Source of the DNA: Acidobacteriaceae bacterium | Lineage (GTDB): Bacteria > Acidobacteriota > Terriglobia > Terriglobales > Acidobacteriaceae | Length of the DNA: 64,000 nt | Assembly (NCBI GenBank): GCA_028283625.1 | Contig: JAPWKG010000008.1 | Span: 1-64,000, forward strand | Direction: 5' to 3' | Shown here: positions 1 to 64,000 of the stretch, one piece after another | How the letters are laid out: each line of letters opens with the position of its first letter | Position numbering within the stretch: position 1 is the stretch's first letter | Program-made: the position numbers and the translations under genes | Notes under the pieces: model-generated | Told to the model about the DNA's origin: nothing | Seen by the model: the letters and a program-made list of their open reading frames with translations, nothing else | The model's database searches: none

Positions 1-1
1 A

Positions 2-3000
2 ATCGAAAATGAAGAGACGCATGTGGTGCGTCGCGTGCTTTCCGGGCAGGATGGGTCGTTCAGCATCTCTCCGTTGGCGATCGGAACGTACACCCTGACT
101 GTGGAGCACGATGGGTTCGCGCGCTTTATCCAGAGTGGATTGCGCGTTACAGCTCAGGCCAGTGTGCAAACGCAGGTGACGTTGCAGGTGGGTTCTGTGA
201 GTCAGGCGGTGGAGGTTACGGCTGTGGCGTCGTTACTGGATTCGCAGAGCTCATCGCTGCAGCATCTGGTTGACCAACATGAGATCAATGCGTTGCCGTT
301 GAACGGTCGTAATGTGGCGTTTCTTGCACAGACCTCTCCGGGCGTTACGTTTGCCCAGGCCGATTCGCGCGGACTTGCGGCAAGCGGATCGTTTAGCGCC
401 AACGGTCAACGCCGTGGCCAGAACGACTATCTTCTGGATGGCATTGATAACAACGCCGCCATCATGGATTACGTGAACCAGACGCAGTACGTTATTCTTC
501 CGCCGCCCGATGCCTTGCAGGAGTTTGTGGTGCAGACGAATAACTACTCGGCAGAGTTTGGTCACTCGGCAGGCGCGGCTTTGAACGTGTTGACGCGCAG
601 CGGCACGAATGCGTTTCACGGAGACGCATGGGAGTATTTGCGCAACGATGTGCTCGATGCTCGAAACTACTTTGCGCGCTCAGGCCGCAAGCCCGCGTAT
701 CGGCAGAATCAGTTTGGCTTTGCTGCGGGTGGTCCGCTGATCGTGCCCAAGCTGTACAACGGCCGCGACAAGACCTTCTACTACTTCGACTATCAGGGAA
801 CGCGCATCGCGCAGGACAGCAGTAAGGTCGTTTCGGTGCCAACGCTGGCTGAGCGCAACTCAGGCTTTACCGATCTCAGTGACCTTGTCCTGCTTCAGAG
901 CGGCACGAAGACCGATGCGCTGGGGCGCGTCTTTCCGGTGGGTACAGTCTTCGATCCGGCGACGACCCGTGCGGTGACCGCAGGCGCGGTTGATCCTGTA
1001 TCGGGTCTGACCGCTGCGAGTTCCAGCTATGTGCGCGATCCGTTTTACTCTGGTGCGATTGCAGGGCAGGCGAACTTTACGGGTGCGGCGCAGCGCAGCT
1101 TGCTGAATCAGCTTCCTGCCGATCGCCTGAGCGCTGATGCGATCGCGTTGCTGAATCTGTATCCCGACCCGCAGGGGGCTGGGATCACGGCGAACTATAC
1201 GTCCTATCCCACGGTTACGAACAACAGTAACGGGATTGATCTGCGCATAGACGAACACATCAGTGAACGGGACTCTGCATTTGTTCGGTACAGCTACCTG
1301 AATACGGATCAGGTGAACCCCGGCCCCTTTGCAGGAATTGCCGATGGCCAATCGAGCCGTCCTGGCAACGGAGCCACGCAGGCGCAGAACGTCGCGCTGA
1401 GCGAGACGCATATCTTCAGCAATGCGCTTGTGAACGAAGCGCGTTTTGGCTACAGCCGCGTTTCGGATATACGTCGTCAACTCTATGCGAATCAGTTAGG
1501 GATTCCGGCCCAGTATGGCATTGCAGGAATTCCGCAGTATGCAGGCAATGGAGGTCTTCCCTCGCTGTCCTTCGGTTTGCTGAACAACCTTGGTCAACCG
1601 GGATCGTTGCCAAGCAACAAGGCGAGTGACATCTCGCAGATCTCTGACAACCTCACCTACTCACACGGCCATCAGGTGATCCGTACCGGTGTTCTTTGGG
1701 AGTACATTGCGTACCCGACTTCAACACCGTCGTCGTCGCGTGGATCCTTTGGCTTTAGCGGACTTTATACTTCGGTCTTCGGTGCTACGGATGGGTCTAC
1801 AGACCGGGCACAGTTTTTGCTGACTCCCTCGGTCGACAGCTACAGCCATGCGTATGACTATCTTGGTGGTGCAAACAGCGTGAGTGCATCGAGCTTTCCG
1901 CCGATCAGTAACCTGCGTCGCCAGTACTTCGGCGCGTATGTTCAGGACGATTGGCGTCTCTCGTCGAAAGTCACCGTAAATCTTGGCTTGCGTTGGGAGC
2001 GCTATGGCGTTCCTACAGAACGGGACAACCGGCAGGCAAACTTCATTCCGGGTTCTCCTTCCAACCCGAGCGTTGGTGCGCAGTTTTTATTACCGCGCTC
2101 ACAGGTCGCCTCTATGCCTCAGGCGTTTCTCAACCTTCTGGCAAAGGACAATATCGCATTCGTTCCAACCGATAATGCAGGTCTTGGTCAAACGCAGTCT
2201 ATGAACTTTGCTCCTCGCTTCGGTGTAGCCGCGCAGCTTACACCGCGGTTTGTAGTTCATGCGGGTGCAGGCCTCTTCTACGGCGGGTATGAGAACTATG
2301 GTCTGAGCGCTATGCCGGCGGCAAATTTTCCATTCAATATCGCAACCAGCTATACGGCGGCAAATGCTGTGACTCCACTCACGGCAGACCATTCCGTTGG
2401 GCCTTTGAACAACGGTCTTCTGAACGTCCCTCTCAGCGCTTCGAACGCAAACCTGACGAACATCAGCCTTCTGGGGCGTGCCTATAACTGGAAGAGCGCC
2501 TACACGGAAGGCTATAACGCACAGCTGCAGTACCAGGTTTCGAGCAGTACCGTTGTGAAGATAGCGTATGCAGGATCAGTGTCGCGGCACCTTCAAACTT
2601 CGATTGGCTCCAATACGCTCAGCCAGATTCTGCCTGCTACCGCGAACGCACAAAAGAACAGCTTCTTTCCTGACTTTGCGCGCGGTGGATCCTATGTGAT
2701 TCCATCCGCTGTGACGAACTACAACGGACTGCAGGCGGAGGTCACGCGCCAGACGCAGTCGTTGCTGCTCGATGTAAATTACACCTACTCCAAGTGCCTT
2801 GGAGACGCGCGAGATCTTCTGGATAACACTATCGGCGGATATCGAGCGCCGTGGGTGGAAGGCGTGGGCATCGGTGCCGACTATGGCCTTTGCGATACGG
2901 ACGTTCGCAACCTCTTCCATGCCAGCGGTACATGGGCTCTTCCGTTTGGGCATGGGCACGCATATCTGACGAACGGCCCCGCTTCGTGGTTTGCAGGTGG

Positions 3001-3451
3001 TTGGTCGTTGCAGGGCATCGGTACGGTACAGGATGGACAGCCGTTCACCGTAACTTGCACCACGACCAATAGCGCTGGCCTGGGTTGCAACGCCTTGAAG
3101 GTTCAAGGGCAAAATCCCTACGCTGGCTTGCACAACGCACAGCAGTTTCTGAATCCAGCCGCGTTTGCCAATCCTGCAACGGGGGCGACAGGCATTGCAG
3201 CGCTTGGCGGTTCTCCTACGCAGGTCACAGGGCCGGCGTATCGAAAGCTCGACCTTTCCGCATTCCGTCAGATTCCTCTGGCTAACTCTGTGCGGTTGGA
3301 ACTGCGTGCAGAGGCGTTCAATATTACGAACACCGCAAACTTTTCTGCACCCAGCAATCTTGTGTTCACTACCCCATCAAGCTTCGGGCAGATCACCAGC
3401 ACCCGAGACAACGCCCGCCAACTGCAGTTTGCGGCAAAGGTTTATTGGTAA
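2..3451 (+). CDS. Oar-like TonB-dependent receptor, 5' end cut by window edge
   Basis: The frame is open from the first bases of the window, so the true start and signal peptide lie outside; about 1149 residues are visible. The visible part begins inside a carboxypeptidase-regulatory-like beta-sandwich (GSFSISPLAIGTYTLTVEHD), then a plug-like segment (INALPLNGRN, DYLLDGIDNN, EFVVQTNNYSAEFGHSAG) and a long beta-barrel with repeated aromatic strand ends, finishing in a terminal Trp. This layout is that of Oar/CarboxypepD_reg TonB-dependent receptors, outer-membrane importers energised by TonB/ExbBD. The substrate cannot be read from sequence. A sulfatase gene starts 14 bp downstream in the same direction, so a sulfated glycan or sulfate ester is a reasonable guess. 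A GTG at 23 could be mistaken for a start, but it lies within the conserved fold. Confidence 0.9.
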   Translation: MENEETHVVRRVLSGQDGSFSISPLAIGTYTLTVEHDGFARFIQSGLRVTAQASVQTQVTLQVGSVSQAVEVTAVASLLDSQSSSLQHLVDQHEINALPLNGRNVAFLAQTSPGVTFAQADSRGLAASGSFSANGQRRGQNDYLLDGIDNNAAIMDYVNQTQYVILPPPDALQEFVVQTNNYSAEFGHSAGAALNVLTRSGTNAFHGDAWEYLRNDVLDARNYFARSGRKPAYRQNQFGFAAGGPLIVPKLYNGRDKTFYYFDYQGTRIAQDSSKVVSVPTLAERNSGFTDLSDLVLLQSGTKTDALGRVFPVGTVFDPATTRAVTAGAVDPVSGLTAASSSYVRDPFYSGAIAGQANFTGAAQRSLLNQLPADRLSADAIALLNLYPDPQGAGITANYTSYPTVTNNSNGIDLRIDEHISERDSAFVRYSYLNTDQVNPGPFAGIADGQSSRPGNGATQAQNVALSETHIFSNALVNEARFGYSRVSDIRRQLYANQLGIPAQYGIAGIPQYAGNGGLPSLSFGLLNNLGQPGSLPSNKASDISQISDNLTYSHGHQVIRTGVLWEYIAYPTSTPSSSRGSFGFSGLYTSVFGATDGSTDRAQFLLTPSVDSYSHAYDYLGGANSVSASSFPPISNLRRQYFGAYVQDDWRLSSKVTVNLGLRWERYGVPTERDNRQANFIPGSPSNPSVGAQFLLPRSQVASMPQAFLNLLAKDNIAFVPTDNAGLGQTQSMNFAPRFGVAAQLTPRFVVHAGAGLFYGGYENYGLSAMPAANFPFNIATSYTAANAVTPLTADHSVGPLNNGLLNVPLSASNANLTNISLLGRAYNWKSAYTEGYNAQLQYQVSSSTVVKIAYAGSVSRHLQTSIGSNTLSQILPATANAQKNSFFPDFARGGSYVIPSAVTNYNGLQAEVTRQTQSLLLDVNYTYSKCLGDARDLLDNTIGGYRAPWVEGVGIGADYGLCDTDVRNLFHASGTWALPFGHGHAYLTNGPASWFAGGWSLQGIGTVQDGQPFTVTCTTTNSAGLGCNALKVQGQNPYAGLHNAQQFLNPAAFANPATGATGIAALGGSPTQVTGPAYRKLDLSAFRQIPLANSVRLELRAEAFNITNTANFSAPSNLVFTTPSSFGQITSTRDNARQLQFAAKVYW

Positions 3452-3465
3452 AGGAGTAAGAAGTG

Positions 3466-4920
3466 ATGGCTGAGAGAAACGACTCGCGTCGTAATTTTTT
3501 GAAGGCTTCCGTAGCGGCTGCTGTTGCTGCTGCAACACCGGTTGCCGCTGAGGCAGCGCAGGGCGAAAAGAAAAATGTTCCTGCGAAGAAGCCAAACGTC
3601 ATTCTTTATCTTGCCGATCAGCTACGTTGGGATTTCATCGGTGCGAATGGGAAGAACAGCTCCGTTCGTACGCCGAACATCGACGCACTGGCTGCGCGTG
3701 GCAAGAACTTTACCCAGACCGTTACCAACCAACCAGTATGTGCACCGGCACGTTCCGTACTCTTCACGAGCCGTTATGCAACAGAGACGGGAGTCTGGCA
3801 CAACGGTCTTGAGCTGAAGAAGTCCTTGCCCACGTTGGCCGGTGAGCTACGGAATGGGGGATACACCGCGAACCTTATCGGCAAATGGCACCTTGCGCTG
3901 GAACGCAAAGAAGATGGCGGAAGTCCTGGCCCGGTGAAAGCGGAAGACCGCGGTGGCTTTCTCGACTTGTGGGAGGGCGCGAACGCGATTGAAAATACTT
4001 CACATCCTTATGAAGGAACGATCTGGGATCGGGATAACCAACCGATCGAGTTCAAAGACGAATACCGTGTTGACTTTCTTACCGACCGGGCAGAGCACTT
4101 TCTACGAGAGAAACAGGAGAAGCCATTTTTCCTGTTCATCTCGCAGCTGGAACCACATCAGCAGAATGATATGCATCAGCCGATTGCACCAAAAGGCGTT
4201 GCGCAAAAATATCTGAACGTCTCAGTTCCGGAGGATCTACGAGCACAACCCGGAATATGGCAGGCTCAACTGCCGGATTACTACGGTTGCATCGAAGCAA
4301 TCGATCAATCTGTTGGCAGAATCCGTACGGTGCTGGAAGAGGAAAATCTTGCGGAGAACACGATCTTCATCTTTATTAGTGATCACGGTTGCCACTTCGG
4401 AACGAGAAATCAGGAGTACAAGCGGAGTACGCATAATAGCTCGATTCGGGTGCCCATGATTATCGACGGCCCGGGATTTGAGGGTGCGCAACAGATTCCG
4501 GAACTGGTTGGATTGATCGATCTCGCGCCAACCGTACTGGAGGCGACGGGGCTTCCTGTCCCACCCAGTTGGAAGGGGAAGAGCGTTTTGCCTCTACTGG
4601 ATAAGCCGCAGGCTCGGCAGCAGTGGCCGAACCAGCAGTTGATTCAGATTAGTGAATCAATGACAGGGCGGGCGATTCGTACGCCGGACTGGACGTATTG
4701 CGTCGCCGATCTGAGTGGTGCAAAAAATCTGCCTGCCGCCAAGGTCTATACGGAGTACCAGATGTACGATCAGCGTGCCGACCCGAACGAGCTCGTGAAT
4801 CTGGCGGGGCGGAAGGAGTACAAGGAAAAGGCCGCGGAGTTGCAGGCGCAGCTCAAGAAGCTGCTTGCTTACGCCGGAGAAGAAATTCCGGAGATTGAGT
4901 CAGCCAAGCTCTATCCGTAA
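3466..4920 (+). CDS. Tat-exported sulfatase (type I, formylglycine dependent)
   Basis: 484 residues. The N-terminus carries a twin-arginine signal (SRRNFLKAS followed by an Ala-rich stretch), so the enzyme should fold in the cytoplasm and act in the periplasm. The sulfatase signature CAPAR at residues 92-96 fits C-x-P-x-R, in which the Cys becomes formylglycine; SDHG near the middle is the second metal-binding segment. Family members hydrolyse sulfate esters of carbohydrates or aryl compounds. ATG 3466 is preferred over the GTG 3 bp upstream because AAGGAG (3451-3456) sits 9 bp before it. It directly follows an Oar-type receptor, suggesting a transport and desulfation pair. No sulfatase-maturing enzyme is in the window, so it must be encoded elsewhere. 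Substrate unknown. Confidence 0.92.
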   Translation: MAERNDSRRNFLKASVAAAVAAATPVAAEAAQGEKKNVPAKKPNVILYLADQLRWDFIGANGKNSSVRTPNIDALAARGKNFTQTVTNQPVCAPARSVLFTSRYATETGVWHNGLELKKSLPTLAGELRNGGYTANLIGKWHLALERKEDGGSPGPVKAEDRGGFLDLWEGANAIENTSHPYEGTIWDRDNQPIEFKDEYRVDFLTDRAEHFLREKQEKPFFLFISQLEPHQQNDMHQPIAPKGVAQKYLNVSVPEDLRAQPGIWQAQLPDYYGCIEAIDQSVGRIRTVLEEENLAENTIFIFISDHGCHFGTRNQEYKRSTHNSSIRVPMIIDGPGFEGAQQIPELVGLIDLAPTVLEATGLPVPPSWKGKSVLPLLDKPQARQQWPNQQLIQISESMTGRAIRTPDWTYCVADLSGAKNLPAAKVYTEYQMYDQRADPNELVNLAGRKEYKEKAAELQAQLKKLLAYAGEEIPEIESAKLYP

Positions 4921-4935
4921 GCCTGAGACGAAGGA

Positions 4936-4978
4936 CTGCTCCTACCGTGAAGCTGGCAGGGTAGGAGCAGTTTGTTTT
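4936..4978 (+). terminator. Rho-independent terminator of the receptor-sulfatase operon
   Basis: An 11-bp perfect stem (CTGCTCCTACC / GGTAGGAGCAG, arms 4936-4946 and 4960-4970) with a 13-base loop is followed by TTTGTTTT. It begins 15 bp after the sulfatase stop and overlaps the last codons of the convergent minus-strand gene. No T tract follows on the minus strand, so it works one way only. Confidence 0.85.
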
Positions 4979-7233
4979 ATCTCAGCAGGAGAAATAGCCG
5001 CAGCTTTTTGTTCGGCCAGCTGCGCATTGTGCGAATCTCCCGCCGAGCTGTAGAGCTGGGCCAGTGTGTGCCAGCGCTGTTCGGAGTTCGGGCTCAGCGC
5101 AAGAGCGGCCTGTTCCGATTGGATGGCGTGTTGCCAATCCTGCTGTTGGCTGTAGGTGGCAGCGAAGACGTCATAGATGCTGGCTCGCGCTGGGTTTGCT
5201 TCTGCTCCTGCGTCCGCAAGCAGTGCCAGCGCTTCTTGAAGTGTGAGCAGTGCTCCTCGGTGATCACCGTTCAGTACCTGCACCTTGGCAAGCGTCCAAA
5301 CAACATCGAAGCGTGGGAAGCTCTGCAGACTCAATGAGTGCTGGAGTGCAATGCCTGCTTCTCGATAGCGCTGTTCGTTGGCGTAAAGCAGGCCGAGCTG
5401 ATACCAACCTGCGTCAGAGGCGTGCAGATGAATTGCCTTTTGATAGTCCTTTTCCGCGCTGAGGAAGTCGCCCTGCGCAGCTTCTAGCTGTCCCTGCAAC
5501 AGTACAACGGAGTCGTCATTGGGGCTTATGTCCTGCGCGTTTGTGAGCGCGATTTGTGCATCTTCATATCGTCCCAGCATGAAGTAGACCACCGAGGCGT
5601 TTGCCAGCGTTTGATAGCGCTCCATTCTGGAGACACCCGGCATCGTCTTGTTGTCGATAAGTTGTTTTTGGCAGTCGATCCTTAGTGAGGAAAGCTGATC
5701 TGCGGGAAGAGCATTGTTCCGAACGAAGACAACGGCGGTTGCATCCAGATAGACGGGCGTCCATTGTTGCGAAGCGCAGTCTTCACGTAAGGGGATGCTG
5801 TCTATTCCGAAAAAGCGCGAGAGTGGGAAAATGATGGTGCGAAGTTGGTAGCGCTCTGCCGCTTGCGTCCACTGCGTGGAGTCAAGCGGCGCTCCGGTCA
5901 GGCGCATCTGCTCTGCGACAAGATGGTCTCCGAAGGGGAGATAACGGCCGTCAGCAAAATCGCGGTACTGCGGCCCCAGGCTCCAGGTCAGATAACTACT
6001 CAGGTTGAAGTTGGAGAAGAGCTGTGTGGGAAGGTGGTGCTCCAGCACGAAGTTGCTGGCTTGCTGCGGTAACCACCAGGAGGCTCCGGCACCGAAAAGC
6101 GTGATCTTGCCCTCGCGTAAGGATGATTTGTCGGTGACGATCTCATGAATGCTCCAGAGAGTGCCGAGGGCTGAGAAGCTCAACAGCAGAAAGCAGAGAG
6201 CGGTGCGTTTTTCCTGCAGTGCGCTGGGTAATTTTGTGAAGGCGTCAGCGAGTGCAAGCCCGTTGAGGATGCAGGCGATAGGGAGAAAGACTCCTTGCGT
6301 GCGCGCGGAAAAAAGGCACGCGACGATGGCCGCCGCGAGGAAGACCGAAGCTCCGAGACGGCGCTGCAAGGCGAGTAAGACGATGCAGAGCACAGAGATT
6401 GCCAGCAGGAACCAGATGCTGCTCGAGGGGCTAACGGTAGCGAGGTCGCTCCAGGCGAACTGCTTGTACAGCGGAATGAGTTCGAGCACCGTTGTCTTCT
6501 GCAGCGTGGACAGGTGCTCAAATGACATGGTGAGCGGATAGATGCGCACTCCCCACGGGTTCAGGAGCGTCGCAAGGAAAGCAGCTCCAATCCATGGAGC
6601 TGCCTGACGTAGATGTGCCTGTGCGTCGCGGCGTTGCGCGGGCAGCAGCATCTCGAGCGCTTCTGCTCCGCAGTAGCCCAGCATGAGACCTAAGCCGGCT
6701 AGAAAGCCGGTGTGCAGGTTGACCCAGAGGAACATCAGTACAGGAAGCAGAAAGAGCAATCGGCTGTTGCGGCGCAGGAGGTGGTCGAGCAGAATGCGGC
6801 TGACGGCCGCGGCAAGGACGACCGTAAAGAGGCCGGAGCGCGGGATCATCTGATCGGCGAGCGTCGGCGTTGCGATCAGCAGGAGCAACAGTGCGGCAAA
6901 GCGGTTGCGCCATCCTGCAAGAAATAGCGTCGCTACAAGAGCTGCCAAGCAGAACCAGGAGATGGCGGCATAACCGCCCAGGTGGAAGAGCTGCAGGAAG
7001 ACGATCCCTGAAAGGATGGGGTAGACCCATGGTGCGCCTGCAGCGGTGTAGGACAGCGTCTCCACCGAGGAGATGTGGTGTGTGCTGAGCAGAGTGCGTG
7101 CTTCTGCCATCTGCCATCCGAGGTCGAAATCGGCAACAGTTCTGAGGCCGGCAAAGCAGCCGTACAGGAGAACGACCAGAAACAGAAGAGACTTCGGTGT
7201 CAGCAGGCGGTGGTGGAGCGACGCGTTTCTCAC
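4942..7233 (-). CDS. Polytopic membrane protein with C-terminal TPR repeats
   Basis: 763 residues. The first 380 or so contain many hydrophobic helices (for example SLLFLVVLLYGCFAGL, AALLLLLIATPTL, LLFLLPVLMFLWVNLHTG) and recall GT-C-type or O-antigen-ligase-like membrane proteins, but I see no diagnostic catalytic motif. A periplasmic stretch of about 150 residues follows, then five or six tetratricopeptide repeats from about residue 540 to the end (NASVVYFMLGRYEDAQIAL, DAGWYQLGLLYANEQRYREA and so on). Such a protein could scaffold or modify cell-surface polymers; no function is assigned. GTG 7233 is the start because a stop codon lies two codons upstream in frame, though its purine-rich GAAAG is very close. 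It shares no clear operon with its neighbours. Confidence 0.75.
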   Translation of the reverse strand: MRNASLHHRLLTPKSLLFLVVLLYGCFAGLRTVADFDLGWQMAEARTLLSTHHISSVETLSYTAAGAPWVYPILSGIVFLQLFHLGGYAAISWFCLAALVATLFLAGWRNRFAALLLLLIATPTLADQMIPRSGLFTVVLAAAVSRILLDHLLRRNSRLLFLLPVLMFLWVNLHTGFLAGLGLMLGYCGAEALEMLLPAQRRDAQAHLRQAAPWIGAAFLATLLNPWGVRIYPLTMSFEHLSTLQKTTVLELIPLYKQFAWSDLATVSPSSSIWFLLAISVLCIVLLALQRRLGASVFLAAAIVACLFSARTQGVFLPIACILNGLALADAFTKLPSALQEKRTALCFLLLSFSALGTLWSIHEIVTDKSSLREGKITLFGAGASWWLPQQASNFVLEHHLPTQLFSNFNLSSYLTWSLGPQYRDFADGRYLPFGDHLVAEQMRLTGAPLDSTQWTQAAERYQLRTIIFPLSRFFGIDSIPLREDCASQQWTPVYLDATAVVFVRNNALPADQLSSLRIDCQKQLIDNKTMPGVSRMERYQTLANASVVYFMLGRYEDAQIALTNAQDISPNDDSVVLLQGQLEAAQGDFLSAEKDYQKAIHLHASDAGWYQLGLLYANEQRYREAGIALQHSLSLQSFPRFDVVWTLAKVQVLNGDHRGALLTLQEALALLADAGAEANPARASIYDVFAATYSQQQDWQHAIQSEQAALALSPNSEQRWHTLAQLYSSAGDSHNAQLAEQKAAAISPAEIKQTAPTLPASR

Positions 7234-7273
7234 CTTTCAAGGATGCCACGATGGCATTTAGCCGGTTTCAGCA

Positions 7274-7317
7274 GAAAAAAGAATGCCCGTCCGACTAGGT
7301 CAGCCGGACGGGCATTC
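7274..7317 (-). terminator. Rho-independent terminator after the second Oar receptor
   Basis: A 13-bp perfect stem (arms 7281-7293 and 7305-7317, GAATGCCCGTCCG type) is followed on the minus strand by TTTTTTC (7274-7280). It lies 19 bp past the receptor stop and before the minus-strand membrane-TPR gene, so that gene probably has its own promoter in the short gap 7234-7273. Confidence 0.88.
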
Positions 7318-7335
7318 GAGGAGAAGTTTTATGAG

Positions 7336-10300
7336 TTAGAACGAGTAGCCGAAGGAGAACTGCAGCACTCGCGGAGGATTGGGTTGAGCAATGGAGCTCC
7401 TGGTCTGGAAGCCTCCGATGGAGTTATTGGGAGTCAGGGTGCAGGTACCGCCGTCCGTTGAGCAGTCGCCGCTGGAGGTGTACTTTACCTGGTTGATGCC
7501 ACTACCAGCCTGCACATAGTAGTTTGCGGAGTTGAAGAGGTTGAACGCCTGTGCCTTCAGCGTGATCTTGTTCCGTGCACCGATCATGAAGTCGCGCTGC
7601 AGGCCGAGATCGATCTCCGTGATCCAGGGGCCAGTGTAGGAGTTCATATCCTCACCCGGAGCAAGACCATAACCGGGGGAGTTGCCACCGCCAAGTCCGG
7701 CGGCTGTATTGTTGGTGGACTGCTGAGCAGCGGAGTCGTTCAGGTCGCTGACCAGCGCCGTGTAGGGGCGTCCGGAGTTGAACTGGGAGATCATGCTGAT
7801 CGTCCAGTGGTTGAGGAGAGCACGAGCTGCTTCGCTGTCGCTGTTATAGGTCGGTGCATAGACCGTTGCGACCGAGAGGCGGTGACGCTGATCCAGCAGC
7901 GACAACCCATGCGTGTTCGAAAGATCGAACTGGTTGTAGAAGTCCACGCCGCTCTGTGTGCTCTTCGAGAGGGTGTAGGAGAGCACCAGGGATGCTCCCT
8001 TCGCCATCTGACGATTGACCTGCGTGAAGAACGAGACGTAGTTATTGATGCCGGGGCTGATGAGCGCATTGATCTGTCCGAAAGAAGAGCTGATAGCGCC
8101 TTCGGACAGGTTGTTGAGATTCGGCTCGGTAACAGAACCCGTGGGCGTGACGTAGGTGATGGTGCCGGTTGGGCGCTCCTGGTTCATGTCGTACGCGGTG
8201 GAGGAGGTGAGGTGCATGCCGTGCGACCACATGGAGCCAAGGGTGAGTACGGTATGCGGTGCAATCTCCTGATCAATCTGCAGGCTGGCATTGACTACAG
8301 AAGGCGTCTTGTAATTCGGCGCGATGGTTGCAATGTTGGTGCCGGAGCTGAAGCTGGAGCTGGAAGAGGGCAGCGCACCTGCGAAGACGACCGGAAGCGA
8401 CGTGCCTGTGGAGGTTGAGCTGAAGTCCGTAAGGCTTGCAGCGGTTTGCGAAACACCGTTCGCCTGCGTGGAGTTCTGATAGTTTCCACCTACGAAGATC
8501 TCGTAGTAGAGACCTGCTCCGCCACGGATCACCGTTTTGGTGGTCGGGGCGTAGGAGAAGCCAAGTCGTGGTGAGACGCGCTGGTACTGATTGTTGAACT
8601 TCTGAGTGAAAGGTAGCGCCGGGTTGCCGGCTGGGTTCGGATAAATCTGGAAATCTTCGCGTACACCAGCGGTAACGGTAAGGTTCCTGGCGGCCTTCCA
8701 GGTGTCGTTGATGTAGAAGCCCATGAACGGGTCGCTGAAGTTGTAGGTGGGATCGCCAGCTGTTTGCTGGAAGATGTTCCACTTACCCAGAGCGAAGTCC
8801 TCAAGACTGGTGAAGATATAGGTACCGTAGAAGTTGGCCGGGTTCCGTGTGGAGATGGAGTCGTGATTCAGGTCGTAACCCATTTCGAGCTGGTGCTTGC
8901 CGAGGATCCAGGTAAGGTGGTCGGCAAACTGCCACTGGTACTCGCGCAGGTTGTTGTAGGCGAAGGTTGCGTTGCCCAGAAGCAGCGTTGAGGATCCGCC
9001 TCCGTGTGACTGTGTGAGGATGATCTCCGGCGTTGTATCGGAGGGAGCCAGTCCCGAGGGCGAGTACATCTGTTCATCGCGCACGTAGCTGACGTGCATA
9101 TCGTTGACCAGGCTGTTGCTGAGGGTATGGGTCCAGTGAACCATAGCGACGTGGTCGCGTACGCCGTTGTTGCCCAGAAGCTCGGTGCCTGCAAAGCTTT
9201 CCGGGCTGAAGGTGATGATGCCGCCCGGTGACTGGAAGTGGTTGTAGTTGTAGAGCACCGTCAGGTGATCTTTTTCGCTCAACTGCCAGTCAAACTTGGG
9301 GAAGAACTCGTAGTCGTCGCGACGGCGCTGGCGTGGACCAAGGTTGCTGTGGATGACGTTGAGTGCGTTGGAGACGCCTTGTAGATAGGCCGGGCTGGTC
9401 GGGTCCGCTGCAATGTCGGCTTCGGAGAGTCCGGTTGCGACAGGGTAGTGGCTGTTGGGGGTGGGAAGAACCGTGCCGGTGGGCAAGCCGAAGTCAGTAA
9501 CGTCGGTAGCTGCCTGGCCGGGGTTGACGGCGTACAGCGGGTTCTTATGTCGTTGCTGTTCGTAGTCGAAGTAGAAGAATGCCTTGTCGTGGACGAGAGG
9601 ACCTCCGATGTCGGCGCCGAACTGCTGTAGTACGTTGAGGGGCTTGGCGTTGCCGTTGGCCTTGTCGACCGCGTCGTTGGCGCCTGTTGCGGAGTTCCGG
9701 TTGTAGTAGAACGCGTCGCCATGCCACTGGTTGGTGCCGGACTTGGTCACGGTATTGATGAAGCCTGCGCCTGCGCCACCGTATGCGGCACTATAGACGT
9801 TCGGCTGGACCTGGAACTCCTGAATCGCCTGCAGACCGAAGATGTAGGGGATTCGGGTGAAGCCGCGATTGTCGCCGTAGTAGTAACTGGTCGCATCCGA
9901 GCCGTCTACGGTGAAGGAGCTGGAACCGTTTGCGTTCGAGGCGCCACCGGAGGTGTTGTTGTAGCCGGAGAGGTCACCGCCGGACTGACCGGCAAAGGTG
10001 ATGTGGCCGAACTGGCCGTCCGTGGTGACGTTCGGCGTCAGAAGGACGAAGTCGGTATAGCGGCGTCCGCTCAGCGGAAGATTGGCGACGACATGCTGAC
10101 TGACCAGGGTGCCGATGCTGGTGTCGCTGGCGTCGAGCGAGGTATCCGATTGCGCGTCGACTTTGACAACGTCTCCGGCGGAACCGATGCTGAGTGCAGC
10201 GTTACCGCCGCTGGTGTGGCCGACGGAGATCGTAACGCCGGAGAGTTCTGTGGCGCGGAAGCCAGCAGCAGAGATGATGACCTGATACTCGCCGACGGGC

Positions 10301-10539
10301 AACGCGGGAAAGGTGTAGATGCCTTGGCCATTGCTGGAGGTCGTCCACTTTGTTCCAGTGGCTGATGCGGTGAGCGCGATACTTGCATTGGCCACAACTG
10401 CGCCAGAAGGATCGGTTACGGTACCGACGAGCGTACCGGTAGAGATTGCGTTTTGTGCGTGTCCCGGGAAGGCGCTACAGAGCAGACAGAACAGCAGAAG
10501 GGTAGCGCGAAAGAAGTACGAAGCAAATCGTCCTAACAT
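7336..10539 (-). CDS. Oar-like TonB-dependent receptor
   Basis: 1067 residues, complete. A signal peptide (FFRATLLLFCLLCSAFPGHAQ) leads into a carboxypeptidase-regulatory-like domain (GTVTDPSGAVVANASIALTA, YTFPALPVGEYQVIISAAGF), a plug region (VVANLPLSGRRYTDFVLLTP, FTVDGSDATSYYYGDNRGF, IQEFQVQPNVYSAAYGGAGA) and a large barrel ending in FSFGYSF with the terminal aromatic residue typical of outer-membrane proteins. ATG 10539 was chosen over the longer frame because GGAG lies 6 bp upstream and the signal peptide begins there. Substrate unknown; no hydrolase gene is attached, unlike the receptor at the left end. It is divergent from a MarR-type regulator with about 300 bp between. Confidence 0.93.
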   Translation of the reverse strand: MLGRFASYFFRATLLLFCLLCSAFPGHAQNAISTGTLVGTVTDPSGAVVANASIALTASATGTKWTTSSNGQGIYTFPALPVGEYQVIISAAGFRATELSGVTISVGHTSGGNAALSIGSAGDVVKVDAQSDTSLDASDTSIGTLVSQHVVANLPLSGRRYTDFVLLTPNVTTDGQFGHITFAGQSGGDLSGYNNTSGGASNANGSSSFTVDGSDATSYYYGDNRGFTRIPYIFGLQAIQEFQVQPNVYSAAYGGAGAGFINTVTKSGTNQWHGDAFYYNRNSATGANDAVDKANGNAKPLNVLQQFGADIGGPLVHDKAFFYFDYEQQRHKNPLYAVNPGQAATDVTDFGLPTGTVLPTPNSHYPVATGLSEADIAADPTSPAYLQGVSNALNVIHSNLGPRQRRRDDYEFFPKFDWQLSEKDHLTVLYNYNHFQSPGGIITFSPESFAGTELLGNNGVRDHVAMVHWTHTLSNSLVNDMHVSYVRDEQMYSPSGLAPSDTTPEIILTQSHGGGSSTLLLGNATFAYNNLREYQWQFADHLTWILGKHQLEMGYDLNHDSISTRNPANFYGTYIFTSLEDFALGKWNIFQQTAGDPTYNFSDPFMGFYINDTWKAARNLTVTAGVREDFQIYPNPAGNPALPFTQKFNNQYQRVSPRLGFSYAPTTKTVIRGGAGLYYEIFVGGNYQNSTQANGVSQTAASLTDFSSTSTGTSLPVVFAGALPSSSSSFSSGTNIATIAPNYKTPSVVNASLQIDQEIAPHTVLTLGSMWSHGMHLTSSTAYDMNQERPTGTITYVTPTGSVTEPNLNNLSEGAISSSFGQINALISPGINNYVSFFTQVNRQMAKGASLVLSYTLSKSTQSGVDFYNQFDLSNTHGLSLLDQRHRLSVATVYAPTYNSDSEAARALLNHWTISMISQFNSGRPYTALVSDLNDSAAQQSTNNTAAGLGGGNSPGYGLAPGEDMNSYTGPWITEIDLGLQRDFMIGARNKITLKAQAFNLFNSANYYVQAGSGINQVKYTSSGDCSTDGGTCTLTPNNSIGGFQTRSSIAQPNPPRVLQFSFGYSF

Positions 10540-10844
10540 CCTGAACTCCTTGGTTGTGAAAACAGGAAAAAATCCGCAATCACTTGCAGATGGAACAATG
10601 CAAAGTACGAATGGCCTAGATACAGCGCGGCTGGCGCCGCAAACCACTGCGCTCTTTCAAGATCAGAAAGAGATGAAAACTGGGTGAGAAGCTATGACCA
10701 TAATTGAAGTCGTAACTTTGCGCAAGGGAAGCCGAGGTAAAATACCGCACTCGCTGGTGAAAGCTCTCGGCAAGCGCGATGCACACCGCCAGCAGAAGCA
10801 GTACTCTGGCAAAGTGGCAGTGAAGGGAAGTGAGATTCACGCGA
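10540..10844. other. Divergent intergenic region, Oar receptor / MarR
   Basis: About 305 bp with no convincing coding frame. It must carry the promoter for the minus-strand receptor and that of the MarR gene. I found no clean -35/-10 pair on either strand and no extended inverted repeat; short reading frames across it look like noise. Confidence 0.5.
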
Positions 10845-11330
10845 ATGCACCCTCCTTATAACAATCGCAATGCGGACATCTCTGCCGCACATACTTCATT
10901 TCGGGCTCCTTCGCAGGAGGCCTATCTCCGTCTGCTGGCGGCAGCAAGCCGTCTTTCGCGCCAGGTGGATGAGCTGCTCCGTACCTTTGGCATCTCGCAA
11001 CCGCAGTACAACGTGCTGCGAATTCTCGCCGGAGCGGACTCTGCGGGGTTGGGCAGAAATGAGATCGCAGCACGGATGATTGCAACGACACCGGATATGA
11101 CACGGCTGCTCAATCGCATGGCCGAAAAGGGCTGGGTGCACCGCGAGCGCGGCGCGCAGGACCGTCGAGAAGTACCTACAACGCTGACAGAACCCGGGCG
11201 GGAGCTTTTGCAACGAATCGATCGACCGCTGGAAGCATTGCATTTACAGCAGTTTGCCGCGTTTGGCGAAGGTGGCGACGGAGCATTCCTGCGCTCTCTA
11301 CGCGTACTGGCCGGCGTAGACGGCGTCTGA
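10845..11330 (+). CDS. MarR-family transcriptional regulator
   Basis: 161 residues. A helical N-terminus (LRLLAAASRLSRQVDELLRT) precedes a winged helix: QYNVLRILAGADSAGLGRNEIAARM, the recognition region TTPDMTRLLNRMAEKGWVHR, and a wing with the family's Asp-Arg-Arg (QDRREVPTTLTEPG). MarR proteins repress neighbouring genes and release DNA when they sense phenolics, quinones or oxidants. ATG 10845 is used; GTG 10830 is possible but AAGGGA (10823-10828) would then almost touch it. The next two genes, a VOC dioxygenase and an alpha/beta hydrolase, are the kind controlled by MhqR/CatR-type MarR proteins in Bacillus, so local repression is likely. I see no redox Cys. Confidence 0.88.
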   Translation: MHPPYNNRNADISAAHTSFRAPSQEAYLRLLAAASRLSRQVDELLRTFGISQPQYNVLRILAGADSAGLGRNEIAARMIATTPDMTRLLNRMAEKGWVHRERGAQDRREVPTTLTEPGRELLQRIDRPLEALHLQQFAAFGEGGDGAFLRSLRVLAGVDGV

Positions 11331-11376
11331 GCGGAAGGCGTTGGTGAATCGTTTTGAATACGAGGAGCATCTTAAT

Positions 11377-11392
11377 AGGTGTTTGAACACCT
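11377..11392. promoter_or_regulatory. Inverted repeat, candidate MarR operator
   Basis: AGGTGTT-TG-AACACCT is a perfect 7-2-7 inverted repeat in the 86-bp gap between the MarR gene and the dioxygenase, ending 24 bp before the dioxygenase ATG. Its size and position fit a MarR-dimer operator. It is followed by TTTTCTT, so a weak terminator or attenuator is the alternative reading. Confidence 0.5.
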
Positions 11393-11416
11393 TTTCTTGG
11401 TTCGAGGAGAATTCTT

Positions 11417-12316
11417 ATGGCTTTCCAAAACTCTTATGTCGACGCGACCAGCCTGGGCATCCACCCGCCCAGCTACAGATTGCCTGACTCCTCGCACGTC
11501 GGTATTGTCACGCTGGCGGTATCCAGCCTGGAGAAGTCAGTTGCCTTCTATCGTGACGTGATCGGGCTCGCCGTGTTGCGTCAGGACGGTCCGGACGCTG
11601 AGCTTGGCGTTGGAGGCAAGGTTTTTCTGCGCCTGAAGCAGCTTGAAGGGGTGCAGCCGATCGGCCGCCGCACACGCCTTGGCCTGTACCACACGGCATT
11701 TTTGTTGCCCAGCCGTGCCGCGCTCGGCAGCTTTATTCAGCACCTGCAGCGTATCGGCGAATACTTTGGCGCAGGTGATCATATTTATAGCGAAGCGCTC
11801 TATCTTGTAGATCCTGACGGACTCAGCGTGGAGGTGTACGCCGACCGTCCGCGCGAGCAATGGAAGACACGAGGCCACGAGCTGTTGAGCGCTACAGAGG
11901 CGGTCAACCTTGGCTCCGTGGTTGCCGACAGCGCAGGAGAGTGGAAGGGCGCTCCTGAGGGAACCAAGGTTGGCCATGTGCACCTTTACATCGGCGATCT
12001 TGAGACCGCGGCCCGTTTCTATCACGAGGGGCTGGGCTACACCGTCATGACCTGGACGTATCCGGGAGTGCTCTTTATTTCGGCCGGAGGGTACCACCAT
12101 CACATCGGCATCAATGTTTGGGCTGCGGGGTCTCAGCCTGCCAGCGAGCAGGACGCTCGATTGTTGTCCTGGGAGCTGGTTGTTCCCGACGCCGAAGAGA
12201 TTGCCAAGCTGCAGAAGAATATGGAGCAGCGAGGCTGGGAGACGACAACGCTGGAGAACGGGAGCCTTAAAGCGGTTGACCCATGGGGTATTCCGGTTCA
12301 CGTTGTCCTGGGCTAA
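11417..12316 (+). CDS. Two-module VOC dioxygenase (CatE/MhqO-like)
   Basis: 299 residues with two vicinal-oxygen-chelate modules, about residues 25-145 and 183-298. The first has a complete metal triad by position: His27 (SSHVGIVTLAV), His92 (GLYHTAFLL) and Glu139 (DPDGLSVEVYAD). The second keeps His residues (VGHVHLYIGD; GYHHHIGI at 227-229) but ends WGIPVHVVL, with no Glu at the expected place. Proteins of this type include Bacillus CatE and MhqO, which cleave catechol- or hydroquinone-derived rings. GAGGAG lies 7 bp before the ATG. It sits between a MarR regulator and an alpha/beta hydrolase, a layout seen in quinone-detoxification clusters. The exact substrate is not determined. Confidence 0.85.
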   Translation: MAFQNSYVDATSLGIHPPSYRLPDSSHVGIVTLAVSSLEKSVAFYRDVIGLAVLRQDGPDAELGVGGKVFLRLKQLEGVQPIGRRTRLGLYHTAFLLPSRAALGSFIQHLQRIGEYFGAGDHIYSEALYLVDPDGLSVEVYADRPREQWKTRGHELLSATEAVNLGSVVADSAGEWKGAPEGTKVGHVHLYIGDLETAARFYHEGLGYTVMTWTYPGVLFISAGGYHHHIGINVWAAGSQPASEQDARLLSWELVVPDAEEIAKLQKNMEQRGWETTTLENGSLKAVDPWGIPVHVVLG

Positions 12317-12341
12317 GAAATTTGCACGGAGGTAGAAGGTA

Positions 12342-12980
12342 ATGAGTCTTACAGCAATCGATGTTCACCAACCAAAGTCAAAGCCGCGCGCGCTGTTGTT
12401 GTTTCTTCATGGTGTAGGTGCCAGCGAACGGGCGATGCTTCCGCTGGCGCAGGCAGCGCCTGAGGAGTATCTAACGCAGACGCTTCGGGCCCCCTTTGCT
12501 TTGTCTCCGTATGCATTCGCATGGTTCCATGTTCAGTTCCGCGAAAACGGGCCTGCGATCGAGGAGGAGGAAGCGCGTACATCGTTGCAGGAGCTACGCG
12601 CTTACATACTGCAACTGCGCGAAACGCACGGCGACCTTCCGATTTACCTTGTCGGCTTCAGCCAGGGAGCGATCATGTCGCTTCTGCTAAGTCTGATCTA
12701 TCCGGGGCTGGTGGATGGAGCGATTTGCTTTAGCGGCCGGCTGCCAAAGGAATTTAGCGGGGATCTGGTAACGCAGACACCGGAAAAAAATACTGCATTG
12801 TGGATCGGTCACGGTGTGCAGGACTCTGTTCTGCGCATCCAGTATGCGCGCGATATCAAAGCGCTGCTGGATAGCTCTGCAATTCCCCTAAGCTATCAGG
12901 AGTACACTGCGGGGCACGAGGTCACGCCGCAAATGCTGCAGGACGCATATGAGTGGCTGGCAGCGCAGATAAAACAGTAA
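12342..12980 (+). CDS. Alpha/beta hydrolase, phospholipase/carboxylesterase family (MhqD-like)
   Basis: 212 residues, the usual size for this family. The nucleophile elbow GFSQGAIMS puts Ser at residue 107; Asp161 (GHGVQDSVL) and His192 (TAGHEV) complete a catalytic triad in the right order, and FLHGVGASE near residue 22 forms the oxyanion loop. The gene starts 25 bp after the dioxygenase with GGAGG just upstream, so the two are probably co-transcribed. In Bacillus a related hydrolase (MhqD) is induced with ring-cleaving dioxygenases by quinones. General cytoplasmic carboxylesterase activity is the safest statement. Confidence 0.87.
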   Translation: MSLTAIDVHQPKSKPRALLLFLHGVGASERAMLPLAQAAPEEYLTQTLRAPFALSPYAFAWFHVQFRENGPAIEEEEARTSLQELRAYILQLRETHGDLPIYLVGFSQGAIMSLLLSLIYPGLVDGAICFSGRLPKEFSGDLVTQTPEKNTALWIGHGVQDSVLRIQYARDIKALLDSSAIPLSYQEYTAGHEVTPQMLQDAYEWLAAQIKQ

Positions 12981-12995
12981 CCTCCAAAGCAATCG

Positions 12996-13043
12996 CAACG
13001 GGCCATTCTTTGAGCGATGCTCGAAGAATGGCCCGTTGTTTGT
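12996..13043 (+). terminator. Terminator after the MarR-VOC-hydrolase cluster
   Basis: A 15-bp perfect stem, CAACGGGCCATTCTT with AAGAATGGCCCGTTG (arms 12997-13011 region and 13024-13038), and a 13-base loop, followed by TTTGTT. It lies between convergent genes and ends 3 bp before the stop of the minus-strand response regulator. Confidence 0.85.
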
Positions 13044-13045
13044 TG

Positions 13046-13687
13046 CTACACAATCAACCCATTACGCATGGCAAAGCGGACGAGTTCCACAGGGGAATGG
13101 AGGTTTAATTTCTCCATGATTCTGCTGCGATGAGCTTCTACGGTGTAGACGCTTAGATTCAGTTGGGACGCGACTTCTTTATTTGTGCGTCCTTCTGCAA
13201 TGAAATAGAGCACCTCGCGCTCTCGTTTCGTAAGCAAATCGAGCGGATTGCTTACGTGCTTGCGGAAGTCTCCTACAATAACGCCAGCGACGGCCGGGCT
13301 TAGAAACGCATTGCCGCGAGCAACGTGCCGTATCGCGCTGAGTAGATTCTCATCAGAGTCCTCTTTGAGCAGATATCCCTTTGCTCCAGCACGCATTGCC
13401 TCACGTACGTAGACCGGATCACGATGCATGCTCAGGATGAGGACTTTTGCCGACGGGAGCTGCTCTGTAAGCTTGCGCGTGCACTCCAGGCCATTCAGGC
13501 CGGACATGGAGATATCCATGATGACAACATCCGGTTTCAACTCTAAGGCCAACGGTAATGCCTGATCGCCGTTGCTTGCCTCACCCGTGAGCTGCATGGA
13601 GTCATCTTCTTTAATGATGAGCGCGAGGCCGCGTCGCAGCATAGCGTGATCGTCGACCAGCATTACCTTAATCATTTTGCTTGTCAT
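13046..13687 (-). CDS. NarL/FixJ-family response regulator
   Basis: 213 residues. The receiver domain (1-120) has the acidic pair Asp12/Asp13 (LVDDH), phospho-acceptor Asp58 (VVIMDISM), Ser86 (LILSMH) and Lys108 (GYLLKED). A LuxR-type helix-turn-helix follows at about 145-208 (LTKREREVLYFIAEGRTNKEVASQLNLS, TVEAHRSRIMEKL). Its start overlaps the stop of the upstream histidine kinase by four bases (ATGA), indicating translational coupling of a cognate pair. The pair is divergent from an RND efflux operon, the obvious candidate target. Confident as to family; the signal is unknown. Confidence 0.95.
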   Translation of the reverse strand: MTSKMIKVMLVDDHAMLRRGLALIIKEDDSMQLTGEASNGDQALPLALELKPDVVIMDISMSGLNGLECTRKLTEQLPSAKVLILSMHRDPVYVREAMRAGAKGYLLKEDSDENLLSAIRHVARGNAFLSPAVAGVIVGDFRKHVSNPLDLLTKREREVLYFIAEGRTNKEVASQLNLSVYTVEAHRSRIMEKLNLHSPVELVRFAMRNGLIV

Positions 13688-14706
13688 CGCAGATGCTCGA
13701 ACAGTGGCATGGCTGTTGTTGCATGGATCGGGACCGAGAAGAACAGGTTGGCTCCTCCTGCAGGAAGATTTTCGGCGGTCATCGTGCCATCCATATGACG
13801 GATGCGAGCTTTCATGCCAGCGAGTCCTAGCCCTCGCTGCGCTGAGTCCTGCGCTTCGATCTCCGGAAAACCTACACCGTTATCGGTGATGTGTAGGGTG
13901 ACCCAGTCTTCATTGGCAAAGAGCTCAATCTCTGCCTGGGTTGCTTTGGAGTGCCGCACGAGATTGGTGAGCGATTCCTGGGCTATGCGAAAGAGCTGAG
14001 TTTCCAGCATCTCAGGAAGCCGCTTCGACATATTCGAGCCATACAGGATGCGGATGCCGGATTGTGTTTCGACTCGTCGCACCATGCCCTGAAGCGCTTC
14101 ATCTAAGCCGAAATCATCGAGAATAACCGGACGTAAGAGTTGCGAAAGCTCGCGGACGTTACTCAGGGCTTCTTCGAGCAAGGTAAGGCATTCTTTACGA
14201 TGTTCCTCAAAGTCGTCGGTTGAGGTCTTCTGTAGGAGCATCCTCATCCCTGTGAGCATTTGTCCGAATTCATCGTGGATTTCGTGAGAGAAGCGCCGCG
14301 CTACAACCTCATGCTCTTGTGAGATGCGCCAGCTCAGCAGATTGAGCTCATTGCTTTGTTGCTCGATGCGACGGAGCGCAGAGTGAACGGTCCATGCCGT
14401 AAATGCGCCGCAAACAATGGCGCAAAGTCCACAGGCCCCTAGCAGCAACTCCATTCTTGTAAGCAGAAGCTTCGACTGCCGGACGATCAGTTGATCGACG
14501 TTTGTATGGGTAAGTCCATGTGCGGGAATCGAGCGCAGGGAGTTTGTGGCTTCCGTGTGAATGTGTTCGATGCCTTGAAAGGCCAGCACACTTGCAACGC
14601 AGATCAACAGAACGGTCGCTGCAAATCCACCGTAAACGGAGCGCGTCACGTAGGTGAAGAAAGCCGGTTCAGGACGAGTTGAGATGACTTCCAATCTGCC
14701 CATCAT
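13684..14706 (-). CDS. Sensor histidine kinase, HisKA_3 (NarX/DesK class)
   Basis: 340 residues. Two membrane helices, about 25-44 and 88-107, enclose a short periplasmic segment of roughly 40 residues. The dimerisation/phosphotransfer helix carries FSHEIHDEFGQ, with His144 as the likely phosphorylated residue, followed by the ATPase with ITDNGVGFPE and GLAGMKARI. A start at 14703 (second Met) is equally possible. Partner is the coupled NarL-type regulator. The divergent 252-bp gap to the RND permease gene probably holds promoters for both units. The small sensor region suggests detection of membrane or envelope perturbation, but that is inference. Confidence 0.93.
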   Translation of the reverse strand: MMGRLEVISTRPEPAFFTYVTRSVYGGFAATVLLICVASVLAFQGIEHIHTEATNSLRSIPAHGLTHTNVDQLIVRQSKLLLTRMELLLGACGLCAIVCGAFTAWTVHSALRRIEQQSNELNLLSWRISQEHEVVARRFSHEIHDEFGQMLTGMRMLLQKTSTDDFEEHRKECLTLLEEALSNVRELSQLLRPVILDDFGLDEALQGMVRRVETQSGIRILYGSNMSKRLPEMLETQLFRIAQESLTNLVRHSKATQAEIELFANEDWVTLHITDNGVGFPEIEAQDSAQRGLGLAGMKARIRHMDGTMTAENLPAGGANLFFSVPIHATTAMPLFEHLR

Positions 14707-14958
14707 GCAATCAAGGGTATTGTGTCACATTCTGTAGCACTTCCCGCGGTGGAGCGCGACACCCCCAAAGATCGGGTAGTTTTATCCCCTATCGAAGGGG
14801 TATTTGTTGCGTTTGCATCCTGTCATAGTCAAGTGCAGGTTGGGCGAAGCCTAGGTTCTTTCCGTGTTGCTGGTGCTCTCTAGCGTGCCGGCCATGCTCT
14901 TGATCTGGAGCTTTTCCCCATGAACACGGCTTGAAGAAGCCGTAGAAGACAGGTGTAG

Positions 14959-17900
14959 ATGAAGGCTATTGCACGTTTCGCGCTAAAGCGGCCTTATACC
15001 TTTGTTGTTCTGGCTATCTTGATTGCTGTGTACGGCGTTCAGGCGATCATGACAACGGCCACGGATGTCTTTCCGATTATTAAGATTCCGGTTGTTGCGG
15101 CCGTATGGAGCTACACGGGGTTGTTGCCGAACGACGTTTCCGGGCGCATCACGTACTACTATGAGCGCGCTGTGACCTCGACCGTAGAGAACATCGAGCA
15201 TCTTGAGAGCGATTCCTACTTCGGTCGTAACGTCGTTCGTATCTTCTTCCAGCCGGGCACCGATATCGGGCGTGCAGAGGCTGAGGTTTCTTCGGTCTCG
15301 CAGACAATCGTGCAGCAGTTGCCGCCAGGAATCTCTCCTCCGATGGTGATGTCGCTGGACGCTTCGTCCGTTCCCGTCATGACGTTGCAGGTAACTGCGG
15401 ACAACATGACACCAGCGCAGCTGTATAACCTGGCGATTACGCGTTTGCGTCCACAGCTTGTCACGGTGCCGGGATCGGTGATTCCGCATCCTTACGGCGG
15501 CGCTTCGAACACCGTCCTCGTTGCTCTCGATCAAGCGAGGCTGCAGTCACATAAGCTCAGCGCGATGGATGTGTCCAATGCGTTCGATCAGCAGAGCATT
15601 GTTCTGCCTGCGGGTGATCAGAAGATCGGCAAGATCGATTGGATGGTGCAGACCAACGCCGTTCCGCAATCGATTGAAGAGTTCAATAACCTGCCGATTA
15701 AGCAGATTGGGAATGCGATCGTTCGCTTGAGAGATGTGGCATGGGTGTATCAGGGCGGACCACCGCAGACCAATGCTGTTCTGGTCAAGGGCAAGCAGGC
15801 CGTCATGCTCGTCATCATGAAGGGCGGAGAAGCTTCGACTCTTGATGTTGTGAACGGTGTGAAGAGGCTCATCCCGCAGATGAATCGCACGCTTCCTGCC
15901 GGTGTTCACATCAAGATTCTGACGGATGCTTCAACCTTCGTGAAGGATTCCGTGATCGATGTTGTGCGTGAGCTTGCACTAGCTGCTGGGTTGACAGGGC
16001 TTGTCGTACTGCTCTTCCTTGGCTCCTGGCGCTCAACCTTGATCATTGCGGTGTCTATTCCGCTATCTATTCTTTCCGCGATCATTCTGCTGCACGTAAC
16101 AGGGCAAACGATCAATGTCATGACGCTTGGAGGGTTGGCACTTGCCGTCGGCATTCTTGTCGACAACGCAACCGTCATGATCGAAAACATTGACATTCAC
16201 ATTGAGCACGGTAAGCCGCTTGCTGCTGCGATTGTGGATGCGGCAGGGGAAATGCTTCTGCCGACTCTGGTGGCTACGGTCTGCATCTGCATCGTGTGGC
16301 TGCCTTTGTTTCAGCTCGACGGTGTAGCAGGCTTCCTGTTTATGCCGATGGCGCTCGCCATTATCTTTGCCATGGCGCCGTCATTTCTGATGTCGCAGAC
16401 GCTGGTTCCAGCAATGGCTAACTGGATGCTCGGCAAGCAGATTGAAGAGCATAAGAAACGGCATCAGCCTGGGTATAAGCCGGGTTTCTTTACCCGCTTT
16501 CAAAAGGGTTTTGAGCGCGGCTTCCTTGCCTTCCGCGAGGTGTATCGAACAATCCTTGAATCGGCTGTTCATCATCGCAAGATGTTCGTGACCTGCTTCC
16601 TGGGCTTGGCGCTTGCATCGTTTCTTCTGATTCCGTATCTCGGGAAGAACTTCTTCCCGGAGATCAAGGGAGATACGTTGCAGATGCACATGCGTGCGCC
16701 GGTCGGCACGCGACTAGAGGTGGCGGATCGTGAAGCCGTATTGGTGAACAAGGAGATCTCCGCGTTATTGCCCGGGCAGGTGAAGGACGTTCTCGACAAC
16801 TGCGGTCTTCCAGTAGGTCCTCACAACCAGGCATTTATTCCGACGCCATCGATTGGCGCACAGGATTGCGATCTTACGATCACGCTGAAGAACCCTGAGT
16901 CCAAGGTGTGGGATGACCGTGCAATTCTTCGTAAAGGACTTAATGAGAAATTTCCCGGTACGGTCTTTACCTTCCAGGCTGCGGAGCTGACCGATAAGAT
17001 TTTGAACTTCGGCTTGCCTGCTCCGATTGATGTACGTATCTCGGGCATGAATCTGCAGGACAACTATGCCCTGGCTAAGCAGATGGTGCAGGACCTGCGG
17101 CATATCAACGGAATCGCCGATGTTGCGATTCAGCAGACGATGACAACGCCGACACTCTTTATTCATGCTCAGCGGCAGTTTGCCCTTCGTACCGGAGTGA
17201 AGGAGGCGGATGTCGCGAATAACGAACTCGTTTCTCTTTCCGGCAGTCAGCAGGTCAAGCAGGATTATTGGTTGGATCCGAAGACCGGTCTCTCCTACCT
17301 CATCAATATCTACACACCGCAGAAGCAGCTGACGTCGATGAATGATCTGGAGACGATTCCAGTGAGCGCCGGCGATGGTAACCCGACCAATCAGCGGCCG
17401 GAGTTGCTGGGGGCAATGGGGCAGATCAAGGCCGTTGGTACTCCGGGAGAAGTTTCCCACTACAACATTCTTCCGGTGCTGGACATCTATGCCGCGAATG
17501 AAGGGCGAGATCTCGGCGCGGTCTCCACAGATGTGCAGAAGGTGGTTGATCGTTACCAAAGCAAGCTACCGCATGGTTCTCTGATGAGTGTGCGTGGGCA
17601 GGCAGATACGATGAACAGCACCTATCGGCAGCTTTTGATCGGCCTGGGAATCTCGGTCCTATTGGTCTTCCTGGTCATCGTCGTCAACTTTCATAGCTGG
17701 CTTGATCCCTTCATCATCATCACGGCGTTACCTGCGGCGTTGGCTGGCATTGTCTGGAGTTTATTCCTGACGCATACAACCTTGTCGGTGCCCGCACTCA
17801 CGGGAACGATTATGTGTATGGGAACCGCGACGGCCAACTCCATTCTTGTTGTTGCCTTCGCAAGGGAACGGCTGCATGAGCATGGCGATGCTCTTCGAGC

Positions 17901-18126
17901 GGCTATCGAGGCGGGATATGTACGTATTCGTCCGGTCGTGATGACGGCTCTCGCCATGATGATCGGCATGCTGCCGATGTCGATGAGTAACTCCCAGAAC
18001 GCTCCTCTGGGACGAGCGGTGATCGGTGGTCTGGCTATGGCAACTGTAGCCACGCTGCTCTTCGTGCCTTGTGTCTTCGCAATTCTTCATCACAAAAAGA
18101 GTGTTCACACCGAGGGGGTGGCCTGA
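14959..18126 (+). CDS. RND efflux permease (AcrB/CzcA superfamily)
   Basis: 1055 residues, the normal length for an inner-membrane RND pump. It has the twofold arrangement: TM1 near the N-terminus (FVVLAILIAVYGVQAI), a large periplasmic porter domain, then TM2-6 with the proton-relay helix GGLALAVGILVDNATVMIENI, and the same again in the C-terminal half (LLIGLGISVLLVFLVIVVNF, PLGRAVIGGLAMATVATLLF). It exports substrates from periplasm or inner membrane through a tripartite channel with the next two genes. VDNA replaces the VDDA of hydrophobe exporters such as AcrB, so one of the paired acidic relay residues is absent. Drug versus metal specificity cannot be settled by eye. Confidence 0.95.
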   Translation: MKAIARFALKRPYTFVVLAILIAVYGVQAIMTTATDVFPIIKIPVVAAVWSYTGLLPNDVSGRITYYYERAVTSTVENIEHLESDSYFGRNVVRIFFQPGTDIGRAEAEVSSVSQTIVQQLPPGISPPMVMSLDASSVPVMTLQVTADNMTPAQLYNLAITRLRPQLVTVPGSVIPHPYGGASNTVLVALDQARLQSHKLSAMDVSNAFDQQSIVLPAGDQKIGKIDWMVQTNAVPQSIEEFNNLPIKQIGNAIVRLRDVAWVYQGGPPQTNAVLVKGKQAVMLVIMKGGEASTLDVVNGVKRLIPQMNRTLPAGVHIKILTDASTFVKDSVIDVVRELALAAGLTGLVVLLFLGSWRSTLIIAVSIPLSILSAIILLHVTGQTINVMTLGGLALAVGILVDNATVMIENIDIHIEHGKPLAAAIVDAAGEMLLPTLVATVCICIVWLPLFQLDGVAGFLFMPMALAIIFAMAPSFLMSQTLVPAMANWMLGKQIEEHKKRHQPGYKPGFFTRFQKGFERGFLAFREVYRTILESAVHHRKMFVTCFLGLALASFLLIPYLGKNFFPEIKGDTLQMHMRAPVGTRLEVADREAVLVNKEISALLPGQVKDVLDNCGLPVGPHNQAFIPTPSIGAQDCDLTITLKNPESKVWDDRAILRKGLNEKFPGTVFTFQAAELTDKILNFGLPAPIDVRISGMNLQDNYALAKQMVQDLRHINGIADVAIQQTMTTPTLFIHAQRQFALRTGVKEADVANNELVSLSGSQQVKQDYWLDPKTGLSYLINIYTPQKQLTSMNDLETIPVSAGDGNPTNQRPELLGAMGQIKAVGTPGEVSHYNILPVLDIYAANEGRDLGAVSTDVQKVVDRYQSKLPHGSLMSVRGQADTMNSTYRQLLIGLGISVLLVFLVIVVNFHSWLDPFIIITALPAALAGIVWSLFLTHTTLSVPALTGTIMCMGTATANSILVVAFARERLHEHGDALRAAIEAGYVRIRPVVMTALAMMIGMLPMSMSNSQNAPLGRAVIGGLAMATVATLLFVPCVFAILHHKKSVHTEGVA

Positions 18127-18128
18127 TC

Positions 18129-19349
18129 ATGTTGAAACAACGTCGACGTGGAATCGTCGTTTTCGGAATTGTTCTGGCGGCCGCAGCCGTGACGCTTGTC
18201 TTCCTTGGTATCTCTTCCCGCAAGCATGCGTTTGCAGCGTTGAACGATCGTACGGAAGCCTCCTCGGTGGAAGATGTGAGTGTTGTGATGCCGCAGCCTG
18301 GTGACTCAACCATCACGCTCGATCTGCCGGGCGACATCAGCGCCTGGTATGAAGCTCCCATCTATGCGCAGGTTTCCGGCTACGTGAAGATGTGGGATAA
18401 AGATTATGGCGCGCAGGTGCAGCGAGGCGATGTGCTTGCAACGATCAATACGCCAAAGCTCGATGCGCAGTTCAGTGCGGCGCAGGCCACGGTTGCAGTG
18501 GCTACCGCCAAGCGTGATCTTGCATCCCTGACCGCCAAGCGCTGGAAGAATCTTGAAGGCACGCAGGCGGTTTCCAAGCAGCAGGTGGACGTGCAGGCCG
18601 CCAACGCACGGACGGAGCAGGCTGAGCTGGAAGCAACGCAGCATGAGTTGGCTCAGTTCCAGGCAATGGAGGCGTTCCGCACCATTCGCGCACCGTTTGA
18701 CGGTATCGTGACGGCGCGTAAGGTGAACGTTGGCGATTTCGTCAGTGAGGCAGGTGGAGAGCTTGGCGACAAGGATGAGGCAACGGAGCTCTTCACTGTC
18801 GCTGACGTGCATAAGCTACGCATCTTTGTGAGCGTTCCCCAGGACTACATCGAGATCCTGAAAAAAGGAGTTACGGCCGATATCACGGTGCCGCAGTATC
18901 CGAACAAAGTCTTCCATGCGGAGTTCCTGACAGACGCCACAGCGCTGGACAAAGACTCGCGTACGGTCACAACCGAACTGGTCATGGATAACCCGGACAA
19001 TCAGGTTTGGCCCGGGTCGTATGCCACGGTGCACTTTCACGTACCGAACACACAGCATGCGTTGCTGGTTCCGGAAAACTCTTTGATCTTCCAGGAGCAC
19101 GGCGAGCAACTGGCCGTGGTGGATGCGGGCAACCACATCGCGATGAAGAGCGTGACAGTGGGGCGGAATCTTGGGCAGAACGTGGAGATCCTTTCCGGCC
19201 TAAACCCCGACGAGCATGTGGTGAACAATCCCTCAGCTGGTCTGCTTGACGGGGAGGTCGTTCATGTCGTGCCTCCAACGAAGGGATACAACGACGTTGC
19301 AGAGGTCACCCGCAAACCGCAAAGCAATCCTGCTGGCGAGGGGCAGTAA
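18129..19349 (+). CDS. RND periplasmic adaptor (membrane fusion protein)
   Basis: 406 residues. An N-terminal anchor (RRRGIVVFGIVLAAAAVTLVFLGI) is followed by a lipoyl-like half (PIYAQVSGYVKMWDKDYGAQ), an alpha-helical hairpin (AQATVAVATAKRDLASLTAK through LEATQHELAQFQAME), the second lipoyl half (TIRAPFDGIVTARKVNVGD) and beta-barrel segments. ATG 18129 lies 2 bp after the permease stop with GAGGGGG 10 bp upstream; the frame extends upstream within the permease gene but that part looks unrelated. It bridges permease and outer-membrane factor, forming the middle of a complete tripartite operon. Confidence 0.94.
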   Translation: MLKQRRRGIVVFGIVLAAAAVTLVFLGISSRKHAFAALNDRTEASSVEDVSVVMPQPGDSTITLDLPGDISAWYEAPIYAQVSGYVKMWDKDYGAQVQRGDVLATINTPKLDAQFSAAQATVAVATAKRDLASLTAKRWKNLEGTQAVSKQQVDVQAANARTEQAELEATQHELAQFQAMEAFRTIRAPFDGIVTARKVNVGDFVSEAGGELGDKDEATELFTVADVHKLRIFVSVPQDYIEILKKGVTADITVPQYPNKVFHAEFLTDATALDKDSRTVTTELVMDNPDNQVWPGSYATVHFHVPNTQHALLVPENSLIFQEHGEQLAVVDAGNHIAMKSVTVGRNLGQNVEILSGLNPDEHVVNNPSAGLLDGEVVHVVPPTKGYNDVAEVTRKPQSNPAGEGQ

Positions 19350-19353
19350 AACC

Positions 19354-20844
19354 ATGAGAAGACCAATCCGTGGAATAACGGCAGCGCTGGCTTCTTCTGC
19401 ATTCCTGCTGGCGGGATGCAATAAGCCGCCGAAGTACACTCCGCCCAAGATGGCGCTGGCTCCCAGCTGGTCGGGTGAAGGCGTTTTCAAAATAGCCACA
19501 CCGCAGGACGGTGCGTTACGCGGTGACTGGTGGACGTTGTTCGGTGATGCCGAGCTGAACATGCTTGAAGAGAAGGTCGCTGCTAATAATCCCGATCTGC
19601 AGGCTTCTGCTGAACGGTATACGCAGGCTCGCTATCTCATAACGGAGTCGAAGGCCGGGTTGATGCCCCACGTTGGCATGGGGGCGGATACGTCAGATAA
19701 CAAGAGCTCGGAGAATCGTCTCTTCCGCTCGCCGTACGATCCCTTGTATGGCACTGATGAAGGTTACGGAGGCGAAGCCTCGTGGGAGCCGGATATTTGG
19801 TCGAAGATTCGAAACACCACTCTGATGCGTAAGCAGCTCGCGCAAAGCACTGCGGCGGATCTGGCTCTTACCCGGCTAAGTCTGCAGGCGGAGCTAGCGG
19901 AGGACTATGTGGAGCTCCGCGGGCTCGACGTTCAGGATGCGGTCTATCATCACTCGATCGACTCTTATAAGAACGCCGTGCAGATCACGCAGATTCGTTT
20001 GAAGGGAGAGATCGCTCCTCGTTCGGATGTGACGCGCGCGGAGAATCAACTGAACAGTACTGAAGCGCAAGAGCTCAACCTGCGCATGCGGCGCGAGATT
20101 CTGGAGCACGCCATCGCGATTCTGACGAATCAGACGCCGACTGGATTTCACATTCCATCGGTCGAGACGTTCACCGTGCATGTGCCTTCCATTCCTGTGG
20201 GGGTACCATCCACCTTGCTGCAGCGGCGTCCGGATATTGCCAGTGCGGAGCGACGCATGGCGGCTGCGAATACGGATATAGGCGTTGCCAAAGCGGCGTT
20301 TTATCCGGATATCCGTATCAGCGCCCTGGCCGGATTCTCTGACAATGGCTTTGGTCTGGCAGATCTAGCCAACAGCTTATGGAGCTATGGTATGAGCGGT
20401 GCGCTTCCTCTGTTTGAAGGAGGCGAACGTCGTGCGGATCTTCAACGTAGCCATGCCGAATATAGGCAGGCGACCGATGAGTACCGCAGCACGGTGCTCA
20501 ATGCGTTTCGCGAAGTGGAGGACTCACTTTCGCGGCTGCGTTATCTCAGCGGAGAAGAGCAGAAGCGGCACCTTGCGACACAGGCTGCTCTGCAGACGCA
20601 GCAGATGCAGATGCAGCTTTACACCGGCGATCTGACAAGTTATCTCGAGGTGGTGACGGCGCAGATTGCAGCGCTTGACTCTCATCTTGCAGAGGTCGAG
20701 GTGCAAACGGACAGATTAGAGGGGGCGGTCAGTATGATCCGCGCATTAGGCGGTGGCTGGGATCTCACAAAGCTCCCGGCGCAGGATCATCAGGAGCCGA
20801 TGAAAGTACTGCAGTACAAGAATCTGGACCACCCAGCGTCCTAA
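19354..20844 (+). CDS. Outer-membrane efflux factor, NodT/TolC-like lipoprotein
   Basis: 496 residues with a lipoprotein signal (ALASSAFLLAGCNKPP; Cys at about residue 22) and the typical long coiled-coil helices and repeated halves of the outer-membrane factor family (NPDLQASAERYTQARY near 80, PSTLLQRRPDIASAERRMAA near 290, GALPLFEGGERRADLQRSHA near 350). It forms the channel through which the RND pump discharges. ATG 19354 follows the adaptor stop by 4 bp, with GAGGGG upstream. Permease, adaptor and channel are all present and intact, so the pump should be functional. Confidence 0.95.
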   Translation: MRRPIRGITAALASSAFLLAGCNKPPKYTPPKMALAPSWSGEGVFKIATPQDGALRGDWWTLFGDAELNMLEEKVAANNPDLQASAERYTQARYLITESKAGLMPHVGMGADTSDNKSSENRLFRSPYDPLYGTDEGYGGEASWEPDIWSKIRNTTLMRKQLAQSTAADLALTRLSLQAELAEDYVELRGLDVQDAVYHHSIDSYKNAVQITQIRLKGEIAPRSDVTRAENQLNSTEAQELNLRMRREILEHAIAILTNQTPTGFHIPSVETFTVHVPSIPVGVPSTLLQRRPDIASAERRMAAANTDIGVAKAAFYPDIRISALAGFSDNGFGLADLANSLWSYGMSGALPLFEGGERRADLQRSHAEYRQATDEYRSTVLNAFREVEDSLSRLRYLSGEEQKRHLATQAALQTQQMQMQLYTGDLTSYLEVVTAQIAALDSHLAEVEVQTDRLEGAVSMIRALGGGWDLTKLPAQDHQEPMKVLQYKNLDHPAS

Positions 20845-20868
20845 CAAGTGCTTCCAATGAAACGCGTT

Positions 20869-20909
20869 GCCTGTCTCACGTACGGTTCCGTGAGGCAGGC
20901 GTTTTTTTT
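20869..20909 (+). terminator. Terminator of the RND efflux operon
   Basis: GCCTGTCTCACG pairs with CGTGAGGCAGGC (one G-T pair) around a short loop and is followed by GTTTTTTTT (20901-20909). It sits between convergent genes, 7 bp before the stop codon of the minus-strand DUF779 gene. Confidence 0.9.
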
Positions 20910-20915
20910 CTGGAA

Positions 20916-21317
20916 CTAAATGCGGCCGGCGGCGCGCAGCTGCGCGATCTCTTCTGTGCTGAACACATGAGAACGCGTATGGAACTGCATGCCGTAGGGG
21001 CCTTCGAGCGAGAACGCATTGCCGAAGCCCTTGGTCGTGTCGATGATCAGTTGCGTGTGCTTCCAGTACTCAAACTGCGAGGCCGAGATGTAGAACGGCA
21101 CCTGACCGATGCTTCCAACCAGGACATCCCGGCTGCCGATGCGGAACTCGCCTTCGGGAAAGCACATCGGTGCGCTGCCTTCGCAGCAGCCGCCGGATTG
21201 GTAGAAGACGAGCTTGCCGTGGTCCTGTTGCAGCTTCTCGATCAGCTCCAGCGCGGCTGGAGTGGCAACGACCTGCTCCGGAAGGAGGGAGGCGTCTGTT
21301 ACAGATGCGTTGCTCAT
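20916..21317 (-). CDS. DUF779-family protein
   Basis: 133 residues, full length for the family. Recognisable segments are LVFYQSGGCCEGSAPMCF (adjacent Cys pair at about 44-45 and a third Cys), GQVPFYISASQFEYWKHTQL and NAFSLEGPYGMQFHTRSHVF. The clustered Cys and His could bind metal, but the family has no established activity. DUF779 genes are commonly found beside aldehyde dehydrogenases of the AcoD/ExaC type, as here, where the dehydrogenase lies two genes upstream in the same direction. No signal peptide, so cytoplasmic. It may assist aldehyde oxidation, which is inference from gene neighbourhood. Confidence 0.85.
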   Translation of the reverse strand: MSNASVTDASLLPEQVVATPAALELIEKLQQDHGKLVFYQSGGCCEGSAPMCFPEGEFRIGSRDVLVGSIGQVPFYISASQFEYWKHTQLIIDTTKGFGNAFSLEGPYGMQFHTRSHVFSTEEIAQLRAAGRI

Positions 21318-21362
21318 AAGGAACTCCAGTCTCGCTGATGCCGAAAGGGCAGTTGCGGTTAG

Positions 21363-22259
21363 TTAGAACGCATAGGTGATCGCGAATGCGGGACGATCCT
21401 TGGCCTTCAGGTCGACACCGGGCGAGATCTCGCCAGGTCCCTGCAGAATGCCAAAGTCCACGTTCAGCTTCATGGTTGGGCTTGGCAATACGCGCAAAGC
21501 ATACACCATGGTGGTGCGAATGTTGCCGGTAGGCAACTGGTCAGGATGGTGCGGCTGGCCAGCAACTTCAACACCGAGAATGATGGTGCTGTGTACAGGT
21601 CCCTGGAAGATGAAGGCTGCGTTGCCGAAGGCATAAGCACCCCAGTTTGGCGCGTTACCGCCAAGACCCCAAAGCTCCGAGTTGGTGCCGCGTACACCGC
21701 CGGTCAGCAGGATAGGCATGGGCTTGAGCTGCGTGATCGTTTTCGTCAGTGCAAGGTACACGTCGCCGTTTGTGGTGCTCTTATGCGTCAGAGCGCCGCC
21801 CACGTTCTGCACCTGGCTGCGGACCATAAAACCAGTTGCAACGGAGGGCATCCAGGCCTGATGCCACGAGTTTTCCTTAATCAGGATGCCCTTGGCATGA
21901 AAAGTATTGAAGCCTTCGTTCCACAGCGGGCTTAGCGTCGCGTTGTTGCCCTGCGCATGAAAGTCACGCGTGTAGCCGAATTCGATGCGGTTGGCAAAGC
22001 CGCTGGTAACGGAGAGCTGGCTGAAGGTTCCAAGAACATCGCCGCCGTTCAGGTAGTGATAAGACGCTACCGGAAGCGCGAAACGGTTCTTGGGGGTAGC
22101 AATGGTGTACGCCGTCGGCGTGACGAAGACACCGGTCTCGCCTTCCCAACCGAGGTTTTGTGCATGAAGAGCGGAGGGAGCGCTCAGCAACAGGGCGGCA
22201 AATAGCAGTGCAATTAGCCGCCCACCGATGCGTTTCGAAGAATTACTTTGGCCTTCCAC
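21363..22259 (-). CDS. Putative outer-membrane beta-barrel protein
   Basis: About 298 residues. A signal peptide (LIALLFAALLLSAPSALHAQ) precedes a region made of alternating, aromatic-rich strands (FALPVASYHYLNGGD, RIEFGYTRDF, GDVYLALTKTI, MVYALRVLPSPTMKLNVDF) ending in AFAITYAF with a terminal Phe, as in outer-membrane barrels. I do not recognise a named family with certainty; DUF3034- or phenol-porin (MetA)-like proteins are possibilities. GTG 22259 has AAGGA at 9-base spacing; TTG 22265 is the alternative. It sits between an aldehyde dehydrogenase and a DUF779 gene, so it could admit the alcohol or aldehyde substrate. Confidence 0.6.
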   Translation of the reverse strand: MEGQSNSSKRIGGRLIALLFAALLLSAPSALHAQNLGWEGETGVFVTPTAYTIATPKNRFALPVASYHYLNGGDVLGTFSQLSVTSGFANRIEFGYTRDFHAQGNNATLSPLWNEGFNTFHAKGILIKENSWHQAWMPSVATGFMVRSQVQNVGGALTHKSTTNGDVYLALTKTITQLKPMPILLTGGVRGTNSELWGLGGNAPNWGAYAFGNAAFIFQGPVHSTIILGVEVAGQPHHPDQLPTGNIRTTMVYALRVLPSPTMKLNVDFGILQGPGEISPGVDLKAKDRPAFAITYAF

Positions 22260-22343
22260 GTTCAAAATTCCTTTCTGGTCGCTAGAAATGGGGCAGACGT
22301 ACGATCCGTCTGCCCCCGTATTGTTGGCTGAGCCCTTTTGTTT

Positions 22344-23879
22344 TTAGAACAGGCCCAGCTTCTTGGTGCTGTAGCTGACGAGCTGGTTCTTGGTTTGCTG
22401 ATAGTGATCCAGCATCATCAGATGGTTTTCGCGTCCGATACCGCTCTGCTTGTAACCACCGAAGGCCGAGTGCGCCGGGTACATGTGGTAGCAGTTGGTC
22501 CAGACACGGCCGGCCTGAATGCCGCGGCCGAAGTGATACGCGCGATTGATGTTGCGCGTCCAAATACCGGAGCCGAGGCCGTAGAGCGTGTCGTTTGCGA
22601 TGGCAAGCGCTTCTTCATCGGTCTTGAAGGTCGTCACGGAAAGAACCGGTCCGAAGATCTCTTCCTGGAAGATGCGCATCTTGTTGTGACCCTTGAAGAT
22701 CGTCGGTTGAATGTAATAGCCGCCGGTCAGGTCGCCTTCCATCTTTGCGGCGTGGCCGCCGGTCAGCAGCTCTGCGCCTTCCTTCACACCGAGGTCGAGA
22801 TAGGAGAGGATCTTCTCGAACTGCTGCTGCGAGGCCTGTGCACCGATCTGCGTGGTGGGATCGAGCGGGTTGGCCTGACGGATCGCCTTTACGCGCTTGA
22901 GCGCGCGCTCCATGAAGCGGTCATAGATCGATTCGTGAATCAGGGCACGCGAAGGGCAGGTGCAGACTTCGCCCTGGTTGAAGGCAAAGAGAGCGAGGCC
23001 TTCAATGGCCTTGTCCACGTAGTCGTCATCTTCATTCATGACGTCTTCGAAGAAGATGTTGGGCGACTTGCCGCCGAGCTCCAGCGTCATCGGAATGATG
23101 TTTTCCGAGGCGTACTGCATGATGAGTCGGCCGGTTGCGGTCGAACCCGTGAACGCGATCTTGTTGATACGCGGGTTGGTGGCCAGTTCCTTACCGACTT
23201 CGCGTCCGAAGCCGTTGACGACGTTCAGAACGCCGGCAGGCAACAGGTCGCCGATCAGTTCCATCAGCACAAGGATCGAAACCGGTGTCTGCTCTGCGGG
23301 CTTGAGCAGGATGCAGTTGCCAGCAGCCAGAGCCGGAGCGAGCTTCCAGGCAGCCATCAACAGCGGGAAGTTCCAGGGGATGATCTGACCGACTACGCCG
23401 AGAGGCTCGTGATAGTGGTAGGCCACGGTTTCGTGATCGATCTCGGAGATACCGCCCTGCTGCGCGCGGATTGCACCAGCGAAGTAGCGGAAGTGGTCTG
23501 CACAGAGGGGAACGTCCGCTGCCGTGGTCTCGCGGATCGGCTTACCGTTGTCCCAGGTTTCGGCGGCGGCCAGCAGGTCGACGTTCTCTTCAATACGCTG
23601 AGCGATCTTGATGAGAATGTTGGAACGGTTGGTGACAGAGGTCTTGGCCCATGCGTCCTTCGCCTTGTGGGCTGCATCCAGTGCCTTTTCGATATCGGCG
23701 GCACCCGAGCGGGGGATTTCGCAGAGGGTCTTGCCGGTGACCGGCGTCAGATTCTCAAAGTACTGGCCGGAAACGGGTTCCACCCATTCGCCGCCAATGA
23801 AGTTGCCGTACCGCTTTTTGAAAGGAACGTGAAAGCCGTAGTGTGCGGGGTCGATCTTGACTTCTTCCAGGGTTGCCAT
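22344..23879 (-). CDS. NAD(P)-dependent aldehyde dehydrogenase (AcoD/ExaC type)
   Basis: 511 residues. Hallmarks in order: PWNFP with Asn170, KPAEQTP with Lys193 for cofactor binding, FTGSTATG in the Rossmann fold, [11 protein letters not shown] with general base Glu267, and nucleophile Cys306 in GEVCTCPSR. It oxidises aldehydes to acids in the cytoplasm; the closest types act on acetaldehyde and short-chain aldehydes. ATG 23879 has AAGGAG 9 bp upstream; the longer frame adds only a basic, non-conserved segment. Downstream are a probable barrel and a DUF779 protein in the same direction, and divergently an AcoR-like regulator across a TGTCGC-rich gap, which marks it as an inducible alcohol/aldehyde module. 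Confidence 0.95.
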
Positions 23880-24014
23880 TGTTCTGCTTCTCCTTGTTCT
23901 CTTGCGTTTCTCACTTGCTTTTTGCTGCTTGCTTCGCAGGTCCATCTGCGAAGGGGAAATCTCTCCAACGCGGGTAAATACTCTTCCCCGCCTCTAACCG
24001 TTGTCATGCGTCGC

Positions 24015-24078
24015 TGTCGCGGCATGTCGCAGAAAGCGACATGCGTCTCATGAAATGCCGCCCGGATAAATGTCGACA
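24015..24078. promoter_or_regulatory. TGTCGC half-site array, candidate AcoR-like operator
   Basis: Between the divergent aldehyde dehydrogenase and regulator genes, TGTCGC occurs at 24015-24020 and 24025-24030 (10 bp apart, one helical turn) and inverted as GCGACA at 24036-24041. The latter two belong to a perfect 9-5-9 inverted repeat, GCATGTCGC-AGAAA-GCGACATGC (24022-24044). A palindromic TGTCGACA follows at 24071-24078. This looks like binding sites for the neighbouring regulator. I found no -24/-12 sigma-54 promoter on the dehydrogenase side. Confidence 0.65.
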
Positions 24079-24088
24079 GGTCATAGTG

Positions 24089-25165
24089 ATGGGGAGTATT
24101 TTGAGGTCTGTAAGGAGCTACGAGCCGATTCCGGCGGTAAGACGTCCTATGCCATCTGGTGCTTTAGAACCCCGACAACCGTTTCACGAAGTCATTCAAG
24201 CGTCCTGGCAACGCTGCCGCCAATCCGGTCTTGGGCCGCATTGGCACGTTCACCAGGACCCGTTGACCCCCATGAAGCTGCGCGAACATCAGTCGCAGAA
24301 TCAGCAGCTTCGCCGCCTTGCGCTGCGGGAGATGAGCCTGCTGGAGCATACGCTCTGCGGCGCTGGACGCATTCTGATGCTGGCCGATGCGACCGGCGTC
24401 ATTCTGGATTCGCAAGGCGACAACACCTTCCTGGGAAGAGCCCGCACTGTAGCGCTTATGCCTGGTGCGACATGGGCTGAGCAGATGACCGGGACCAATG
24501 CGATTGGAACCGCGATTATCGAACATCGGTTTCTGCAAGTGACGGGACGACAGCACTTCTTCGACGAGAACTGCTTTCTTTCCTGTCAGGCGATGCCGAT
24601 TATGTCGCCCTCAGGCGGTCTGGCGGGTGTGTTGAACCTCTCAGGCGACGTTCATATCTCCCTGCACTCGGCGGGCCGGCTTGTGCGACAGGCTGTCGCA
24701 CACATTGAGCACAGCTGGGTGGAGGAAACTGCCACGGACATCATCGTGCGCCTGCACCAGCATCCTGCATGGCTGGGCACTCCGGAAGAAGGTGTGCTGA
24801 CCTTCCATGATGGATTGCTTACGGGCGCGAACACCCACGCCCTGGTGTATCTGGGATTGGCGCCGTTGGCGATTCATTCCGCGCGCTGGGAAGAGATCTT
24901 TCAGCAGCGTCCGCAGCTGGGTCGTCGCGAACTGCATCGCCTGCATCACTCCGGTCTTTTCTATGCCGAAATCTCACGCGCTTTTGCGGCGGGTGCCAGA
25001 ATCGCGGCAACGGAAGTAGCGCATGTGGGGCCGGAAAGCCTTGCGGATCTGCGGGATGAAGCGTTGCGTCGTGCTGTGTCCGCGGAGAACGGCAACCTTT
25101 CCGCAGCGGCGCGTCGCCTTGGGATTCACCGCAGTACGTTGTACCGCCGTCTCGGGAAGCAGTAA
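24089..25165 (+). CDS. GAF + Fis-HTH regulator, AcoR-like without AAA+ domain
   Basis: About 358 residues. The N-terminal half resembles the sensory region of AcoR-type activators (EVIQASWQRCRQSGLGPHW, ILMLADATGVILDSQGD, GATWAEQMTGTNAIGTAI, a GAF fold), and the C-terminus is a Fis-type helix-turn-helix (NGNLSAAARRLGIHRSTLYR). The sigma-54-contacting AAA+ domain normally between them (GAFTGA, Walker motifs) is missing; a shorter linker takes its place. It therefore cannot activate sigma-54 polymerase in the usual way and may act as a sigma-70 activator or repressor. ATG 24089 is chosen because the upstream frame starts inside the palindrome 24022-24044; ATG 24149 is also possible. Divergent from aldehyde dehydrogenase, its probable target. 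Confidence 0.82.
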   Translation: MGSILRSVRSYEPIPAVRRPMPSGALEPRQPFHEVIQASWQRCRQSGLGPHWHVHQDPLTPMKLREHQSQNQQLRRLALREMSLLEHTLCGAGRILMLADATGVILDSQGDNTFLGRARTVALMPGATWAEQMTGTNAIGTAIIEHRFLQVTGRQHFFDENCFLSCQAMPIMSPSGGLAGVLNLSGDVHISLHSAGRLVRQAVAHIEHSWVEETATDIIVRLHQHPAWLGTPEEGVLTFHDGLLTGANTHALVYLGLAPLAIHSARWEEIFQQRPQLGRRELHRLHHSGLFYAEISRAFAAGARIAATEVAHVGPESLADLRDEALRRAVSAENGNLSAAARRLGIHRSTLYRRLGKQ

Positions 25166-25182
25166 GAGCGCGCGCTGCGTCG

Positions 25183-26598
25183 TTATGTTGCCACGGGCAG
25201 CGTGATGATGCAGCGTGCTCCGCTTCGCAGCGACGGGTCAAAGCGGATGCTTCCGCCAAGCCGTTCGACGATTAATTTCGTGATGGACAGTCCCAGGCCG
25301 GTGCCGTTGTTTGCGACAGTATGCGTCGGAGTTCGGGTGAAAAAGCGGTCGAAGACGCGGTCCTGTTCTCCTTCAGCGATTCCCGGTCCTTCATCTTCAA
25401 TCACAAGCTCAATGAGGTTGGGGTGTTCCGGCTTCTGCGCGTAGACAACATCCAGCACGGAATCTTCGTCGGCGAACTTCACGGCGTTGTGCAATACGTT
25501 CATCACCGCTGTGCGCAGCAAAGTACGCTCCGCGCGCACGAGAACATCGTTTGGGGCGGATGAGCTGATGCGCACACGCATACGTTTTTCCTCAAGGAGA
25601 ACTTCCAGCAACGTGAGTGACTCAGCGACGACCTGCTGCAGTGGCCAGGCTGTTTCCTGTTGCACGCTCTGCATCGCCTCAGCGCGTGAGAGAAGAAGCA
25701 GGGCATCGACGGTGTCGTTGAGCCGCGCGGAAGACTCGAGAATATCGCCGAGCGCTTCGCGATAAACCGCTTCGGGCTGAGGCTCCGCAAGCGCCACTTC
25801 ACCTATGGTTCGCATAGCCGCGATCGGCGTGCGCAGCTCATGGGAGGCGTCTGCGGTAAAGCGTTGCAACTGTTCAAAGGACTGCTGCAGTCGGTCGAGC
25901 AGATGATTGAAGATCTGCGCCAGGCGGCCGAGCTCGTCGTGTTCGTTGTGAACCTGCAGGCGCTCTTGTAGGTTGCGAGCAGTGATCGTTCGTGCACGAT
26001 TGGCCATCTCGTCCAGCGGCAGCAGCGCCCGTTTGGCGATACTTTGCCCTGCGACTCCGGCGAGCAGCAGCGCTGCGGGGATCGCGATCAGAAGGATCAG
26101 GAAGAACTGAAACATGCGTTCGTGCAGCAGCGTGATGCGGTAGCCAAGACGAATGAGCAGCTGCTTGCCCTGCATGCCGTGAATGTGGCTGATCAGCAAT
26201 GCGTGTGAGCCGTCGGCGAGCCGCGTGATGCGTTCGTTGAAGCTTTTATCGCCTTCTCCTGCGTGCGGGGCTCCGCCAAGCTCCATGCCATGCAGTGTGG
26301 GGCTGCGGTACAGCACGGTACCGGAGCCGTCGCGCACCTCCATCAAGCGATCGATGAGCAGGTGAGAGTGCGGACGGGAGTAATAATCCTGATGGAGTTG
26401 CAGCTGGCCATTGGCGTCGAAGTAGAAGAGACCTTCAACGGTGACAACTTCCTGCACTTCGTCGTGCACGATTTGTTTGGTGAGTACGACGTACTGGAAG
26501 GCAAAAACGATTCCGGCGTAGACGAGCAATACCGCTGCCAGTACCGCGATGTACCAGAGGGTCAGGCGTGTGCGCAGATTGATGAGCAGAGGTTTCAT
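25183..26598 (-). CDS. Sensor histidine kinase (HAMP-HisKA-HATPase)
   Basis: 471 residues. TM1 about 13-38 and TM2 about 163-184 bracket a periplasmic sensor of some 125 residues. A HAMP linker follows, then the HisKA helix DASHELRTPIAAM with phospho-acceptor His253, and the ATPase with EDEGPGIAEGEQDRVFDRFF and GTGLGLSITKLIVERLGGS. It is coupled to the upstream OmpR-type regulator by an ATGA overlap (26595-26598). The sensor region is His-rich in places (HSHLLIDR, SHIHGMQG), which would suit metal sensing as in CusS-like kinases, but this is inference. It converges on the aldehyde regulator gene with only 17 bp between stops and no visible terminator. Confidence 0.93.
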   Translation of the reverse strand: MKPLLINLRTRLTLWYIAVLAAVLLVYAGIVFAFQYVVLTKQIVHDEVQEVVTVEGLFYFDANGQLQLHQDYYSRPHSHLLIDRLMEVRDGSGTVLYRSPTLHGMELGGAPHAGEGDKSFNERITRLADGSHALLISHIHGMQGKQLLIRLGYRITLLHERMFQFFLILLIAIPAALLLAGVAGQSIAKRALLPLDEMANRARTITARNLQERLQVHNEHDELGRLAQIFNHLLDRLQQSFEQLQRFTADASHELRTPIAAMRTIGEVALAEPQPEAVYREALGDILESSARLNDTVDALLLLSRAEAMQSVQQETAWPLQQVVAESLTLLEVLLEEKRMRVRISSSAPNDVLVRAERTLLRTAVMNVLHNAVKFADEDSVLDVVYAQKPEHPNLIELVIEDEGPGIAEGEQDRVFDRFFTRTPTHTVANNGTGLGLSITKLIVERLGGSIRFDPSLRSGARCIITLPVAT

Positions 26599-27296
26599 GC
26601 GTGTGGCTCTCGCAGGTTGAAGCCGACACCGCGTACGGTTTGCAGCAGCTTTACCGGAAAGGGATCGTCAATCTTGCGACGCAGCCGCGCAATCTGTACG
26701 TCAATCACATTGTCCATTGGGGTAAAGCGTGCGGTCTCTTTCCATACATCCCGCGCTAGCATCTCGCGTGAGATAGTGCGACCGCTATGCGTAGCGAGAT
26801 AGAGCAGAAGATCGAACTCGCGCGCTGTCAGATCGAGCTGCTCTCCGCCGCGTGTTGCACTTCGGGCTTTTCGGTCAATCGTGAGATCGGCAATTTGAAG
26901 ATCGGCTTCTTCGCGTGTGCTGCTGAATCGTCGTAGCAACGCCTCCATACGCGCAAGAAGCTCCGGAAAGGAGAAGGGCTTGCCCAGGTAATCGTCGGCA
27001 CCAGTTTGCAGGCCCCGTACGCGATCGTCCACGGTGTTGTGCGAGGTGAGAATCAGAACTCGAATATCCTTGCCTTCGCTACGCAGCTGACTCAGAATGT
27101 CGAGTCCGTTGCGACGTGGCAGCGTGAGGTCCAGCAACAGAAGATCAGGCTTCTGACTATGCACGAGGAAGAAGCCCTCCTCTGCTGTATTGGCGACGAA
27201 GACTTCATAACCCGCCGCACGTATGCCGGTCACGAGTGCATCCGACATTTTCTTGTCGTCTTCGATGATCAAAACCTTGGAAGCTTGCGGCGCCAT
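26595..27296 (-). CDS. OmpR/PhoB-family response regulator
   Basis: 233 residues. The receiver domain (about 5-120) has acidic residues at 12-14 (IIEDDKK), phospho-acceptor Asp56 (LLLLDLTLPRRNG), a Thr in VLILTSHN and Lys in YLGKPFS. The winged-helix output domain occupies about 140-230 (LTAREFDLLLYLATHSGRTI, IDVQIARLRRKID). ATG 27296 is used because the receiver fold begins there; the upstream in-frame extension is not conserved in style. Overlap with the kinase stop-start shows a cognate pair. The nearest separate transcription unit is the secreted protein at 27540, divergent, a possible target. Confidence 0.93.
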   Translation of the reverse strand: MAPQASKVLIIEDDKKMSDALVTGIRAAGYEVFVANTAEEGFFLVHSQKPDLLLLDLTLPRRNGLDILSQLRSEGKDIRVLILTSHNTVDDRVRGLQTGADDYLGKPFSFPELLARMEALLRRFSSTREEADLQIADLTIDRKARSATRGGEQLDLTAREFDLLLYLATHSGRTISREMLARDVWKETARFTPMDNVIDVQIARLRRKIDDPFPVKLLQTVRGVGFNLREPHA

Positions 27297-27539
27297 GCTG
27301 TTCTTTCTGCCTCGTGCGTTCGTATCGGGACTTGCTTGGGCAAGGGCCACTCCCAAGCCACAAGGTTGTGAGAGAAGCTTCAAGGGGTTGGATGCTTCTG
27401 GGTGACGCTAAGCCTCGCTCAAGCAACGTTATACAGGCCGAAGGCGGGTTGAAGGGCAAATGTCAGGAAGTTGTAAGGGTATGTAAGGCGCTGGAGTGGT
27501 CCACTTCGATTGAGCACATTTGCTCCGGAGATGATTGGC

Positions 27540-28307
27540 ATGTATCGAGCTGCGTCGGCGTTCCTGATTTTGGCTACTTCGGTGGCTGCTGTTGCACAGG
27601 CAGGTCAATCCCCGGTCTCTTTGCCTGCACAAACGGCGTTCCCGATCGTCTTTACGCAGACGGTTTCCGCAGACGAGGCCCACGTGGGAGATTCCGTAAC
27701 GGCAAAGACGATGCAGGTGGTGCATCTGGCCAACGGCGTTACGATCCCTGCAGGTGCGAAGGTCCAGGGGCATGTGGTCGCCGCAGAAGCCTATGTTTAC
27801 GATAAAACGCCCTACGCGCACCAGAAGGATGCAACGTTGAGCGTGCGTTTCGATACCGTTGAAGTGGGCAGAACGGTTCTTCCGCTGCATGTAACTGTCC
27901 GCGCCCTGGCAGATGTCTTTGCTACCGGCGATGCGTATGAGCCCCAGCCCAGTGACATGGATCTGCGCGGAACGGTTTCTTTGATTGGCGGGGAGCAGAT
28001 CATCCCTTCGCAGGATGAGATCACGAACCTTGAGGGCGATGTGGTGGCCTACAACCGCCGCGATGGTGTTTACGCGCACCTGATCGCCAGCGGCCGTTGC
28101 GATGGAAGCACGCAGGAGGCTTCCATGGGAATCTTCTCGGCTTCAGCCTGCGGCACCTATGGCTATACCAATGTTTCTGCCACAGAGTTCGGCGATGCAG
28201 GGAGCCCATCGAAGCTGACCCTGGTTTCGCACCGCACCTCTCCGGCGATTGTGAAGCACAGCACAGCGTTGCTTGAGGTGCTGCCGCAGGAGCAGGCCTC
28301 GTTGTAA
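27540..28307 (+). CDS. Secreted protein of unknown function
   Basis: 255 residues with an N-terminal signal peptide (AASAFLILATSVAAVAQAG). The body is beta-rich and includes TVSADEAHVGDSVTAKTMQV and NGVTIPAGAKVQGHVVAAEA, which resemble the polar-barrel 'low-pI gateway' segments in acidobacterial exported proteins and TrbI/VirB10-like folds, where a compound is made with 'G-x-x-V-x-G-x-V'. I cannot assign a role. ATG 27540 has GGAG 9 bp upstream; the ATG at 27531 would be too close. It is divergent from the OmpR/HisKA pair and ends at a strong bidirectional terminator. Confidence 0.65.
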   Translation: MYRAASAFLILATSVAAVAQAGQSPVSLPAQTAFPIVFTQTVSADEAHVGDSVTAKTMQVVHLANGVTIPAGAKVQGHVVAAEAYVYDKTPYAHQKDATLSVRFDTVEVGRTVLPLHVTVRALADVFATGDAYEPQPSDMDLRGTVSLIGGEQIIPSQDEITNLEGDVVAYNRRDGVYAHLIASGRCDGSTQEASMGIFSASACGTYGYTNVSATEFGDAGSPSKLTLVSHRTSPAIVKHSTALLEVLPQEQASL

Positions 28308-28337
28308 TCGGTTCGCCGTTTACGGTTTCATCGAAAG

Positions 28338-28376
28338 AGCATAAGGCCCACTCGGAATAAGAGTGGGCCTTATGCT
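28338..28376. terminator. Bidirectional terminator between secreted protein and hxlA
   Basis: A perfect 16-bp stem (AGCATAAGGCCCACTC, arms 28338-28353 and 28361-28376) with a 7-base loop lies between convergent stops. Pyrimidine-rich flanks on both sides (TTAGG and, on the minus strand, CTTTCG) are modest, but the stem strength suggests it stops transcription from both directions. Confidence 0.8.
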
Positions 28377-28394
28377 TTAGGAAAGACGGCAGGG

Positions 28395-29027
28395 TTAGCC
28401 GAGCTTCTGGATGGTGCTGCGCAGGGCCTTTGCCGCTGCTGCGGGGTCCTTTGCGCCGTAGATTGCAGCACCGGCCACTGCAATGGTGGCCCCGGCTGCT
28501 TCTACTGCGCCGATGCGCTCGGTGTTGATGCCGCCCGCAACGGAGAACGGAATATCCGCGCTGCGTCCGGCTTCCAGCAGCGATTCGATGGTGTAGCCAG
28601 CCTGCGCCTGTTCATCCAGACCAGCGTGCAACTCAACCCAGCTTACGCCGAGAGCCTTCAGCTCCTTCAGGCGCGTTGCCTTGTCGGCAACACCGATCAT
28701 GTCGGCAACTACGTGCTTGCCGTGTGCCTTGCCTGCCTTCACTGCGCCTGCGATGGTGCTGTCGGCTGCGGAGGCGAGCACGGTCATGATGTCGGCACCG
28801 GCCTTGAATGCGAGGTCGGCTTCCAGCTCGCCTGCGTCCATGGTCTTCATATCCGCGAAGACGAGCTTTTCAGGGTAGGCAGCCTTGACGTTGGTGACAA
28901 CGCTCAGGCCTTGCTGCTTGATGAGCGGGGTTCCGAGCTCGATCACATCAACATGCTCGGCAACTTTGTGCAGCAGGGCGAGAGCGTCCGCGGTGGAAAG
29001 AAGATCAATAGCAACTTGCAATTTCAT
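28395..29027 (-). CDS. hxlA: 3-hexulose-6-phosphate synthase
   Basis: 210 residues, normal length. It condenses formaldehyde with ribulose 5-phosphate to give 3-hexulose 6-phosphate, the first step of the ribulose monophosphate pathway. The TIM-barrel signature of the orotidine-decarboxylase superfamily is present: LQVAIDLL at the start, FADMKTMDAGELEADLAFKAG with the D-x-K motif near residue 60, HAGLDEQA, and the phosphate loop VAGGINTERIG / AIAVAGAAIYG-like segment at the end. The isomerase gene lies 21 bp upstream in the same direction, completing the two-enzyme module. It probably detoxifies or assimilates formaldehyde; run in reverse it supplies ribulose 5-phosphate. Confidence 0.94.
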   Translation of the reverse strand: MKLQVAIDLLSTADALALLHKVAEHVDVIELGTPLIKQQGLSVVTNVKAAYPEKLVFADMKTMDAGELEADLAFKAGADIMTVLASAADSTIAGAVKAGKAHGKHVVADMIGVADKATRLKELKALGVSWVELHAGLDEQAQAGYTIESLLEAGRSADIPFSVAGGINTERIGAVEAAGATIAVAGAAIYGAKDPAAAAKALRSTIQKLG

Positions 29028-29048
29028 TGGGTTACTCCAGGGGATTGG

Positions 29049-29615
29049 TTATTCGAGGTTAGCGTGGCTTTTCCAGAGAGCCTCAGCAGGCTCTCCTCGT
29101 TGGTGCCACATGGTGTGAAAGAGGATGTCTGAGAGCAACAGGACGCTCTGTTCGAAGAGCGCTCCGGCGTACTGCTGGGAGATTGAGCCTCCGTGCTCGT
29201 CCTTAATCGCAGCCGGCAGAATCAGCAGGCTGTCTGCCGCGACGCCGAGAGGGGAGCTTTTCGCGGTGGTGATAACCAGCAGGCGTGCGCCTACTTTTTT
29301 GGCTACCTGCGCAGCGTGCACCGCGCCCGCGGTTGTTCCCGAACCGGAGGCGACGATGAGAAGGTCGCCCGCAACGATGGCCGGGGTAGTGACCTCACCG
29401 GCTACGTGTACCTGCAGCCCAAGATGCATCAGCCGCATTGCCATCATCTTCAACGCTAGTCCGCTGCGGCCTGCACCGGCAACGAAGACACGCCGTGCAC
29501 GCAGAATCTCATCGGACGCCGTGCGCATCTCTTCCAGAGAAACGGAAGAGACACAATGGTTGAGCTCCTGCAGGATGAGGTTACGGGCTTGTTCCGTGCT
29601 TACAATCAGGTCCAT
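29049..29615 (-). CDS. hxlB: 6-phospho-3-hexuloisomerase
   Basis: About 188 residues. A SIS-domain sugar isomerase that turns 3-hexulose 6-phosphate into fructose 6-phosphate. Recognisable segments are RARRVFVAGAGRSGLALKMM, the phosphosugar loop VASGSGTTAGAV, and LLVITTAKSSPLGVAADSLL; ISQQYAGALFEQSVLLLSD near the end matches the family's conserved tail. ATG 29615 begins the usual helix (LIVSTEQARNLILQEL); ATG 29639 is possible, and neither has a strong ribosome-binding site. Placed directly before hxlA and after a LysR regulator, all on the minus strand. Confidence 0.92.
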   Translation of the reverse strand: MDLIVSTEQARNLILQELNHCVSSVSLEEMRTASDEILRARRVFVAGAGRSGLALKMMAMRLMHLGLQVHVAGEVTTPAIVAGDLLIVASGSGTTAGAVHAAQVAKKVGARLLVITTAKSSPLGVAADSLLILPAAIKDEHGGSISQQYAGALFEQSVLLLSDILFHTMWHQRGEPAEALWKSHANLE

Positions 29616-29693
29616 GACTTGGTGAGTATGGCACCGCATTTCACTGGAAATCCAACAGGAAATCCGGATACTTGATCGGCTTTTCCTATCGTC

Positions 29694-30623
29694 TCAACGC
29701 CCTGTATTTCCAACGAGATAGGTCGAGTGTGCTTCCAGCATTTCGCGCACCTGCGCCACGATCGCAGGCGAGTGCGCAAGCTCCATGAAGGCATGAAGCG
29801 GAGTGGGCAGCGGTGCGAGTCGAGCGGTCACGAATCCTACATTTGCCTGTGCGGCGGCGCTTTTGCGCAAGGGCACCGCGAGCAGCTTGGCGGATGCGCC
29901 GAGCGCGCTGGCTAAGGATTGTGGAAGCACCGTTGACCAGGCGCCCGAGCGGACGTGCGCTCCGAGCACTACCGGTGAGTTGGTATAAAGCACCTTTGGC
30001 GCGTGGGCCAAATGCTTCATCGCTGCCTGCGGATAGCCGGAGGTGAGCAGGCAGAGCGGCCGGGCGGCGATCTCTTCCCAGGATATGCGCGCGGGCAACG
30101 GTTCCGGGTGCGCGGTGAAGTAATAAAGCTGTTCGCGATAGAGCAGATGCGTAGCGAGCCCATCTCCCACGTTGTCGTCGGTGTAGGTGATGGCAATATC
30201 CAGCTCATCGGCGCGCAGCAGATTCAGAAGCTCCGGTGCGGTCGCCGTACGGATGGAAAGCTCCAGCTGGGGCGCCTGTTCTGCGAAAGGCACGCTCAGG
30301 ATAGAGCCCAGCGGCTCTGTTGTTGGCAGCACACCGATGCGGAAGGGGCCTTGCATGCCCTGCTCGCGAAAACCGCGTAGCTCCTGCTTCAGGCGCAGGC
30401 AGTCGTCCATCATCTGTTGCGCGAGCGCGAGAACTCGTTCTCCTTCTGCGGTGAAGCCTTCAAAGCTTCGGCCACGCTTCACGATCAAAACATCCATATC
30501 TTCTTCGAGCTGTTTGATGCCGCCTGAGAGTGTCGGTTGAGAGACGTGACAGACAGCCGCGGCGCGCGCGAAGTGGCGCTCCCGTGCAAGTGCAAGCAGG
30601 TACTCGAAGTTGCGGATAATCAT
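29694..30623 (-). CDS. LysR-family transcriptional regulator
   Basis: 309 residues. The N-terminal winged helix is intact (NFEYLLALARERHFARAAAV, CHVSQPTLSGGIKQLEEDMD), followed by a two-lobed effector domain (FRIGVLPTTEPLGSILSVPF, LDIAITYTDDNVGDGLATHL). ATG 30623 starts the typical LysR N-terminus. It lies 78 bp upstream of hxlB-hxlA on the same strand, so it may head or control that operon; Bacillus uses the unrelated HxlR instead. The N-terminal sequence reminds me of LysR proteins found beside formate dehydrogenases, which would also fit one-carbon metabolism, but I cannot confirm that here. Confidence 0.9.
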   Translation of the reverse strand: MIIRNFEYLLALARERHFARAAAVCHVSQPTLSGGIKQLEEDMDVLIVKRGRSFEGFTAEGERVLALAQQMMDDCLRLKQELRGFREQGMQGPFRIGVLPTTEPLGSILSVPFAEQAPQLELSIRTATAPELLNLLRADELDIAITYTDDNVGDGLATHLLYREQLYYFTAHPEPLPARISWEEIAARPLCLLTSGYPQAAMKHLAHAPKVLYTNSPVVLGAHVRSGAWSTVLPQSLASALGASAKLLAVPLRKSAAAQANVGFVTARLAPLPTPLHAFMELAHSPAIVAQVREMLEAHSTYLVGNTGR

Positions 30624-31126
30624 GTGGTCGATGGAGCCTGAGGATGCCGGAGCATCAAAGGCCTGCTTCAAGGATAAAGCCTTGGCTACGGAGATGGGCA
30701 GCTGGGCCTGCCGCCCGAGACGTGCTTTGCACAGGCCGACACTTGGACTATTTGGCGCAGGTTGCGAGAATGGGAGAATCCCTTGCCTGCGGAATTACCG
30801 CCCACTGGGCTCCGGCAGCAGCAATGCCACTCGTAGTTCCCCCACTACGATTCATGTTGCTTTTTGAACGATTCGTGCCGTATCGGTCGCCAGAATAAGC
30901 GATTTACGCAATATTCAGAGCCATCAACCATTTCAGATTGGTTACGGACGATCTCCCCGCTAACCACTCCATCCTGGCACGTGTTCTTGTCAGGAAGATG
31001 AACGCAAATCAAAGAAGAACGTCGTAGCTCGGCGTTTGAACCAGTCAAGCCTTCGTTGCATCGCGGCCTCCGCTGCTGTGTATACGGACCCACTTCAACT
31101 TAAGCAGAACAAGCAAGGTGAGCAGG
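30624..31126. other. Intergenic region, LysR / gamma-glutamyltransferase
   Basis: About 500 bp between divergent genes. The short frames on both strands have no ribosome-binding sites and no recognisable content. It should carry the promoters of the LysR-hxlBA unit and of ggt. I saw no strong repeat or hairpin. Confidence 0.5.
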
Positions 31127-32839
31127 ATGCAGTGGAAGCAGTTTAGACACATCGATGCACGTTCGGGAAGTCTGCGAGCAAAAGCCGCTTTGCTGGTGCT
31201 GTTGCTGCCGTTCTCGTCCATCGCTCAGGAGAAGTCGCAAAGCGGCCTGGAACTGAAAGCTGCGCGCGCCATGGTGGACCAGCCGGTTCGCGCCCCCCAT
31301 GCCATGATCGCCTCTGCAAATGCGTTGGCAACCGAGGCGGGGTTGAAGGTTCTGCGTGAAGGCGGCAACGCTGTGGATGCAGCCGTGGCGGTAGCTGTTG
31401 CGCTTGCGGTCGTGCATCCGGAGGCGGGTAACCTGGGCGGCAGCGGGCACATGCTGATCCGTATGCACGACGGTCAGGTCGCAGCGATCGACTACTCGGG
31501 CATGTCGCCTGCGGCAACGAACTCTGAGACCTCCTGGAAGGATCTGCAGTACGGCTACCGATCGGCAGCGGTTCCTGGAACGCCCGCCGGAATTGGCATG
31601 GCGCATGACAAGTTCGGCCAGCTTTCCTGGCGGCGCTGTTTGCAACCGGCCTATGAGCTGGCGAGCAAGGGGTTTCCTGCTTCGGAGCGAATGGAACTGA
31701 TTTTGAGCCTGCAGGTTCCTGTGATGAAGCAGTTTCCGGAAAGCTCCAAAGTCTTCATGCACGGCGCGGACAAGCCGTTGAAGCAAGGCGAGTGGGTCAA
31801 GCAGCAGGATCTTGCAAAGACCATTGCGCGCATGCAGGCCAAGGGTTGGCAGGAGTTCTACACCGGCAAGACCGCAGAGCTGATTGCGGCAGATATGGCC
31901 GCACATGGCGGATGGATTACGACCGAGGATCTGCGGAACTATCGGGCGGAGATTCATGAGCCAATCCGCTTCACCTATCGCGGCAATCAGGTGCTGACGG
32001 TTCCTCCCAGCGCCAGCGGCGGTTTGACGGAAGCGGTAGCGCTGAACACGCTGGAGAATGAGTCTCTGCCGGTCGGCAGCGAGGGATCTTCTCAAGCACG
32101 GCACTTGCAGGTCGAGGCTTTGCGTCGTGGCTTTGAGGCTGCACGTCTCTATGAACGCACCGATGAGAAAGCACCGCTTTCAGCGTTTCTGAGCAAGTCG
32201 TACGCCGCAAAATTGTCGGCTTCAATCTTGCCGGACAAGGCTTCCGAGATTACCGTGAGCGACCCAGATACGCACGAATCAACGGAGACCACGCATTTTT
32301 CCGTGATCGATTCGGACGGCAACATGGTGAGCAATACCTATACGCTGAGCGGCTATTATGGCTCGCAGGTCATGGCTGCAGGAACGGGTGTACTGCTCAA
32401 TAACCACATGAGCGTCTTCAACCACGATCCGCATACCAAGTACTTCCTTGCACCCCATCAGCGGTATATCAGCACGCTTGCACCCACCATTCTTTTGCAT
32501 CAGGACGGCACGCCCTGGGCGGCATTTGGCACGCCGGGGGCGGCAACGATTCCCAGCACCGTGGTGCAGATGATGAATAACCTTGTGGACTTCAAGATGT
32601 CGCTGCGGGACGCGATCGAATATCCCCGTATCCACTATGACCTGCGCCATAACGTGATCGAGGCGGAGCCTGGAGCGTTGGTGGTGGACGTGGCGGACCG
32701 CCTTGAAGCGATGGGATACAAACTCAACCCGAAGCTGCGCTCGCAGGGAGATGTGAACGCAGTGGAGGTTGAAGAGGGCACAGGTTGGCGCGTTGGAAGC
32801 TCCGATGGTCGTCGCGGTGGCGCAGCGGAAGGTTATTGA
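31127..32839 (+). CDS. ggt: Gamma-glutamyltransferase
   Basis: 570 residues. A signal-like N-terminus (LRAKAALLVLLLPFSSIAQE) exports it. The precursor has the family's large-subunit start (PVRAPHAMIASANALATEAG, EGGNAVDAAVAVAVALAVVH, EAGNLGGSGHMLIRM) and the autoprocessing site TTHFSVIDSDGN, where Thr389 becomes the nucleophile and the N-terminus of the small subunit, almost the same position as in E. coli. The enzyme cleaves gamma-glutamyl bonds of glutathione and related compounds in the periplasm. ATG 31127 has AAGG 8 bp upstream; GTG 31118 is less likely. Glutathione breakdown near formaldehyde-handling genes may be coincidence. Confidence 0.94.
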   Translation: MQWKQFRHIDARSGSLRAKAALLVLLLPFSSIAQEKSQSGLELKAARAMVDQPVRAPHAMIASANALATEAGLKVLREGGNAVDAAVAVAVALAVVHPEAGNLGGSGHMLIRMHDGQVAAIDYSGMSPAATNSETSWKDLQYGYRSAAVPGTPAGIGMAHDKFGQLSWRRCLQPAYELASKGFPASERMELILSLQVPVMKQFPESSKVFMHGADKPLKQGEWVKQQDLAKTIARMQAKGWQEFYTGKTAELIAADMAAHGGWITTEDLRNYRAEIHEPIRFTYRGNQVLTVPPSASGGLTEAVALNTLENESLPVGSEGSSQARHLQVEALRRGFEAARLYERTDEKAPLSAFLSKSYAAKLSASILPDKASEITVSDPDTHESTETTHFSVIDSDGNMVSNTYTLSGYYGSQVMAAGTGVLLNNHMSVFNHDPHTKYFLAPHQRYISTLAPTILLHQDGTPWAAFGTPGAATIPSTVVQMMNNLVDFKMSLRDAIEYPRIHYDLRHNVIEAEPGALVVDVADRLEAMGYKLNPKLRSQGDVNAVEVEEGTGWRVGSSDGRRGGAAEGY

Positions 32840-32928
32840 GTGCAAACACTACGCTCTCATGGGCTCCTTGGCGGCAGCTGGATGCATCGTCCGCAGATAG
32901 CAAAGCGCAGTAATTTTACGGAGGCGGT

Positions 32929-35862
32929 ATGTATTTGAAGAAATCTGTATGGGTGAGCTCAGTGTTGCTCCTCTGTACTTTGTTGTTTTCCAGCTCTAGG
33001 TTATTTGCCCAGTCGGCAGTAAACAGCGACTTGGAAGTGTTCGTTACGGATGGTTCTGACGCATCGTTGCCCGGAGCCCAACTCACGCTGACCGCGCAGG
33101 ACACCGGGGTTACACGTCATGCGCAAACCGATAGTGTTGGTCACTATCACTTCACGGCGCTGCCGATCGGTGTTTATCAGTTGTCGACATCGAAGGATGG
33201 TTTCAATACAGAAGAGCGCCAGGGGATCAACCTGAACGTAGGCCAGATTGCGACGCTCACGGTCAAGCTTGCTATCGCTTCAGCGCAGCAGAGCGTTGTC
33301 GTTACGGGAGACACACCGATTGTTGACTCCGCACGCACAACCGTCGGTGGCGTTGTGGATCAGGCTCAGATCGACAACCTGCCGATCAACGGTCGCGACT
33401 TTCTGAACTTCGCGCCAACGGTTGCCGGCGTCACCTCGCAGCAAACTTCGGGACAGGGAAGTGGTCTGAGCTTCAACGGACAGCGTGGCCGCAGCAACAA
33501 CATCATGCTCGACGGCGTGGAGAATAACGGCCAGCTGAACGGGGATGTGCGCACCACGATGAGCCAGGATGCCGTCCAGCAGTTTCAGGTTGTGACCAAC
33601 CTCTTCCCGGCTGAGTACGGAAACGCAGGCGGCGGTCTGGTCAATATTGTTTCCAAATCGGGCGGAAACAAATACCACGGCGATCTGTTTTACTTTGCTC
33701 GCGATGCTTCAATGGACGCGCGCAACTACTTCACCAATACCGCAAAGCCAACCTTTTCGCGTAAAGATCCGGGCATGACGTTGGGCGGCCCGATCGATAA
33801 GGGCAAGACCTTCTTCTTTGGTTCGGTGGAATACATCGGTGCACGCCAGTACGGTCAAACGACGATTACTGACTCGAACGTGGCTGCGATCAATGCTGTA
33901 CTTGCAAGCCGTCCGATCCCAGGTAGCGATGTGAAGAGCATCGCGAATGGTTCGTTCCCGGTAATGCAGACACAGACGCTTGCTTCTTTCCGTATCGATC
34001 ACAACTTCAACGAGAACAATCAGCTCACCTTCCGTTATCTGTATGGTCTGGTGGATCAGTCCAACTCCGGCGGCATCTCGATTGGTAACCTGACGGATGT
34101 GAGCGGCGGCGGCGGTCTGCATGAGAAGGACAACGCATACCTCGTCAGCTATACGCACATCTTCAATCCCACGATGCTCAATGAACTGCGTTTCCAGTAT
34201 GCGCCTCAGCATATGACGCAGTATGCGAATGATGCTGTAGGCCCTCGCATCACCATCTCGGGTGTCGCGAACTGGGGTCGTAGCGTTGACTTCCCCGTGC
34301 TGCTGAATGAGTCGCACTATCAGTGGCATGAAGCTCTGAGCAAGTCAAAGGGCAAGCACTTCTTCAAGGTCGGCGGCGACGTCGATTACATTTCGGCCTA
34401 TACTTCATTCCCGGTCAGCTTTGCAGGAAGCTTTACCTTCGCCAGCCTCTCCGCATTCCAGAGCGGCACGCCCACAACCTTCAGCCAGGGCTTCGGCGAT
34501 CCGGATATCAAGCTGCCCGATACCTTGATCTCTGTATGGGCTGAGGATGAATGGAAGCCCACGCCGCGTTTCACGCTGGACTACGGTCTGCGTTGGGATT
34601 ACGACATGCAGCCGCAGGGCTTCAAGCGTAACCCCAGCAACCCGATCGAAGCCCCTCTGGATACCGGCATGCCGCGCGAGGCGCATAACTTTGGCCCGCG
34701 CGTTGCAATGGCCTACTCACTCGACTCGTCCAGCAAGACCGTTCTGCGTGCCGGTTACGGCCTGTTCTATGACAAGCTCTTCCTGCTCGCAGCACGTAAC
34801 ACGCTGCTTGCGCGCCAGAGCATCTCCATGACCGGCAGCGCCGCAACGGCTCAGTTTGCCGCCGGTGCTTTCCCGGAGAGCAACCAGTACCCCACGGGCG
34901 TCAATATCCCGACGCCTTCCATCAACCGCGTCGATCCGAACCTTGTGCTGCCGTACGATCACCAGGCATCGCTCACAATCGATCGTGCCCTCTCTGCAAA
35001 CTGGCACGTTCAGGCGAGCTATGTGTACGTTCACGGCGTGCGCATGATCAAGTCGGCCAATACAAACCTCGAAGCTCCGTCGATCGATTTGAACAAGAAC
35101 GATGGCGCCCAGAAGTACGGTCGTCCGATCTATAGCTCTGCCCGTCTGAACCCTGAGTTCAATAACATTGAAACGCTCGGTTCGTGGGGCTCTTCCATCT
35201 ACAACGCTCTGGAGTTGACTCTGGAGCACCGCTTTGCGCATGGCTTCAGCTTCCGCGCGAACTACATCTACTCCAAGGCAGAGGACGACGCCAGCGACTT
35301 TACGCAGGCGATGCAGGCGAATGATCCGTACAACCCACGCGCGGAGTGGTCTCTTTCTGACGAAGATCAACGCAACCGCTTCACGGCGATCGGCGTATGG
35401 AACCTTCCCTACCATCATCACGATGGGCGGAACTCGGCTCTGAGCTGGGTCTTGGGAGACTGGGTTGCTTCAACGCTGGTCTCGCTGCATGGCTTCACAC
35501 CGTACAACATCACGGTTGGAAGTGACGTGAACGGAGATAACAACAGCTCCACGGATCGCCCGATTGTTGATAGCGCTACCTGCGATCCGACGTCTTCCTC
35601 GTCCTGCACCATGCTCGGCCGTAACACGGGCAAGGGACCGCGTCTTGCTTCGGCAGACTTCCGTCTTGCAAAGCGTATTCCGCTGCATCGCGACATTTCG
35701 GCAGAGTTCCTGGCAGAAGGCTTCAACATCTTCAACCACCCGAACTTTGACGATCAGTACACGACCTGGGGAACCGGAGCAACGCCGCGTTCCACACTGG
35801 GCCAGTACACCGGCGCAGGCGATCCGCGCGAGGTTCAGCTCGGCGCAAAGCTGTACTTCTAA
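32929..35862 (+). CDS. Oar-like TonB-dependent receptor
   Basis: 977 residues, complete. A signal peptide (SSVLLLCTLLFSSSRLFAQS) is followed by a carboxypeptidase-regulatory-like domain (SLPGAQLTLTAQDTGVTRHA, YHFTALPIGVYQLSTSKDGF), plug motifs (IDNLPINGRDFLNFAPTVAG, NIMLDGVENNGQLNG, VQQFQVVTNLFPAEYGNAGG) and a barrel ending VQLGAKLYF. GGAGG precedes the ATG. It lies 89 bp after ggt with no terminator seen between, and is followed by a terminator and then a LytS/LytTR pair that may regulate it. It is the third such receptor in the window and the shortest. Substrate unknown. Confidence 0.93.
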   Translation: MYLKKSVWVSSVLLLCTLLFSSSRLFAQSAVNSDLEVFVTDGSDASLPGAQLTLTAQDTGVTRHAQTDSVGHYHFTALPIGVYQLSTSKDGFNTEERQGINLNVGQIATLTVKLAIASAQQSVVVTGDTPIVDSARTTVGGVVDQAQIDNLPINGRDFLNFAPTVAGVTSQQTSGQGSGLSFNGQRGRSNNIMLDGVENNGQLNGDVRTTMSQDAVQQFQVVTNLFPAEYGNAGGGLVNIVSKSGGNKYHGDLFYFARDASMDARNYFTNTAKPTFSRKDPGMTLGGPIDKGKTFFFGSVEYIGARQYGQTTITDSNVAAINAVLASRPIPGSDVKSIANGSFPVMQTQTLASFRIDHNFNENNQLTFRYLYGLVDQSNSGGISIGNLTDVSGGGGLHEKDNAYLVSYTHIFNPTMLNELRFQYAPQHMTQYANDAVGPRITISGVANWGRSVDFPVLLNESHYQWHEALSKSKGKHFFKVGGDVDYISAYTSFPVSFAGSFTFASLSAFQSGTPTTFSQGFGDPDIKLPDTLISVWAEDEWKPTPRFTLDYGLRWDYDMQPQGFKRNPSNPIEAPLDTGMPREAHNFGPRVAMAYSLDSSSKTVLRAGYGLFYDKLFLLAARNTLLARQSISMTGSAATAQFAAGAFPESNQYPTGVNIPTPSINRVDPNLVLPYDHQASLTIDRALSANWHVQASYVYVHGVRMIKSANTNLEAPSIDLNKNDGAQKYGRPIYSSARLNPEFNNIETLGSWGSSIYNALELTLEHRFAHGFSFRANYIYSKAEDDASDFTQAMQANDPYNPRAEWSLSDEDQRNRFTAIGVWNLPYHHHDGRNSALSWVLGDWVASTLVSLHGFTPYNITVGSDVNGDNNSSTDRPIVDSATCDPTSSSSCTMLGRNTGKGPRLASADFRLAKRIPLHRDISAEFLAEGFNIFNHPNFDDQYTTWGTGATPRSTLGQYTGAGDPREVQLGAKLYF

Positions 35863-35882
35863 CCCTGTCTCCAGACAGGTTG

Positions 35883-35914
35883 CAGCCGGCCTTCGGGCCG
35901 GCTGTTTCTTTCCG
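35883..35914 (+). terminator. Terminator of the third Oar receptor
   Basis: CAGCCGGCC-TTCG-GGCCGGCTG (35883-35904), a 9-bp stem closed by the very stable TTCG tetraloop, followed by TTTCTTTCC. It separates the receptor from the LytS/LytTR operon that starts 29 bp further on. Confidence 0.88.
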
Positions 35915-35942
35915 GTATCATCGAAAAGCAAGGAAAACGCCT

Positions 35943-37148
35943 ATGATGCAGCGGCCAGATGCTCAAACAGATGCGCGGCTCAATATATTTCGCAAGGCTG
36001 AGTTCTGGCTGCCTTTCCTGGTGGCGCTGCATGTATTAATCGTCCTGCATGCCTGCCAGTGGTACTCCTTTGCCGTTCTTGCGGGGGATGCAACTCATCC
36101 GTTGCGTTATCTCCGTTGGTCGGCGGAGCTTTGGTATACGCGCGCCGCGCTTGCGCCGTTTGCCATCTATCTTGCGGTGCGTTACCGGTTCGACCTTGCG
36201 CACTGGTTCCGGTACGTTGTGCTGTACAGCGCAACCACCTTGCTGTTGGCCATTCTCGCGTCGATGCTACAGTCCGCGGCGGTCGGCCGTTTGGGAACGG
36301 CGGAGTTCTTTTCGACGCGTGCGAGTGTTGCGCAGGATAAGATTCGCACCTACGATCGCCTGCCTGCGCTGGAGCGTATGCTCGCCCGCGGCTGGCCCCA
36401 CGTAACGTACAACATGTTCACGTGCTGGATGCTCATCGGTCTCGTCCAAGGAATTAACTACTACCGCGATGCACGCGAAAACGAGTTGCAGAGTTCGCAG
36501 CTGCAGGCCCAGCTTGCAACGATGCGTTTGGACATGCTGCGCCTGCAGCTCAAACCTCACTTTCTTTTTAATACGCTGCACGCCATTTCAACGTTGATCG
36601 ATGAGGACCCCGCTGCCGCTGCAGAGATGCTGCTTCGCCTGAGCGACCTGCTGCGCGGTATTTTGGAAAACCACCAGCTGCAGGAGGTCACGCTTCGCGA
36701 GGAGCTGAAGCTGATCGAAGCCCATCTGGCGATCGAGCAGGTCCGCTTCGGCGAGAGGCTTTCTGCAAGGATCGATATTGCGCCGGAGTGCCTCGAGTGC
36801 GCTGTACCGCAGTTCATTCTCCAGCCGCTGGTGGAGAACGCAATCCATCACGGCATAGGACGGCATGCCGGGCAGGATGTTATTGAGATCTCTGCTACAC
36901 AGACGGAAGAGTTTCTGTTTCTGCAGGTTCGCAACAGCAGGGGGCAGCTCACGCGCACGCCGGACGAGTGTCTTCACAGCGGCATAGGGCTTTCCAATAC
37001 CAAGTTGCGGCTAGAGACGCTCTATAAGGAGCAAGGCAGGATTTTTCTGGCCGATCAGTTGCCTTCGGGGGTAACGGCGAACATCAGTCTGCCGCGCCGG
37101 AGCGTCACTCTCATCGCGCCCTCGGTGCAGGAGCTGTATAGCGAATGA
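35943..37148 (+). CDS. LytS-like sensor histidine kinase
   Basis: 401 residues. Several membrane helices in the first 180 (FWLPFLVALHVLIVLHACQW, SATTLLLAILASMLQ, YNMFTCWMLIGLVQGI), then a short coiled coil (ENELQSSQLQAQLATMRLDML) and the His_kinase domain LKPHFLFNTLHAISTL with His206 as the phospho-acceptor. The ATPase has PLVENAIHHGI and SGIGLSNTKLRLETLY. ATG 35943 has AAGGAA 8 bp upstream and replaces a longer frame that runs back into the terminator. The next gene overlaps by four bases, giving a coupled kinase-regulator pair. The membrane sensor lacks a large periplasmic domain, so it likely detects a membrane signal. Confidence 0.92.
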   Translation: MMQRPDAQTDARLNIFRKAEFWLPFLVALHVLIVLHACQWYSFAVLAGDATHPLRYLRWSAELWYTRAALAPFAIYLAVRYRFDLAHWFRYVVLYSATTLLLAILASMLQSAAVGRLGTAEFFSTRASVAQDKIRTYDRLPALERMLARGWPHVTYNMFTCWMLIGLVQGINYYRDARENELQSSQLQAQLATMRLDMLRLQLKPHFLFNTLHAISTLIDEDPAAAAEMLLRLSDLLRGILENHQLQEVTLREELKLIEAHLAIEQVRFGERLSARIDIAPECLECAVPQFILQPLVENAIHHGIGRHAGQDVIEISATQTEEFLFLQVRNSRGQLTRTPDECLHSGIGLSNTKLRLETLYKEQGRIFLADQLPSGVTANISLPRRSVTLIAPSVQELYSE

Positions 37149-37942
37149 GTATGAAAGTACTGATCGCCGATGATGAAGCGCTCGTACGTAAGAGCGTGCG
37201 GCGTCTTCTGCTCGATCATGATGTGGAGATCGTTGCCGAGTGTGAGGATGGCAGATCGGCATTGGACGCGATTCAGCAATATGCTCCCGATCTTGTGTTT
37301 CTCGATATCCAGATGCCTGAATTGAGCGGGCTGGAGATCATTGAGCGTCTAGGAGAGCATCGCGCTCCGGCCACCATCATCATCACGGCCTATGCAAACT
37401 TTGCGGTGAACGCCTATGAGTTCAACGTGGTGGACTACCTTCTGAAGCCATTTGGGAAGGAGCGTTTCGATAAAGCGTTTCTGCGGGCGAGTTCTAGGAT
37501 CGTTCCGGCGTCCACCGTCGTTGCGAAGAAGCCACTTGCCGAAGAGCCGCGCGTGGAGAAGCTTCTGGAGACGTTGCTACAGAAGTACGAGCATATCGAC
37601 CGGATCCCTGTACCAAAGAACGGCCGGGTTTCTTTGATAGAAACCCAGCGCGTGGAGTGGTTTGAGGCGCGTGGCAGCTCCCTGTTGCTACACTGCGACC
37701 ACGAGACGCATGTGCTTCGTAAAGCACTATCGGCCATGCAAAAGCAGTTGGACCCGCGCTACTTTATCCGCATCCACCGCTCGACGATCGTCAATATTCG
37801 CTTTATTCGCGAAATTCAGCCCTGGTTCAACGGCCACCACATCATTATTTTGAAGAACGGCCAGCAGCTTCGCATGAGCCGGTATCGGCAGGAAAGTCTG
37901 GATCGGCTGCTGGGGTTGAACACGGAACTGGAACAGGTCTAG
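37145..37942 (+). CDS. LytTR-family response regulator
   Basis: 265 residues. Receiver domain 1-120 with DDE at 9-11, phospho-acceptor Asp54 (LVFLDIQMPELSG), ITAYANFAVNAYEFNVVDYL and Lys in LLKPFG. The LytTR DNA-binding domain spans about 155-260 (VPKNGRVSLIETQRVEWFEA, HVLRKALSAMQKQLD, YFIRIHRSTIVNI). LytTR proteins bind pairs of short direct repeats. Its gene overlaps the kinase stop (ATGA). Possible targets are the Oar receptor upstream or more distant genes; I saw no obvious repeat pair in front of that receptor. Confidence 0.93.
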   Translation: MSMKVLIADDEALVRKSVRRLLLDHDVEIVAECEDGRSALDAIQQYAPDLVFLDIQMPELSGLEIIERLGEHRAPATIIITAYANFAVNAYEFNVVDYLLKPFGKERFDKAFLRASSRIVPASTVVAKKPLAEEPRVEKLLETLLQKYEHIDRIPVPKNGRVSLIETQRVEWFEARGSSLLLHCDHETHVLRKALSAMQKQLDPRYFIRIHRSTIVNIRFIREIQPWFNGHHIIILKNGQQLRMSRYRQESLDRLLGLNTELEQV

Positions 37943-37976
37943 CGCATATTTTGAAGCAGTGGCTGCTTTTGGGCGG

Positions 37977-38004
37977 AAAAGAGAAAAGACGTCCGCAGAC
38001 GTCT
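37977..38004 (-). terminator. Terminator of the tRNA-Ser gene
   Basis: On the minus strand, AGACGT-CTGCGG-ACGTCT (38004 to 37987) is followed by TTTCTCTTTT. It begins 13 bases after the tRNA 3' end. Confidence 0.7.
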
Positions 38005-38016
38005 CAAATCGCTCAA

Positions 38017-38106
38017 TGGCGGAGGGAGAGGGATTCGAACCCCCGTTGCCCTTTCGGGCAAAGCGGTTTTCAAGACCGCCTGTTTCAACCACTCACACAT
38101 CCCTCC
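38017..38106 (-). tRNA. tRNA-Ser (anticodon TGA)
   Basis: Ninety nucleotides on the minus strand, CCA included. The acceptor arm GGAGGGA pairs with TCCCTCC, followed by discriminator G and an encoded CCA (38019-38017). The anticodon stem GCGGT/ACCGC encloses CTTGAAA, so the anticodon is TGA, reading UCA and related Ser codons. The long variable arm GCCC-GAAA-GGGC, typical of class II tRNAs, and the T-arm GGGGGTTCGAATCCC are clear. Confidence 0.97.
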
Positions 38107-38203
38107 GCGCAGGTGGCTCTTCAAGACTAGCAGCGAAATGGCTCTGTCGGCGAGCGTTCTCCTATTTCCGCTTAAAGCTGAGATACTGTTGACTGGGTTA
38201 TCA

Positions 38204-39466
38204 ATGACGCCTGTCAAGGACACCTTCGAACGAACACTCGCCAGCGCGCGCTCCACGGTTGCTTTTCGGGAGACGCTGCGCCTTGCGTATGAAAGCTTTT
38301 GCGCCAGCAAGGTACGCTTTCTCCTCACCATGCTTGGAATGGTTATTGGTTCGGCCTCGGTCATTCTGGTAGCCACACTCGGGCTGACCGGACGCCAGTA
38401 TGCGCTGAATATGATTGCCTCGATCGGGCCGAACATGATCGAGATGCAGTATGTCGGCGGCAATGTGGCGGGGCCTGATAACGTTGCGACTCCGGATCTG
38501 ATGACTCGCGAAGATATGACGGCGGTTCTGGACCAGGTGCCCGGCATCGCCGCAAGCTCGCCCATGCTCGAAATCCATGACCGCATCTCGATGGGGAGCG
38601 GAATTTCGCGCGATACGATGCTGCTGGGTGTTAGCTCGCAGTACAAGGAAGTACGCAATCTGAAGGTCGTCGCTGGCCGGTTCTTTGACGATCAGGACTC
38701 CTCAACCCACGCCAAGGTCGCCGTTCTGGTGCAGCCTTTGGCGGAAAAGCTGTATGGCAGCGCGAGCGCCGCCGTTGGACACACCATCTCGCTGAGTGGG
38801 ATTCCCTTCGTGGTGATCGGTGTCTTCCGCGAGAGCGTACAGACCTTCGGTATGAGCGAGGTCTCAGACCAGACAATCCTGATTCCGTATGCGGTCGCAC
38901 GGTACTTTACCGGCACGGATACCGTGAAGGAGATCTTCTTCTCCGTACCGGAAGCTTCGGCCGTGGAGCCGACGCGCGAGCGGATTCTGAGCGTGATTCA
39001 GCAACGGCATCGTCCGACGAGTGTTTATCTGGCGTTCACGCTTACAGAGGTGTTGAACGTGATGGGGAAGATCGCCACAATGTTGACGATCGTTCTCACC
39101 CTGGCCTCGGCCATCACGCTGGTGGTCTCCGGCGTCGGGATTATGAACTCCATGTTGGCGAACGTTCAATCGCGTATTCGCGAGATTGGCATTCGCAAAG
39201 CGATGGGGGCGACGCAGCGAGAAATCCGCATGCAGTTCCTTACAGAGAGTATTTTCTTGTCTCTGGCAGGAGGCGTCATCGGTACGATCATTGGCTTGGC
39301 CTTGCCGTTGAGTGTCGGTTTACTGTCGGACTATAAGATACCCGTATCGCCCTGGAGCGCGGTGATTGCGCTAACAACGAGTATCCTTGTCGGAGTGGTG
39401 TTTGGCACGTTGCCGGCACAACGGGCAGCCCGTCTCGACCCGGTGACAACGCTTAAGTACGAGTAA
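38204..39466 (+). CDS. MacB/FtsX-type ABC transporter permease
   Basis: About 420 residues with the family's topology: TM1 near the N-terminus (RFLLTMLGMVIGSASVILVA), a large periplasmic MacB-like core domain (about 55-270), then three C-terminal helices (IVLTLASAITLVVSGVGIMN, LAGGVIGTIIGLALPLSV, SAVIALTTSILVGVVFG). The conserved cytoplasmic piece SRIREIGIRKAMGATQREIR is present. Such permeases use ATP hydrolysed by a partner to move or release envelope substrates rather than forming a channel. No ATPase or adaptor gene is nearby, so it is an orphan unless its partner is elsewhere. Start uncertain: ATG 38204 is chosen because the longer frame (38138) reaches into the likely tRNA promoter region. 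Confidence 0.85.
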   Translation: MTPVKDTFERTLASARSTVAFRETLRLAYESFCASKVRFLLTMLGMVIGSASVILVATLGLTGRQYALNMIASIGPNMIEMQYVGGNVAGPDNVATPDLMTREDMTAVLDQVPGIAASSPMLEIHDRISMGSGISRDTMLLGVSSQYKEVRNLKVVAGRFFDDQDSSTHAKVAVLVQPLAEKLYGSASAAVGHTISLSGIPFVVIGVFRESVQTFGMSEVSDQTILIPYAVARYFTGTDTVKEIFFSVPEASAVEPTRERILSVIQQRHRPTSVYLAFTLTEVLNVMGKIATMLTIVLTLASAITLVVSGVGIMNSMLANVQSRIREIGIRKAMGATQREIRMQFLTESIFLSLAGGVIGTIIGLALPLSVGLLSDYKIPVSPWSAVIALTTSILVGVVFGTLPAQRAARLDPVTTLKYE

Positions 39467-39541
39467 TCGGTCATCCTCCTGTAGACTTTTGTTACGTACC
39501 CCCTCAGGCCTGCGGGCCGAGCTCGGCGAAGATTTTTACAC

Positions 39542-40597
39542 ATGCGCAAAACTATCCGCACTTCAGCAGCAACACTTCTCGCTCTCTCGTTGGTTACCGT
39601 TGCCGGTTGCAAGAACGGCCCTGGTGACGGTGTCGTCGCTACCGTGAATGGTCATCCGATCATGCGCGCGGACATGGACAAGATTTACGATGCGCAGTTG
39701 GCGTCGAACCCTCAGCAGCAATCGCCATCGGCGGATCAGGCTGAGTCCTTGAAGCTCAACATTCTGCACGAGTTGGTCGTTGAGGAGATTGTGGAGCAGC
39801 GTGCTGCGAAGCTGAACCTGACCGCGACGGACGCCGAGGTGGATGCCAAGCTGACCGAGATGAAGGCTCCTTATACAGAGGAGCAGTTTCAGGCTCAGCT
39901 GAAGAGTTCGAATCGCACGCTGGATGACGTTCGCCACGACCTGCGACGCTCGCTTACGATCGACAAACTGTTGAACAAGGAGATCAACTCCAAGATCACC
40001 GTGACGGATGGTGACGTTGCGAACTATTACAGCGCACATAAATCGGAGTTCAACCTGATTGAAAACCAGTATCACCTGGCGCAGATTCAGGTCACTGGGC
40101 AGACAGCTACGCAGTCGGGGAACCTGCAAAACAACAAGGCCTCGAATGACGATGAAGCGAAACGCAAGATTCAGGCGTTGAAGAACCGTATTGATGCTGG
40201 AGAAGATTTTGGTTCGTTGGCGATGAACTTCTCCGAGCGTGCGGATACGGCTCCGAACGGTGGCGACATGGGGTTTGTGCCTGAGTCGCAGATGAAGGCC
40301 GATCCTGCGGTGTACGCCGCGATCATGAAGTTGAAGCCGGGTCAGACGACCGAGATTCTGCCGCTGCTCGACAGCAAGACGCTGCATCCCGTTGGGTATG
40401 CGATCTACAAGATGATTGCAAAGGAACCGGCTGGTCAGCGCGATGAGAATGACCCACGCGTGCAGCAGGCAATTCGTCAGCAACTGCATGACTCTCGTTC
40501 GCAGCTGCTGAAGACGGCTTACTTTGAAATGCTTCGCGACCAGACGAAGGTTGAAAACTTCCTGGCAGAGCAGATCTTCAAGGATACAGCCCACTAA
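39542..40597 (+). CDS. Lipoprotein peptidyl-prolyl isomerase (SurA/PrsA-like)
   Basis: 351 residues. A lipoprotein signal ends in VAGC (Cys at about 23), so the mature protein is anchored to a membrane and faces the periplasm. A SurA_N-type helical chaperone domain follows (VVATVNGHPIMRADMDKI, LNILHELVVEEIVEQRAAKL), then a parvulin domain at about 180-300 (YHLAQIQVTG, FGSLAMNFSERADTAPNGGD, GFVPESQM, LKPGQTTEILPLLD). It should help fold outer-membrane and secreted proteins; with several giant barrels nearby this is a fitting neighbour, although it appears monocistronic. Ends at a bidirectional terminator. Confidence 0.9.
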   Translation: MRKTIRTSAATLLALSLVTVAGCKNGPGDGVVATVNGHPIMRADMDKIYDAQLASNPQQQSPSADQAESLKLNILHELVVEEIVEQRAAKLNLTATDAEVDAKLTEMKAPYTEEQFQAQLKSSNRTLDDVRHDLRRSLTIDKLLNKEINSKITVTDGDVANYYSAHKSEFNLIENQYHLAQIQVTGQTATQSGNLQNNKASNDDEAKRKIQALKNRIDAGEDFGSLAMNFSERADTAPNGGDMGFVPESQMKADPAVYAAIMKLKPGQTTEILPLLDSKTLHPVGYAIYKMIAKEPAGQRDENDPRVQQAIRQQLHDSRSQLLKTAYFEMLRDQTKVENFLAEQIFKDTAH

Positions 40598-40615
40598 AGA
40601 ACGCTACGGTTTGCA

Positions 40616-40644
40616 AAAACGCCACGCTTAAAGCGTGGCGTTTT
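40616..40644. terminator. Bidirectional terminator, PPIase / LytTR regulator
   Basis: AAAACGCCACGCT-TAA-AGCGTGGCGTTTT is a 13-bp stem (arms 40616-40628 and 40632-40644) whose ends supply the T tract on both strands. It lies between convergent genes and overlaps the stop codon of the minus-strand regulator at 40643. Confidence 0.9.
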
Positions 40645-41443
40645 ATGTTTCCGAGCGAGATGCTGCGGATTGAGCCTGGATCTGGTTGCGCAACAGCTTC
40701 CGAAGGTGGTTGCTATAGGTTCGGCTTACGCGCAGGGAGGTGCCATCGCGCAGTGTCACGCAGCAGTCCCGGTTTGGCAGAGACGAAATGCCGGCGATCC
40801 GGTTCAAGCGTACGATCGCTCCGCGATGAATTCTTAGGAATGCATCCGAATCGAGCTGGTCGTCGAGTGTGTTGAGAGATTCACGGATCAGATGTGTACG
40901 TGTTCCTACGTGAATTTCGGCGTAGTCTCCCTGGGCTTCAATCCAGTCGATCTCTTTTACATCCAGAAAGCGAACTTGCTTGCCGATGCGTACGGCGATC
41001 TGTCGCAGCGGTTGTGGGGGAGCCTGTTGTGGCTTGAGCAATCGCTCCAATCGCTCTCGATACTCTTTCTGCTCCTGGTTGCCTAATACGCGGCGCGCAT
41101 GTTGCAGCGCTGCCGAGAATCGCGCTTCGTCGACTGGTTTGAGAAGGTAATCGATCGCATGTACTTCAAAGGCACGCATGACGTACTCGTCAAACGCGGT
41201 CAGAAAAATGACAAAGGGGTGCTCGGTAGGCGGAAGTGTACGTAATACATCGATGCCGTTCATGTAGGGCATCTGGATGTCGAGGAATACCAGATCCGGT
41301 TTGTGCGCGAGGATAAAGGCCTGTGCCTCGCGTCCGTTCGTGCACTCGCCGATTACTTCGAGGTCCGGGTAGCGCTGCAGGCGAAGTGTAACTCCCTGGC
41401 GAGCGAGCGGTTCATCATCGACAACAAGAACTCGAATCTTCAT
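40643..41443 (-). CDS. LytTR-family response regulator
   Basis: 266 residues. Receiver domain with DDE at 9-11, phospho-acceptor Asp55 (LVFLDIQMPYMNG), FLTAFDEYVMRAFEVHAIDY and Lys in LLKPVDE. After a linker rich in Gln and Pro (LLKPQQAPPQPLRQ) comes the LytTR domain at about 150-250 (RFLDVKEIDWIEAQGDYAEI, LIRESLNTLDDQLDSDAFLR, IHRGAIVRLNRI). It overlaps the upstream kinase by four bases (41440-41443). The operon is divergent from the sedolisin gene, with 17-bp direct repeats between them. It is a paralogue of the pair at 35943-37942. Confidence 0.93.
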   Translation of the reverse strand: MKIRVLVVDDEPLARQGVTLRLQRYPDLEVIGECTNGREAQAFILAHKPDLVFLDIQMPYMNGIDVLRTLPPTEHPFVIFLTAFDEYVMRAFEVHAIDYLLKPVDEARFSAALQHARRVLGNQEQKEYRERLERLLKPQQAPPQPLRQIAVRIGKQVRFLDVKEIDWIEAQGDYAEIHVGTRTHLIRESLNTLDDQLDSDAFLRIHRGAIVRLNRIAGISSLPNRDCCVTLRDGTSLRVSRTYSNHLRKLLRNQIQAQSAASRSET

Positions 41444-42546
41444 CGTATGCTGCGTGAGGGAAGAAAAGAAGCATCCGTCTCCGCGTAGAGCGGAAGCGAG
41501 AGCAGCACTTCGTAGTTGCCACGAGCGTTCGTTGCTGTGTGCATACCGCTGCTGTCGCCGTACATCTGTTCCAGTCTCTTCCTGACGTTTTCCAGGCCCA
41601 CGCCCCCGGTTCGGGGAATCCCGTCGAGCAGTGCCGCCGAGGATTCTTCTGGTGGTTCGTTCTCAATCAAGATGGAAAGACGATCTCCATCGCGTCGTGT
41701 CTTGACCAGAATAAAACCACCCTGGGGCCTGCGCGCAATACCGTGCCGAACGGCGTTTTCAAGCAGCGGCTGCAAAATGAGGCGTGGCACAAGAGTATCG
41801 ACGATGGTTTGATCAATGTCCCAGCGTACCGAGAGCCGATCGCCGAAGCGAACCTCTTCAATGGCAAGATACTCTTCGGTAACCGCAAGCTCATCGCTCA
41901 GCGGAATCGTGTGCAGATCGGGAGCATCCAGCGTGCTGCGCAGCAAATGCGCCAGCTTACCAATCATCTCTGTCGCGGCAAACGGCTGCTCCTTGAGTAC
42001 GAGCGTTGAAATAGCGTTCAGCGTATTGAAAAGAAAGTGCGGTTGTAACTGAAAGCGGAGGGCGCGTAACTGTGCTTCCTGCGCGAGTATCTCTGTGGCA
42101 ATTAGTTGTCGATGCTTTTCTTCCAGCTCCAGATAGTGCTTGATGCCGAAGTAGAACGAGCACCACGCAATCAGGGCAAACCATCCAGCAGGGGTCGCCG
42201 TAAAGGCATCGATCCAGCGAAACGGAGGACGGCTCTTGCTGAAGTAGGTGGCTGCTTCAAACGCACAGGCAGAGCAAAGCGTTCCGATGGGAAACGACGT
42301 CAGCATGCACACGGTTGCGATCGTGCGAATGCGAGCGCGTCTTTGCCACAACACATGACACAGCCAGTACATAGGGAAGCTGGCAAGAAAGATGCTGAGC
42401 AGGAAGGCACCACGAAAGGCGTCGTAGTCAATCCTGGTAATCCAAGGCAAAGAGCACAGCACGTTGATGCCGATATACAAGCCCCAGCCCATAAGTTGGA
42501 GTGGCCAGAAGCGAAGAAAGCGGAGGTTTGAGCTTGTGCTTTTCAA
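41440..42546 (-). CDS. LytS-like sensor histidine kinase
   Basis: 368 residues. Four hydrophobic helices in the first 135 (LQLMGWGLYIGINVLCSL, GAFLLSIFLASFPMYWL, TIATVCMLTSFPIGTLC, GWFALIAWCSFYFGI), a coiled-coil linker, and the His_kinase domain FQLQPHFLFNTLNAISTL with His170. The ATPase has PLLENAVRHGIA and GGVGLENVRKRLEQMY. The periplasmic loops are short. The start at 42546 leaves a 300-bp gap to the divergent sedolisin gene. It should phosphorylate the coupled LytTR regulator; signal unknown. Confidence 0.92.
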   Translation of the reverse strand: MKSTSSNLRFLRFWPLQLMGWGLYIGINVLCSLPWITRIDYDAFRGAFLLSIFLASFPMYWLCHVLWQRRARIRTIATVCMLTSFPIGTLCSACAFEAATYFSKSRPPFRWIDAFTATPAGWFALIAWCSFYFGIKHYLELEEKHRQLIATEILAQEAQLRALRFQLQPHFLFNTLNAISTLVLKEQPFAATEMIGKLAHLLRSTLDAPDLHTIPLSDELAVTEEYLAIEEVRFGDRLSVRWDIDQTIVDTLVPRLILQPLLENAVRHGIARRPQGGFILVKTRRDGDRLSILIENEPPEESSAALLDGIPRTGGVGLENVRKRLEQMYGDSSGMHTATNARGNYEVLLSLPLYAETDASFLPSRSIR

Positions 42547-42846
42547 TTGCTTCTATTGTAGGCACATAACTACCGGGTAACTGCTGTCGTCTCGGCGCAG
42601 GAAATGCACGGTTTAGCGCATACTCTGCCACGCCAATCGTTACAGCTCTGTTTCGGGCTGTACGCTCAGACCCAAGCAAGTAGTTACAACCCTGTTTCGT
42701 CACCCTGCCGCTATGCATGGTCTTGACTAAGTGGACTCTATTGAGAGAGGACCCTTGGTGGCAGCCCTGGATGCTTTGTAGGTCGCATCTCTGTGCGCGT
42801 ACTTCGGGCGCGTGCAATGAACTGAAGTTCTGAAGGAGTCCTTGCG
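42547..42846. other. Divergent intergenic region, LytS / sedolisin
   Basis: About 300 bp without coding content. It holds the pair of 17-bp direct repeats listed separately and must contain both promoters. AAGGAG lies 8 bp before the sedolisin ATG. I could not identify a convincing -35/-10 pair. Confidence 0.5.
42639..42699. repeat. 17-bp imperfect direct repeats, candidate LytTR site
   Basis: GTTACAGCTCTGTTTCG (42639-42655) and GTTACAACCCTGTTTCG (42683-42699) match at 15 of 17 positions with starts 44 bp apart, about four helical turns. They lie between the divergent LytS/LytTR operon and the sedolisin gene. LytTR regulators bind direct repeats containing GTT, though usually closer together, so this is a plausible but unproven site. 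Confidence 0.5.
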
Positions 42847-45800
42847 ATGAATCGCACAGCACTGTACCGCTCTTGGTGGACAGCAGCCACGCTCGCAGTT
42901 TGCAGTTTGTTTGCTTCCGTGTCGCCCGCTCAGGTAAATACCGCAGCCCGCCGCATTACGACCGCGATTAACGATGCGGACCGTGTTCCGCTTGCCAGCA
43001 CCGTTCGTCCGCAGCTGAAGTTTGCGACCGATCAGGGAGTTGTTTCGGGTAACACCGCCGCGCATCACATGATGCTGGTCCTTTCCCGCAGCCAGGACCG
43101 TCAGCAAGCGCTCACGCAGTACTTGAGCGATGTGCAGAACCCTGCCTCCCCCAGCTTCCACAAATGGCTTACGCCTGCGCAGTACGGCGCTTCTTTCGGC
43201 GCTGCGAGCGACGATATCGCCACCATTAGTGCATGGCTCCAGTCGCAGGGGTTCACGGTTGAGAAGAGCTCAGCCGCGGCGAACGTGATTCAGTTCTCCG
43301 GCAATGTTTCGCAGGTGCAAAAGGCCTTCAGCACGCAGATCCACAGTTATATGGTCGATGGTGTTCGCCACATGGCAAATGCCACTGCGCCTCAGGTTCC
43401 CCGCGCAATGGCTTCTGTCGTAAACGGTGTATTGGGGCTGGATGATTTTCATCCGAGTTCGACCGCCATTCAGGGGCCTAGCGCAAAATTCGATGCTAAC
43501 TCGAAGCGTATTCAGCCTGACTTCACGCTGTTTAGCAGCTCCGGAACGCCGTACCTGTACGTCGATCCAGCGGACGCTGCGACAATCTACGACGTCCCGA
43601 ATACGCTGCTCAATCCTGCATACACCGGTACTTCGTATGACGGAACGGGAGTGACGGTAGGTGTTGTAGGTGATTCCAACGTAGATCTGACGCCAGTAAC
43701 GATGTATCGCGAGGCTTTCCTCAACGAAACCTCCTCGACGTTGAATCTGCCGACGGTGATTGTTGATGGTGAAGATCCTGGCATCAACGGGGACGAGGTG
43801 GAAACCTTCCTCGATCTGGAAGTGCTGGGTGGTCTCGCTCCCAAGGCGAAGATCAATTACTACACCTCCAACGACAGTGATCTTTCCGCAGGCCTTTTCA
43901 ACGCGATCGCACGCGCGATCGACGACAATGCGGTCAGCGTATTGAGCATCAGCTACGGTGGTTGCGAAGCGAACCTCGGTTCGGATACCAACGCGTTTCT
44001 CAACGAAAAGTACGAACAGGCCGCCGCCCAGGGCATCACCGTTACCGTTTCCTCTGGTGATAGCGGCGCTGCCGGTTGCGATTCCTCTTCGTCCACTACC
44101 GCCCAGTATGGGCTTGCCGTCAACGGTCTTGGCTCCACTCCGTACAACGTTTCAGTCGGTGGCACGGACTACGATGTTCTGGGAACGGCCTTCACCAGCT
44201 ATGTGAAGGACTCGCAGGGTGGAAGCAGCTACAGCGGTGTCTTTCCGTATTGGCTGACCGCGCTCTCGTATATTCCGGAGCGCCCGTGGAATGACTCCAC
44301 CTCCAACAACGGGCTGCTGGCCAGCAACACCGCGCTCAGCAGCAGTGGAACGACCAACATCATCGGTGGCGGTGGGGGTGTGAGTATCCTCTACGACAAG
44401 CCGGCCTTTCAGAGCAGCCTGACGCCTTCCGATGGCAAGCGTGATGTGCCGGACGTATCCTTCCTCGCTGGCAATGGTTTGTACGGTGCGGTATGGCTCA
44501 TCTGCGGTTCCGGATCGCTCTATCTAGGGCCGGACTGCCAGATGTCGGACAACAACTTCACCTCCACATCAACCTTCTCGGGTGCTGGTGGAACTTCGGC
44601 TGCAACGCCTGCTTTTGCTGCGATGCTTGCGCTGGTCGTCGAAGCGACCGGCTCGCGTCTCGGTCAAGCCAACAACGTTCTGTATCAGCTGGCCGCCACG
44701 AAGTACAGCACCGTCTTTCATGACGTTGTGAACGGCAATAATGCGGTTGTCTGCACGGCTGGCACGACGAACTGTGGTTCCAACGGCTTTACAACTGGCT
44801 TTGACACCGCAACCGGCTATGACACCGCTTCCGGTCTGGGCAGCGTTGATGCTGCCAAGATGCTGCAGAACTGGAGCAGCGTGGCGATGGGAGGAACGGG
44901 GACCACGCTGCAGATCAATGGCGCAACCTCGCCGGTGAGCGTAACGCACGGCACCAGCCTGGCTTTCAACGTCAACGTTGCACCTTCGACGGCAACCGGT
45001 GTAGCTGCACTCGTCACCACGCAGAGCGTTGCCACCGGAACAGCGAGCAACAATGGACAGCTTACGATTCCGCTGACCAGCGGCGTTGGAAGCCTGAATT
45101 ACAACGGTCTTCCCGGTGGTTCGTATACCGTGTATGCGCGATACGCCGGCGACGCAAGCAATGCCTCGAGCAGCTCGACGCCCATCAGCGTAAACATTGC
45201 CGCAGAGAATAGCTCGACCGATCTCTGGCTTAATGTCTACGACCCTTCTGGAGCTACAATCTCAGGTCTGCAAAGCATTCCATACGGTTCGTACATCTTT
45301 GCGGAAACGACCGTGTATGGAACTGCAGAGGGTTATACCGACTCACTCGGCCTGGCAACTGGAAGCTTCACCCTCAAGGACAATGGTTCGACGCTGGGTA
45401 CGGCAGCGATGACCAGCGGCAACCTGGCCTCTTTCCCGAGCATCACGGCAGGGGTATATCCCTATGCTGTGGGTACGCATAAGCTTGTGGCGGCCTATCC
45501 GGGTGACGTCAGCTATAAGGCGAACACCAGCAACGAAGTGGATTTCACTGTTGTCAAGGGTGTAACTACGTCCTCGGTCAACCCAGCGAGCACCACCATA
45601 CGCTCAACGGCGTCGGATCAGGTCACGGTTGAGATTGAAACAAACAGCCTTGCCCTTGCTCCTACCGGAACCATCACGCTTACCGCAGCCAATGGAACGA
45701 CGCTGGGTACTACGAGCAGTCTGACCTCTGGTGAACTCAACTCGGGTGCGGCGATTGCTTACGCTACCTTTACGGTGCAGGGAAGCCAGCTGTCTCCGGG

Positions 45801-46773
45801 CTCAAACCTGCTTACCGCCGTGTACACCGGCGACGGCAACTACCAGGGGACCCAGAGCTCGGCAACGGTAACGCTGCAGCAGGCCGACTTTACGCTGAAA
45901 GCGAATGCGCTTTCGCTGACTGCGGGCAGCACCACCGGAAACACCACGACGATTACTGCGGCCCCTGAGAACGGTTTTGCAGGCATCGTGAACCTGAGCT
46001 GCGCGGTTACCACGACACCCTCAAACGCGACCAGCCCGATCACCTGCGCTGTTCCGTCCACGCTCAACATTACCGGCACGACGTCTGCTACGGGAACCAT
46101 GACCATTGGTTCAACATCCTCAACCACCGGTGGAAGCTATACCGTGACGTTGAGCGGTGTCGATGCTTCCACAGGGAAGGTAACCGCAACAACAACAGCG
46201 GAGGTCACGGTCAACGGAGCCACCGGCATTACGCTGAGCAGCACCGGTGGTATCAGTGTGGTTGCCGGCGCAACCACCGGCAACGCCGCAACTATCACCG
46301 TAACGCCGAGCGGTTCGTTCACGGGTACGGTGAGTCTTGCCTGCTCCTTGAGCAGCTCGCCTTCCGGTGCCGTTGACCCGATCGGATGCGCGTTGTCACC
46401 CGCATCGGTTTCGATCACGGGCACCAGCGCCGCTACCTCGACCCTCACGGTCAGTTCCACAGCGCGCACCACCAGCGCCCTGCGCAGCACGCACGAACTC
46501 GGTCGCGGTATCGGTGGCACCCTGCTCGCCTTCGGTATCTTCCTTCTGCTTCCTGCACGTCGTCGCCGTGATCTTCGCGCAATGGCTGCGGTTGTTCTGC
46601 TGATTTCTCTCGGAACCCTGACCGGTTGCGGCGGGAACAGCACAACCACAAGTGGAGGAGGAGGCAATACCACCTCAACCGGTACTACCGCGGGAACCTA
46701 TGTTCTCAAGGTGACGGCAACCGCATCAGGTGTAACGGCGCAGACGACAACCGTCAATGTAACGGTCAACTAA
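42847..46773 (+). CDS. Sedolisin (S53) peptidase with Ig-like repeats and C-terminal anchor-like tail
   Basis: 1308 residues. A signal peptide (TAATLAVCSLFASVSPAQ) leads to a pro-kumamolisin activation domain (about 40-200; NPASPSFHKWLTPAQYGASF) and the S53 catalytic domain with Glu319 and Asp323 (VETFLDLEVLGG), SGDSGAAGCD, and nucleophile Ser584 (GAGGTSAATPAFAAM). The calcium-site end YDTASGLGSVDAAKM is intact, so the enzyme should be an active acid-tolerant serine-carboxyl endopeptidase. Three Ig-like/bacterial big-domain repeats and two BACON-like repeats follow (about 690-1210). The tail from 1218 has a hydrophobic helix, RRRR at 1238-1241, a second helix, lipobox-like LTGC (Cys1261) and a short Thr-rich strand segment ending TVNVTVN, shared with the next gene. 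Confidence 0.94.
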   Translation: MNRTALYRSWWTAATLAVCSLFASVSPAQVNTAARRITTAINDADRVPLASTVRPQLKFATDQGVVSGNTAAHHMMLVLSRSQDRQQALTQYLSDVQNPASPSFHKWLTPAQYGASFGAASDDIATISAWLQSQGFTVEKSSAAANVIQFSGNVSQVQKAFSTQIHSYMVDGVRHMANATAPQVPRAMASVVNGVLGLDDFHPSSTAIQGPSAKFDANSKRIQPDFTLFSSSGTPYLYVDPADAATIYDVPNTLLNPAYTGTSYDGTGVTVGVVGDSNVDLTPVTMYREAFLNETSSTLNLPTVIVDGEDPGINGDEVETFLDLEVLGGLAPKAKINYYTSNDSDLSAGLFNAIARAIDDNAVSVLSISYGGCEANLGSDTNAFLNEKYEQAAAQGITVTVSSGDSGAAGCDSSSSTTAQYGLAVNGLGSTPYNVSVGGTDYDVLGTAFTSYVKDSQGGSSYSGVFPYWLTALSYIPERPWNDSTSNNGLLASNTALSSSGTTNIIGGGGGVSILYDKPAFQSSLTPSDGKRDVPDVSFLAGNGLYGAVWLICGSGSLYLGPDCQMSDNNFTSTSTFSGAGGTSAATPAFAAMLALVVEATGSRLGQANNVLYQLAATKYSTVFHDVVNGNNAVVCTAGTTNCGSNGFTTGFDTATGYDTASGLGSVDAAKMLQNWSSVAMGGTGTTLQINGATSPVSVTHGTSLAFNVNVAPSTATGVAALVTTQSVATGTASNNGQLTIPLTSGVGSLNYNGLPGGSYTVYARYAGDASNASSSSTPISVNIAAENSSTDLWLNVYDPSGATISGLQSIPYGSYIFAETTVYGTAEGYTDSLGLATGSFTLKDNGSTLGTAAMTSGNLASFPSITAGVYPYAVGTHKLVAAYPGDVSYKANTSNEVDFTVVKGVTTSSVNPASTTIRSTASDQVTVEIETNSLALAPTGTITLTAANGTTLGTTSSLTSGELNSGAAIAYATFTVQGSQLSPGSNLLTAVYTGDGNYQGTQSSATVTLQQADFTLKANALSLTAGSTTGNTTTITAAPENGFAGIVNLSCAVTTTPSNATSPITCAVPSTLNITGTTSATGTMTIGSTSSTTGGSYTVTLSGVDASTGKVTATTTAEVTVNGATGITLSSTGGISVVAGATTGNAATITVTPSGSFTGTVSLACSLSSSPSGAVDPIGCALSPASVSITGTSAATSTLTVSSTARTTSALRSTHELGRGIGGTLLAFGIFLLLPARRRRDLRAMAAVVLLISLGTLTGCGGNSTTTSGGGGNTTSTGTTAGTYVLKVTATASGVTAQTTTVNVTVN
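46498..46773 (+). other. C-terminal helix-Arg-helix-LTGC-strand module of the sedolisin
   Basis: Codes for residues 1218-1308: GGTLLAFGIFLLLPA, RRRR, AAVVLLISLGTLTGC, a Gly/Ser/Thr linker and TTTVNVTVN. Taken alone, the second half looks like an internal lipoprotein signal peptide. The matching module of the next gene is at 49978-50235. Confidence 0.7.
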
Positions 46774-46836
46774 GTCTGCTCCAGGGCCAGCTTGTTTGCT
46801 TTCTTGCAGTTTCAACCGATTAACTCAGGAGGCTGT

Positions 46837-49800
46837 ATGTTTCTTTGTTCGTCCCGTGGCGCAAAAATGATCGCGCTGCTGTCCTCGGTATTCTCGGGGT
46901 TTGCTGTTGCTCAAAAGCCGGTGCATGTGATGCCGGTCAAAGAGGCGGTTGTACCGGCGGCGCTGGCCAAGTATCAAACTCCAGCGCAGCGCAGCCTTAT
47001 TCCGTTCCTGAAAGCGCATCCCCTTAAGGCGCTCAACTCCAGCTCGCTGCATACGCAGGACGCAACGAGCTATGTCGCAACGCCGAAGTTTGGCGGTTAT
47101 GTCAATGCGCCGATGTATGACGCGCGCACCACGGCGTCCCTGGCAACAGGGACGTTCAACAACGGCGTTACGGTTGAACTGACCGGTGACTTCAACAAGG
47201 ATGGCAAGCAGGACATCGCAACGCTGCAGCAGGACGGCACCATGAACATCCTGCTGCACGACTCGGCCAACGGTCTCGTTGCTCCGGTCAGCTACTACAA
47301 CCCAAACTATGCCAGCTCCAGCGTCGATACCGCGTACGCGGTGGATGTAAACAATGACGGCTATTTGGATATTGTGGCGTTTGATGACAACAACGACACA
47401 ATGATTACCTGGCTCAACCTGCAGAATGGGACCTTCAACGCAGCGGTGACGAGCAATATCGACACCAGTATTGGTTATCCCGACGATGTGACGGTTGCCG
47501 ATATCAACGGCGACGGTAAGCCGGATCTTATCTATGCCATGTCGGCGTTCGTCTCACGCAGCAAAGCCAACATCTACGTTGAGACTATGCTGGGCAACGG
47601 GGACGGAACATTTAAGGCACCGTCTTCGCAGCAGACCCAGGTGTTTCCGGTAGCAGCTTCCGTGCAGCTTCCTCTGTACAGCCTTGCCATTGCCGACATT
47701 AACGGCGACGGTAAGCCGGATATTGCGTTGGCCATGGATGAACGGCTGACGCAGACTACGGGGCAGTATGTCGTGACCACGGCTCTCGGCAACGGAGACG
47801 GTACCTTCGGTACGCTTGGCCAGACAACCCCCATTAGCGCAGCTGCGGAATCGGCCAATAACCTCACGGTGCATTACGACAGCGCTGGCGTTAGTTTTGC
47901 CGATGTCACCGGTGATGGAAAGATCGATCTCATCTCCAGCATTAACGGTGTGCTTGAGGTTGCTCCGGGCAACGGGGACGGAACGTTTGGTGCCGCGGTT
48001 GGAAGCGACTTCAGCGCGATCGCCTCGCCTTCGCAACTCGTATTCGCGGATTTGAATGGCGATGGCAAGCAGGATGCTGTCGTGGGTGGCGGAACTCTTG
48101 CGGTCTACCTCGGCAACGGGGACGGAACGTTTGCGGCTCCGACCACAGCACAGCAGTACATCACGGATCCGACCGCCGAGCGCGGTCTTGTGGTTGGTGA
48201 CTTCAATAGCGACGGCGTGACCGATATTGCCTCGATGGGTGGCGATTACAAACAGGTCTCGCTCTTCTTCGGCAACGGCAAGGGACAGCTTGCGGGCGCT
48301 CCTGTGGTGACCTCCAACGCCGATCCGAACGGCATTAACTGGTTCGTGGAAGCAACGGGCAAGTACACCACCAGTGGTTATAGCGATGGCGTATTCATCC
48401 ATGCCACGACTTCGGACACGGAAATCGTGACCGGCGTGAACGATGGCAAGGGTGGGTTCAATTTTGTAACGGCACTTTCGGGTGGTATCCCCTCTGACTT
48501 TGAGTACATTCAGCCTGTTCATGCCGATTTGAACGGCGACGGTAAAGAGGATCTGGTGTTGACCGGAACAGCGGGTAGCGTCACCGTCGCTCTTTCCAAC
48601 GGCGATGGTACCTTCAGCTCGCCAGTGTCCATCGGTCTGCCGACACAGGCTTGCCCGATGTACTACGCTGCAGCTGGTGATGTGAACGGCGACGGCAACG
48701 TTGACCTGATCATCCCTTACGGTGGCGATATCGCCTGCAATTCTGCAGGTAATGGCGCTTCGGGATACTATGTCGCGCTTGGTAAAGGCGATGGTACCTT
48801 TGCGTCTCCGGTGTTCACCGCTTCGGGAACCGAACTCTACAGTGCGACGCTTGCGGACATCAACAACGACGGCAAGCTTGATCTCGTCCTTGACGATGCT
48901 CCGTTTGCAAGCGGCTCCGGCTACAACGTTGCTGTTGCTCTTGGCAACGGCGACGGCACCTTTGCCGAGAGCACACAGGTCATCTCCAACTATCTGGTCA
49001 GCAACGTTGCTGTAGGCGATATCAACGGTGATGGCAAGGCTGATCTCGTACTCAGCTCGGAAGAGGTGCAGGATAACGACGTTTCCACGGGCGGCATTCT
49101 GCTGCTCACCGGCAACGGCGACGGCACCTTCAATTCCTCGTCACAGATTGCTACCGGCAACTTCTTCTTCGGGTTGCAGCTTGCGGACATGAACAACGAT
49201 GGCAATCAGGACATCGTTGCTACGCTGTACAGCACCAACGGCCAGCCGAAGAACTACTATGGCATGGTTACGCTGCTGGGTCTTGGCAACGGTCAGTTCT
49301 CCTCTCCGGTTAACTCGCTGGAGAGCCTCGATGGCCAAACTCCGATGGTGGGTAACTTCTACGGAGACAATGCTCTGGATGTGATGACGTCGAGCGGTTA
49401 TGGTCCGGCTCTCTTCATCGGCCAGGGGTCTTCGTCGCTGTCGCTGGCGGCCTCCGCATCGGAGGCTTCCTTTGGAAGCTCCGAGGTGTTGACTGCAACC
49501 CTGAGCACGTCGATGACCGGCCGCCCTACGGCTACCGGCTCGGTGAACTTCTACGATGGCAGCACGCTGCTCGGAACCGGCGATCTGGCCAACGGTACTG
49601 CAACCCTCACCACGGCTTCGCTGGCTGTCGGTTCGCATAGTGTGACCGCGGTCTACAGCGGTGACACGAACTTCAACCCTGCGAAGGCTTCTGCGGTAGC
49701 GATCACCATCGATGCTCTGACGCCTGCGTTCACGCTGGCCGGTACACCGGCAACGTTGACGCTGAGCAGCGGCAACAACGGTGTTGTCTCGTTGAGCCTT

Positions 49801-50235
49801 GCGGCGAATGCGAGCTTCAGCGGCGCTGTAACGCTCAGCTGCACCGGCGCGCCAGCCAACGGCACCTGCACCATCAACCCGGGTACCGTGACCCTTTCCG
49901 CAGGCGGAACGACGACCGCAACACTGGTCATTGGAACGACGACGGCAAAGGCGGAGTTGCATCGCAGCTCCAACCCGTGGGAGACCACAGGCGCAGTCGC
50001 AACGCTCGCCACTCTTTGCGGAGTCTTCTTCGGACGCCGTAAGCGTGCGCGAATGTTTGCAGCGCTTGGTCTTGGTGTCATGCTTTCGCTGGGAACCCTC
50101 TTGACGGGTTGCAGCGACGGCAGCAGCGTCAAGAGCACTGGGAAGACGAGCTTCACCGTAACGGTGACGGCAACTCCTGCCAGTGGAAGTTCGGTAGCGG
50201 CGCAATCCACTACCGTAAACGTTACGGTGCAGTAG
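46837..50235 (+). CDS. FG-GAP/VCBS repeat exported protein with the same C-terminal tail
   Basis: 1132 residues. A short signal peptide (MIALLSSVFSGFAVAQ) precedes about thirteen FG-GAP repeats, each with a calcium-binding D-x-D-x-D-G loop (DFNKDGKQD, DVNNDGYLD, DINGDGKPD and others) and a paired GNGDGTF turn; these should fold into one or two beta-propellers resembling integrin alpha heads. An Ig-like domain (SVNFYDGSTLLG, SVTAVYSGDTNFNP) and a BACON-like domain follow. The tail from residue 1048 has a hydrophobic helix, RRKR at 1067-1070, a second helix, LTGC (Cys1092) and TTVNVTVQ. ATG 46837 has AGGAGG just upstream. It lies 64 bp after the sedolisin gene, so co-transcription is likely; role probably adhesion or polymer binding at the surface. 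Confidence 0.9.
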   Translation: MFLCSSRGAKMIALLSSVFSGFAVAQKPVHVMPVKEAVVPAALAKYQTPAQRSLIPFLKAHPLKALNSSSLHTQDATSYVATPKFGGYVNAPMYDARTTASLATGTFNNGVTVELTGDFNKDGKQDIATLQQDGTMNILLHDSANGLVAPVSYYNPNYASSSVDTAYAVDVNNDGYLDIVAFDDNNDTMITWLNLQNGTFNAAVTSNIDTSIGYPDDVTVADINGDGKPDLIYAMSAFVSRSKANIYVETMLGNGDGTFKAPSSQQTQVFPVAASVQLPLYSLAIADINGDGKPDIALAMDERLTQTTGQYVVTTALGNGDGTFGTLGQTTPISAAAESANNLTVHYDSAGVSFADVTGDGKIDLISSINGVLEVAPGNGDGTFGAAVGSDFSAIASPSQLVFADLNGDGKQDAVVGGGTLAVYLGNGDGTFAAPTTAQQYITDPTAERGLVVGDFNSDGVTDIASMGGDYKQVSLFFGNGKGQLAGAPVVTSNADPNGINWFVEATGKYTTSGYSDGVFIHATTSDTEIVTGVNDGKGGFNFVTALSGGIPSDFEYIQPVHADLNGDGKEDLVLTGTAGSVTVALSNGDGTFSSPVSIGLPTQACPMYYAAAGDVNGDGNVDLIIPYGGDIACNSAGNGASGYYVALGKGDGTFASPVFTASGTELYSATLADINNDGKLDLVLDDAPFASGSGYNVAVALGNGDGTFAESTQVISNYLVSNVAVGDINGDGKADLVLSSEEVQDNDVSTGGILLLTGNGDGTFNSSSQIATGNFFFGLQLADMNNDGNQDIVATLYSTNGQPKNYYGMVTLLGLGNGQFSSPVNSLESLDGQTPMVGNFYGDNALDVMTSSGYGPALFIGQGSSSLSLAASASEASFGSSEVLTATLSTSMTGRPTATGSVNFYDGSTLLGTGDLANGTATLTTASLAVGSHSVTAVYSGDTNFNPAKASAVAITIDALTPAFTLAGTPATLTLSSGNNGVVSLSLAANASFSGAVTLSCTGAPANGTCTINPGTVTLSAGGTTTATLVIGTTTAKAELHRSSNPWETTGAVATLATLCGVFFGRRKRARMFAALGLGVMLSLGTLLTGCSDGSSVKSTGKTSFTVTVTATPASGSSVAAQSTTVNVTVQ
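49978..50235 (+). other. C-terminal helix-Arg-helix-LTGC-strand module of the FG-GAP protein
   Basis: Codes for residues 1048-1132 and matches the sedolisin tail in order and spacing: hydrophobic segment, RRKR, helix ending SLGTLLTGC, Ser/Gly/Thr linker, then strands ending STTVNVTVQ. The GTL(L)TGC and TTVNVTV parts are nearly identical in the two proteins. Confidence 0.7.
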
Positions 50236-50273
50236 CCTCGGAGGCCGTAACGTTCCTCCAGAAACAAACGTTC

Positions 50274-50314
50274 AGGGCAGCCTCTCGGGGAGAGTGGCTG
50301 CCCTCTTTTTTCTT
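50274..50314 (+). terminator. Terminator after the FG-GAP gene
   Basis: AGGGCAGCC pairs with GGCTGCCCT (50274-50282, 50296-50304), with an inner CTC/GAG pairing, followed by CTTTTTTC. It ends the sedolisin/FG-GAP unit and faces the convergent RluD-like gene. Confidence 0.9.
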
Positions 50315-50364
50315 TCGGAACAGAATTGCGGTGTGTGGTGCGGAACCTTGCACCGCACACCGCG

Positions 50365-51684
50365 TTAGTTTGTTTCGCGGATCGTTTCCAGCAGCTCATT
50401 CAGTTCTGCTGGCAGCGGTGCGCGCAGAGTCAGTTCCTCTCCGTTGCGCGGATGCCCAAGGTCGAGCTCGGCGGCGTGCAGGAAGTTACGATTAGGCTCG
50501 ATCGTCGGCAGAGCCGGGTTGGCGGGCTTCAGGGCATGTGGCGCGCCATAGAGGGCGTCGCCAACTACAGGATGTCCCAGCGACTGCATGTGTACGCGGA
50601 TCTGGTGCGTGCGTCCTGTTTCGATATGCAGCTCGACAAACGTAAACAGCCCGTAGCCGGAACGGATTCGTTCCAGTACGCGATAGTTCGTGAGCGCATT
50701 GCGGCCGTTGGAGCGGCGTGTGGTCATCCGGGTGCGGCGATGCAGGTCGCGTGCAATCGGCAGGTCGATGTGCCCTTCGTCTTCCCGCACATGGCCGTGG
50801 ACCAGTGCAAGGTAGATCTTGCGTAGCGAGCGGGAAGAGAACATCTCGGACAAGCGCCGATGGGTGGCATCGTTTTTGGCAACCAGAATGAGGCCGCTGG
50901 TTTCTTTATCCAGCCGGTGCACGATGCCCGGTCGTACGGCGTCGCCGGAGTTGGCCAGACCGTGGCCGAAGTGGAAGAGCAGTGCGCTGACTAGCGTGCC
51001 GCGGTTATGCTCTGCCGAGCCTGCGCCGGGGTGCACGGTCATGCCTGCTGGTTTGTCGATCACGGCCAGGTCATCGTCTTCGTACACGATTTGCAGTGGA
51101 ATGTTTTCCGGTTCAGCGCGCAGCGGCTCGCGATGCGGTTCACCTTCAATCTCGATGACCTCTCCGCCCTTGAGTTTGGTTTTGCCCTTGGCCACCACGC
51201 CGTTCAGCTGAACCTGTCCGTGGTCGCACAGAGATTGAACGCGCGCGCGGGAGACATCCGGTAGAGCCTTCGCCAGATACGCATCCAGTCGCATCGAGGC
51301 TGCTTCCGCAGGCGCCGTGATGGTGCGAATTCCGTCTTCCACCTCGAGATCTTCGAGGGCGACGATCGAAGGCCGTTCCGGTTCCAGCCGCTTCAGGCCT
51401 TCGTAGCGAGGCTGTATGTCCTGCTGGATCTCGTTGCGGGTGCCAATCGCGTTGGAGATGATCAGGTAGGGGTTGGAGGGATCGACCGGAGCGTTCAGCT
51501 CGGCCATCATCTCTTCCACGTCGTAATAATCCTCTTCGGAGGAGGTATCTTCCGGCTCCTCGGGGAAGGGGTTTTCTTCGGCGCGGCGTGCCTTTTCTTC
51601 CTCTACCTCGGTGCGGATGCGGCGGTACTCTGATTTGACGGATTGACGTCGTTTGCCCTTGGGCAACATGTTTTTGCTAGGCAT
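50365..51684 (-). CDS. rluD: RluD-family 23S rRNA pseudouridine synthase
   Basis: 439 residues. About 110 N-terminal residues are basic then strongly acidic (KGKRRQSVKSEYRR, EEEKARRAEENPFPEEPEDT), not part of the usual enzyme. An S4 RNA-binding domain follows (MRLDAYLAKALPDVSRARVQ) and then the catalytic domain with the RluA/RluD signature RPGIVHRLDKETSGLILVAK, in which the Asp of HRLDKETSG attacks uridine, and HIETGRTHQIRVHMQSLGHP. It modifies uridines in helix 69 or similar sites of 23S rRNA. ATG 51684 overlaps the stop of the upstream Lgt-like gene by 8 bases. A much longer frame exists but lies inside that gene. Member of the family with high confidence; exact target less so. Confidence 0.9.
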   Translation of the reverse strand: MPSKNMLPKGKRRQSVKSEYRRIRTEVEEEKARRAEENPFPEEPEDTSSEEDYYDVEEMMAELNAPVDPSNPYLIISNAIGTRNEIQQDIQPRYEGLKRLEPERPSIVALEDLEVEDGIRTITAPAEAASMRLDAYLAKALPDVSRARVQSLCDHGQVQLNGVVAKGKTKLKGGEVIEIEGEPHREPLRAEPENIPLQIVYEDDDLAVIDKPAGMTVHPGAGSAEHNRGTLVSALLFHFGHGLANSGDAVRPGIVHRLDKETSGLILVAKNDATHRRLSEMFSSRSLRKIYLALVHGHVREDEGHIDLPIARDLHRRTRMTTRRSNGRNALTNYRVLERIRSGYGLFTFVELHIETGRTHQIRVHMQSLGHPVVGDALYGAPHALKPANPALPTIEPNRNFLHAAELDLGHPRNGEELTLRAPLPAELNELLETIRETN

Positions 51685-52486
51685 GGGAGTGAGTTGTCTC
51701 CTGGTACGATGCCGCGCTGAGCGTGCGCGGTGCATTGCCGGGCAAAAGCCACAGCAGGCTACCGGCCGCGATAGCGGCAAGGGCGGCGATCTGGGATGGG
51801 TCGAGCGGAAGGGATGCGTCCTGTGCCACGGGCTGGCGCAGCATATCCAGCAGGAAGCTGGCCAGGCCGCCGAAGAGGAAAGCGCGAGCGGCCAATGCAC
51901 CCGCGCGTAGCGATGTGTGGGCGGCGCCGCGGTAGAGCCAAAGGGTCAACAGCAGTGCCAGAGTGGCGGCAAAGAGCTGCACGGGCTGTGTTCGGCCCAG
52001 TACGGTGTCTCCGGGAGTAAGAATGCCCCAGGGTTTCGCGGTCGGCATCCCGGCCTCGGTCCCTTCAAAAAAGTGGCCGACCTGCAGGAAGACTGTCAGC
52101 AGAGCCATGCTGGGGGCCCAGGCATCGAAGCTGCGGCGGAGCGGCAGGCGCTTGGCTCGCAGGTAGAGCAGCGTTGCCAGCGCGGTGAGCAGAATTCCGG
52201 AGCCGGTCAGAGACGGCAGCGCCAGCACCAGCATCGGCGCCATGCGAAAGACCTTCCAGTTCTGAGCAATCAGCAGCGCCCGGGAGGCGACAAAGGCGGC
52301 GGCGACGGCGAAGATCCCGGCATCCCACAGCCGGTCGGCATCGAGCCCCAGCCTGCGTGCCGTGCGCTGCGAGAGCGTGAGGGCTGCCATCAGGCCTGCG
52401 GTGGCAAAGAGCGCAAATACAGGCAAGCGCACCGGGCCGAGGCCGATCGTTCCGGGAAGCGCCGTATTCAGGTGCGGTGCCAGCAT
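51677..52486 (-). CDS. Lgt-like membrane protein (prolipoprotein diacylglyceryl transferase family)
   Basis: 269 residues with about seven hydrophobic helices. The segment MPTAKPWGILTPGDTVLGRTQPVQLF matches the Lgt pattern P-T-x-x-P-W-G ... R-x-P-x-Q-L-Y, and the start (GPVRLPVFALFATAGLMAAL) and SRALLIAQNW fit the family. The central His of the usual R-H-P-x-Q-L-Y is replaced (RTQPVQL) and the strict G-G-R-x-G block is not obvious. Lgt attaches diacylglycerol to lipoprotein Cys in the inner membrane; this may be a diverged or second copy. ATG 52486 has GGAGAA upstream. Overlaps the start of the RluD gene, so the two are coupled. Confidence 0.7.
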   Translation of the reverse strand: MLAPHLNTALPGTIGLGPVRLPVFALFATAGLMAALTLSQRTARRLGLDADRLWDAGIFAVAAAFVASRALLIAQNWKVFRMAPMLVLALPSLTGSGILLTALATLLYLRAKRLPLRRSFDAWAPSMALLTVFLQVGHFFEGTEAGMPTAKPWGILTPGDTVLGRTQPVQLFAATLALLLTLWLYRGAAHTSLRAGALAARAFLFGGLASFLLDMLRQPVAQDASLPLDPSQIAALAAIAAGSLLWLLPGNAPRTLSAASYQETTHSHA

Positions 52487-52909
52487 GGGGTTCTCCGAGC
52501 GAATGGGCGACCGTACCGTTGCGGAAAAAGAGTTGTCCTCACAGCGTTCCACTTGTACCGGGCGATACGCCGCAAGTTACTTATCAATAATAATTTGAGG
52601 AACGTATCCCGCGAAACCGGGCAGGGGTGAGGCGAGTTAGAAAGACCGACCCACTGGGCCGTGCAGCGAAGCGCCGGTGAACCCGTCCTAAGACGGTGGG
52701 ATCCAACCGTGGTTCTTTAGGCTTTCCGGACTGGCGGACGGCACACCGAACCAAGCATACGAGTCAGACCCCTGTTCGATGAATGTTGGTTCAACCGACG
52801 TGGATCGCCGACACCTGCTTTGCAGGCCGGTCTCTAGATATTGGATGCTAGTGCCTTGTTGGCAAATTGGCAAACGCGCCCTATCCGGTACACTCATATC
52901 TGCTAAATC
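52487..52909. other. Divergent intergenic region, Lgt-like / scpB
   Basis: About 420 bp with no plausible protein. It contains the structured segment 52643-52833 (listed separately), an AT-rich stretch near 52581-52596 that could be a promoter, and the scpB upstream region. Confidence 0.55.
52643..52833. ncRNA. Possible structured RNA element
   Basis: A 191-nt segment bounded by AGACCG (52643-52648) and CGGTCT (52828-52833), which can close it. Inside are hairpins CCGTC-CTAA-GACGG (52683-52696), GAACCAA / TTGGTTC (52748-52754, 52786-52792) enclosing CAG-ACCC-CTG, and CCTGC-TTT-GCAGG (52814-52826). GGTTC at 52788 could alternatively pair with GTGAACC at 52677-52683, giving two exclusive folds. 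Length resembles 6S RNA but I could not match it to 6S, SRP, RNase P, tmRNA or a cobalamin riboswitch. Strand undetermined. Confidence 0.35.
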
Positions 52910-54139
52910 ATGAGCCTGAAAGCCAAGATCGAAGCGGTCATTTACGCCTCCGAAGAACCCGTTACCCTGTTGCAGCTGGTCGGCCTGCTGGGCGAAGAAG
53001 CCCAGACCGAACTCGACGCTCGCGACGCCGAACAGACGACGTTGGCGTTGGAGATGGGCGAGGAGAACCCGGCCGAGGAGAGCAACGATCAGGATGCCCT
53101 GAACGCGGAAACTCTCGACGCTGCCGATGTTCCTGAAGCTGCCGATGTGCAGACGGATCAAGAGCCGAACTCGCCTGCATCCGCTGAGAGCCTCGCGGCA
53201 GAGCAGCTTTCGTCTGAACCTGAGGCTTCAGGGGAGCCGGACGCTTCAGGTTCAGAAGCCGAGCCCTCCACCGAAGAGCCTGAAACGGCAGAAGCTGCCG
53301 CAGCGGACGAGGCGGAAGTGCAGGAGCCTGCCGCAGAAGACTCTGCGCCGGTTGCCCTGCCGGAAGAAGAGGCCGTCGAGATCGACCCGAAGGTGCTTGC
53401 CGCAGAGACCAAGGCGCGAGAGCGTCGTCTGCGCCAGTACTTCCGCGAGATTCTGGACCAACTGATTGGGGACTACGCCAACGGCGATCGCGGCCTCGAA
53501 GTGCGTGAGGTAGCCGGCGGATTTCGCCTGGCGACCAAGCCGGAGTTTCACGACGCGGTGCGCGGTTTCGTCAAGTCGCTCAAGCCACCGTTGAAGCTCT
53601 CGCTGCAAGCGCTCGAAACGCTTGCGGTGATCGCCTACAAGCAGCCCATTACCGCGCCTGAAGTCGGTGAGATTCGCGGCGTTGACTCCGGCGGCGTGAT
53701 CGGTTCGCTGATGACGCGCAAGTTGGTGCAGACCGCTGGCCGTAAGCAGGTCATCGGCCGTCCCATGCTCTACAAAACCAGCAAGGAGTTCCTCGTTCGC
53801 TTCGGTTTGAGGGATATCAACGAGCTTCCCAGCATCGAAGAGTTCGAGAGGATGGCCGGCGAGTTGAACGAGGCTGTTCAGGAGGAGATCCCGATGGACG
53901 AAGCCACCGAACTGCGGCACGCCGCTCCGGAGCCGGAGGGTTCCCCCGTAGTGGATGAGATCGACAGCGCGCCGGAGGATGCTGCTCCGCACGAGTCGGT
54001 TGAGGCAATGCTGGAAGACAAGCAGCCAGCCGAGACGCATGAGCCTGCGGAATCGGTGGAGTCTTCGCGCGACGAGCACGAAGCGCAGGCCGACGGCGTA
54101 CCGGACGAGACCGAAGACGATCTTCCTGCAGCTGAGTAG
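52910..54139 (+). CDS. scpB: SMC-Scp complex subunit ScpB with long acidic insertion
   Basis: 409 residues, about twice the usual 180-220. ScpB bridges SMC and ScpA in bacterial condensin. The first helix is typical (LKAKIEAVIYASEEPVTLLQ), but residues about 35-150 form an insertion made almost wholly of Glu, Asp, Ala, Ser and Pro. The conserved winged helices resume with YFREILDQLI, GLEVREVAGGFRLATKPEF, LSLQALETLAVIAYKQPITA, EIRGVDSGGVIGSLMTRKLV and GRPMLYKTSKEFLVRFGL. A second acidic tail of about 90 residues ends the protein. scpA is not in the window. ATG 52910 is clear. The pseudouridine synthase that often follows scpB is 600 bp downstream. Confidence 0.92.
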   Translation: MSLKAKIEAVIYASEEPVTLLQLVGLLGEEAQTELDARDAEQTTLALEMGEENPAEESNDQDALNAETLDAADVPEAADVQTDQEPNSPASAESLAAEQLSSEPEASGEPDASGSEAEPSTEEPETAEAAAADEAEVQEPAAEDSAPVALPEEEAVEIDPKVLAAETKARERRLRQYFREILDQLIGDYANGDRGLEVREVAGGFRLATKPEFHDAVRGFVKSLKPPLKLSLQALETLAVIAYKQPITAPEVGEIRGVDSGGVIGSLMTRKLVQTAGRKQVIGRPMLYKTSKEFLVRFGLRDINELPSIEEFERMAGELNEAVQEEIPMDEATELRHAAPEPEGSPVVDEIDSAPEDAAPHESVEAMLEDKQPAETHEPAESVESSRDEHEAQADGVPDETEDDLPAAE

Positions 54140-54155
54140 CCCACGTTTCCGAAAC

Positions 54156-54191
54156 GCACAGAGGCCGTCCCCTGGGGGACGGCCTCTGTGC
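54156..54191. terminator. Hairpin terminator between scpB and the Thr-rich protein gene
   Basis: A perfect 16-bp stem (GCACAGAGGCCGTCCC with its complement, arms 54156-54171 and 54176-54191) with a 4-base loop lies between convergent stops. No T tract follows on either strand, so termination efficiency is uncertain. Confidence 0.65.
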
Positions 54192-54205
54192 TGAACGCGC
54201 CGTCC

Positions 54206-54577
54206 TCAGCTTCGGGGTACGGAGGTATGCGTGCCGGAGTGAGATTGCCCATTGGGGCCGGTGAGCGTTCCGGTCTGGGTGGTTGTGCCGTTGCTGTTGT
54301 CGGTGGTGGTTCCGTTGTAGGTCGTGGTGCCGCCCTTTGGGCCGTTGACCGTGCCTGACTCCTGGGCCCCTTCGCGGGTGCGGGTGACGGAGCCGTTCGC
54401 TGTCGCGGAGTTACCGTTGGCGCCGGTAGCGCTGGCGCTGCCGTTGATCGTGTTGCCGGTGCGGGAAACCGAGGTGGTGCCGGTTCCGCCGCGTCGCGTC
54501 GTGAAGCTCTTCTGCGCGCAAAGCGGAAGGCTGAGAGCGGCCAGGGCTATCGCGGCGGCTGCAGTATTCATCTTCAT
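54206..54577 (-). CDS. Small secreted Thr/Gly/Asn/Ser-rich low-complexity protein
   Basis: 123 residues. A clear signal peptide (AAAAIALAALSLPLCAQ) is followed by about 100 residues made mostly of Thr, Gly, Asn and Ser with repeating phrases (GNTINGSASATGANGNSATA, GTVNGPKGGTTTYNGTTTDN, NGTTTQTGTLTGPNGQSHSG). The pattern G-x-T-x-x-N-G suggests stacked short beta strands, possibly an extracellular matrix or surface polymer, but no family is recognised. It sits on the opposite strand between scpB and an rRNA pseudouridine synthase, splitting a common gene pair. The Lys and Arg only near the start of the mature part (KSFTTRRGG) is distinctive. Confidence as a real gene is fair because of the signal peptide. 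Confidence 0.7.
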   Translation of the reverse strand: MKMNTAAAAIALAALSLPLCAQKSFTTRRGGTGTTSVSRTGNTINGSASATGANGNSATANGSVTRTREGAQESGTVNGPKGGTTTYNGTTTDNSNGTTTQTGTLTGPNGQSHSGTHTSVPRS

Positions 54578-54735
54578 CGGGGGGAGATCTCCTCATTTCT
54601 CGTCCATGGTGGAGGCGATCGCATGAGCCTCTGTGCTCATCTGATATCGCAACGCAGAGCCGTGCGCTTCGAAATTGCAAGGAAGTGTCGTAGGAAAGCT
54701 GTGTTCTGAGAGGCAGACAAGCGATAATAGAACCA

Positions 54736-55668
54736 ATGGCATACGAAGAAGAGGGACCGCGCGGAGAGCGGTTGCAGAAAATTCTGGCACAGGCGGGTAT
54801 CGCCTCACGCCGCGCCGCCGAGGTTCTTATCCTCGAGGGGCACGTACAGGTCAACGGGAAAACCGTGACCGAGCTGGGCACGCGCGCCGTGCTTGGCCGC
54901 GACCACGTACGTGTGGACGGCAAGCTGATTCACGGTCGTGAGACCGAACGATATTTCATGCTGAACAAGCCTCGCGGCTACGTTACGACGCTGAGCGACC
55001 CGGAAGGCCGCCCGACCGTTCTCGAGCTGCTCGGCCAGGACGCGCAGAAGAAGCGTTTTGGGGAGCACAAGGACATGCCACGGCTCTATCCGGTCGGCCG
55101 GCTTGACTACCTGAGCGAAGGCCTGCTGCTGATGACCAACGATGGAGCCCTGGCCAATCGCCTCTCCAAGGCCGCTGCCGGCGTGCAGAAGACTTATCTG
55201 GTGAAGGTCTCAGGATCGCCGAGCGATGAGGTTGTTGAGCAGTTGCGACAGGGCATCATGATCGACCGTGGCCGTTTGAACGAGGTGCGCAGCGGACGCC
55301 GTGATCGTGTGCTCACGCAGCCGGCCAAGATTGATCGCGTTCGTGGCGGAGAGAATCCGTGGTTTGAGGTCACGCTGACGGAAGGCCGCAATCGTCAGCT
55401 CCGCAAGATGTTTGAAGAGGTTGGCCACCACGTGGAGAAGATTCGCCGTATCGGTTACGGCGCGTTGACGCTGGATGTGCCTCCTGGGTCGTTCCGTGAG
55501 CTAAGTGGCGGTGAGGTTCAGGCACTCGAGCGCGCTGCCGCCGGCAAGAAGGTAGAGCGTAAGAAGGTGCTGCCCGAAGCCGCTACGCTCAAGAAGCCTG
55601 TACCGCCGCGCCGGCCGGGGCGTAAGTCTTCGGCGTCGAAAAAAACGTCTGGTCCCAGGCATCGGTAA
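54736..55668 (+). CDS. RsuA/RluB-family rRNA pseudouridine synthase
   Basis: 310 residues. An S4 domain begins at residue 10 (ERLQKILAQAGIASRRAAEV, LILEGHVQVNGKTVTELG), followed by the RsuA-type catalytic domain with YFMLNKPRGYVTTLSDPEGR, the active-site segment PVGRLDYLSEGLLLMTNDGA (Asp in GRLDYLSEG) and EGRNRQLRKMFEEVGH. A Lys/Arg/Pro-rich tail of about 45 residues (RKKVLPEAATLKKPVPPRRP) probably adds RNA affinity. It makes pseudouridine in rRNA; the RluB branch is commonest beside scpB. The gene follows scpB in the same direction with one opposing gene between. Confidence 0.92.
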   Translation: MAYEEEGPRGERLQKILAQAGIASRRAAEVLILEGHVQVNGKTVTELGTRAVLGRDHVRVDGKLIHGRETERYFMLNKPRGYVTTLSDPEGRPTVLELLGQDAQKKRFGEHKDMPRLYPVGRLDYLSEGLLLMTNDGALANRLSKAAAGVQKTYLVKVSGSPSDEVVEQLRQGIMIDRGRLNEVRSGRRDRVLTQPAKIDRVRGGENPWFEVTLTEGRNRQLRKMFEEVGHHVEKIRRIGYGALTLDVPPGSFRELSGGEVQALERAAAGKKVERKKVLPEAATLKKPVPPRRPGRKSSASKKTSGPRHR

Positions 55669-55752
55669 GACTCAATCCCGCACCTTATTTCTTAGATCCA
55701 CCACGAAAGCCAGCCGTGGTTTCAATCGGCTTTTGGGCACCCTGCTGTTTGC

Positions 55753-57312
55753 ATGCAAGACCAACGATTCCATTCTGAAGAAAATCCGTCCAGCGAACTG
55801 CCTTCTGCGTTGACCGCTTCGAGCGGAGGTACGGTTACGCCTGTACCACTGGATCAGTTTCCTGATGGAAGCCTTGATGTCCCTACACCCGCGGGAACGG
55901 TTGCGCGCGGTGGGGTTCTGGCGCGTGTCGCGCGGGTTTTCGGCTTAGACCGTGCCATCTTTTTCACGGTGCTGGCTCGTGGCTGGTCAGCCCTTGCGGC
56001 AGCGATTACGATCGCGCTGATTTTGAAGTATCTCTCGCCGGTGGAGCAGGGGTTCTATACCGTCATCAATCCGCTGGTGAATATCCAGATTATTTTCGAG
56101 CTGGGGTTCTCGTTTGTCATTCTGCAAACGGCATCGCACGAGAGCGCTTATCTCTCCATCGGGCGAGACGGAAGCATCCGTGGGCCGGAACGTGAGCATG
56201 GCCGCTTGTCGTCGATTTTGCAGAAAGCGTTGAAGTGGTATAGCTTCGCTGCGGTCGTGCTGCTGGTCGTGCTTCTTTTCGGGGGCCGCACGTTCTTCCG
56301 GCAGGTAAGCACTCACTCGGCCCATGTTGATTGGGCTGGTCCGTGGACGCTGGCCGCCATTGCCGCAAGCTTTACCTTCCAGATTGACCCTATTTTCTCG
56401 TTTCTGGAAGGCTGCGGTTTTGTGCCGGAGATTGCTCGGGCGCGCCTCACGCAGTTTGTTACAGGGTCGATTCTTTCCATCGGGATGCTGCTTCTGCATC
56501 ACGGCCTGTACGCTCCTGGGGCTATGTTGCTGGGGCAGGCTCTTGCCGGTGGGTTTGCTATCTTCCGTTTCCGTAAGCTGCTTGGTAACGTGCTCCGGCA
56601 TAAGCCCGGGCCGCACCGTACCCACTTCGGTGCGGATATCTGGCCCTTGCAGTGGCGTATGGCCGTAAGTTGGGTCTGCGGCTATCTGACCATTCCTCTG
56701 TTCTCTCCGATGCTGGCTCATATGGGAGAGTGGGGCCCGATTGAGGCCGGTCGCATGGGTGTGACCATTAGCGTGGCCGCCAAGATTGGCGATGTGGCCA
56801 TGGCCTGGATGACCACCAAGTCAGCCCCTTTCGGGCGTCTTGTGGCGCTTCGTCAATTCGGAGAGTTGGACCGCCGGTTTTTCAAGGCTCTCGGGCAGGC
56901 GACGGGCATCGCAGTTCTGGGGGCAACCTGCGTGTGGATGGGGGCGGTGCTGCTCATGCGTTGCGGGGGCACATGGTCGCACTACGCGACACGCTTCCTG
57001 TCGCCGCTCGGTCTTGGCCTAATGCTCTTCGGCTTTGTCGCGAATACCGCCGTTTCCTCGATGGCGATTTATCTGCGCGCTCATAAGCAGGAAAAGTTCA
57101 TGGTGAATTCGATCGCCGGAGCGGTGTACACCGTGCCGGTGGCCTGGTGGTTGGGGCATCGCATGGGGGGGCTGGGGATCGCGATTGCCTATGCTGCTGG
57201 TTCGGTTGTGATCGGTCTTGGTTTTGGAACCTATACCTTCCTTAAATGGCGTCGGCGTTGGCACGGCGCGCGCCCTGAGGATGAGTTACAGATGGAAGGA
57301 AGTGCCGGATGA
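55753..57312 (+). CDS. Polysaccharide flippase-like membrane protein (MATE/MOP superfamily)
   Basis: 519 residues with some twelve hydrophobic segments (for example FFTVLARGWSALAAAITIAL, ILQKALKWYSFAAVVLLVVL, GLGLMLFGFVANTAVSSMAI, GGLGIAIAYAAGSVVIGLGF). The first 60 residues are hydrophilic. The repeated small-residue and Phe-rich helices and TM layout suggest a Wzx-type lipid-linked oligosaccharide flippase or related MOP exporter; there is no single diagnostic motif. It overlaps a GT2 glycosyltransferase by four bases, which supports a role in surface polysaccharide assembly. I see no O-antigen polymerase or other biosynthetic genes in the window. Confidence 0.75.
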   Translation: MQDQRFHSEENPSSELPSALTASSGGTVTPVPLDQFPDGSLDVPTPAGTVARGGVLARVARVFGLDRAIFFTVLARGWSALAAAITIALILKYLSPVEQGFYTVINPLVNIQIIFELGFSFVILQTASHESAYLSIGRDGSIRGPEREHGRLSSILQKALKWYSFAAVVLLVVLLFGGRTFFRQVSTHSAHVDWAGPWTLAAIAASFTFQIDPIFSFLEGCGFVPEIARARLTQFVTGSILSIGMLLLHHGLYAPGAMLLGQALAGGFAIFRFRKLLGNVLRHKPGPHRTHFGADIWPLQWRMAVSWVCGYLTIPLFSPMLAHMGEWGPIEAGRMGVTISVAAKIGDVAMAWMTTKSAPFGRLVALRQFGELDRRFFKALGQATGIAVLGATCVWMGAVLLMRCGGTWSHYATRFLSPLGLGLMLFGFVANTAVSSMAIYLRAHKQEKFMVNSIAGAVYTVPVAWWLGHRMGGLGIAIAYAAGSVVIGLGFGTYTFLKWRRRWHGARPEDELQMEGSAG

Positions 57313-58394
57313 GTGTTTTTCCGAACGCGACGGCTGCCGGCGCGCGCCGTCCGGGGCAGCCGCGCATTTCGCTCACCATTCCGACGTATAACCGAGCTCC
57401 GTTTTTGGCCGAGCTGCTGGAATATCTTCTGCCGCAGTTTCAGGCAGTGGCACCCGGTGAAGTTGAGCTGATCATCAGCGATAACTGTTCGCAGGACGCG
57501 ACCCCGGAGGTCATTGCTGGCTTTCAACAGCGCGGTTTGCCGATCGAGTATGTGAGGAACGAGGCAAATGTCGGTGCTGACGGGAACTTCGCGCAGTGCT
57601 ACCGTCTGGCCCGTGGGCAATACGTGTGGGTGATGGGAGACGACGACATTCTGCTTCCGGGGTCTCTGCCTGCGCTCGTGTCTCTGCTCGCACAGCAGGA
57701 TGTCGACCTCGTATATCTCTCCAGCGTGGCGTTCTCCGGGAAATTCGACTTGAATACACTCGGCGAAACGCGCGATAAGCTCGGGCGTTATGCCGAGTTC
57801 GTCACCGACGGCGCCTACTTCGTCGAAAAGGTGAATGCCTTGTTAGGGCTGATCAGCGTCATGCTGGTCAATAAGAATTTGCTGGAAGCCACCGCCAGTC
57901 CTGCACTGGAGACATTGAACGACACGAATCTGTTGCAAATGGGCTGGCTGCTTCCTCTCATTCACAAGCGGATGCGCATCCTGTACTTATGGCAACGTTT
58001 GCTTGCTTACCGCTCGTTCAATACTGGTGGTTGGGGTGTTTGTGAGGTATTTGGTATCCGCTTGAACCGCATTGCAAAGCGTTACTTTGCGGCTGAACCA
58101 CGTATGGCGGCCTCGCTCATGAATGGTGTTCAGCGTTACTGGATGTTTGATTCCATCATGATGTTGCGCAGCGGCTTGCATGATGCGATGAACAGCGAAG
58201 ACTTTGCAAAGGATGTCCGGCCTGTATTTTCGAGCAACTGGCGCTATTGGGTCTTTGTGTGGCCGGTGGCAGAGCTTCCTCTGCCCCTCGCAAAGCCGGT
58301 GCATAAGCTGCTTTCGTTCTGCAACCGTGTGACGCGCATTGCAGAAGGCTTGCGGCATCACTGGTTGGGGCGGCCTCGCTATATGCGGCCGTAG
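57309..58394 (+). CDS. Glycosyltransferase family 2
   Basis: 361 residues. The GT-A fold begins at residue 20 (ISLTIPTYNRAPFLAELLEY), with LIISDNCSQD carrying the first acidic nucleotide-binding residue, NVGADGNFAQCYRLARGQYV and the metal-binding acidic cluster MGDDDILLPG. The C-terminal half has no obvious membrane helix. It transfers an activated sugar to a lipid-linked or protein acceptor in the cytoplasm. Its ATG overlaps the flippase stop (ATGA), so the two form an operon. The sugar and acceptor are unknown. Confidence 0.9.
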   Translation: MSVFPNATAAGARRPGQPRISLTIPTYNRAPFLAELLEYLLPQFQAVAPGEVELIISDNCSQDATPEVIAGFQQRGLPIEYVRNEANVGADGNFAQCYRLARGQYVWVMGDDDILLPGSLPALVSLLAQQDVDLVYLSSVAFSGKFDLNTLGETRDKLGRYAEFVTDGAYFVEKVNALLGLISVMLVNKNLLEATASPALETLNDTNLLQMGWLLPLIHKRMRILYLWQRLLAYRSFNTGGWGVCEVFGIRLNRIAKRYFAAEPRMAASLMNGVQRYWMFDSIMMLRSGLHDAMNSEDFAKDVRPVFSSNWRYWVFVWPVAELPLPLAKPVHKLLSFCNRVTRIAEGLRHHWLGRPRYMRP

Positions 58395-58414
58395 CTTTAT
58401 TTCGAAAGCCGCGC

Positions 58415-58420
58415 TATAAT
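58415..58420 (+). promoter_or_regulatory. Probable -10 element (TATAAT) upstream of the DEAD-box leader
   Basis: A perfect TATAAT lies 20 bp after the glycosyltransferase stop. The region 17 bp upstream does not match TTGACA well. Transcription from here would start near 58427, just at a hairpin TGCGTAG-ATC-CTACGCA (58426-58442), giving a leader of about 310 nt before the helicase gene. Confidence 0.55.
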
Positions 58421-58425
58421 CGAAC

Positions 58426-58736
58426 TGCGTAGATCCTACGCAACAGCGCCGCGGGAGAGGACTCCCGATGGATTCGAGTCTGGCCAGAGACCGCGAGCGC
58501 CGAGTGCTTGTACCAGTGCTGAGATGTTTCTCAGAAGTTGCACTGGATGCTCTGGCTAGAAGACCGCTCAAACGTGAGCCGGTCTCGCCGTGCAGCAGCA
58601 GTGCTCGCAAGATTGTTTCCCGATCCCACAGCAATGCTGATACCGGAATCCATGACGCCTCGCGCCGTGCGCGGAACTGCGTCTCTGCATACGATTGGCG
58701 CTGTTTTTGCCTAGTTTCTCAATACAAAAGGACCCT
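58426..58736 (+). promoter_or_regulatory. Long structured 5' leader of the DEAD-box helicase gene
   Basis: About 310 nt, non-coding. Visible hairpins: TGCGTAG-ATC-CTACGCA (58426-58442), CGGGAG-AGGA-CTCCCG (58452-58467), CCAGTG / CACTGG enclosing CTGAGA-TGTT-TCTCAG (58513-58546), and AGACCGCTCA-AACG-TGAGCCGGTCT with one bulged C (58561-58585). Such density is more than expected by chance. It may be a regulatory leader, for example cold or autogenous control of the helicase, or a separate small RNA. No named RNA family recognised. Confidence 0.5.
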
Positions 58737-60239
58737 TTGTCTACACTTACCCTTGATTCCATTCTTAACCCCAAGCCTCTTGAGGTCGCTCGCCACATCA
58801 CGCAGGACCAGGCTGACACGGTTCACTTCACGGATTTCAAGCTTTCCGATTCGCTGAAGAGCCGCCTGACCGCGGCCGGTTTCGTAAAGCCCACGCCGGT
58901 ACAGGCGGGAGCAATTCCTCCCGCGCTGGAAGGCGAAGACATTCTTGCCACTGCTTCGACCGGAACGGGCAAGACGCTGAGCTTCCTGGTGCCCATGATC
59001 GAGCGCCTGGAGGATATCTCTAAGCCTTCGACGAAGCATCACAAGGAGCCGATCCTTGCACTCATCCTGCTGCCGACCCGTGAGCTCGCAATGCAGGTGC
59101 TGGAGAACTTCCACAAGGTTTGCCCCACGACCAAGCACGACGCTGTTCTGGTGTGCGGTGGTCTGAGCGAAAACAACCAGATTGAAGAGCTGAAGCGTGG
59201 TCCGCGCGTTGTGGTTGCGACTCCCGGCCGTCTGGAAGACTTTCTGCGCCGCAAGGCGATCCGCCTCGATGAGGTGGACATGCTGGTGCTCGACGAAGTG
59301 GACCGCATGCTGGATATGGGCTTCCTGCCCGCGATCCGCCGCATTGTTGGTTCGCTGCCGAAGGACCGTCAGACGATGTGCTACTCGGCGACGCTCGATG
59401 CGAACATCCGCGAGATTGTGAAGGAGTACGTGCACAAGCCGGTACGCGTGGAGATCGGTTCGACCTCCAAGCCTTCTGACCGTGTGGAGCTGCGCGCCTA
59501 CATGGTGATGCAGGACCAGAAGCTGGCGCAGCTGGACAAGATGTTGGCGGAAGAAGAAGGTACCTTCATCGTCTTCGCCCGCACCAAGCATGGCTCCGAC
59601 CGCATTGCGCGCAAGCTGGAGAAGCTTGGTCACGCAACCGAGGTCATCCACGGTGACCGTTCGCAGTCGCAGCGTAGCGCTGCGCTCAAGCGTTTTGCTG
59701 AAGGCAAGGCACGCGTGCTGGTGGCGACGGACGTTGCTGCGCGCGGCATCGACATCTCGCACATCGCGCACGTGGTCAACTACGATCTGCCGAACGGTTC
59801 CGACGACTTTGTGCACCGCATCGGTCGTACGGGCCGCGCTGGCAACAAGGGCGTTGCCACCACCTTTGTGACGCCGCTGGAAAAGAACGACGCCCGCAAG
59901 CTGGAGCGCGAGCTGAAGATCCAGTTCCAGTGGACGGAAGCGGACAAGAATCTTGCCAAGGAAGAGCGGAATCAGCCGCTGGATCTGGGCAAGCATGAGG
60001 TGAAGGACATTGGCGATCTGCTCGCGCTGGAAACCCGCTCCTGGAAGGGCGAGGGTAGCCCGGCTCAGCAGCACGGCAAGCCTGCCGCAGCACCCCACCG
60101 CCCCAAGGGCAAGGGTGGCTCGGGCAAGGGCCGTCCTCACTCGGGACCGCGCTCGCATGGCGGCGGCCGCGGTGGCAATGGCCACGGTGGCGGCTCCAAC
60201 AACGGGCGCCCGGCCAGCCGTCGCCGCCGTACCCACTAA
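58737..60239 (+). CDS. DEAD-box ATP-dependent RNA helicase (RhlE/CsdA-like)
   Basis: 500 residues. Helicase motifs in order: Q motif (FVKPTPVQAGAIP), I (ASTGTGKT), Ia (PTRELA), Ib (VATPGRL), II as DEVD rather than DEAD (VLDEVDRMLDMGF), III (SAT), IV (FIVFARTK), V (VLVATDVAARGIDI) and VI (HRIGRTGRAG). The last 60 residues form a Gly/Arg/His/Ser/Lys-rich basic tail that should bind RNA. It unwinds RNA duplexes in ribosome assembly or decay. TTG 58737 is taken as the start because AAAGGA lies just upstream; the frame could also open at TTG 58695. Preceded by a long structured leader and followed by a strong terminator. Confidence 0.93.
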   Translation: MSTLTLDSILNPKPLEVARHITQDQADTVHFTDFKLSDSLKSRLTAAGFVKPTPVQAGAIPPALEGEDILATASTGTGKTLSFLVPMIERLEDISKPSTKHHKEPILALILLPTRELAMQVLENFHKVCPTTKHDAVLVCGGLSENNQIEELKRGPRVVVATPGRLEDFLRRKAIRLDEVDMLVLDEVDRMLDMGFLPAIRRIVGSLPKDRQTMCYSATLDANIREIVKEYVHKPVRVEIGSTSKPSDRVELRAYMVMQDQKLAQLDKMLAEEEGTFIVFARTKHGSDRIARKLEKLGHATEVIHGDRSQSQRSAALKRFAEGKARVLVATDVAARGIDISHIAHVVNYDLPNGSDDFVHRIGRTGRAGNKGVATTFVTPLEKNDARKLERELKIQFQWTEADKNLAKEERNQPLDLGKHEVKDIGDLLALETRSWKGEGSPAQQHGKPAAAPHRPKGKGGSGKGRPHSGPRSHGGGRGGNGHGGGSNNGRPASRRRRTH

Positions 60240-60260
60240 GTCCTGTCCCGATTCTTCGGG

Positions 60261-60303
60261 CAAAAGTTCAGGGAGAGTCGAAAAGACTCTCCCTGAACTT
60301 TTG
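60261..60303. terminator. Strong bidirectional terminator after the helicase gene
   Basis: A perfect 19-bp stem, CAAAAGTTCAGGGAGAGTC with its complement (arms 60261-60279 and 60285-60303), and GAAAA loop. The stem ends are A- and T-rich, supplying T tracts in both directions. It lies between convergent helicase and small membrane protein genes. Confidence 0.9.
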
Positions 60304-60317
60304 CTGACTGCTAGGCG

Positions 60318-60677
60318 CTAATGCACGCGTTCGCGAACATCGGCGCGTACCAGATAGAGAAAGAAGCATAGCTCCAGCAGGGCGCGGATCAGGAAGAAGC
60401 CTGCGTGCGTGCGGCTGAAGAAGAACAGATCGCCCAGGGAGAGGAGCAGGCAGCCGCCGGTGACCAAAGCCCATCCCCAGCGTCGGAGCCGCAGCAGCCC
60501 CAGGACACCGGCAAGCAGCAGCGAGCAGAGTGCGAGGGCACCTGTGCGTGAAGCTCCCGCACCATAGAACCCGCGGATCGCGGCAAAGGTGTTGAGCAGC
60601 GTGAGCAGGAGGAGGAACAAGGCAATCCCGGCCATGCCTGGCAGCATGCCGCGTCGCGAGTTCGGAGGATTCGTCAT
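60318..60677 (-). CDS. Small membrane protein of unknown function
   Basis: 119 residues with four hydrophobic helices (GIALFLLLLTLLNTFAAI, ALALCSLLLAGVLGLL, WALVTGGCLLLSLGDLFFF, FLIRALLELCFFLYL). No motif is recognised. It follows the cytochrome c lipoprotein gene on the same strand with a 38-bp gap, so the two could be co-transcribed, but nothing shows that they work together. Confidence 0.6.
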   Translation of the reverse strand: MTNPPNSRRGMLPGMAGIALFLLLLTLLNTFAAIRGFYGAGASRTGALALCSLLLAGVLGLLRLRRWGWALVTGGCLLLSLGDLFFFSRTHAGFFLIRALLELCFFLYLVRADVRERVH

Positions 60678-60715
60678 GCGGCTCCTCGTCCCAGGCCAGA
60701 GCCCGGGAAATCAAG

Positions 60716-61078
60716 CTAAAGCGTGTGCAGGTAGCGCAGCAGGTCGGCAAGTTCCTGATCGCTCAGGTCAGATTGTGCCGGCATCATATTGCGGCCATGC
60801 AGGATGGTAGCGGTAATGCGTTCGTCGCTGGAAGGAGCTCCGCTGGGCAGGTAGGGTTTGCGCGTCAGGCCGAAGAGCGAGGGGCCTGAGCGATCCTCGT
60901 CCAGCCGGTCGTTGTGGCAGCGATAGCAGCGTTCCTGGAAGATCTGGTGCCCCTGCTGCTCTGCAGGCGTAAGAGCCGAGAGCGGTTTGGAAGGCGGTAG
61001 ATGCTTGCAGCCACAGGTGCTTAGAGCCAACACAAAGGCCACCCCGAGCCGAAGGAAAGAGTTCTGCAGGACGTTCAC
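60716..61078 (-). CDS. Class I c-type cytochrome lipoprotein
   Basis: 120 residues. A lipoprotein signal (LALSTCGCKHLPP) leads to a single small cytochrome c domain: heme motif CYRCH near residue 51, GPSLFGL, and the distal heme ligand in MMPAQSDLSDQELADLLRYL near 98. It should sit in the periplasm, tethered to a membrane, and pass electrons to or from an unidentified partner. No oxidase or dehydrogenase is nearby. Sequence type resembles the cytochromes fused to or accompanying alcohol and sugar dehydrogenases. Confidence 0.9.
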   Translation of the reverse strand: MNVLQNSFLRLGVAFVLALSTCGCKHLPPSKPLSALTPAEQQGHQIFQERCYRCHNDRLDEDRSGPSLFGLTRKPYLPSGAPSSDERITATILHGRNMMPAQSDLSDQELADLLRYLHTL

Positions 61079-61180
61079 ACGCCTAGCCTAGCAGGGCGCC
61101 GGTTCGCGCTCTGGTTCGGCCGCGGATTTGGCCGTGCGATTCGCCCCAAACGGGGTCTGCGGTTTGATACCATCAGCCCC

Positions 61181-62224
61181 ATGAGCCTTCTCAAGTCCGC
61201 GCAGATGCTTGCTGCGGCCCTCCTCGTTGCGCCCTCACTTCTAACCGCGCAGACCCAGACGCCCGCGACGGACGCTACGACACCTGCACCCGTGACGCAG
61301 CCGGCTGCGACAACCCAGCAGCCCACCCAGCAGCCACAGGGACAGCAGCCACAGGGGCAGGGAGAAAATCTTCCTTTTGCCGCAGATGTCCCCGGTCTGC
61401 ACGTAGTCTCCCGCGAAGTCGATCTCATCTTTACGGTGACCAACAGCAAGGGGCAGTTCGTTACCGGGTTGCAGCAGAACAACTTTGGTTTGCTCGACAA
61501 CGGGCGTCCGCCAGAGCGCGTGGTGCGCTTTGTGCAGCAGACGAACCTGCCGTTGCGCGTCGGGCTCATGCTCGATACCTCCAGCTCCATCCGCCAGCGC
61601 TTTCAGTTTGAGCAGCAGGCCGCGACCGACTTCCTGCTGCAGGTGCTGCACCCGGATGACCGCGCCTTCGTTGAGGGCTTTGATGTACAGACCGACATCA
61701 CGCAGGACTTCACCAACCGCGTCGACCTGCTCGATACGGGCATCCGTCGGCTGCGCCCCGGCGGCGGTACCTCGCTCTTTGATTCGTTGTACAAGACCTG
61801 CCGCGACCAGATGCTCACGCTTCGTCAGGACGTAAACGTTCGCAAGGCCATCGTTCTGGTCTCCGACGGCGATGACGATTACTCGCGCGTCTACGCCTCT
61901 GAGGCGATCAAGATGTGCCAGCGCGCTGAGACCATCGTCTACACCATCTCGACCAACACCGGTCCCAGCAAGGACAAGGGGGATGATGTACTGAAGACGA
62001 TCTCTGAGGCCACCGGTGGGCAGTCCTTCTTCCCCACGCGCATGGAAGAGGTCGCCGTGGGCTTCCATAACATCGAGGTGGAGCTCCGCAGCCAGTACTC
62101 GCTGATCTACGTGCCTTCCGACTTCAAGCAGGATGGCTCGTTCCGCACCATTTATCTGCAGTCGATTGATCCTCGTTTTTCCGTACGCGCCAAGAAGGGC
62201 TACTTTGCTCCCAAGGCCGAGTGA
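61181..62224 (+). CDS. VWA-domain secreted protein (acidobacterial VWFA-related type)
   Basis: 347 residues. A signal peptide (KSAQMLAAALLVAPSLLTAQ) is followed by a Gln/Pro/Thr-rich linker (QPTQQPQGQQPQGQ) and a von Willebrand factor A domain from about 130, with the metal-ion-dependent adhesion site LMLDTSSSIRQRF (D-x-S-x-S), a Thr in FTNRVDLLDTG-like context, GGGTSLFDSLYKT and VLVSDGDDDYSRVY. Before it, an Ig-like segment (VDLIFTVTNSKGQFVTGLQQ) is typical of the acidobacterial VWFA-related family, which is abundant in this phylum with no fixed function. It likely binds a protein or surface ligand outside the cytoplasm. Confidence 0.88.
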   Translation: MSLLKSAQMLAAALLVAPSLLTAQTQTPATDATTPAPVTQPAATTQQPTQQPQGQQPQGQGENLPFAADVPGLHVVSREVDLIFTVTNSKGQFVTGLQQNNFGLLDNGRPPERVVRFVQQTNLPLRVGLMLDTSSSIRQRFQFEQQAATDFLLQVLHPDDRAFVEGFDVQTDITQDFTNRVDLLDTGIRRLRPGGGTSLFDSLYKTCRDQMLTLRQDVNVRKAIVLVSDGDDDYSRVYASEAIKMCQRAETIVYTISTNTGPSKDKGDDVLKTISEATGGQSFFPTRMEEVAVGFHNIEVELRSQYSLIYVPSDFKQDGSFRTIYLQSIDPRFSVRAKKGYFAPKAE

Positions 62225-62250
62225 GGCATTCTTCCGGAAGGATTCGGGAG

Positions 62251-62278
62251 GGCTCCGCTGCGGCGGGGCCTTTTCGTT
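62251..62278 (+). terminator. Terminator after the VWA gene
   Basis: GGCTCCGC pairs with GCGGGGCC (one G-T pair; arms 62251-62258 and 62263-62270), followed by TTTTCGTT. Lies 27 bp past the stop. Confidence 0.65.
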
Positions 62279-62367
62279 GCCGCGCGGCAGCGTTCGTAGG
62301 CTAAACCACGGGAGGGCGCAACTTCCGGCGAAGGATCGTGGTCTAACTTCAGTGAGCGAGGACCCGC

Positions 62368-62910
62368 ATGCGTACTTTTCTGCTTTCAGCTGCCCTGTTG
62401 ATCACTACCGCCGTTTCCGCCGTCGCCCAGCAGCAACCGCCAGGTGTTTCCGAAATTCTTTCCGGCTTGAGCTCTCAGCCTTCCACCCACACGGCGTTTA
62501 CGCTTGATCGCGACATGCTGGATACCTTTCTGGGAGAAGGGACGCTGCCGCCCGCTGCCCTTACAGGCATCACGTTTGAACGGTATACCTTTCACCAGTC
62601 GGCGTTTTATATTCCGGAAAATCTGCAGGCGCTCGTCGAGGCGTACCACGCTGCCGGCTGGAGCCATCTGGTCGATCAGGGCGTGAGCCCTGGGCAGAAC
62701 GCACAGCCGGATAAGCCGATCACCGACCTCTGGATGCATCATGACGGCGCGAACATTGACCATGTCACGGTGTTGATCCGAGCCCGCTCGCAGATGAACC
62801 TGATTGAAGTCAGCGGCATGTTGCGCCCGCTCGATCTCGTTCATCTGAGCGGACACTTCGGCATCCCCAAGGTCGATCAGAACGCGGTAATGGTGCCCGC
62901 TCCGAAGTAA
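62368..62910 (+). CDS. Secreted protein of unknown function
   Basis: 180 residues. A signal peptide (FLLSAALLITTAVSAVAQ) is followed by a mixed alpha/beta body, VSEILSGLSSQPSTHTAFTL, QSAFYIPENLQALVEAYHAAGW, LWMHHDGANIDHVTVLIRAR, LIEVSGMLRPLDLVHLSGHFGI. The phrase HDGANIDHVTVLIRA with two clustered His could bind a metal, but that is speculative. I do not recognise a family. It converges on adenosine deaminase with only 9 bp between stops. Confidence 0.6.
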   Translation: MRTFLLSAALLITTAVSAVAQQQPPGVSEILSGLSSQPSTHTAFTLDRDMLDTFLGEGTLPPAALTGITFERYTFHQSAFYIPENLQALVEAYHAAGWSHLVDQGVSPGQNAQPDKPITDLWMHHDGANIDHVTVLIRARSQMNLIEVSGMLRPLDLVHLSGHFGIPKVDQNAVMVPAPK

Positions 62911-62919
62911 GGAGCGGGT

Positions 62920-63948
62920 TTAGAACCCGTACTGCTCTACCTCGCCCAACAGCTGCAGTTTGCGCTCGGGTTTCAGGAAGCTGGCTTCGATTGAGTTCGC
63001 TGCCAGCTCACGCATCTGCTCCAGCGTAAAGCTGAACTCGCGCTGCACAAGCTCGTACTCTTCCAGCAGGTTGGCGCCAAAGAATGGCGGATCATCGCTG
63101 TTGAGCGTGATCATCATGCCTTCTTCGAAGTAGCGTCGAATGGGATGCTCCTGCAGGGAAGGGCAGCAACCGGTTCGCAGGTTGCTGGTCACGTTCAGCT
63201 CCAGGGGAATCTGTTTCCGAACCAGCACGTCAATCAGGTCTTCATCCTGCACCGCCGTGAGCGCGTGTCCGATTCTCTCTGCCCCGATATTGATTGCCGA
63301 CCAGATGCTTTCCGGGCCCGTGGATTCGCCGGCATGGCAGGTCAGGTGCAGGCCGTTTGCCTTGGCTTCAGCAAAGATCTCGCGGAACTCATGCGCGGGG
63401 CCGCGTGCTTCGTCGCCGCCGATGCCGATGCCGACCACGGAAGGCATGGACTGCTTCAGCTCCGCAGCCTTCAGAAAGACGCGTTGACACTCCTCGACGC
63501 CGAAGTGGCGCACGGCATCGATGATCCATAGCAGCGAAACGCCAAACTCAAGCTCGGCACGCTTACGGCCACGCTCCGCTGCCTCCATCACCTCGTCGAC
63601 ATCCAGCCGCGCAAAGCGATAGAGAATGCCGATGGAGAGGTACGCCTCGGCGTGCCGCACGCCCTGCAGCGCGAGATCGCGCACCATGTTGTAGGTGATC
63701 AGCTCGTAGTCCGCCGGGGTGTGCAGCCGCTCGGTGACGGCCTTGAAGCTCATCAGGAAGCTTGGGAAGTCATGATACTGATAAACGTTGGCTGCTTGCG
63801 CCAGCGTGAGCGGAACGGCGTCATTGCGCTGGGAAAGCTCAACCAGCGTGGACGGAGTAATCGAACCCTCCAGATGAAGGTGAAGCTCTGCCTTCGGAAG
63901 CCATTGCAACCATTCGAGGGTGTCGGGAAGTGCCTGCCCACGTGCCAT
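62920..63948 (-). CDS. add: Adenosine deaminase family protein
   Basis: 342 residues. Deaminates adenosine to inosine in purine salvage. Zinc ligands and catalytic residues appear in order: ELHLHLEGS near residue 22, HAGE (about 215; HLTCHAGEST), LTAV followed by the metal/catalytic His region ERIGHALTA, TSNLRTG and NSDDPPFFGA with the pair of Asp. Length is typical. An adenine deaminase or related aminohydrolase is possible but HAGE and SDDP favour adenosine. AAGG lies just before the ATG. No other purine genes are in the window. Confidence 0.88.
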   Translation of the reverse strand: MARGQALPDTLEWLQWLPKAELHLHLEGSITPSTLVELSQRNDAVPLTLAQAANVYQYHDFPSFLMSFKAVTERLHTPADYELITYNMVRDLALQGVRHAEAYLSIGILYRFARLDVDEVMEAAERGRKRAELEFGVSLLWIIDAVRHFGVEECQRVFLKAAELKQSMPSVVGIGIGGDEARGPAHEFREIFAEAKANGLHLTCHAGESTGPESIWSAINIGAERIGHALTAVQDEDLIDVLVRKQIPLELNVTSNLRTGCCPSLQEHPIRRYFEEGMMITLNSDDPPFFGANLLEEYELVQREFSFTLEQMRELAANSIEASFLKPERKLQLLGEVEQYGF

Positions 63949-64000
63949 TTCCTTAGTGTACCGGCTTCGAGGGCAAAGCCTTGCGGCGGCTTTATTTGAG

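Follow-up and report, generated by a model that had tools for sequence, protein, structure and literature searches.

Bacterial lipoprotein signals, which are N-terminal, and the C-terminal sorting tags of exported proteins are the closest described counterparts of the tail analyzed here. In the MYXO-CTERM tag handled by the myxosortase MrtX, the published account gives the order as Cys, one helix and a terminal Arg cluster (PMC11980579). PEP-CTERM, the exosortase tag, likewise has a helix followed by an Arg-rich cluster. NCBIfam additionally holds the family NF058595 (invert_tail), entitled "lipo-invert putative C-terminal anchoring domain", with a curated cut-off of 37 bits. In the literature searched we found no paper naming this family and no account of a machinery for its tail, in keeping with the preliminary description, which knew of none; nor did we find an earlier case of Lgt/LspA acting on a lipobox within a protein.

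Two adjacent genes in a 64,000-nucleotide stretch of an Acidobacteriaceae genome (the window; contig JAPWKG010000008.1) encode proteins with such a tail. It bears the features of a lipoprotein signal, namely a basic n-region, a hydrophobic core of about 18 residues, a lipobox-type Cys followed mostly by Gly or Ser, and a flexible tether. Unlike the N-terminal signal of bacterial lipoproteins, it sits inside a folded domain and behind a stop-transfer helix, with ~45 residues left to the C-terminus, and the proteins seem already to have an N-terminal signal peptide. With MYXO-CTERM it has in common an Arg-rich cytoplasmic segment, a transmembrane helix, an invariant, probably lipidated Cys and its occurrence on exported proteins; in the tail, however, Arg precedes the second helix, and the Cys follows it and is itself followed by part of a domain (PMC11980579). 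The likeness to PEP-CTERM is limited in the same way, the Arg cluster of the tail being internal rather than terminal.

A catalogued tail on two neighboring proteins

The first gene (42847..46773, forward strand) encodes, by translation and Pfam, a sedolisin (pro-kumamolisin; Pro-kuma_activ match) with Big_3_5 Ig domains and an N-terminal signal peptide read from the sequence (MNRTALYRSWWTAATLAVCSLFASVSPAQ, about 42847-42933, forward). The second (46837..50235, forward) encodes a protein in which Pfam matches FG-GAP beside a Big_3_5 domain. The TTG listed as the start of its reading frame is probably not real, because the ATG at 46837 yields a clear signal peptide (about 46837-46914, forward). 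The two proteins had been called otherwise unrelated, which holds for Pro-kuma_activ and FG-GAP but not for Big_3_5 and the split Ig-like domain, which both have.

In translation, the sedolisin ends in a hydrophobic helix, RRRR, a helix, SLGTLTGC, a G/S/T linker and strands ending TTVNVTVN, with 47 residues after the Cys. The FG-GAP protein has RRKRAR, SLGTLLTGC and TTVNVTVQ in the same order, with 40 residues after the Cys, and the tails are 35% identical on alignment. Against NF058595, the tail segments scored 58.9 (sedolisin) and 38.6 bits (FG-GAP), and a six-frame search gave 58.3 and 38.7 bits. In both tails the match covers model positions 1-113 end to end and reaches the last residue of the protein, placing it at the C-terminus. 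The full-length FG-GAP protein was not among the NF058595 matches; its C-terminal 131 residues and the six-frame match only just exceeded the cut-off. The shared tail is not a chance resemblance, because both copies exceed the cut-off and the same genome holds 28 matches at E<=1 in all, of which 9 are over the cut-off. By reading, 19 of the best 20 of these 28 are C-terminal tails. One locus of this genome (L018) was rejected as a tail and has an ordinary N-terminal lipoprotein signal instead. The translations and scores bear out the shared module that the preliminary description had seen on both neighbors, running from helix through Arg/Lys cluster, second helix, LTGC and linker to strands, and profile searches found tails well outside the two genes. 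Its view of a recurring anchoring-type module on exported-looking proteins agrees with the catalogue entry. Going by the name, description line and matches of NF058595, we add to the catalogued family the split-Ig anatomy and the position of the hairpin within the domain, as read from sequence.

Each of 26 genomes of the same family has at least 4-17 model matches, with no more than 17 candidates scored in any genome. Bearers in acidobacteria of the class include many large, apparently secreted proteins, among them sedolisins, FG-GAP and NHL proteins. A Chloroflexi record contains intact Ig copies in a frame without a terminal tail (L143). In the 13 genomes counted as "tail-less", where no tail match reached E<=1e-10 with up to 40 candidates scored per genome, eight sedolisin relatives were matched, spread over five of the genomes; three of the eight C-termini could be read, all without a tail, and the other five run off the sequence retrieved for them. 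Short reading frames were weighed as separate small genes for the C-terminal piece and set aside, three (L134, L181, L183) having the look of remnants, broken or out of frame, and three (L179, L180, L182) sitting at contig ends.

An Ig-like domain interrupted by a putative membrane hairpin

Comparison of tails with intact repeats shows that the final Ig-like domain of the protein is split at a single loop, the one joining strands 7 and 8, and the tail is best read as a membrane hairpin placed in that loop. An uninterrupted Ig-like repeat lies just before the sedolisin tail (45886..46215, forward); the joined HMM spans its junction (iE 6.1e-9), and its AF2 model (pLDDT 86.1, pTM 0.77) has nine strands, with six loop residues separating the seventh from the eighth. 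In the tail itself, the predicted strands 1-7 (46234..46470, forward) match positions 5-75 of 100 in the joined HMM and 9-74 of 99 in the HMM built from intact copies only, and AF2 places strands at model residues 4-80. They are followed on the same strand by the first membrane helix (TM1, 46510..46554; AF2 helix 95-111), the RRRR loop, cytoplasmic by the positive-inside rule (46558..46569), the second membrane helix ending in the lipobox LTGC (TM2, 46579..46629; Cys codon 46627-46629), a flexible Gly/Ser/Thr linker (46630..46683; AF2 model residues 137-152, pLDDT < 50), and strands 8 and 9 as assigned by AF2 and the joined HMM (46684..46770). The latter are modeled at residues 160-170 and 173-184 with pLDDT 91-95; the intact-only HMM gives no match to them at iE 0.01. 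The FG-GAP tail, also on the forward strand, comprises the first part of the domain (49723..49950; joined HMM 1-75 of 100, iE 1e-18; intact-only HMM 1-74 of 99, iE 2.5e-11), TM1 (49993..50034), the RRKRAR loop (50035..50052), TM2 ending LTGC (50053..50112; Cys codon 50110-50112) and the last two strands (50137..50232; joined HMM 73-100, iE 0.059; intact-only HMM 72-99, iE 0.0098), which are weak alone. AF2 gives an identical nine-strand order in the split and the intact domain, and we infer that the last two strands pack on the first seven. The "trailing beta segment" noted earlier is present as strands, and these are the last two in an Ig-like domain, the other seven of which come before the hairpin. 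A search for PDB relatives of the Ig domain found none at E<=0.1.

The break was examined in 78 tails, comprising all those fetched or in the window, from which one false match of the selection rule (L116_1) was removed before all counts and to which three tails that failed the rule (L067, L081, L118) were added by eye. At iE<=0.01, the profile of 12 intact copies matched the first part in 73/78, the last part in 42/78 and both in 39/78; a further 34 tails had the first part alone, and in no tail did the alignment run through the hairpin. The last part, short and weak alone, was missed in 36 of the 78, the sedolisin tail included. The break centers on one loop, with first parts ending at median position 73 and last parts beginning at median position 70 of 99; in three of the 39 two-part tails the first part extends beyond position 79 (87, 88 and 97). 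When the tails were removed, a profile of tail domains with the hairpin excised still matched 22 domains in 10 of the 75 remaining bodies; 19 of these matches span the junction, compared with 7, 8 and 6 when its C-part columns were permuted. The joined profile runs uninterrupted through 13 intact copies, and the breaks it shows in tails arise partly by construction, 5 of its 10 tails being in the training set. Within the sedolisin, the intact repeat aligned to the hairpin-excised tail with a score of 233, to the N part with 190 (1000-shuffle maximum 90) and to the C part with 54 (reached by 0/1000 shuffles). The distance from Cys to C-terminus is 32-53 residues in 75/78 tails and 123-130 in three tails of the same genome, which still end in the two strands. 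It follows from a domain split round the hairpin that both hairpin ends lie outside the cytoplasm and the Arg loop inside it, with the Cys at the site of Lgt action.

The cysteine and the candidate partner genes

The hairpin loops of the 78 tails contain 348 basic and 3 acidic residues, and TM2 is hydrophobic in every tail, with a median core of 18 residues. In this set, whose search model itself covered the Cys, the preceding residue is G, A or S in 78/78, compared with 384/934 other Cys in the same proteins, and Asp never follows the Cys directly (0/78). The lipobox-like end of the second helix reported in the preliminary description thus recurs throughout; the strict form [LVIM][ASTVIG][GAS]C occurs in only 44/78 tails. 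A model that stops before TM2 gave 45 matches, and [GAS]C followed TM2 in 30 of the 30 loci read. Of these 30, 11 belong to the 78-tail set as well and 8 had been used in the query alignment; the remaining 15 matches include at least one, at window 45961-46125, that is the intact repeat and no tail. A Cys preceded by G, A or S was likewise present in 14/14 additional tails belonging to other families of this class.

Partner genes were compared between 16 tail-bearing and 13 tail-less genomes. LspA is single-copy in all 26 same-family genomes, which rules out an LspA dedicated to the tails. At least two Lgt matches are present in 8/16 tail-bearing genomes versus 1/13 tail-less ones, a contrast that leaves room for a dedicated Lgt that may exist in this bacterium's own family. 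Five of six tail-bearing genomes from two other families (f76 and f77) have one Lgt, and a second Lgt is therefore not required.

A proposed anchoring route and its alternatives

We lean, with somewhat better than even confidence, towards a reading in which the split-Ig hairpin serves as an internal lipoprotein signal for the ordinary Lgt/LspA pathway and leads to non-covalent lipid anchoring. The N-terminal signal peptide would export the protein until TM1 stops transfer, and the Arg/Lys loop would remain cytoplasmic, both as expected from the topology. TM2 would then serve as a type II (lipoprotein) signal in an internal position and return the linker with strands 8 and 9 to the outside, where the Ig domain could close. 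Lgt probably adds diacylglycerol to the tail Cys by the ordinary pathway rather than one with a dedicated sortase. For a cut by LspA in front of that Cys, we put the chances a little short of even. If it occurs, the last ~45 residues would become a lipopeptide that stays bound by contributing the two missing strands to the Ig fold, and the large chain would be held non-covalently by the lipid anchor. TM1, loop and TM2 would stay on the large chain after such a cut, which could then reach the outer membrane only if it were cut again ahead of TM1, where the aligned tail rows show no conserved motif. More tentatively, at roughly one chance in three, the tails may define a family of two-chain lipoproteins, in which the LspA-released lipopeptide holds a giant N-terminal chain solely by Ig strand complementation and, with the further cut before TM1, the hairpin is excised from mid-domain.

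The same hairpin could be lipidated by Lgt and left uncut, the chain staying whole in the inner membrane by two helices and a lipid. The Ig parts would remain covalently joined, no second cut or strand exchange would be needed, and hairpin and Cys are conserved together. Yet the small residue before every Cys suits a cleavable signal, a two-helix anchor gains little from a lipid, and one would look for FG-GAP proteins and for sedolisins, which are acid proteases, beyond the outer membrane; we judge this unlikely, at about one chance in four. A plain membrane-hairpin anchor, whose Cys is structural or incidental and never lipidated, is less probable still. Two helices and a basic turn are enough for anchoring, and the split Ig domain accounts for the trailing strands without a lipid, but the small residue and Cys are kept in all 30 loci found without that region, against a Cys frequency of 2.6% at TM2 core positions.

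Least probable, and in our estimate very unlikely, is that the tail is a C-terminal sorting tag with a protease of its own to cut it, in the style of PEP-CTERM/exosortase, MYXO-CTERM/myxosortase or GlyGly-CTERM/rhombosortase, the logic to which the tail had been likened. Its helix and Arg cluster do resemble such tags, and exosortase (PF09721) is found in 10/16 tail-bearing genomes and CPBP genes in 16/16. However, the order of elements differs, the internal Arg cluster is followed by part of a conserved domain, and the aligned tail rows, including tails from other families, show no short conserved motif before TM1. Exosortase is also missing from 6/16 tail-bearing genomes and present in 4/13 tail-less ones, and CPBP genes occur in all 29 genomes at 2-8 copies, with no contrast between the groups. 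Neither gene tracks the tails, which argues against a dedicated exosortase or CPBP and, for these two, answers in the negative the earlier suggestion to look for co-occurring processing genes. Among the NCBIfam matches of both proteins and tail segments there was none to PEP-CTERM or GlyGly-CTERM models; for the LPXTG anchor TIGR01167, the FG-GAP tail scored 10.6 bits against a cut-off of 15.9 and the sedolisin tail had no listed match. The proposed cutting at the Arg cluster found no support, the evidence speaking neither for it nor against it.

The combination of a split Ig-like domain with a lipoprotein-type hairpin suggests an unusual way of tethering proteins to the cell envelope. It opens a tail that had been catalogued without an explanation to direct tests. 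If our reading of an internal lipoprotein signal is true, the lipoprotein pathway can use a signal that lies inside a domain close to the C-terminus, a place that N-terminal signal-peptide predictors do not search. It would also account for the many large proteins, such as sedolisins, FG-GAP and NHL proteins, that acidobacteria of this class may display.

The split Ig-like domain of the tails

The tails of the sedolisin and the FG-GAP protein are each a lipoprotein-like hairpin, in which two membrane helices (TM1 and TM2) flank an Arg/Lys loop, inserted at a single loop of the protein's terminal Ig-like domain; this architecture is the new result. The sedolisin gene (42847-46773) adjoins that of the FG-GAP protein, which ends at 50235 and probably starts at ATG 46837; a TTG start is probably wrong. 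An N-terminal signal peptide was read from the sequence of both. The order given in the preliminary description, helix, Arg/Lys cluster, helix, LTGC, linker and strands, was borne out in both proteins.

Judged from sequence, the clearest single case of splitting is the sedolisin, where an intact repeat (45886-46215) is followed by the split tail as the very next copy. Compared with the tail, this repeat scores 190 over the N part (shuffle maximum 90) and 54 over the C part, a score matched by 0 of 1000 shuffles. The AlphaFold2 model of the sedolisin tail (10 rows; pLDDT 78.3, pTM 0.60) places the first seven strands at residues 4-9, 13-15, 24-32, 37-47, 57-61, 64-67 and 73-80, helices at 95-111 and 114-135, then a disordered linker, and the last two strands at 160-170 and 173-184, in blocks of pLDDT 91-95. 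That of the intact repeat (12 rows; pLDDT 86.1, pTM 0.77) has nine strands, at 2-6, 9-11, 19-27, 33-43, 52-55, 59-63, 68-76, 83-93 and 99-109. From the strand order of the two models, a 79-residue segment of the tail is therefore predicted to replace the 6-residue loop that joins strands 7 and 8 in the intact repeat.

A set of 78 tails comprised the two window tails and 76 fetched loci, 75 of the tails being selected by a simple rule and three added by eye. The 75 gave the consensus DFtltaspsslTvtAGqtatytltvtpvnGFtGtVsLSCsGLPagatCtFsPasvtpgtgtaTsTLTItT before TM1 and GTPaGTYTvTVTATSGslthsttvTLTVq after the Cys, and the two parts were joined end to end, with the hairpin removed, into one profile. 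Against the 75 tail-removed protein bodies this profile found 22 domains in 10 bodies, of which 19, in nine proteins, extended across the junction with 15 or more positions on each side, compared with 7, 8 and 6 domains when the C-part columns were permuted. It ran unbroken through 13 intact Ig-like copies. Near the junction it broke in all ten tails compared (the two in the window and L135-L142), stopping at 73-78 and resuming at 57-73, a break that is partly by construction because the profile was joined by hand and five of the ten tails (both window tails, L135, L140 and L141) belonged to its training set. The clean test was a profile trained only on intact copies, of which it used 12: one taken from the sedolisin and 11 from other records. 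Across the 78 tails it recovered the first part in 73, the last in 42 and both in 39, and aligned across the hairpin in none. In the 39 two-part tails the first part ends at a median of 73 of 99 (range 61-97; three above 79) and the last begins at a median of 70 of 99 (range 59-77). The sedolisin tail was matched over 9-74, with the last part missed, and the FG-GAP tail over 1-74 and 72-99 (iE 0.0098).

Three tails of the same genome (L071-L073, contigs C7, C10 and C2) have 123-130 residues after the Cys, yet finish in two such strands, which points to retention of the terminal strands for the Ig domain rather than for a fixed spacing from the Cys. The extra stretch, between the Cys and these strands, is Ig-like, in L071 by Pfam (Big_3_5, 750-830 of 859) and in the other two by sequence. 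A Chloroflexi record (L143:1012-2460) holds five tandem intact copies of the tail's Ig-like domain, in a frame that ends without a hairpin tail.

Family, distribution and cargo

Both window tails exceed the cut-off of NCBIfam NF058595 (invert_tail, lipo-invert putative C-terminal anchoring domain) and are true members of this already named family. PEP-CTERM models were absent from the NCBIfam matches of the window proteins and tails, and the LPXTG model fell below cut-off for the tails. The literature searched does not mention lipo-invert, invert_tail or NF058595, and its accessible portions yielded no paper that explains the family.

Searches with NF058595 extend the tail beyond the two window genes. 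The organism's own genome (3.0 Mb, 84.8% complete) has 28 NF058595 matches at E ≤ 1, nine above cut-off, and 19 of the best 20 read as C-terminal tails. Other acidobacterial genomes also carry it: among 247 genomes sampled from the phylum, at least 44 have a match at E ≤ 1e-5 and at least 30 exceed the cut-off. These include all 26 genomes of the organism's own family (f1, own genome included), with at least 4-17 matches each, and 18 genomes outside it, where only G216 matches the whole model and the others are partial. Of 101 genomes sampled across the class, 49 have a match at E ≤ 1e-10 (17 from f1, 16 from f76, 15 from f77 and one from f79); among 20 listed of the 52 unmatched, none is from f1, f76 or f77. 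No match above cut-off occurred in 14 control genomes, all of which have weak matches at E ≤ 1.

Pfam was applied to 17 tail proteins of the own genome, the two window proteins and 15 of 16 other fetched loci (L073 left out). There are four sedolisins (the window protein, L059, L069 and L072), two FG-GAP proteins (the window protein and L070), six NHL/propeller proteins (L060, L063-L067), an ASH/HYDIN-type protein (L058), a lamin-tail domain carrier (L062) and three proteins with Big_3_5 matches alone (L061, L068, L071); Big_3_5 occurs in 16 of the 17, L058 being the exception. Tail-bearing proteins look extracytoplasmic, because a hydrophobic 12-mer lies within the first 90 codons in 60 of 78 open frames, compared with 64 of 1520 control windows, and in three of 78 a further TM-like segment falls after residue 120 and ahead of the tail. 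At least some of the other 18 frames are cut on the 5' side or carry an upstream extension.

Hairpin topology and the tail cysteine

The loops of the 78 tails contain 348 basic and three acidic residues; the loop is preceded by an uncharged run of median 19, and the last charge lies a median of 18 from the Cys. The hairpin thus reads as two membrane helices joined by a basic turn on the cytoplasmic side, which would put the Cys at the outer membrane surface of the pair, the side on which Lgt acts. Both Ig parts, belonging to one domain, would have to lie on the same side of the membrane if that domain folds.

Position -1 to the Cys is Gly in 61, Ala in 13 and Ser in four tails, so that all 78 have G/A/S there, compared with 384 of 934 other Cys of the same proteins; a strict lipobox surrounds 44 of 78 versus 29 of 934. 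Gly or Ser occupies position +1 in 71 of the 78, and Asp never does. Because the model behind the 78 tails contained the Cys, six genomes were searched with an alignment ending before TM2, giving 45 matches, of which 30 loci were examined (11 also among the 78 tails, 8 query rows, 19 new). All 30 have [GAS]C at the TM2 end, then strands; in one, L228, Asp follows the Cys. In E. coli, Asp directly after a lipoprotein Cys is associated with retention in the inner membrane. The other 15 matches include at least the intact repeat (window 45961-46125). The [GAS]C motif also occurs in 14 of 14 further tails chosen from NF058595 matches in f76, f77 and f79. Two Cys of the first Ig part, invariant in ten aligned rows, could be disulphide-bonded to each other.

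The frame at 39542-40597 (+) seems to encode a conventional N-terminal lipoprotein with a VAGC lipobox, judged by sequence perhaps a SurA/PrsA-like peptidyl-prolyl isomerase. A 77-codon frame at fetched locus L134:5947-6177, with helix, LACAG, linker and two strands, is out of frame with the preceding gene, either through a frameshift or as a separate small lipoprotein-like gene.

Candidate machinery and proposed processing

The preliminary description had proposed to look for co-occurring protease genes. Neither of the two kinds searched tracks the tails: exosortase is present in 10 of 16 tail-bearing and 4 of 13 tail-less genomes, and CPBP in 29 of 29. LspA is single-copy in 26 of 26 f1 genomes, and Lgt was found in 29 of 29 genomes tested, more than one copy occurring in 8 of 16 tail-bearing versus 1 of 13 tail-less genomes. 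This distribution, together with the lack of any invariant residue in the linker before TM1 in the tail alignments, argues for the general lipoprotein pathway over a special sortase; processing by some enzyme of yet another kind is conceivable.

A divergent Lgt copy (51677-52552, minus strand) lies 1.4 kb from the FG-GAP gene, beside an rluD-like gene, and is the only Lgt match found in the own genome (84.8% complete). Its signature region reads LQVGHFFEGTEAG, versus GR.GC in 15 of 20 fetched relatives, and the conserved Arg, which we take to be catalytic, is lost. It is also lost from the rluD-adjacent copies of genomes G130, G007, G036 and G179 and kept in that of G139; each of these five genomes has a further, normal-looking Lgt elsewhere. 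The rluD-adjacent gene is apparently a dead ancestral lgt retained alongside a replacement.

According to PMC11980579, MYXO-CTERM has the order Cys, helix, terminal Arg; the authors propose that Lgt-like lipidation comes first and a far-side cut by MrtX second. In contrast, the acidobacterial tail keeps the ordinary lipoprotein orientation, yet near the opposite end of the protein. The lipoprotein pathway also acts on a peptide product described in PMC12636315, where the signal is N-terminal, unlike that of the tail.

The tail architecture strongly implies a route in which the N-terminal signal would drive export, TM1 would halt transfer, TM2 would re-enter the membrane and the Ig domain would close on the outside. 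Lgt would then be likely to lipidate the tail Cys, and a putative LspA cut in front of it has about an even chance of following. Arrival at the outer membrane would, after such a cut, require the large chain to lose its hairpin, a step for which no motif was seen in the aligned tails. If cut, the post-Cys piece (32-53 residues in 75 of 78 tails) would be a lipopeptide held through strand complementation, and in most tails the two pieces would be held together without a covalent bond, because a second Cys lies within 40 residues past the lipobox in just five of 78.
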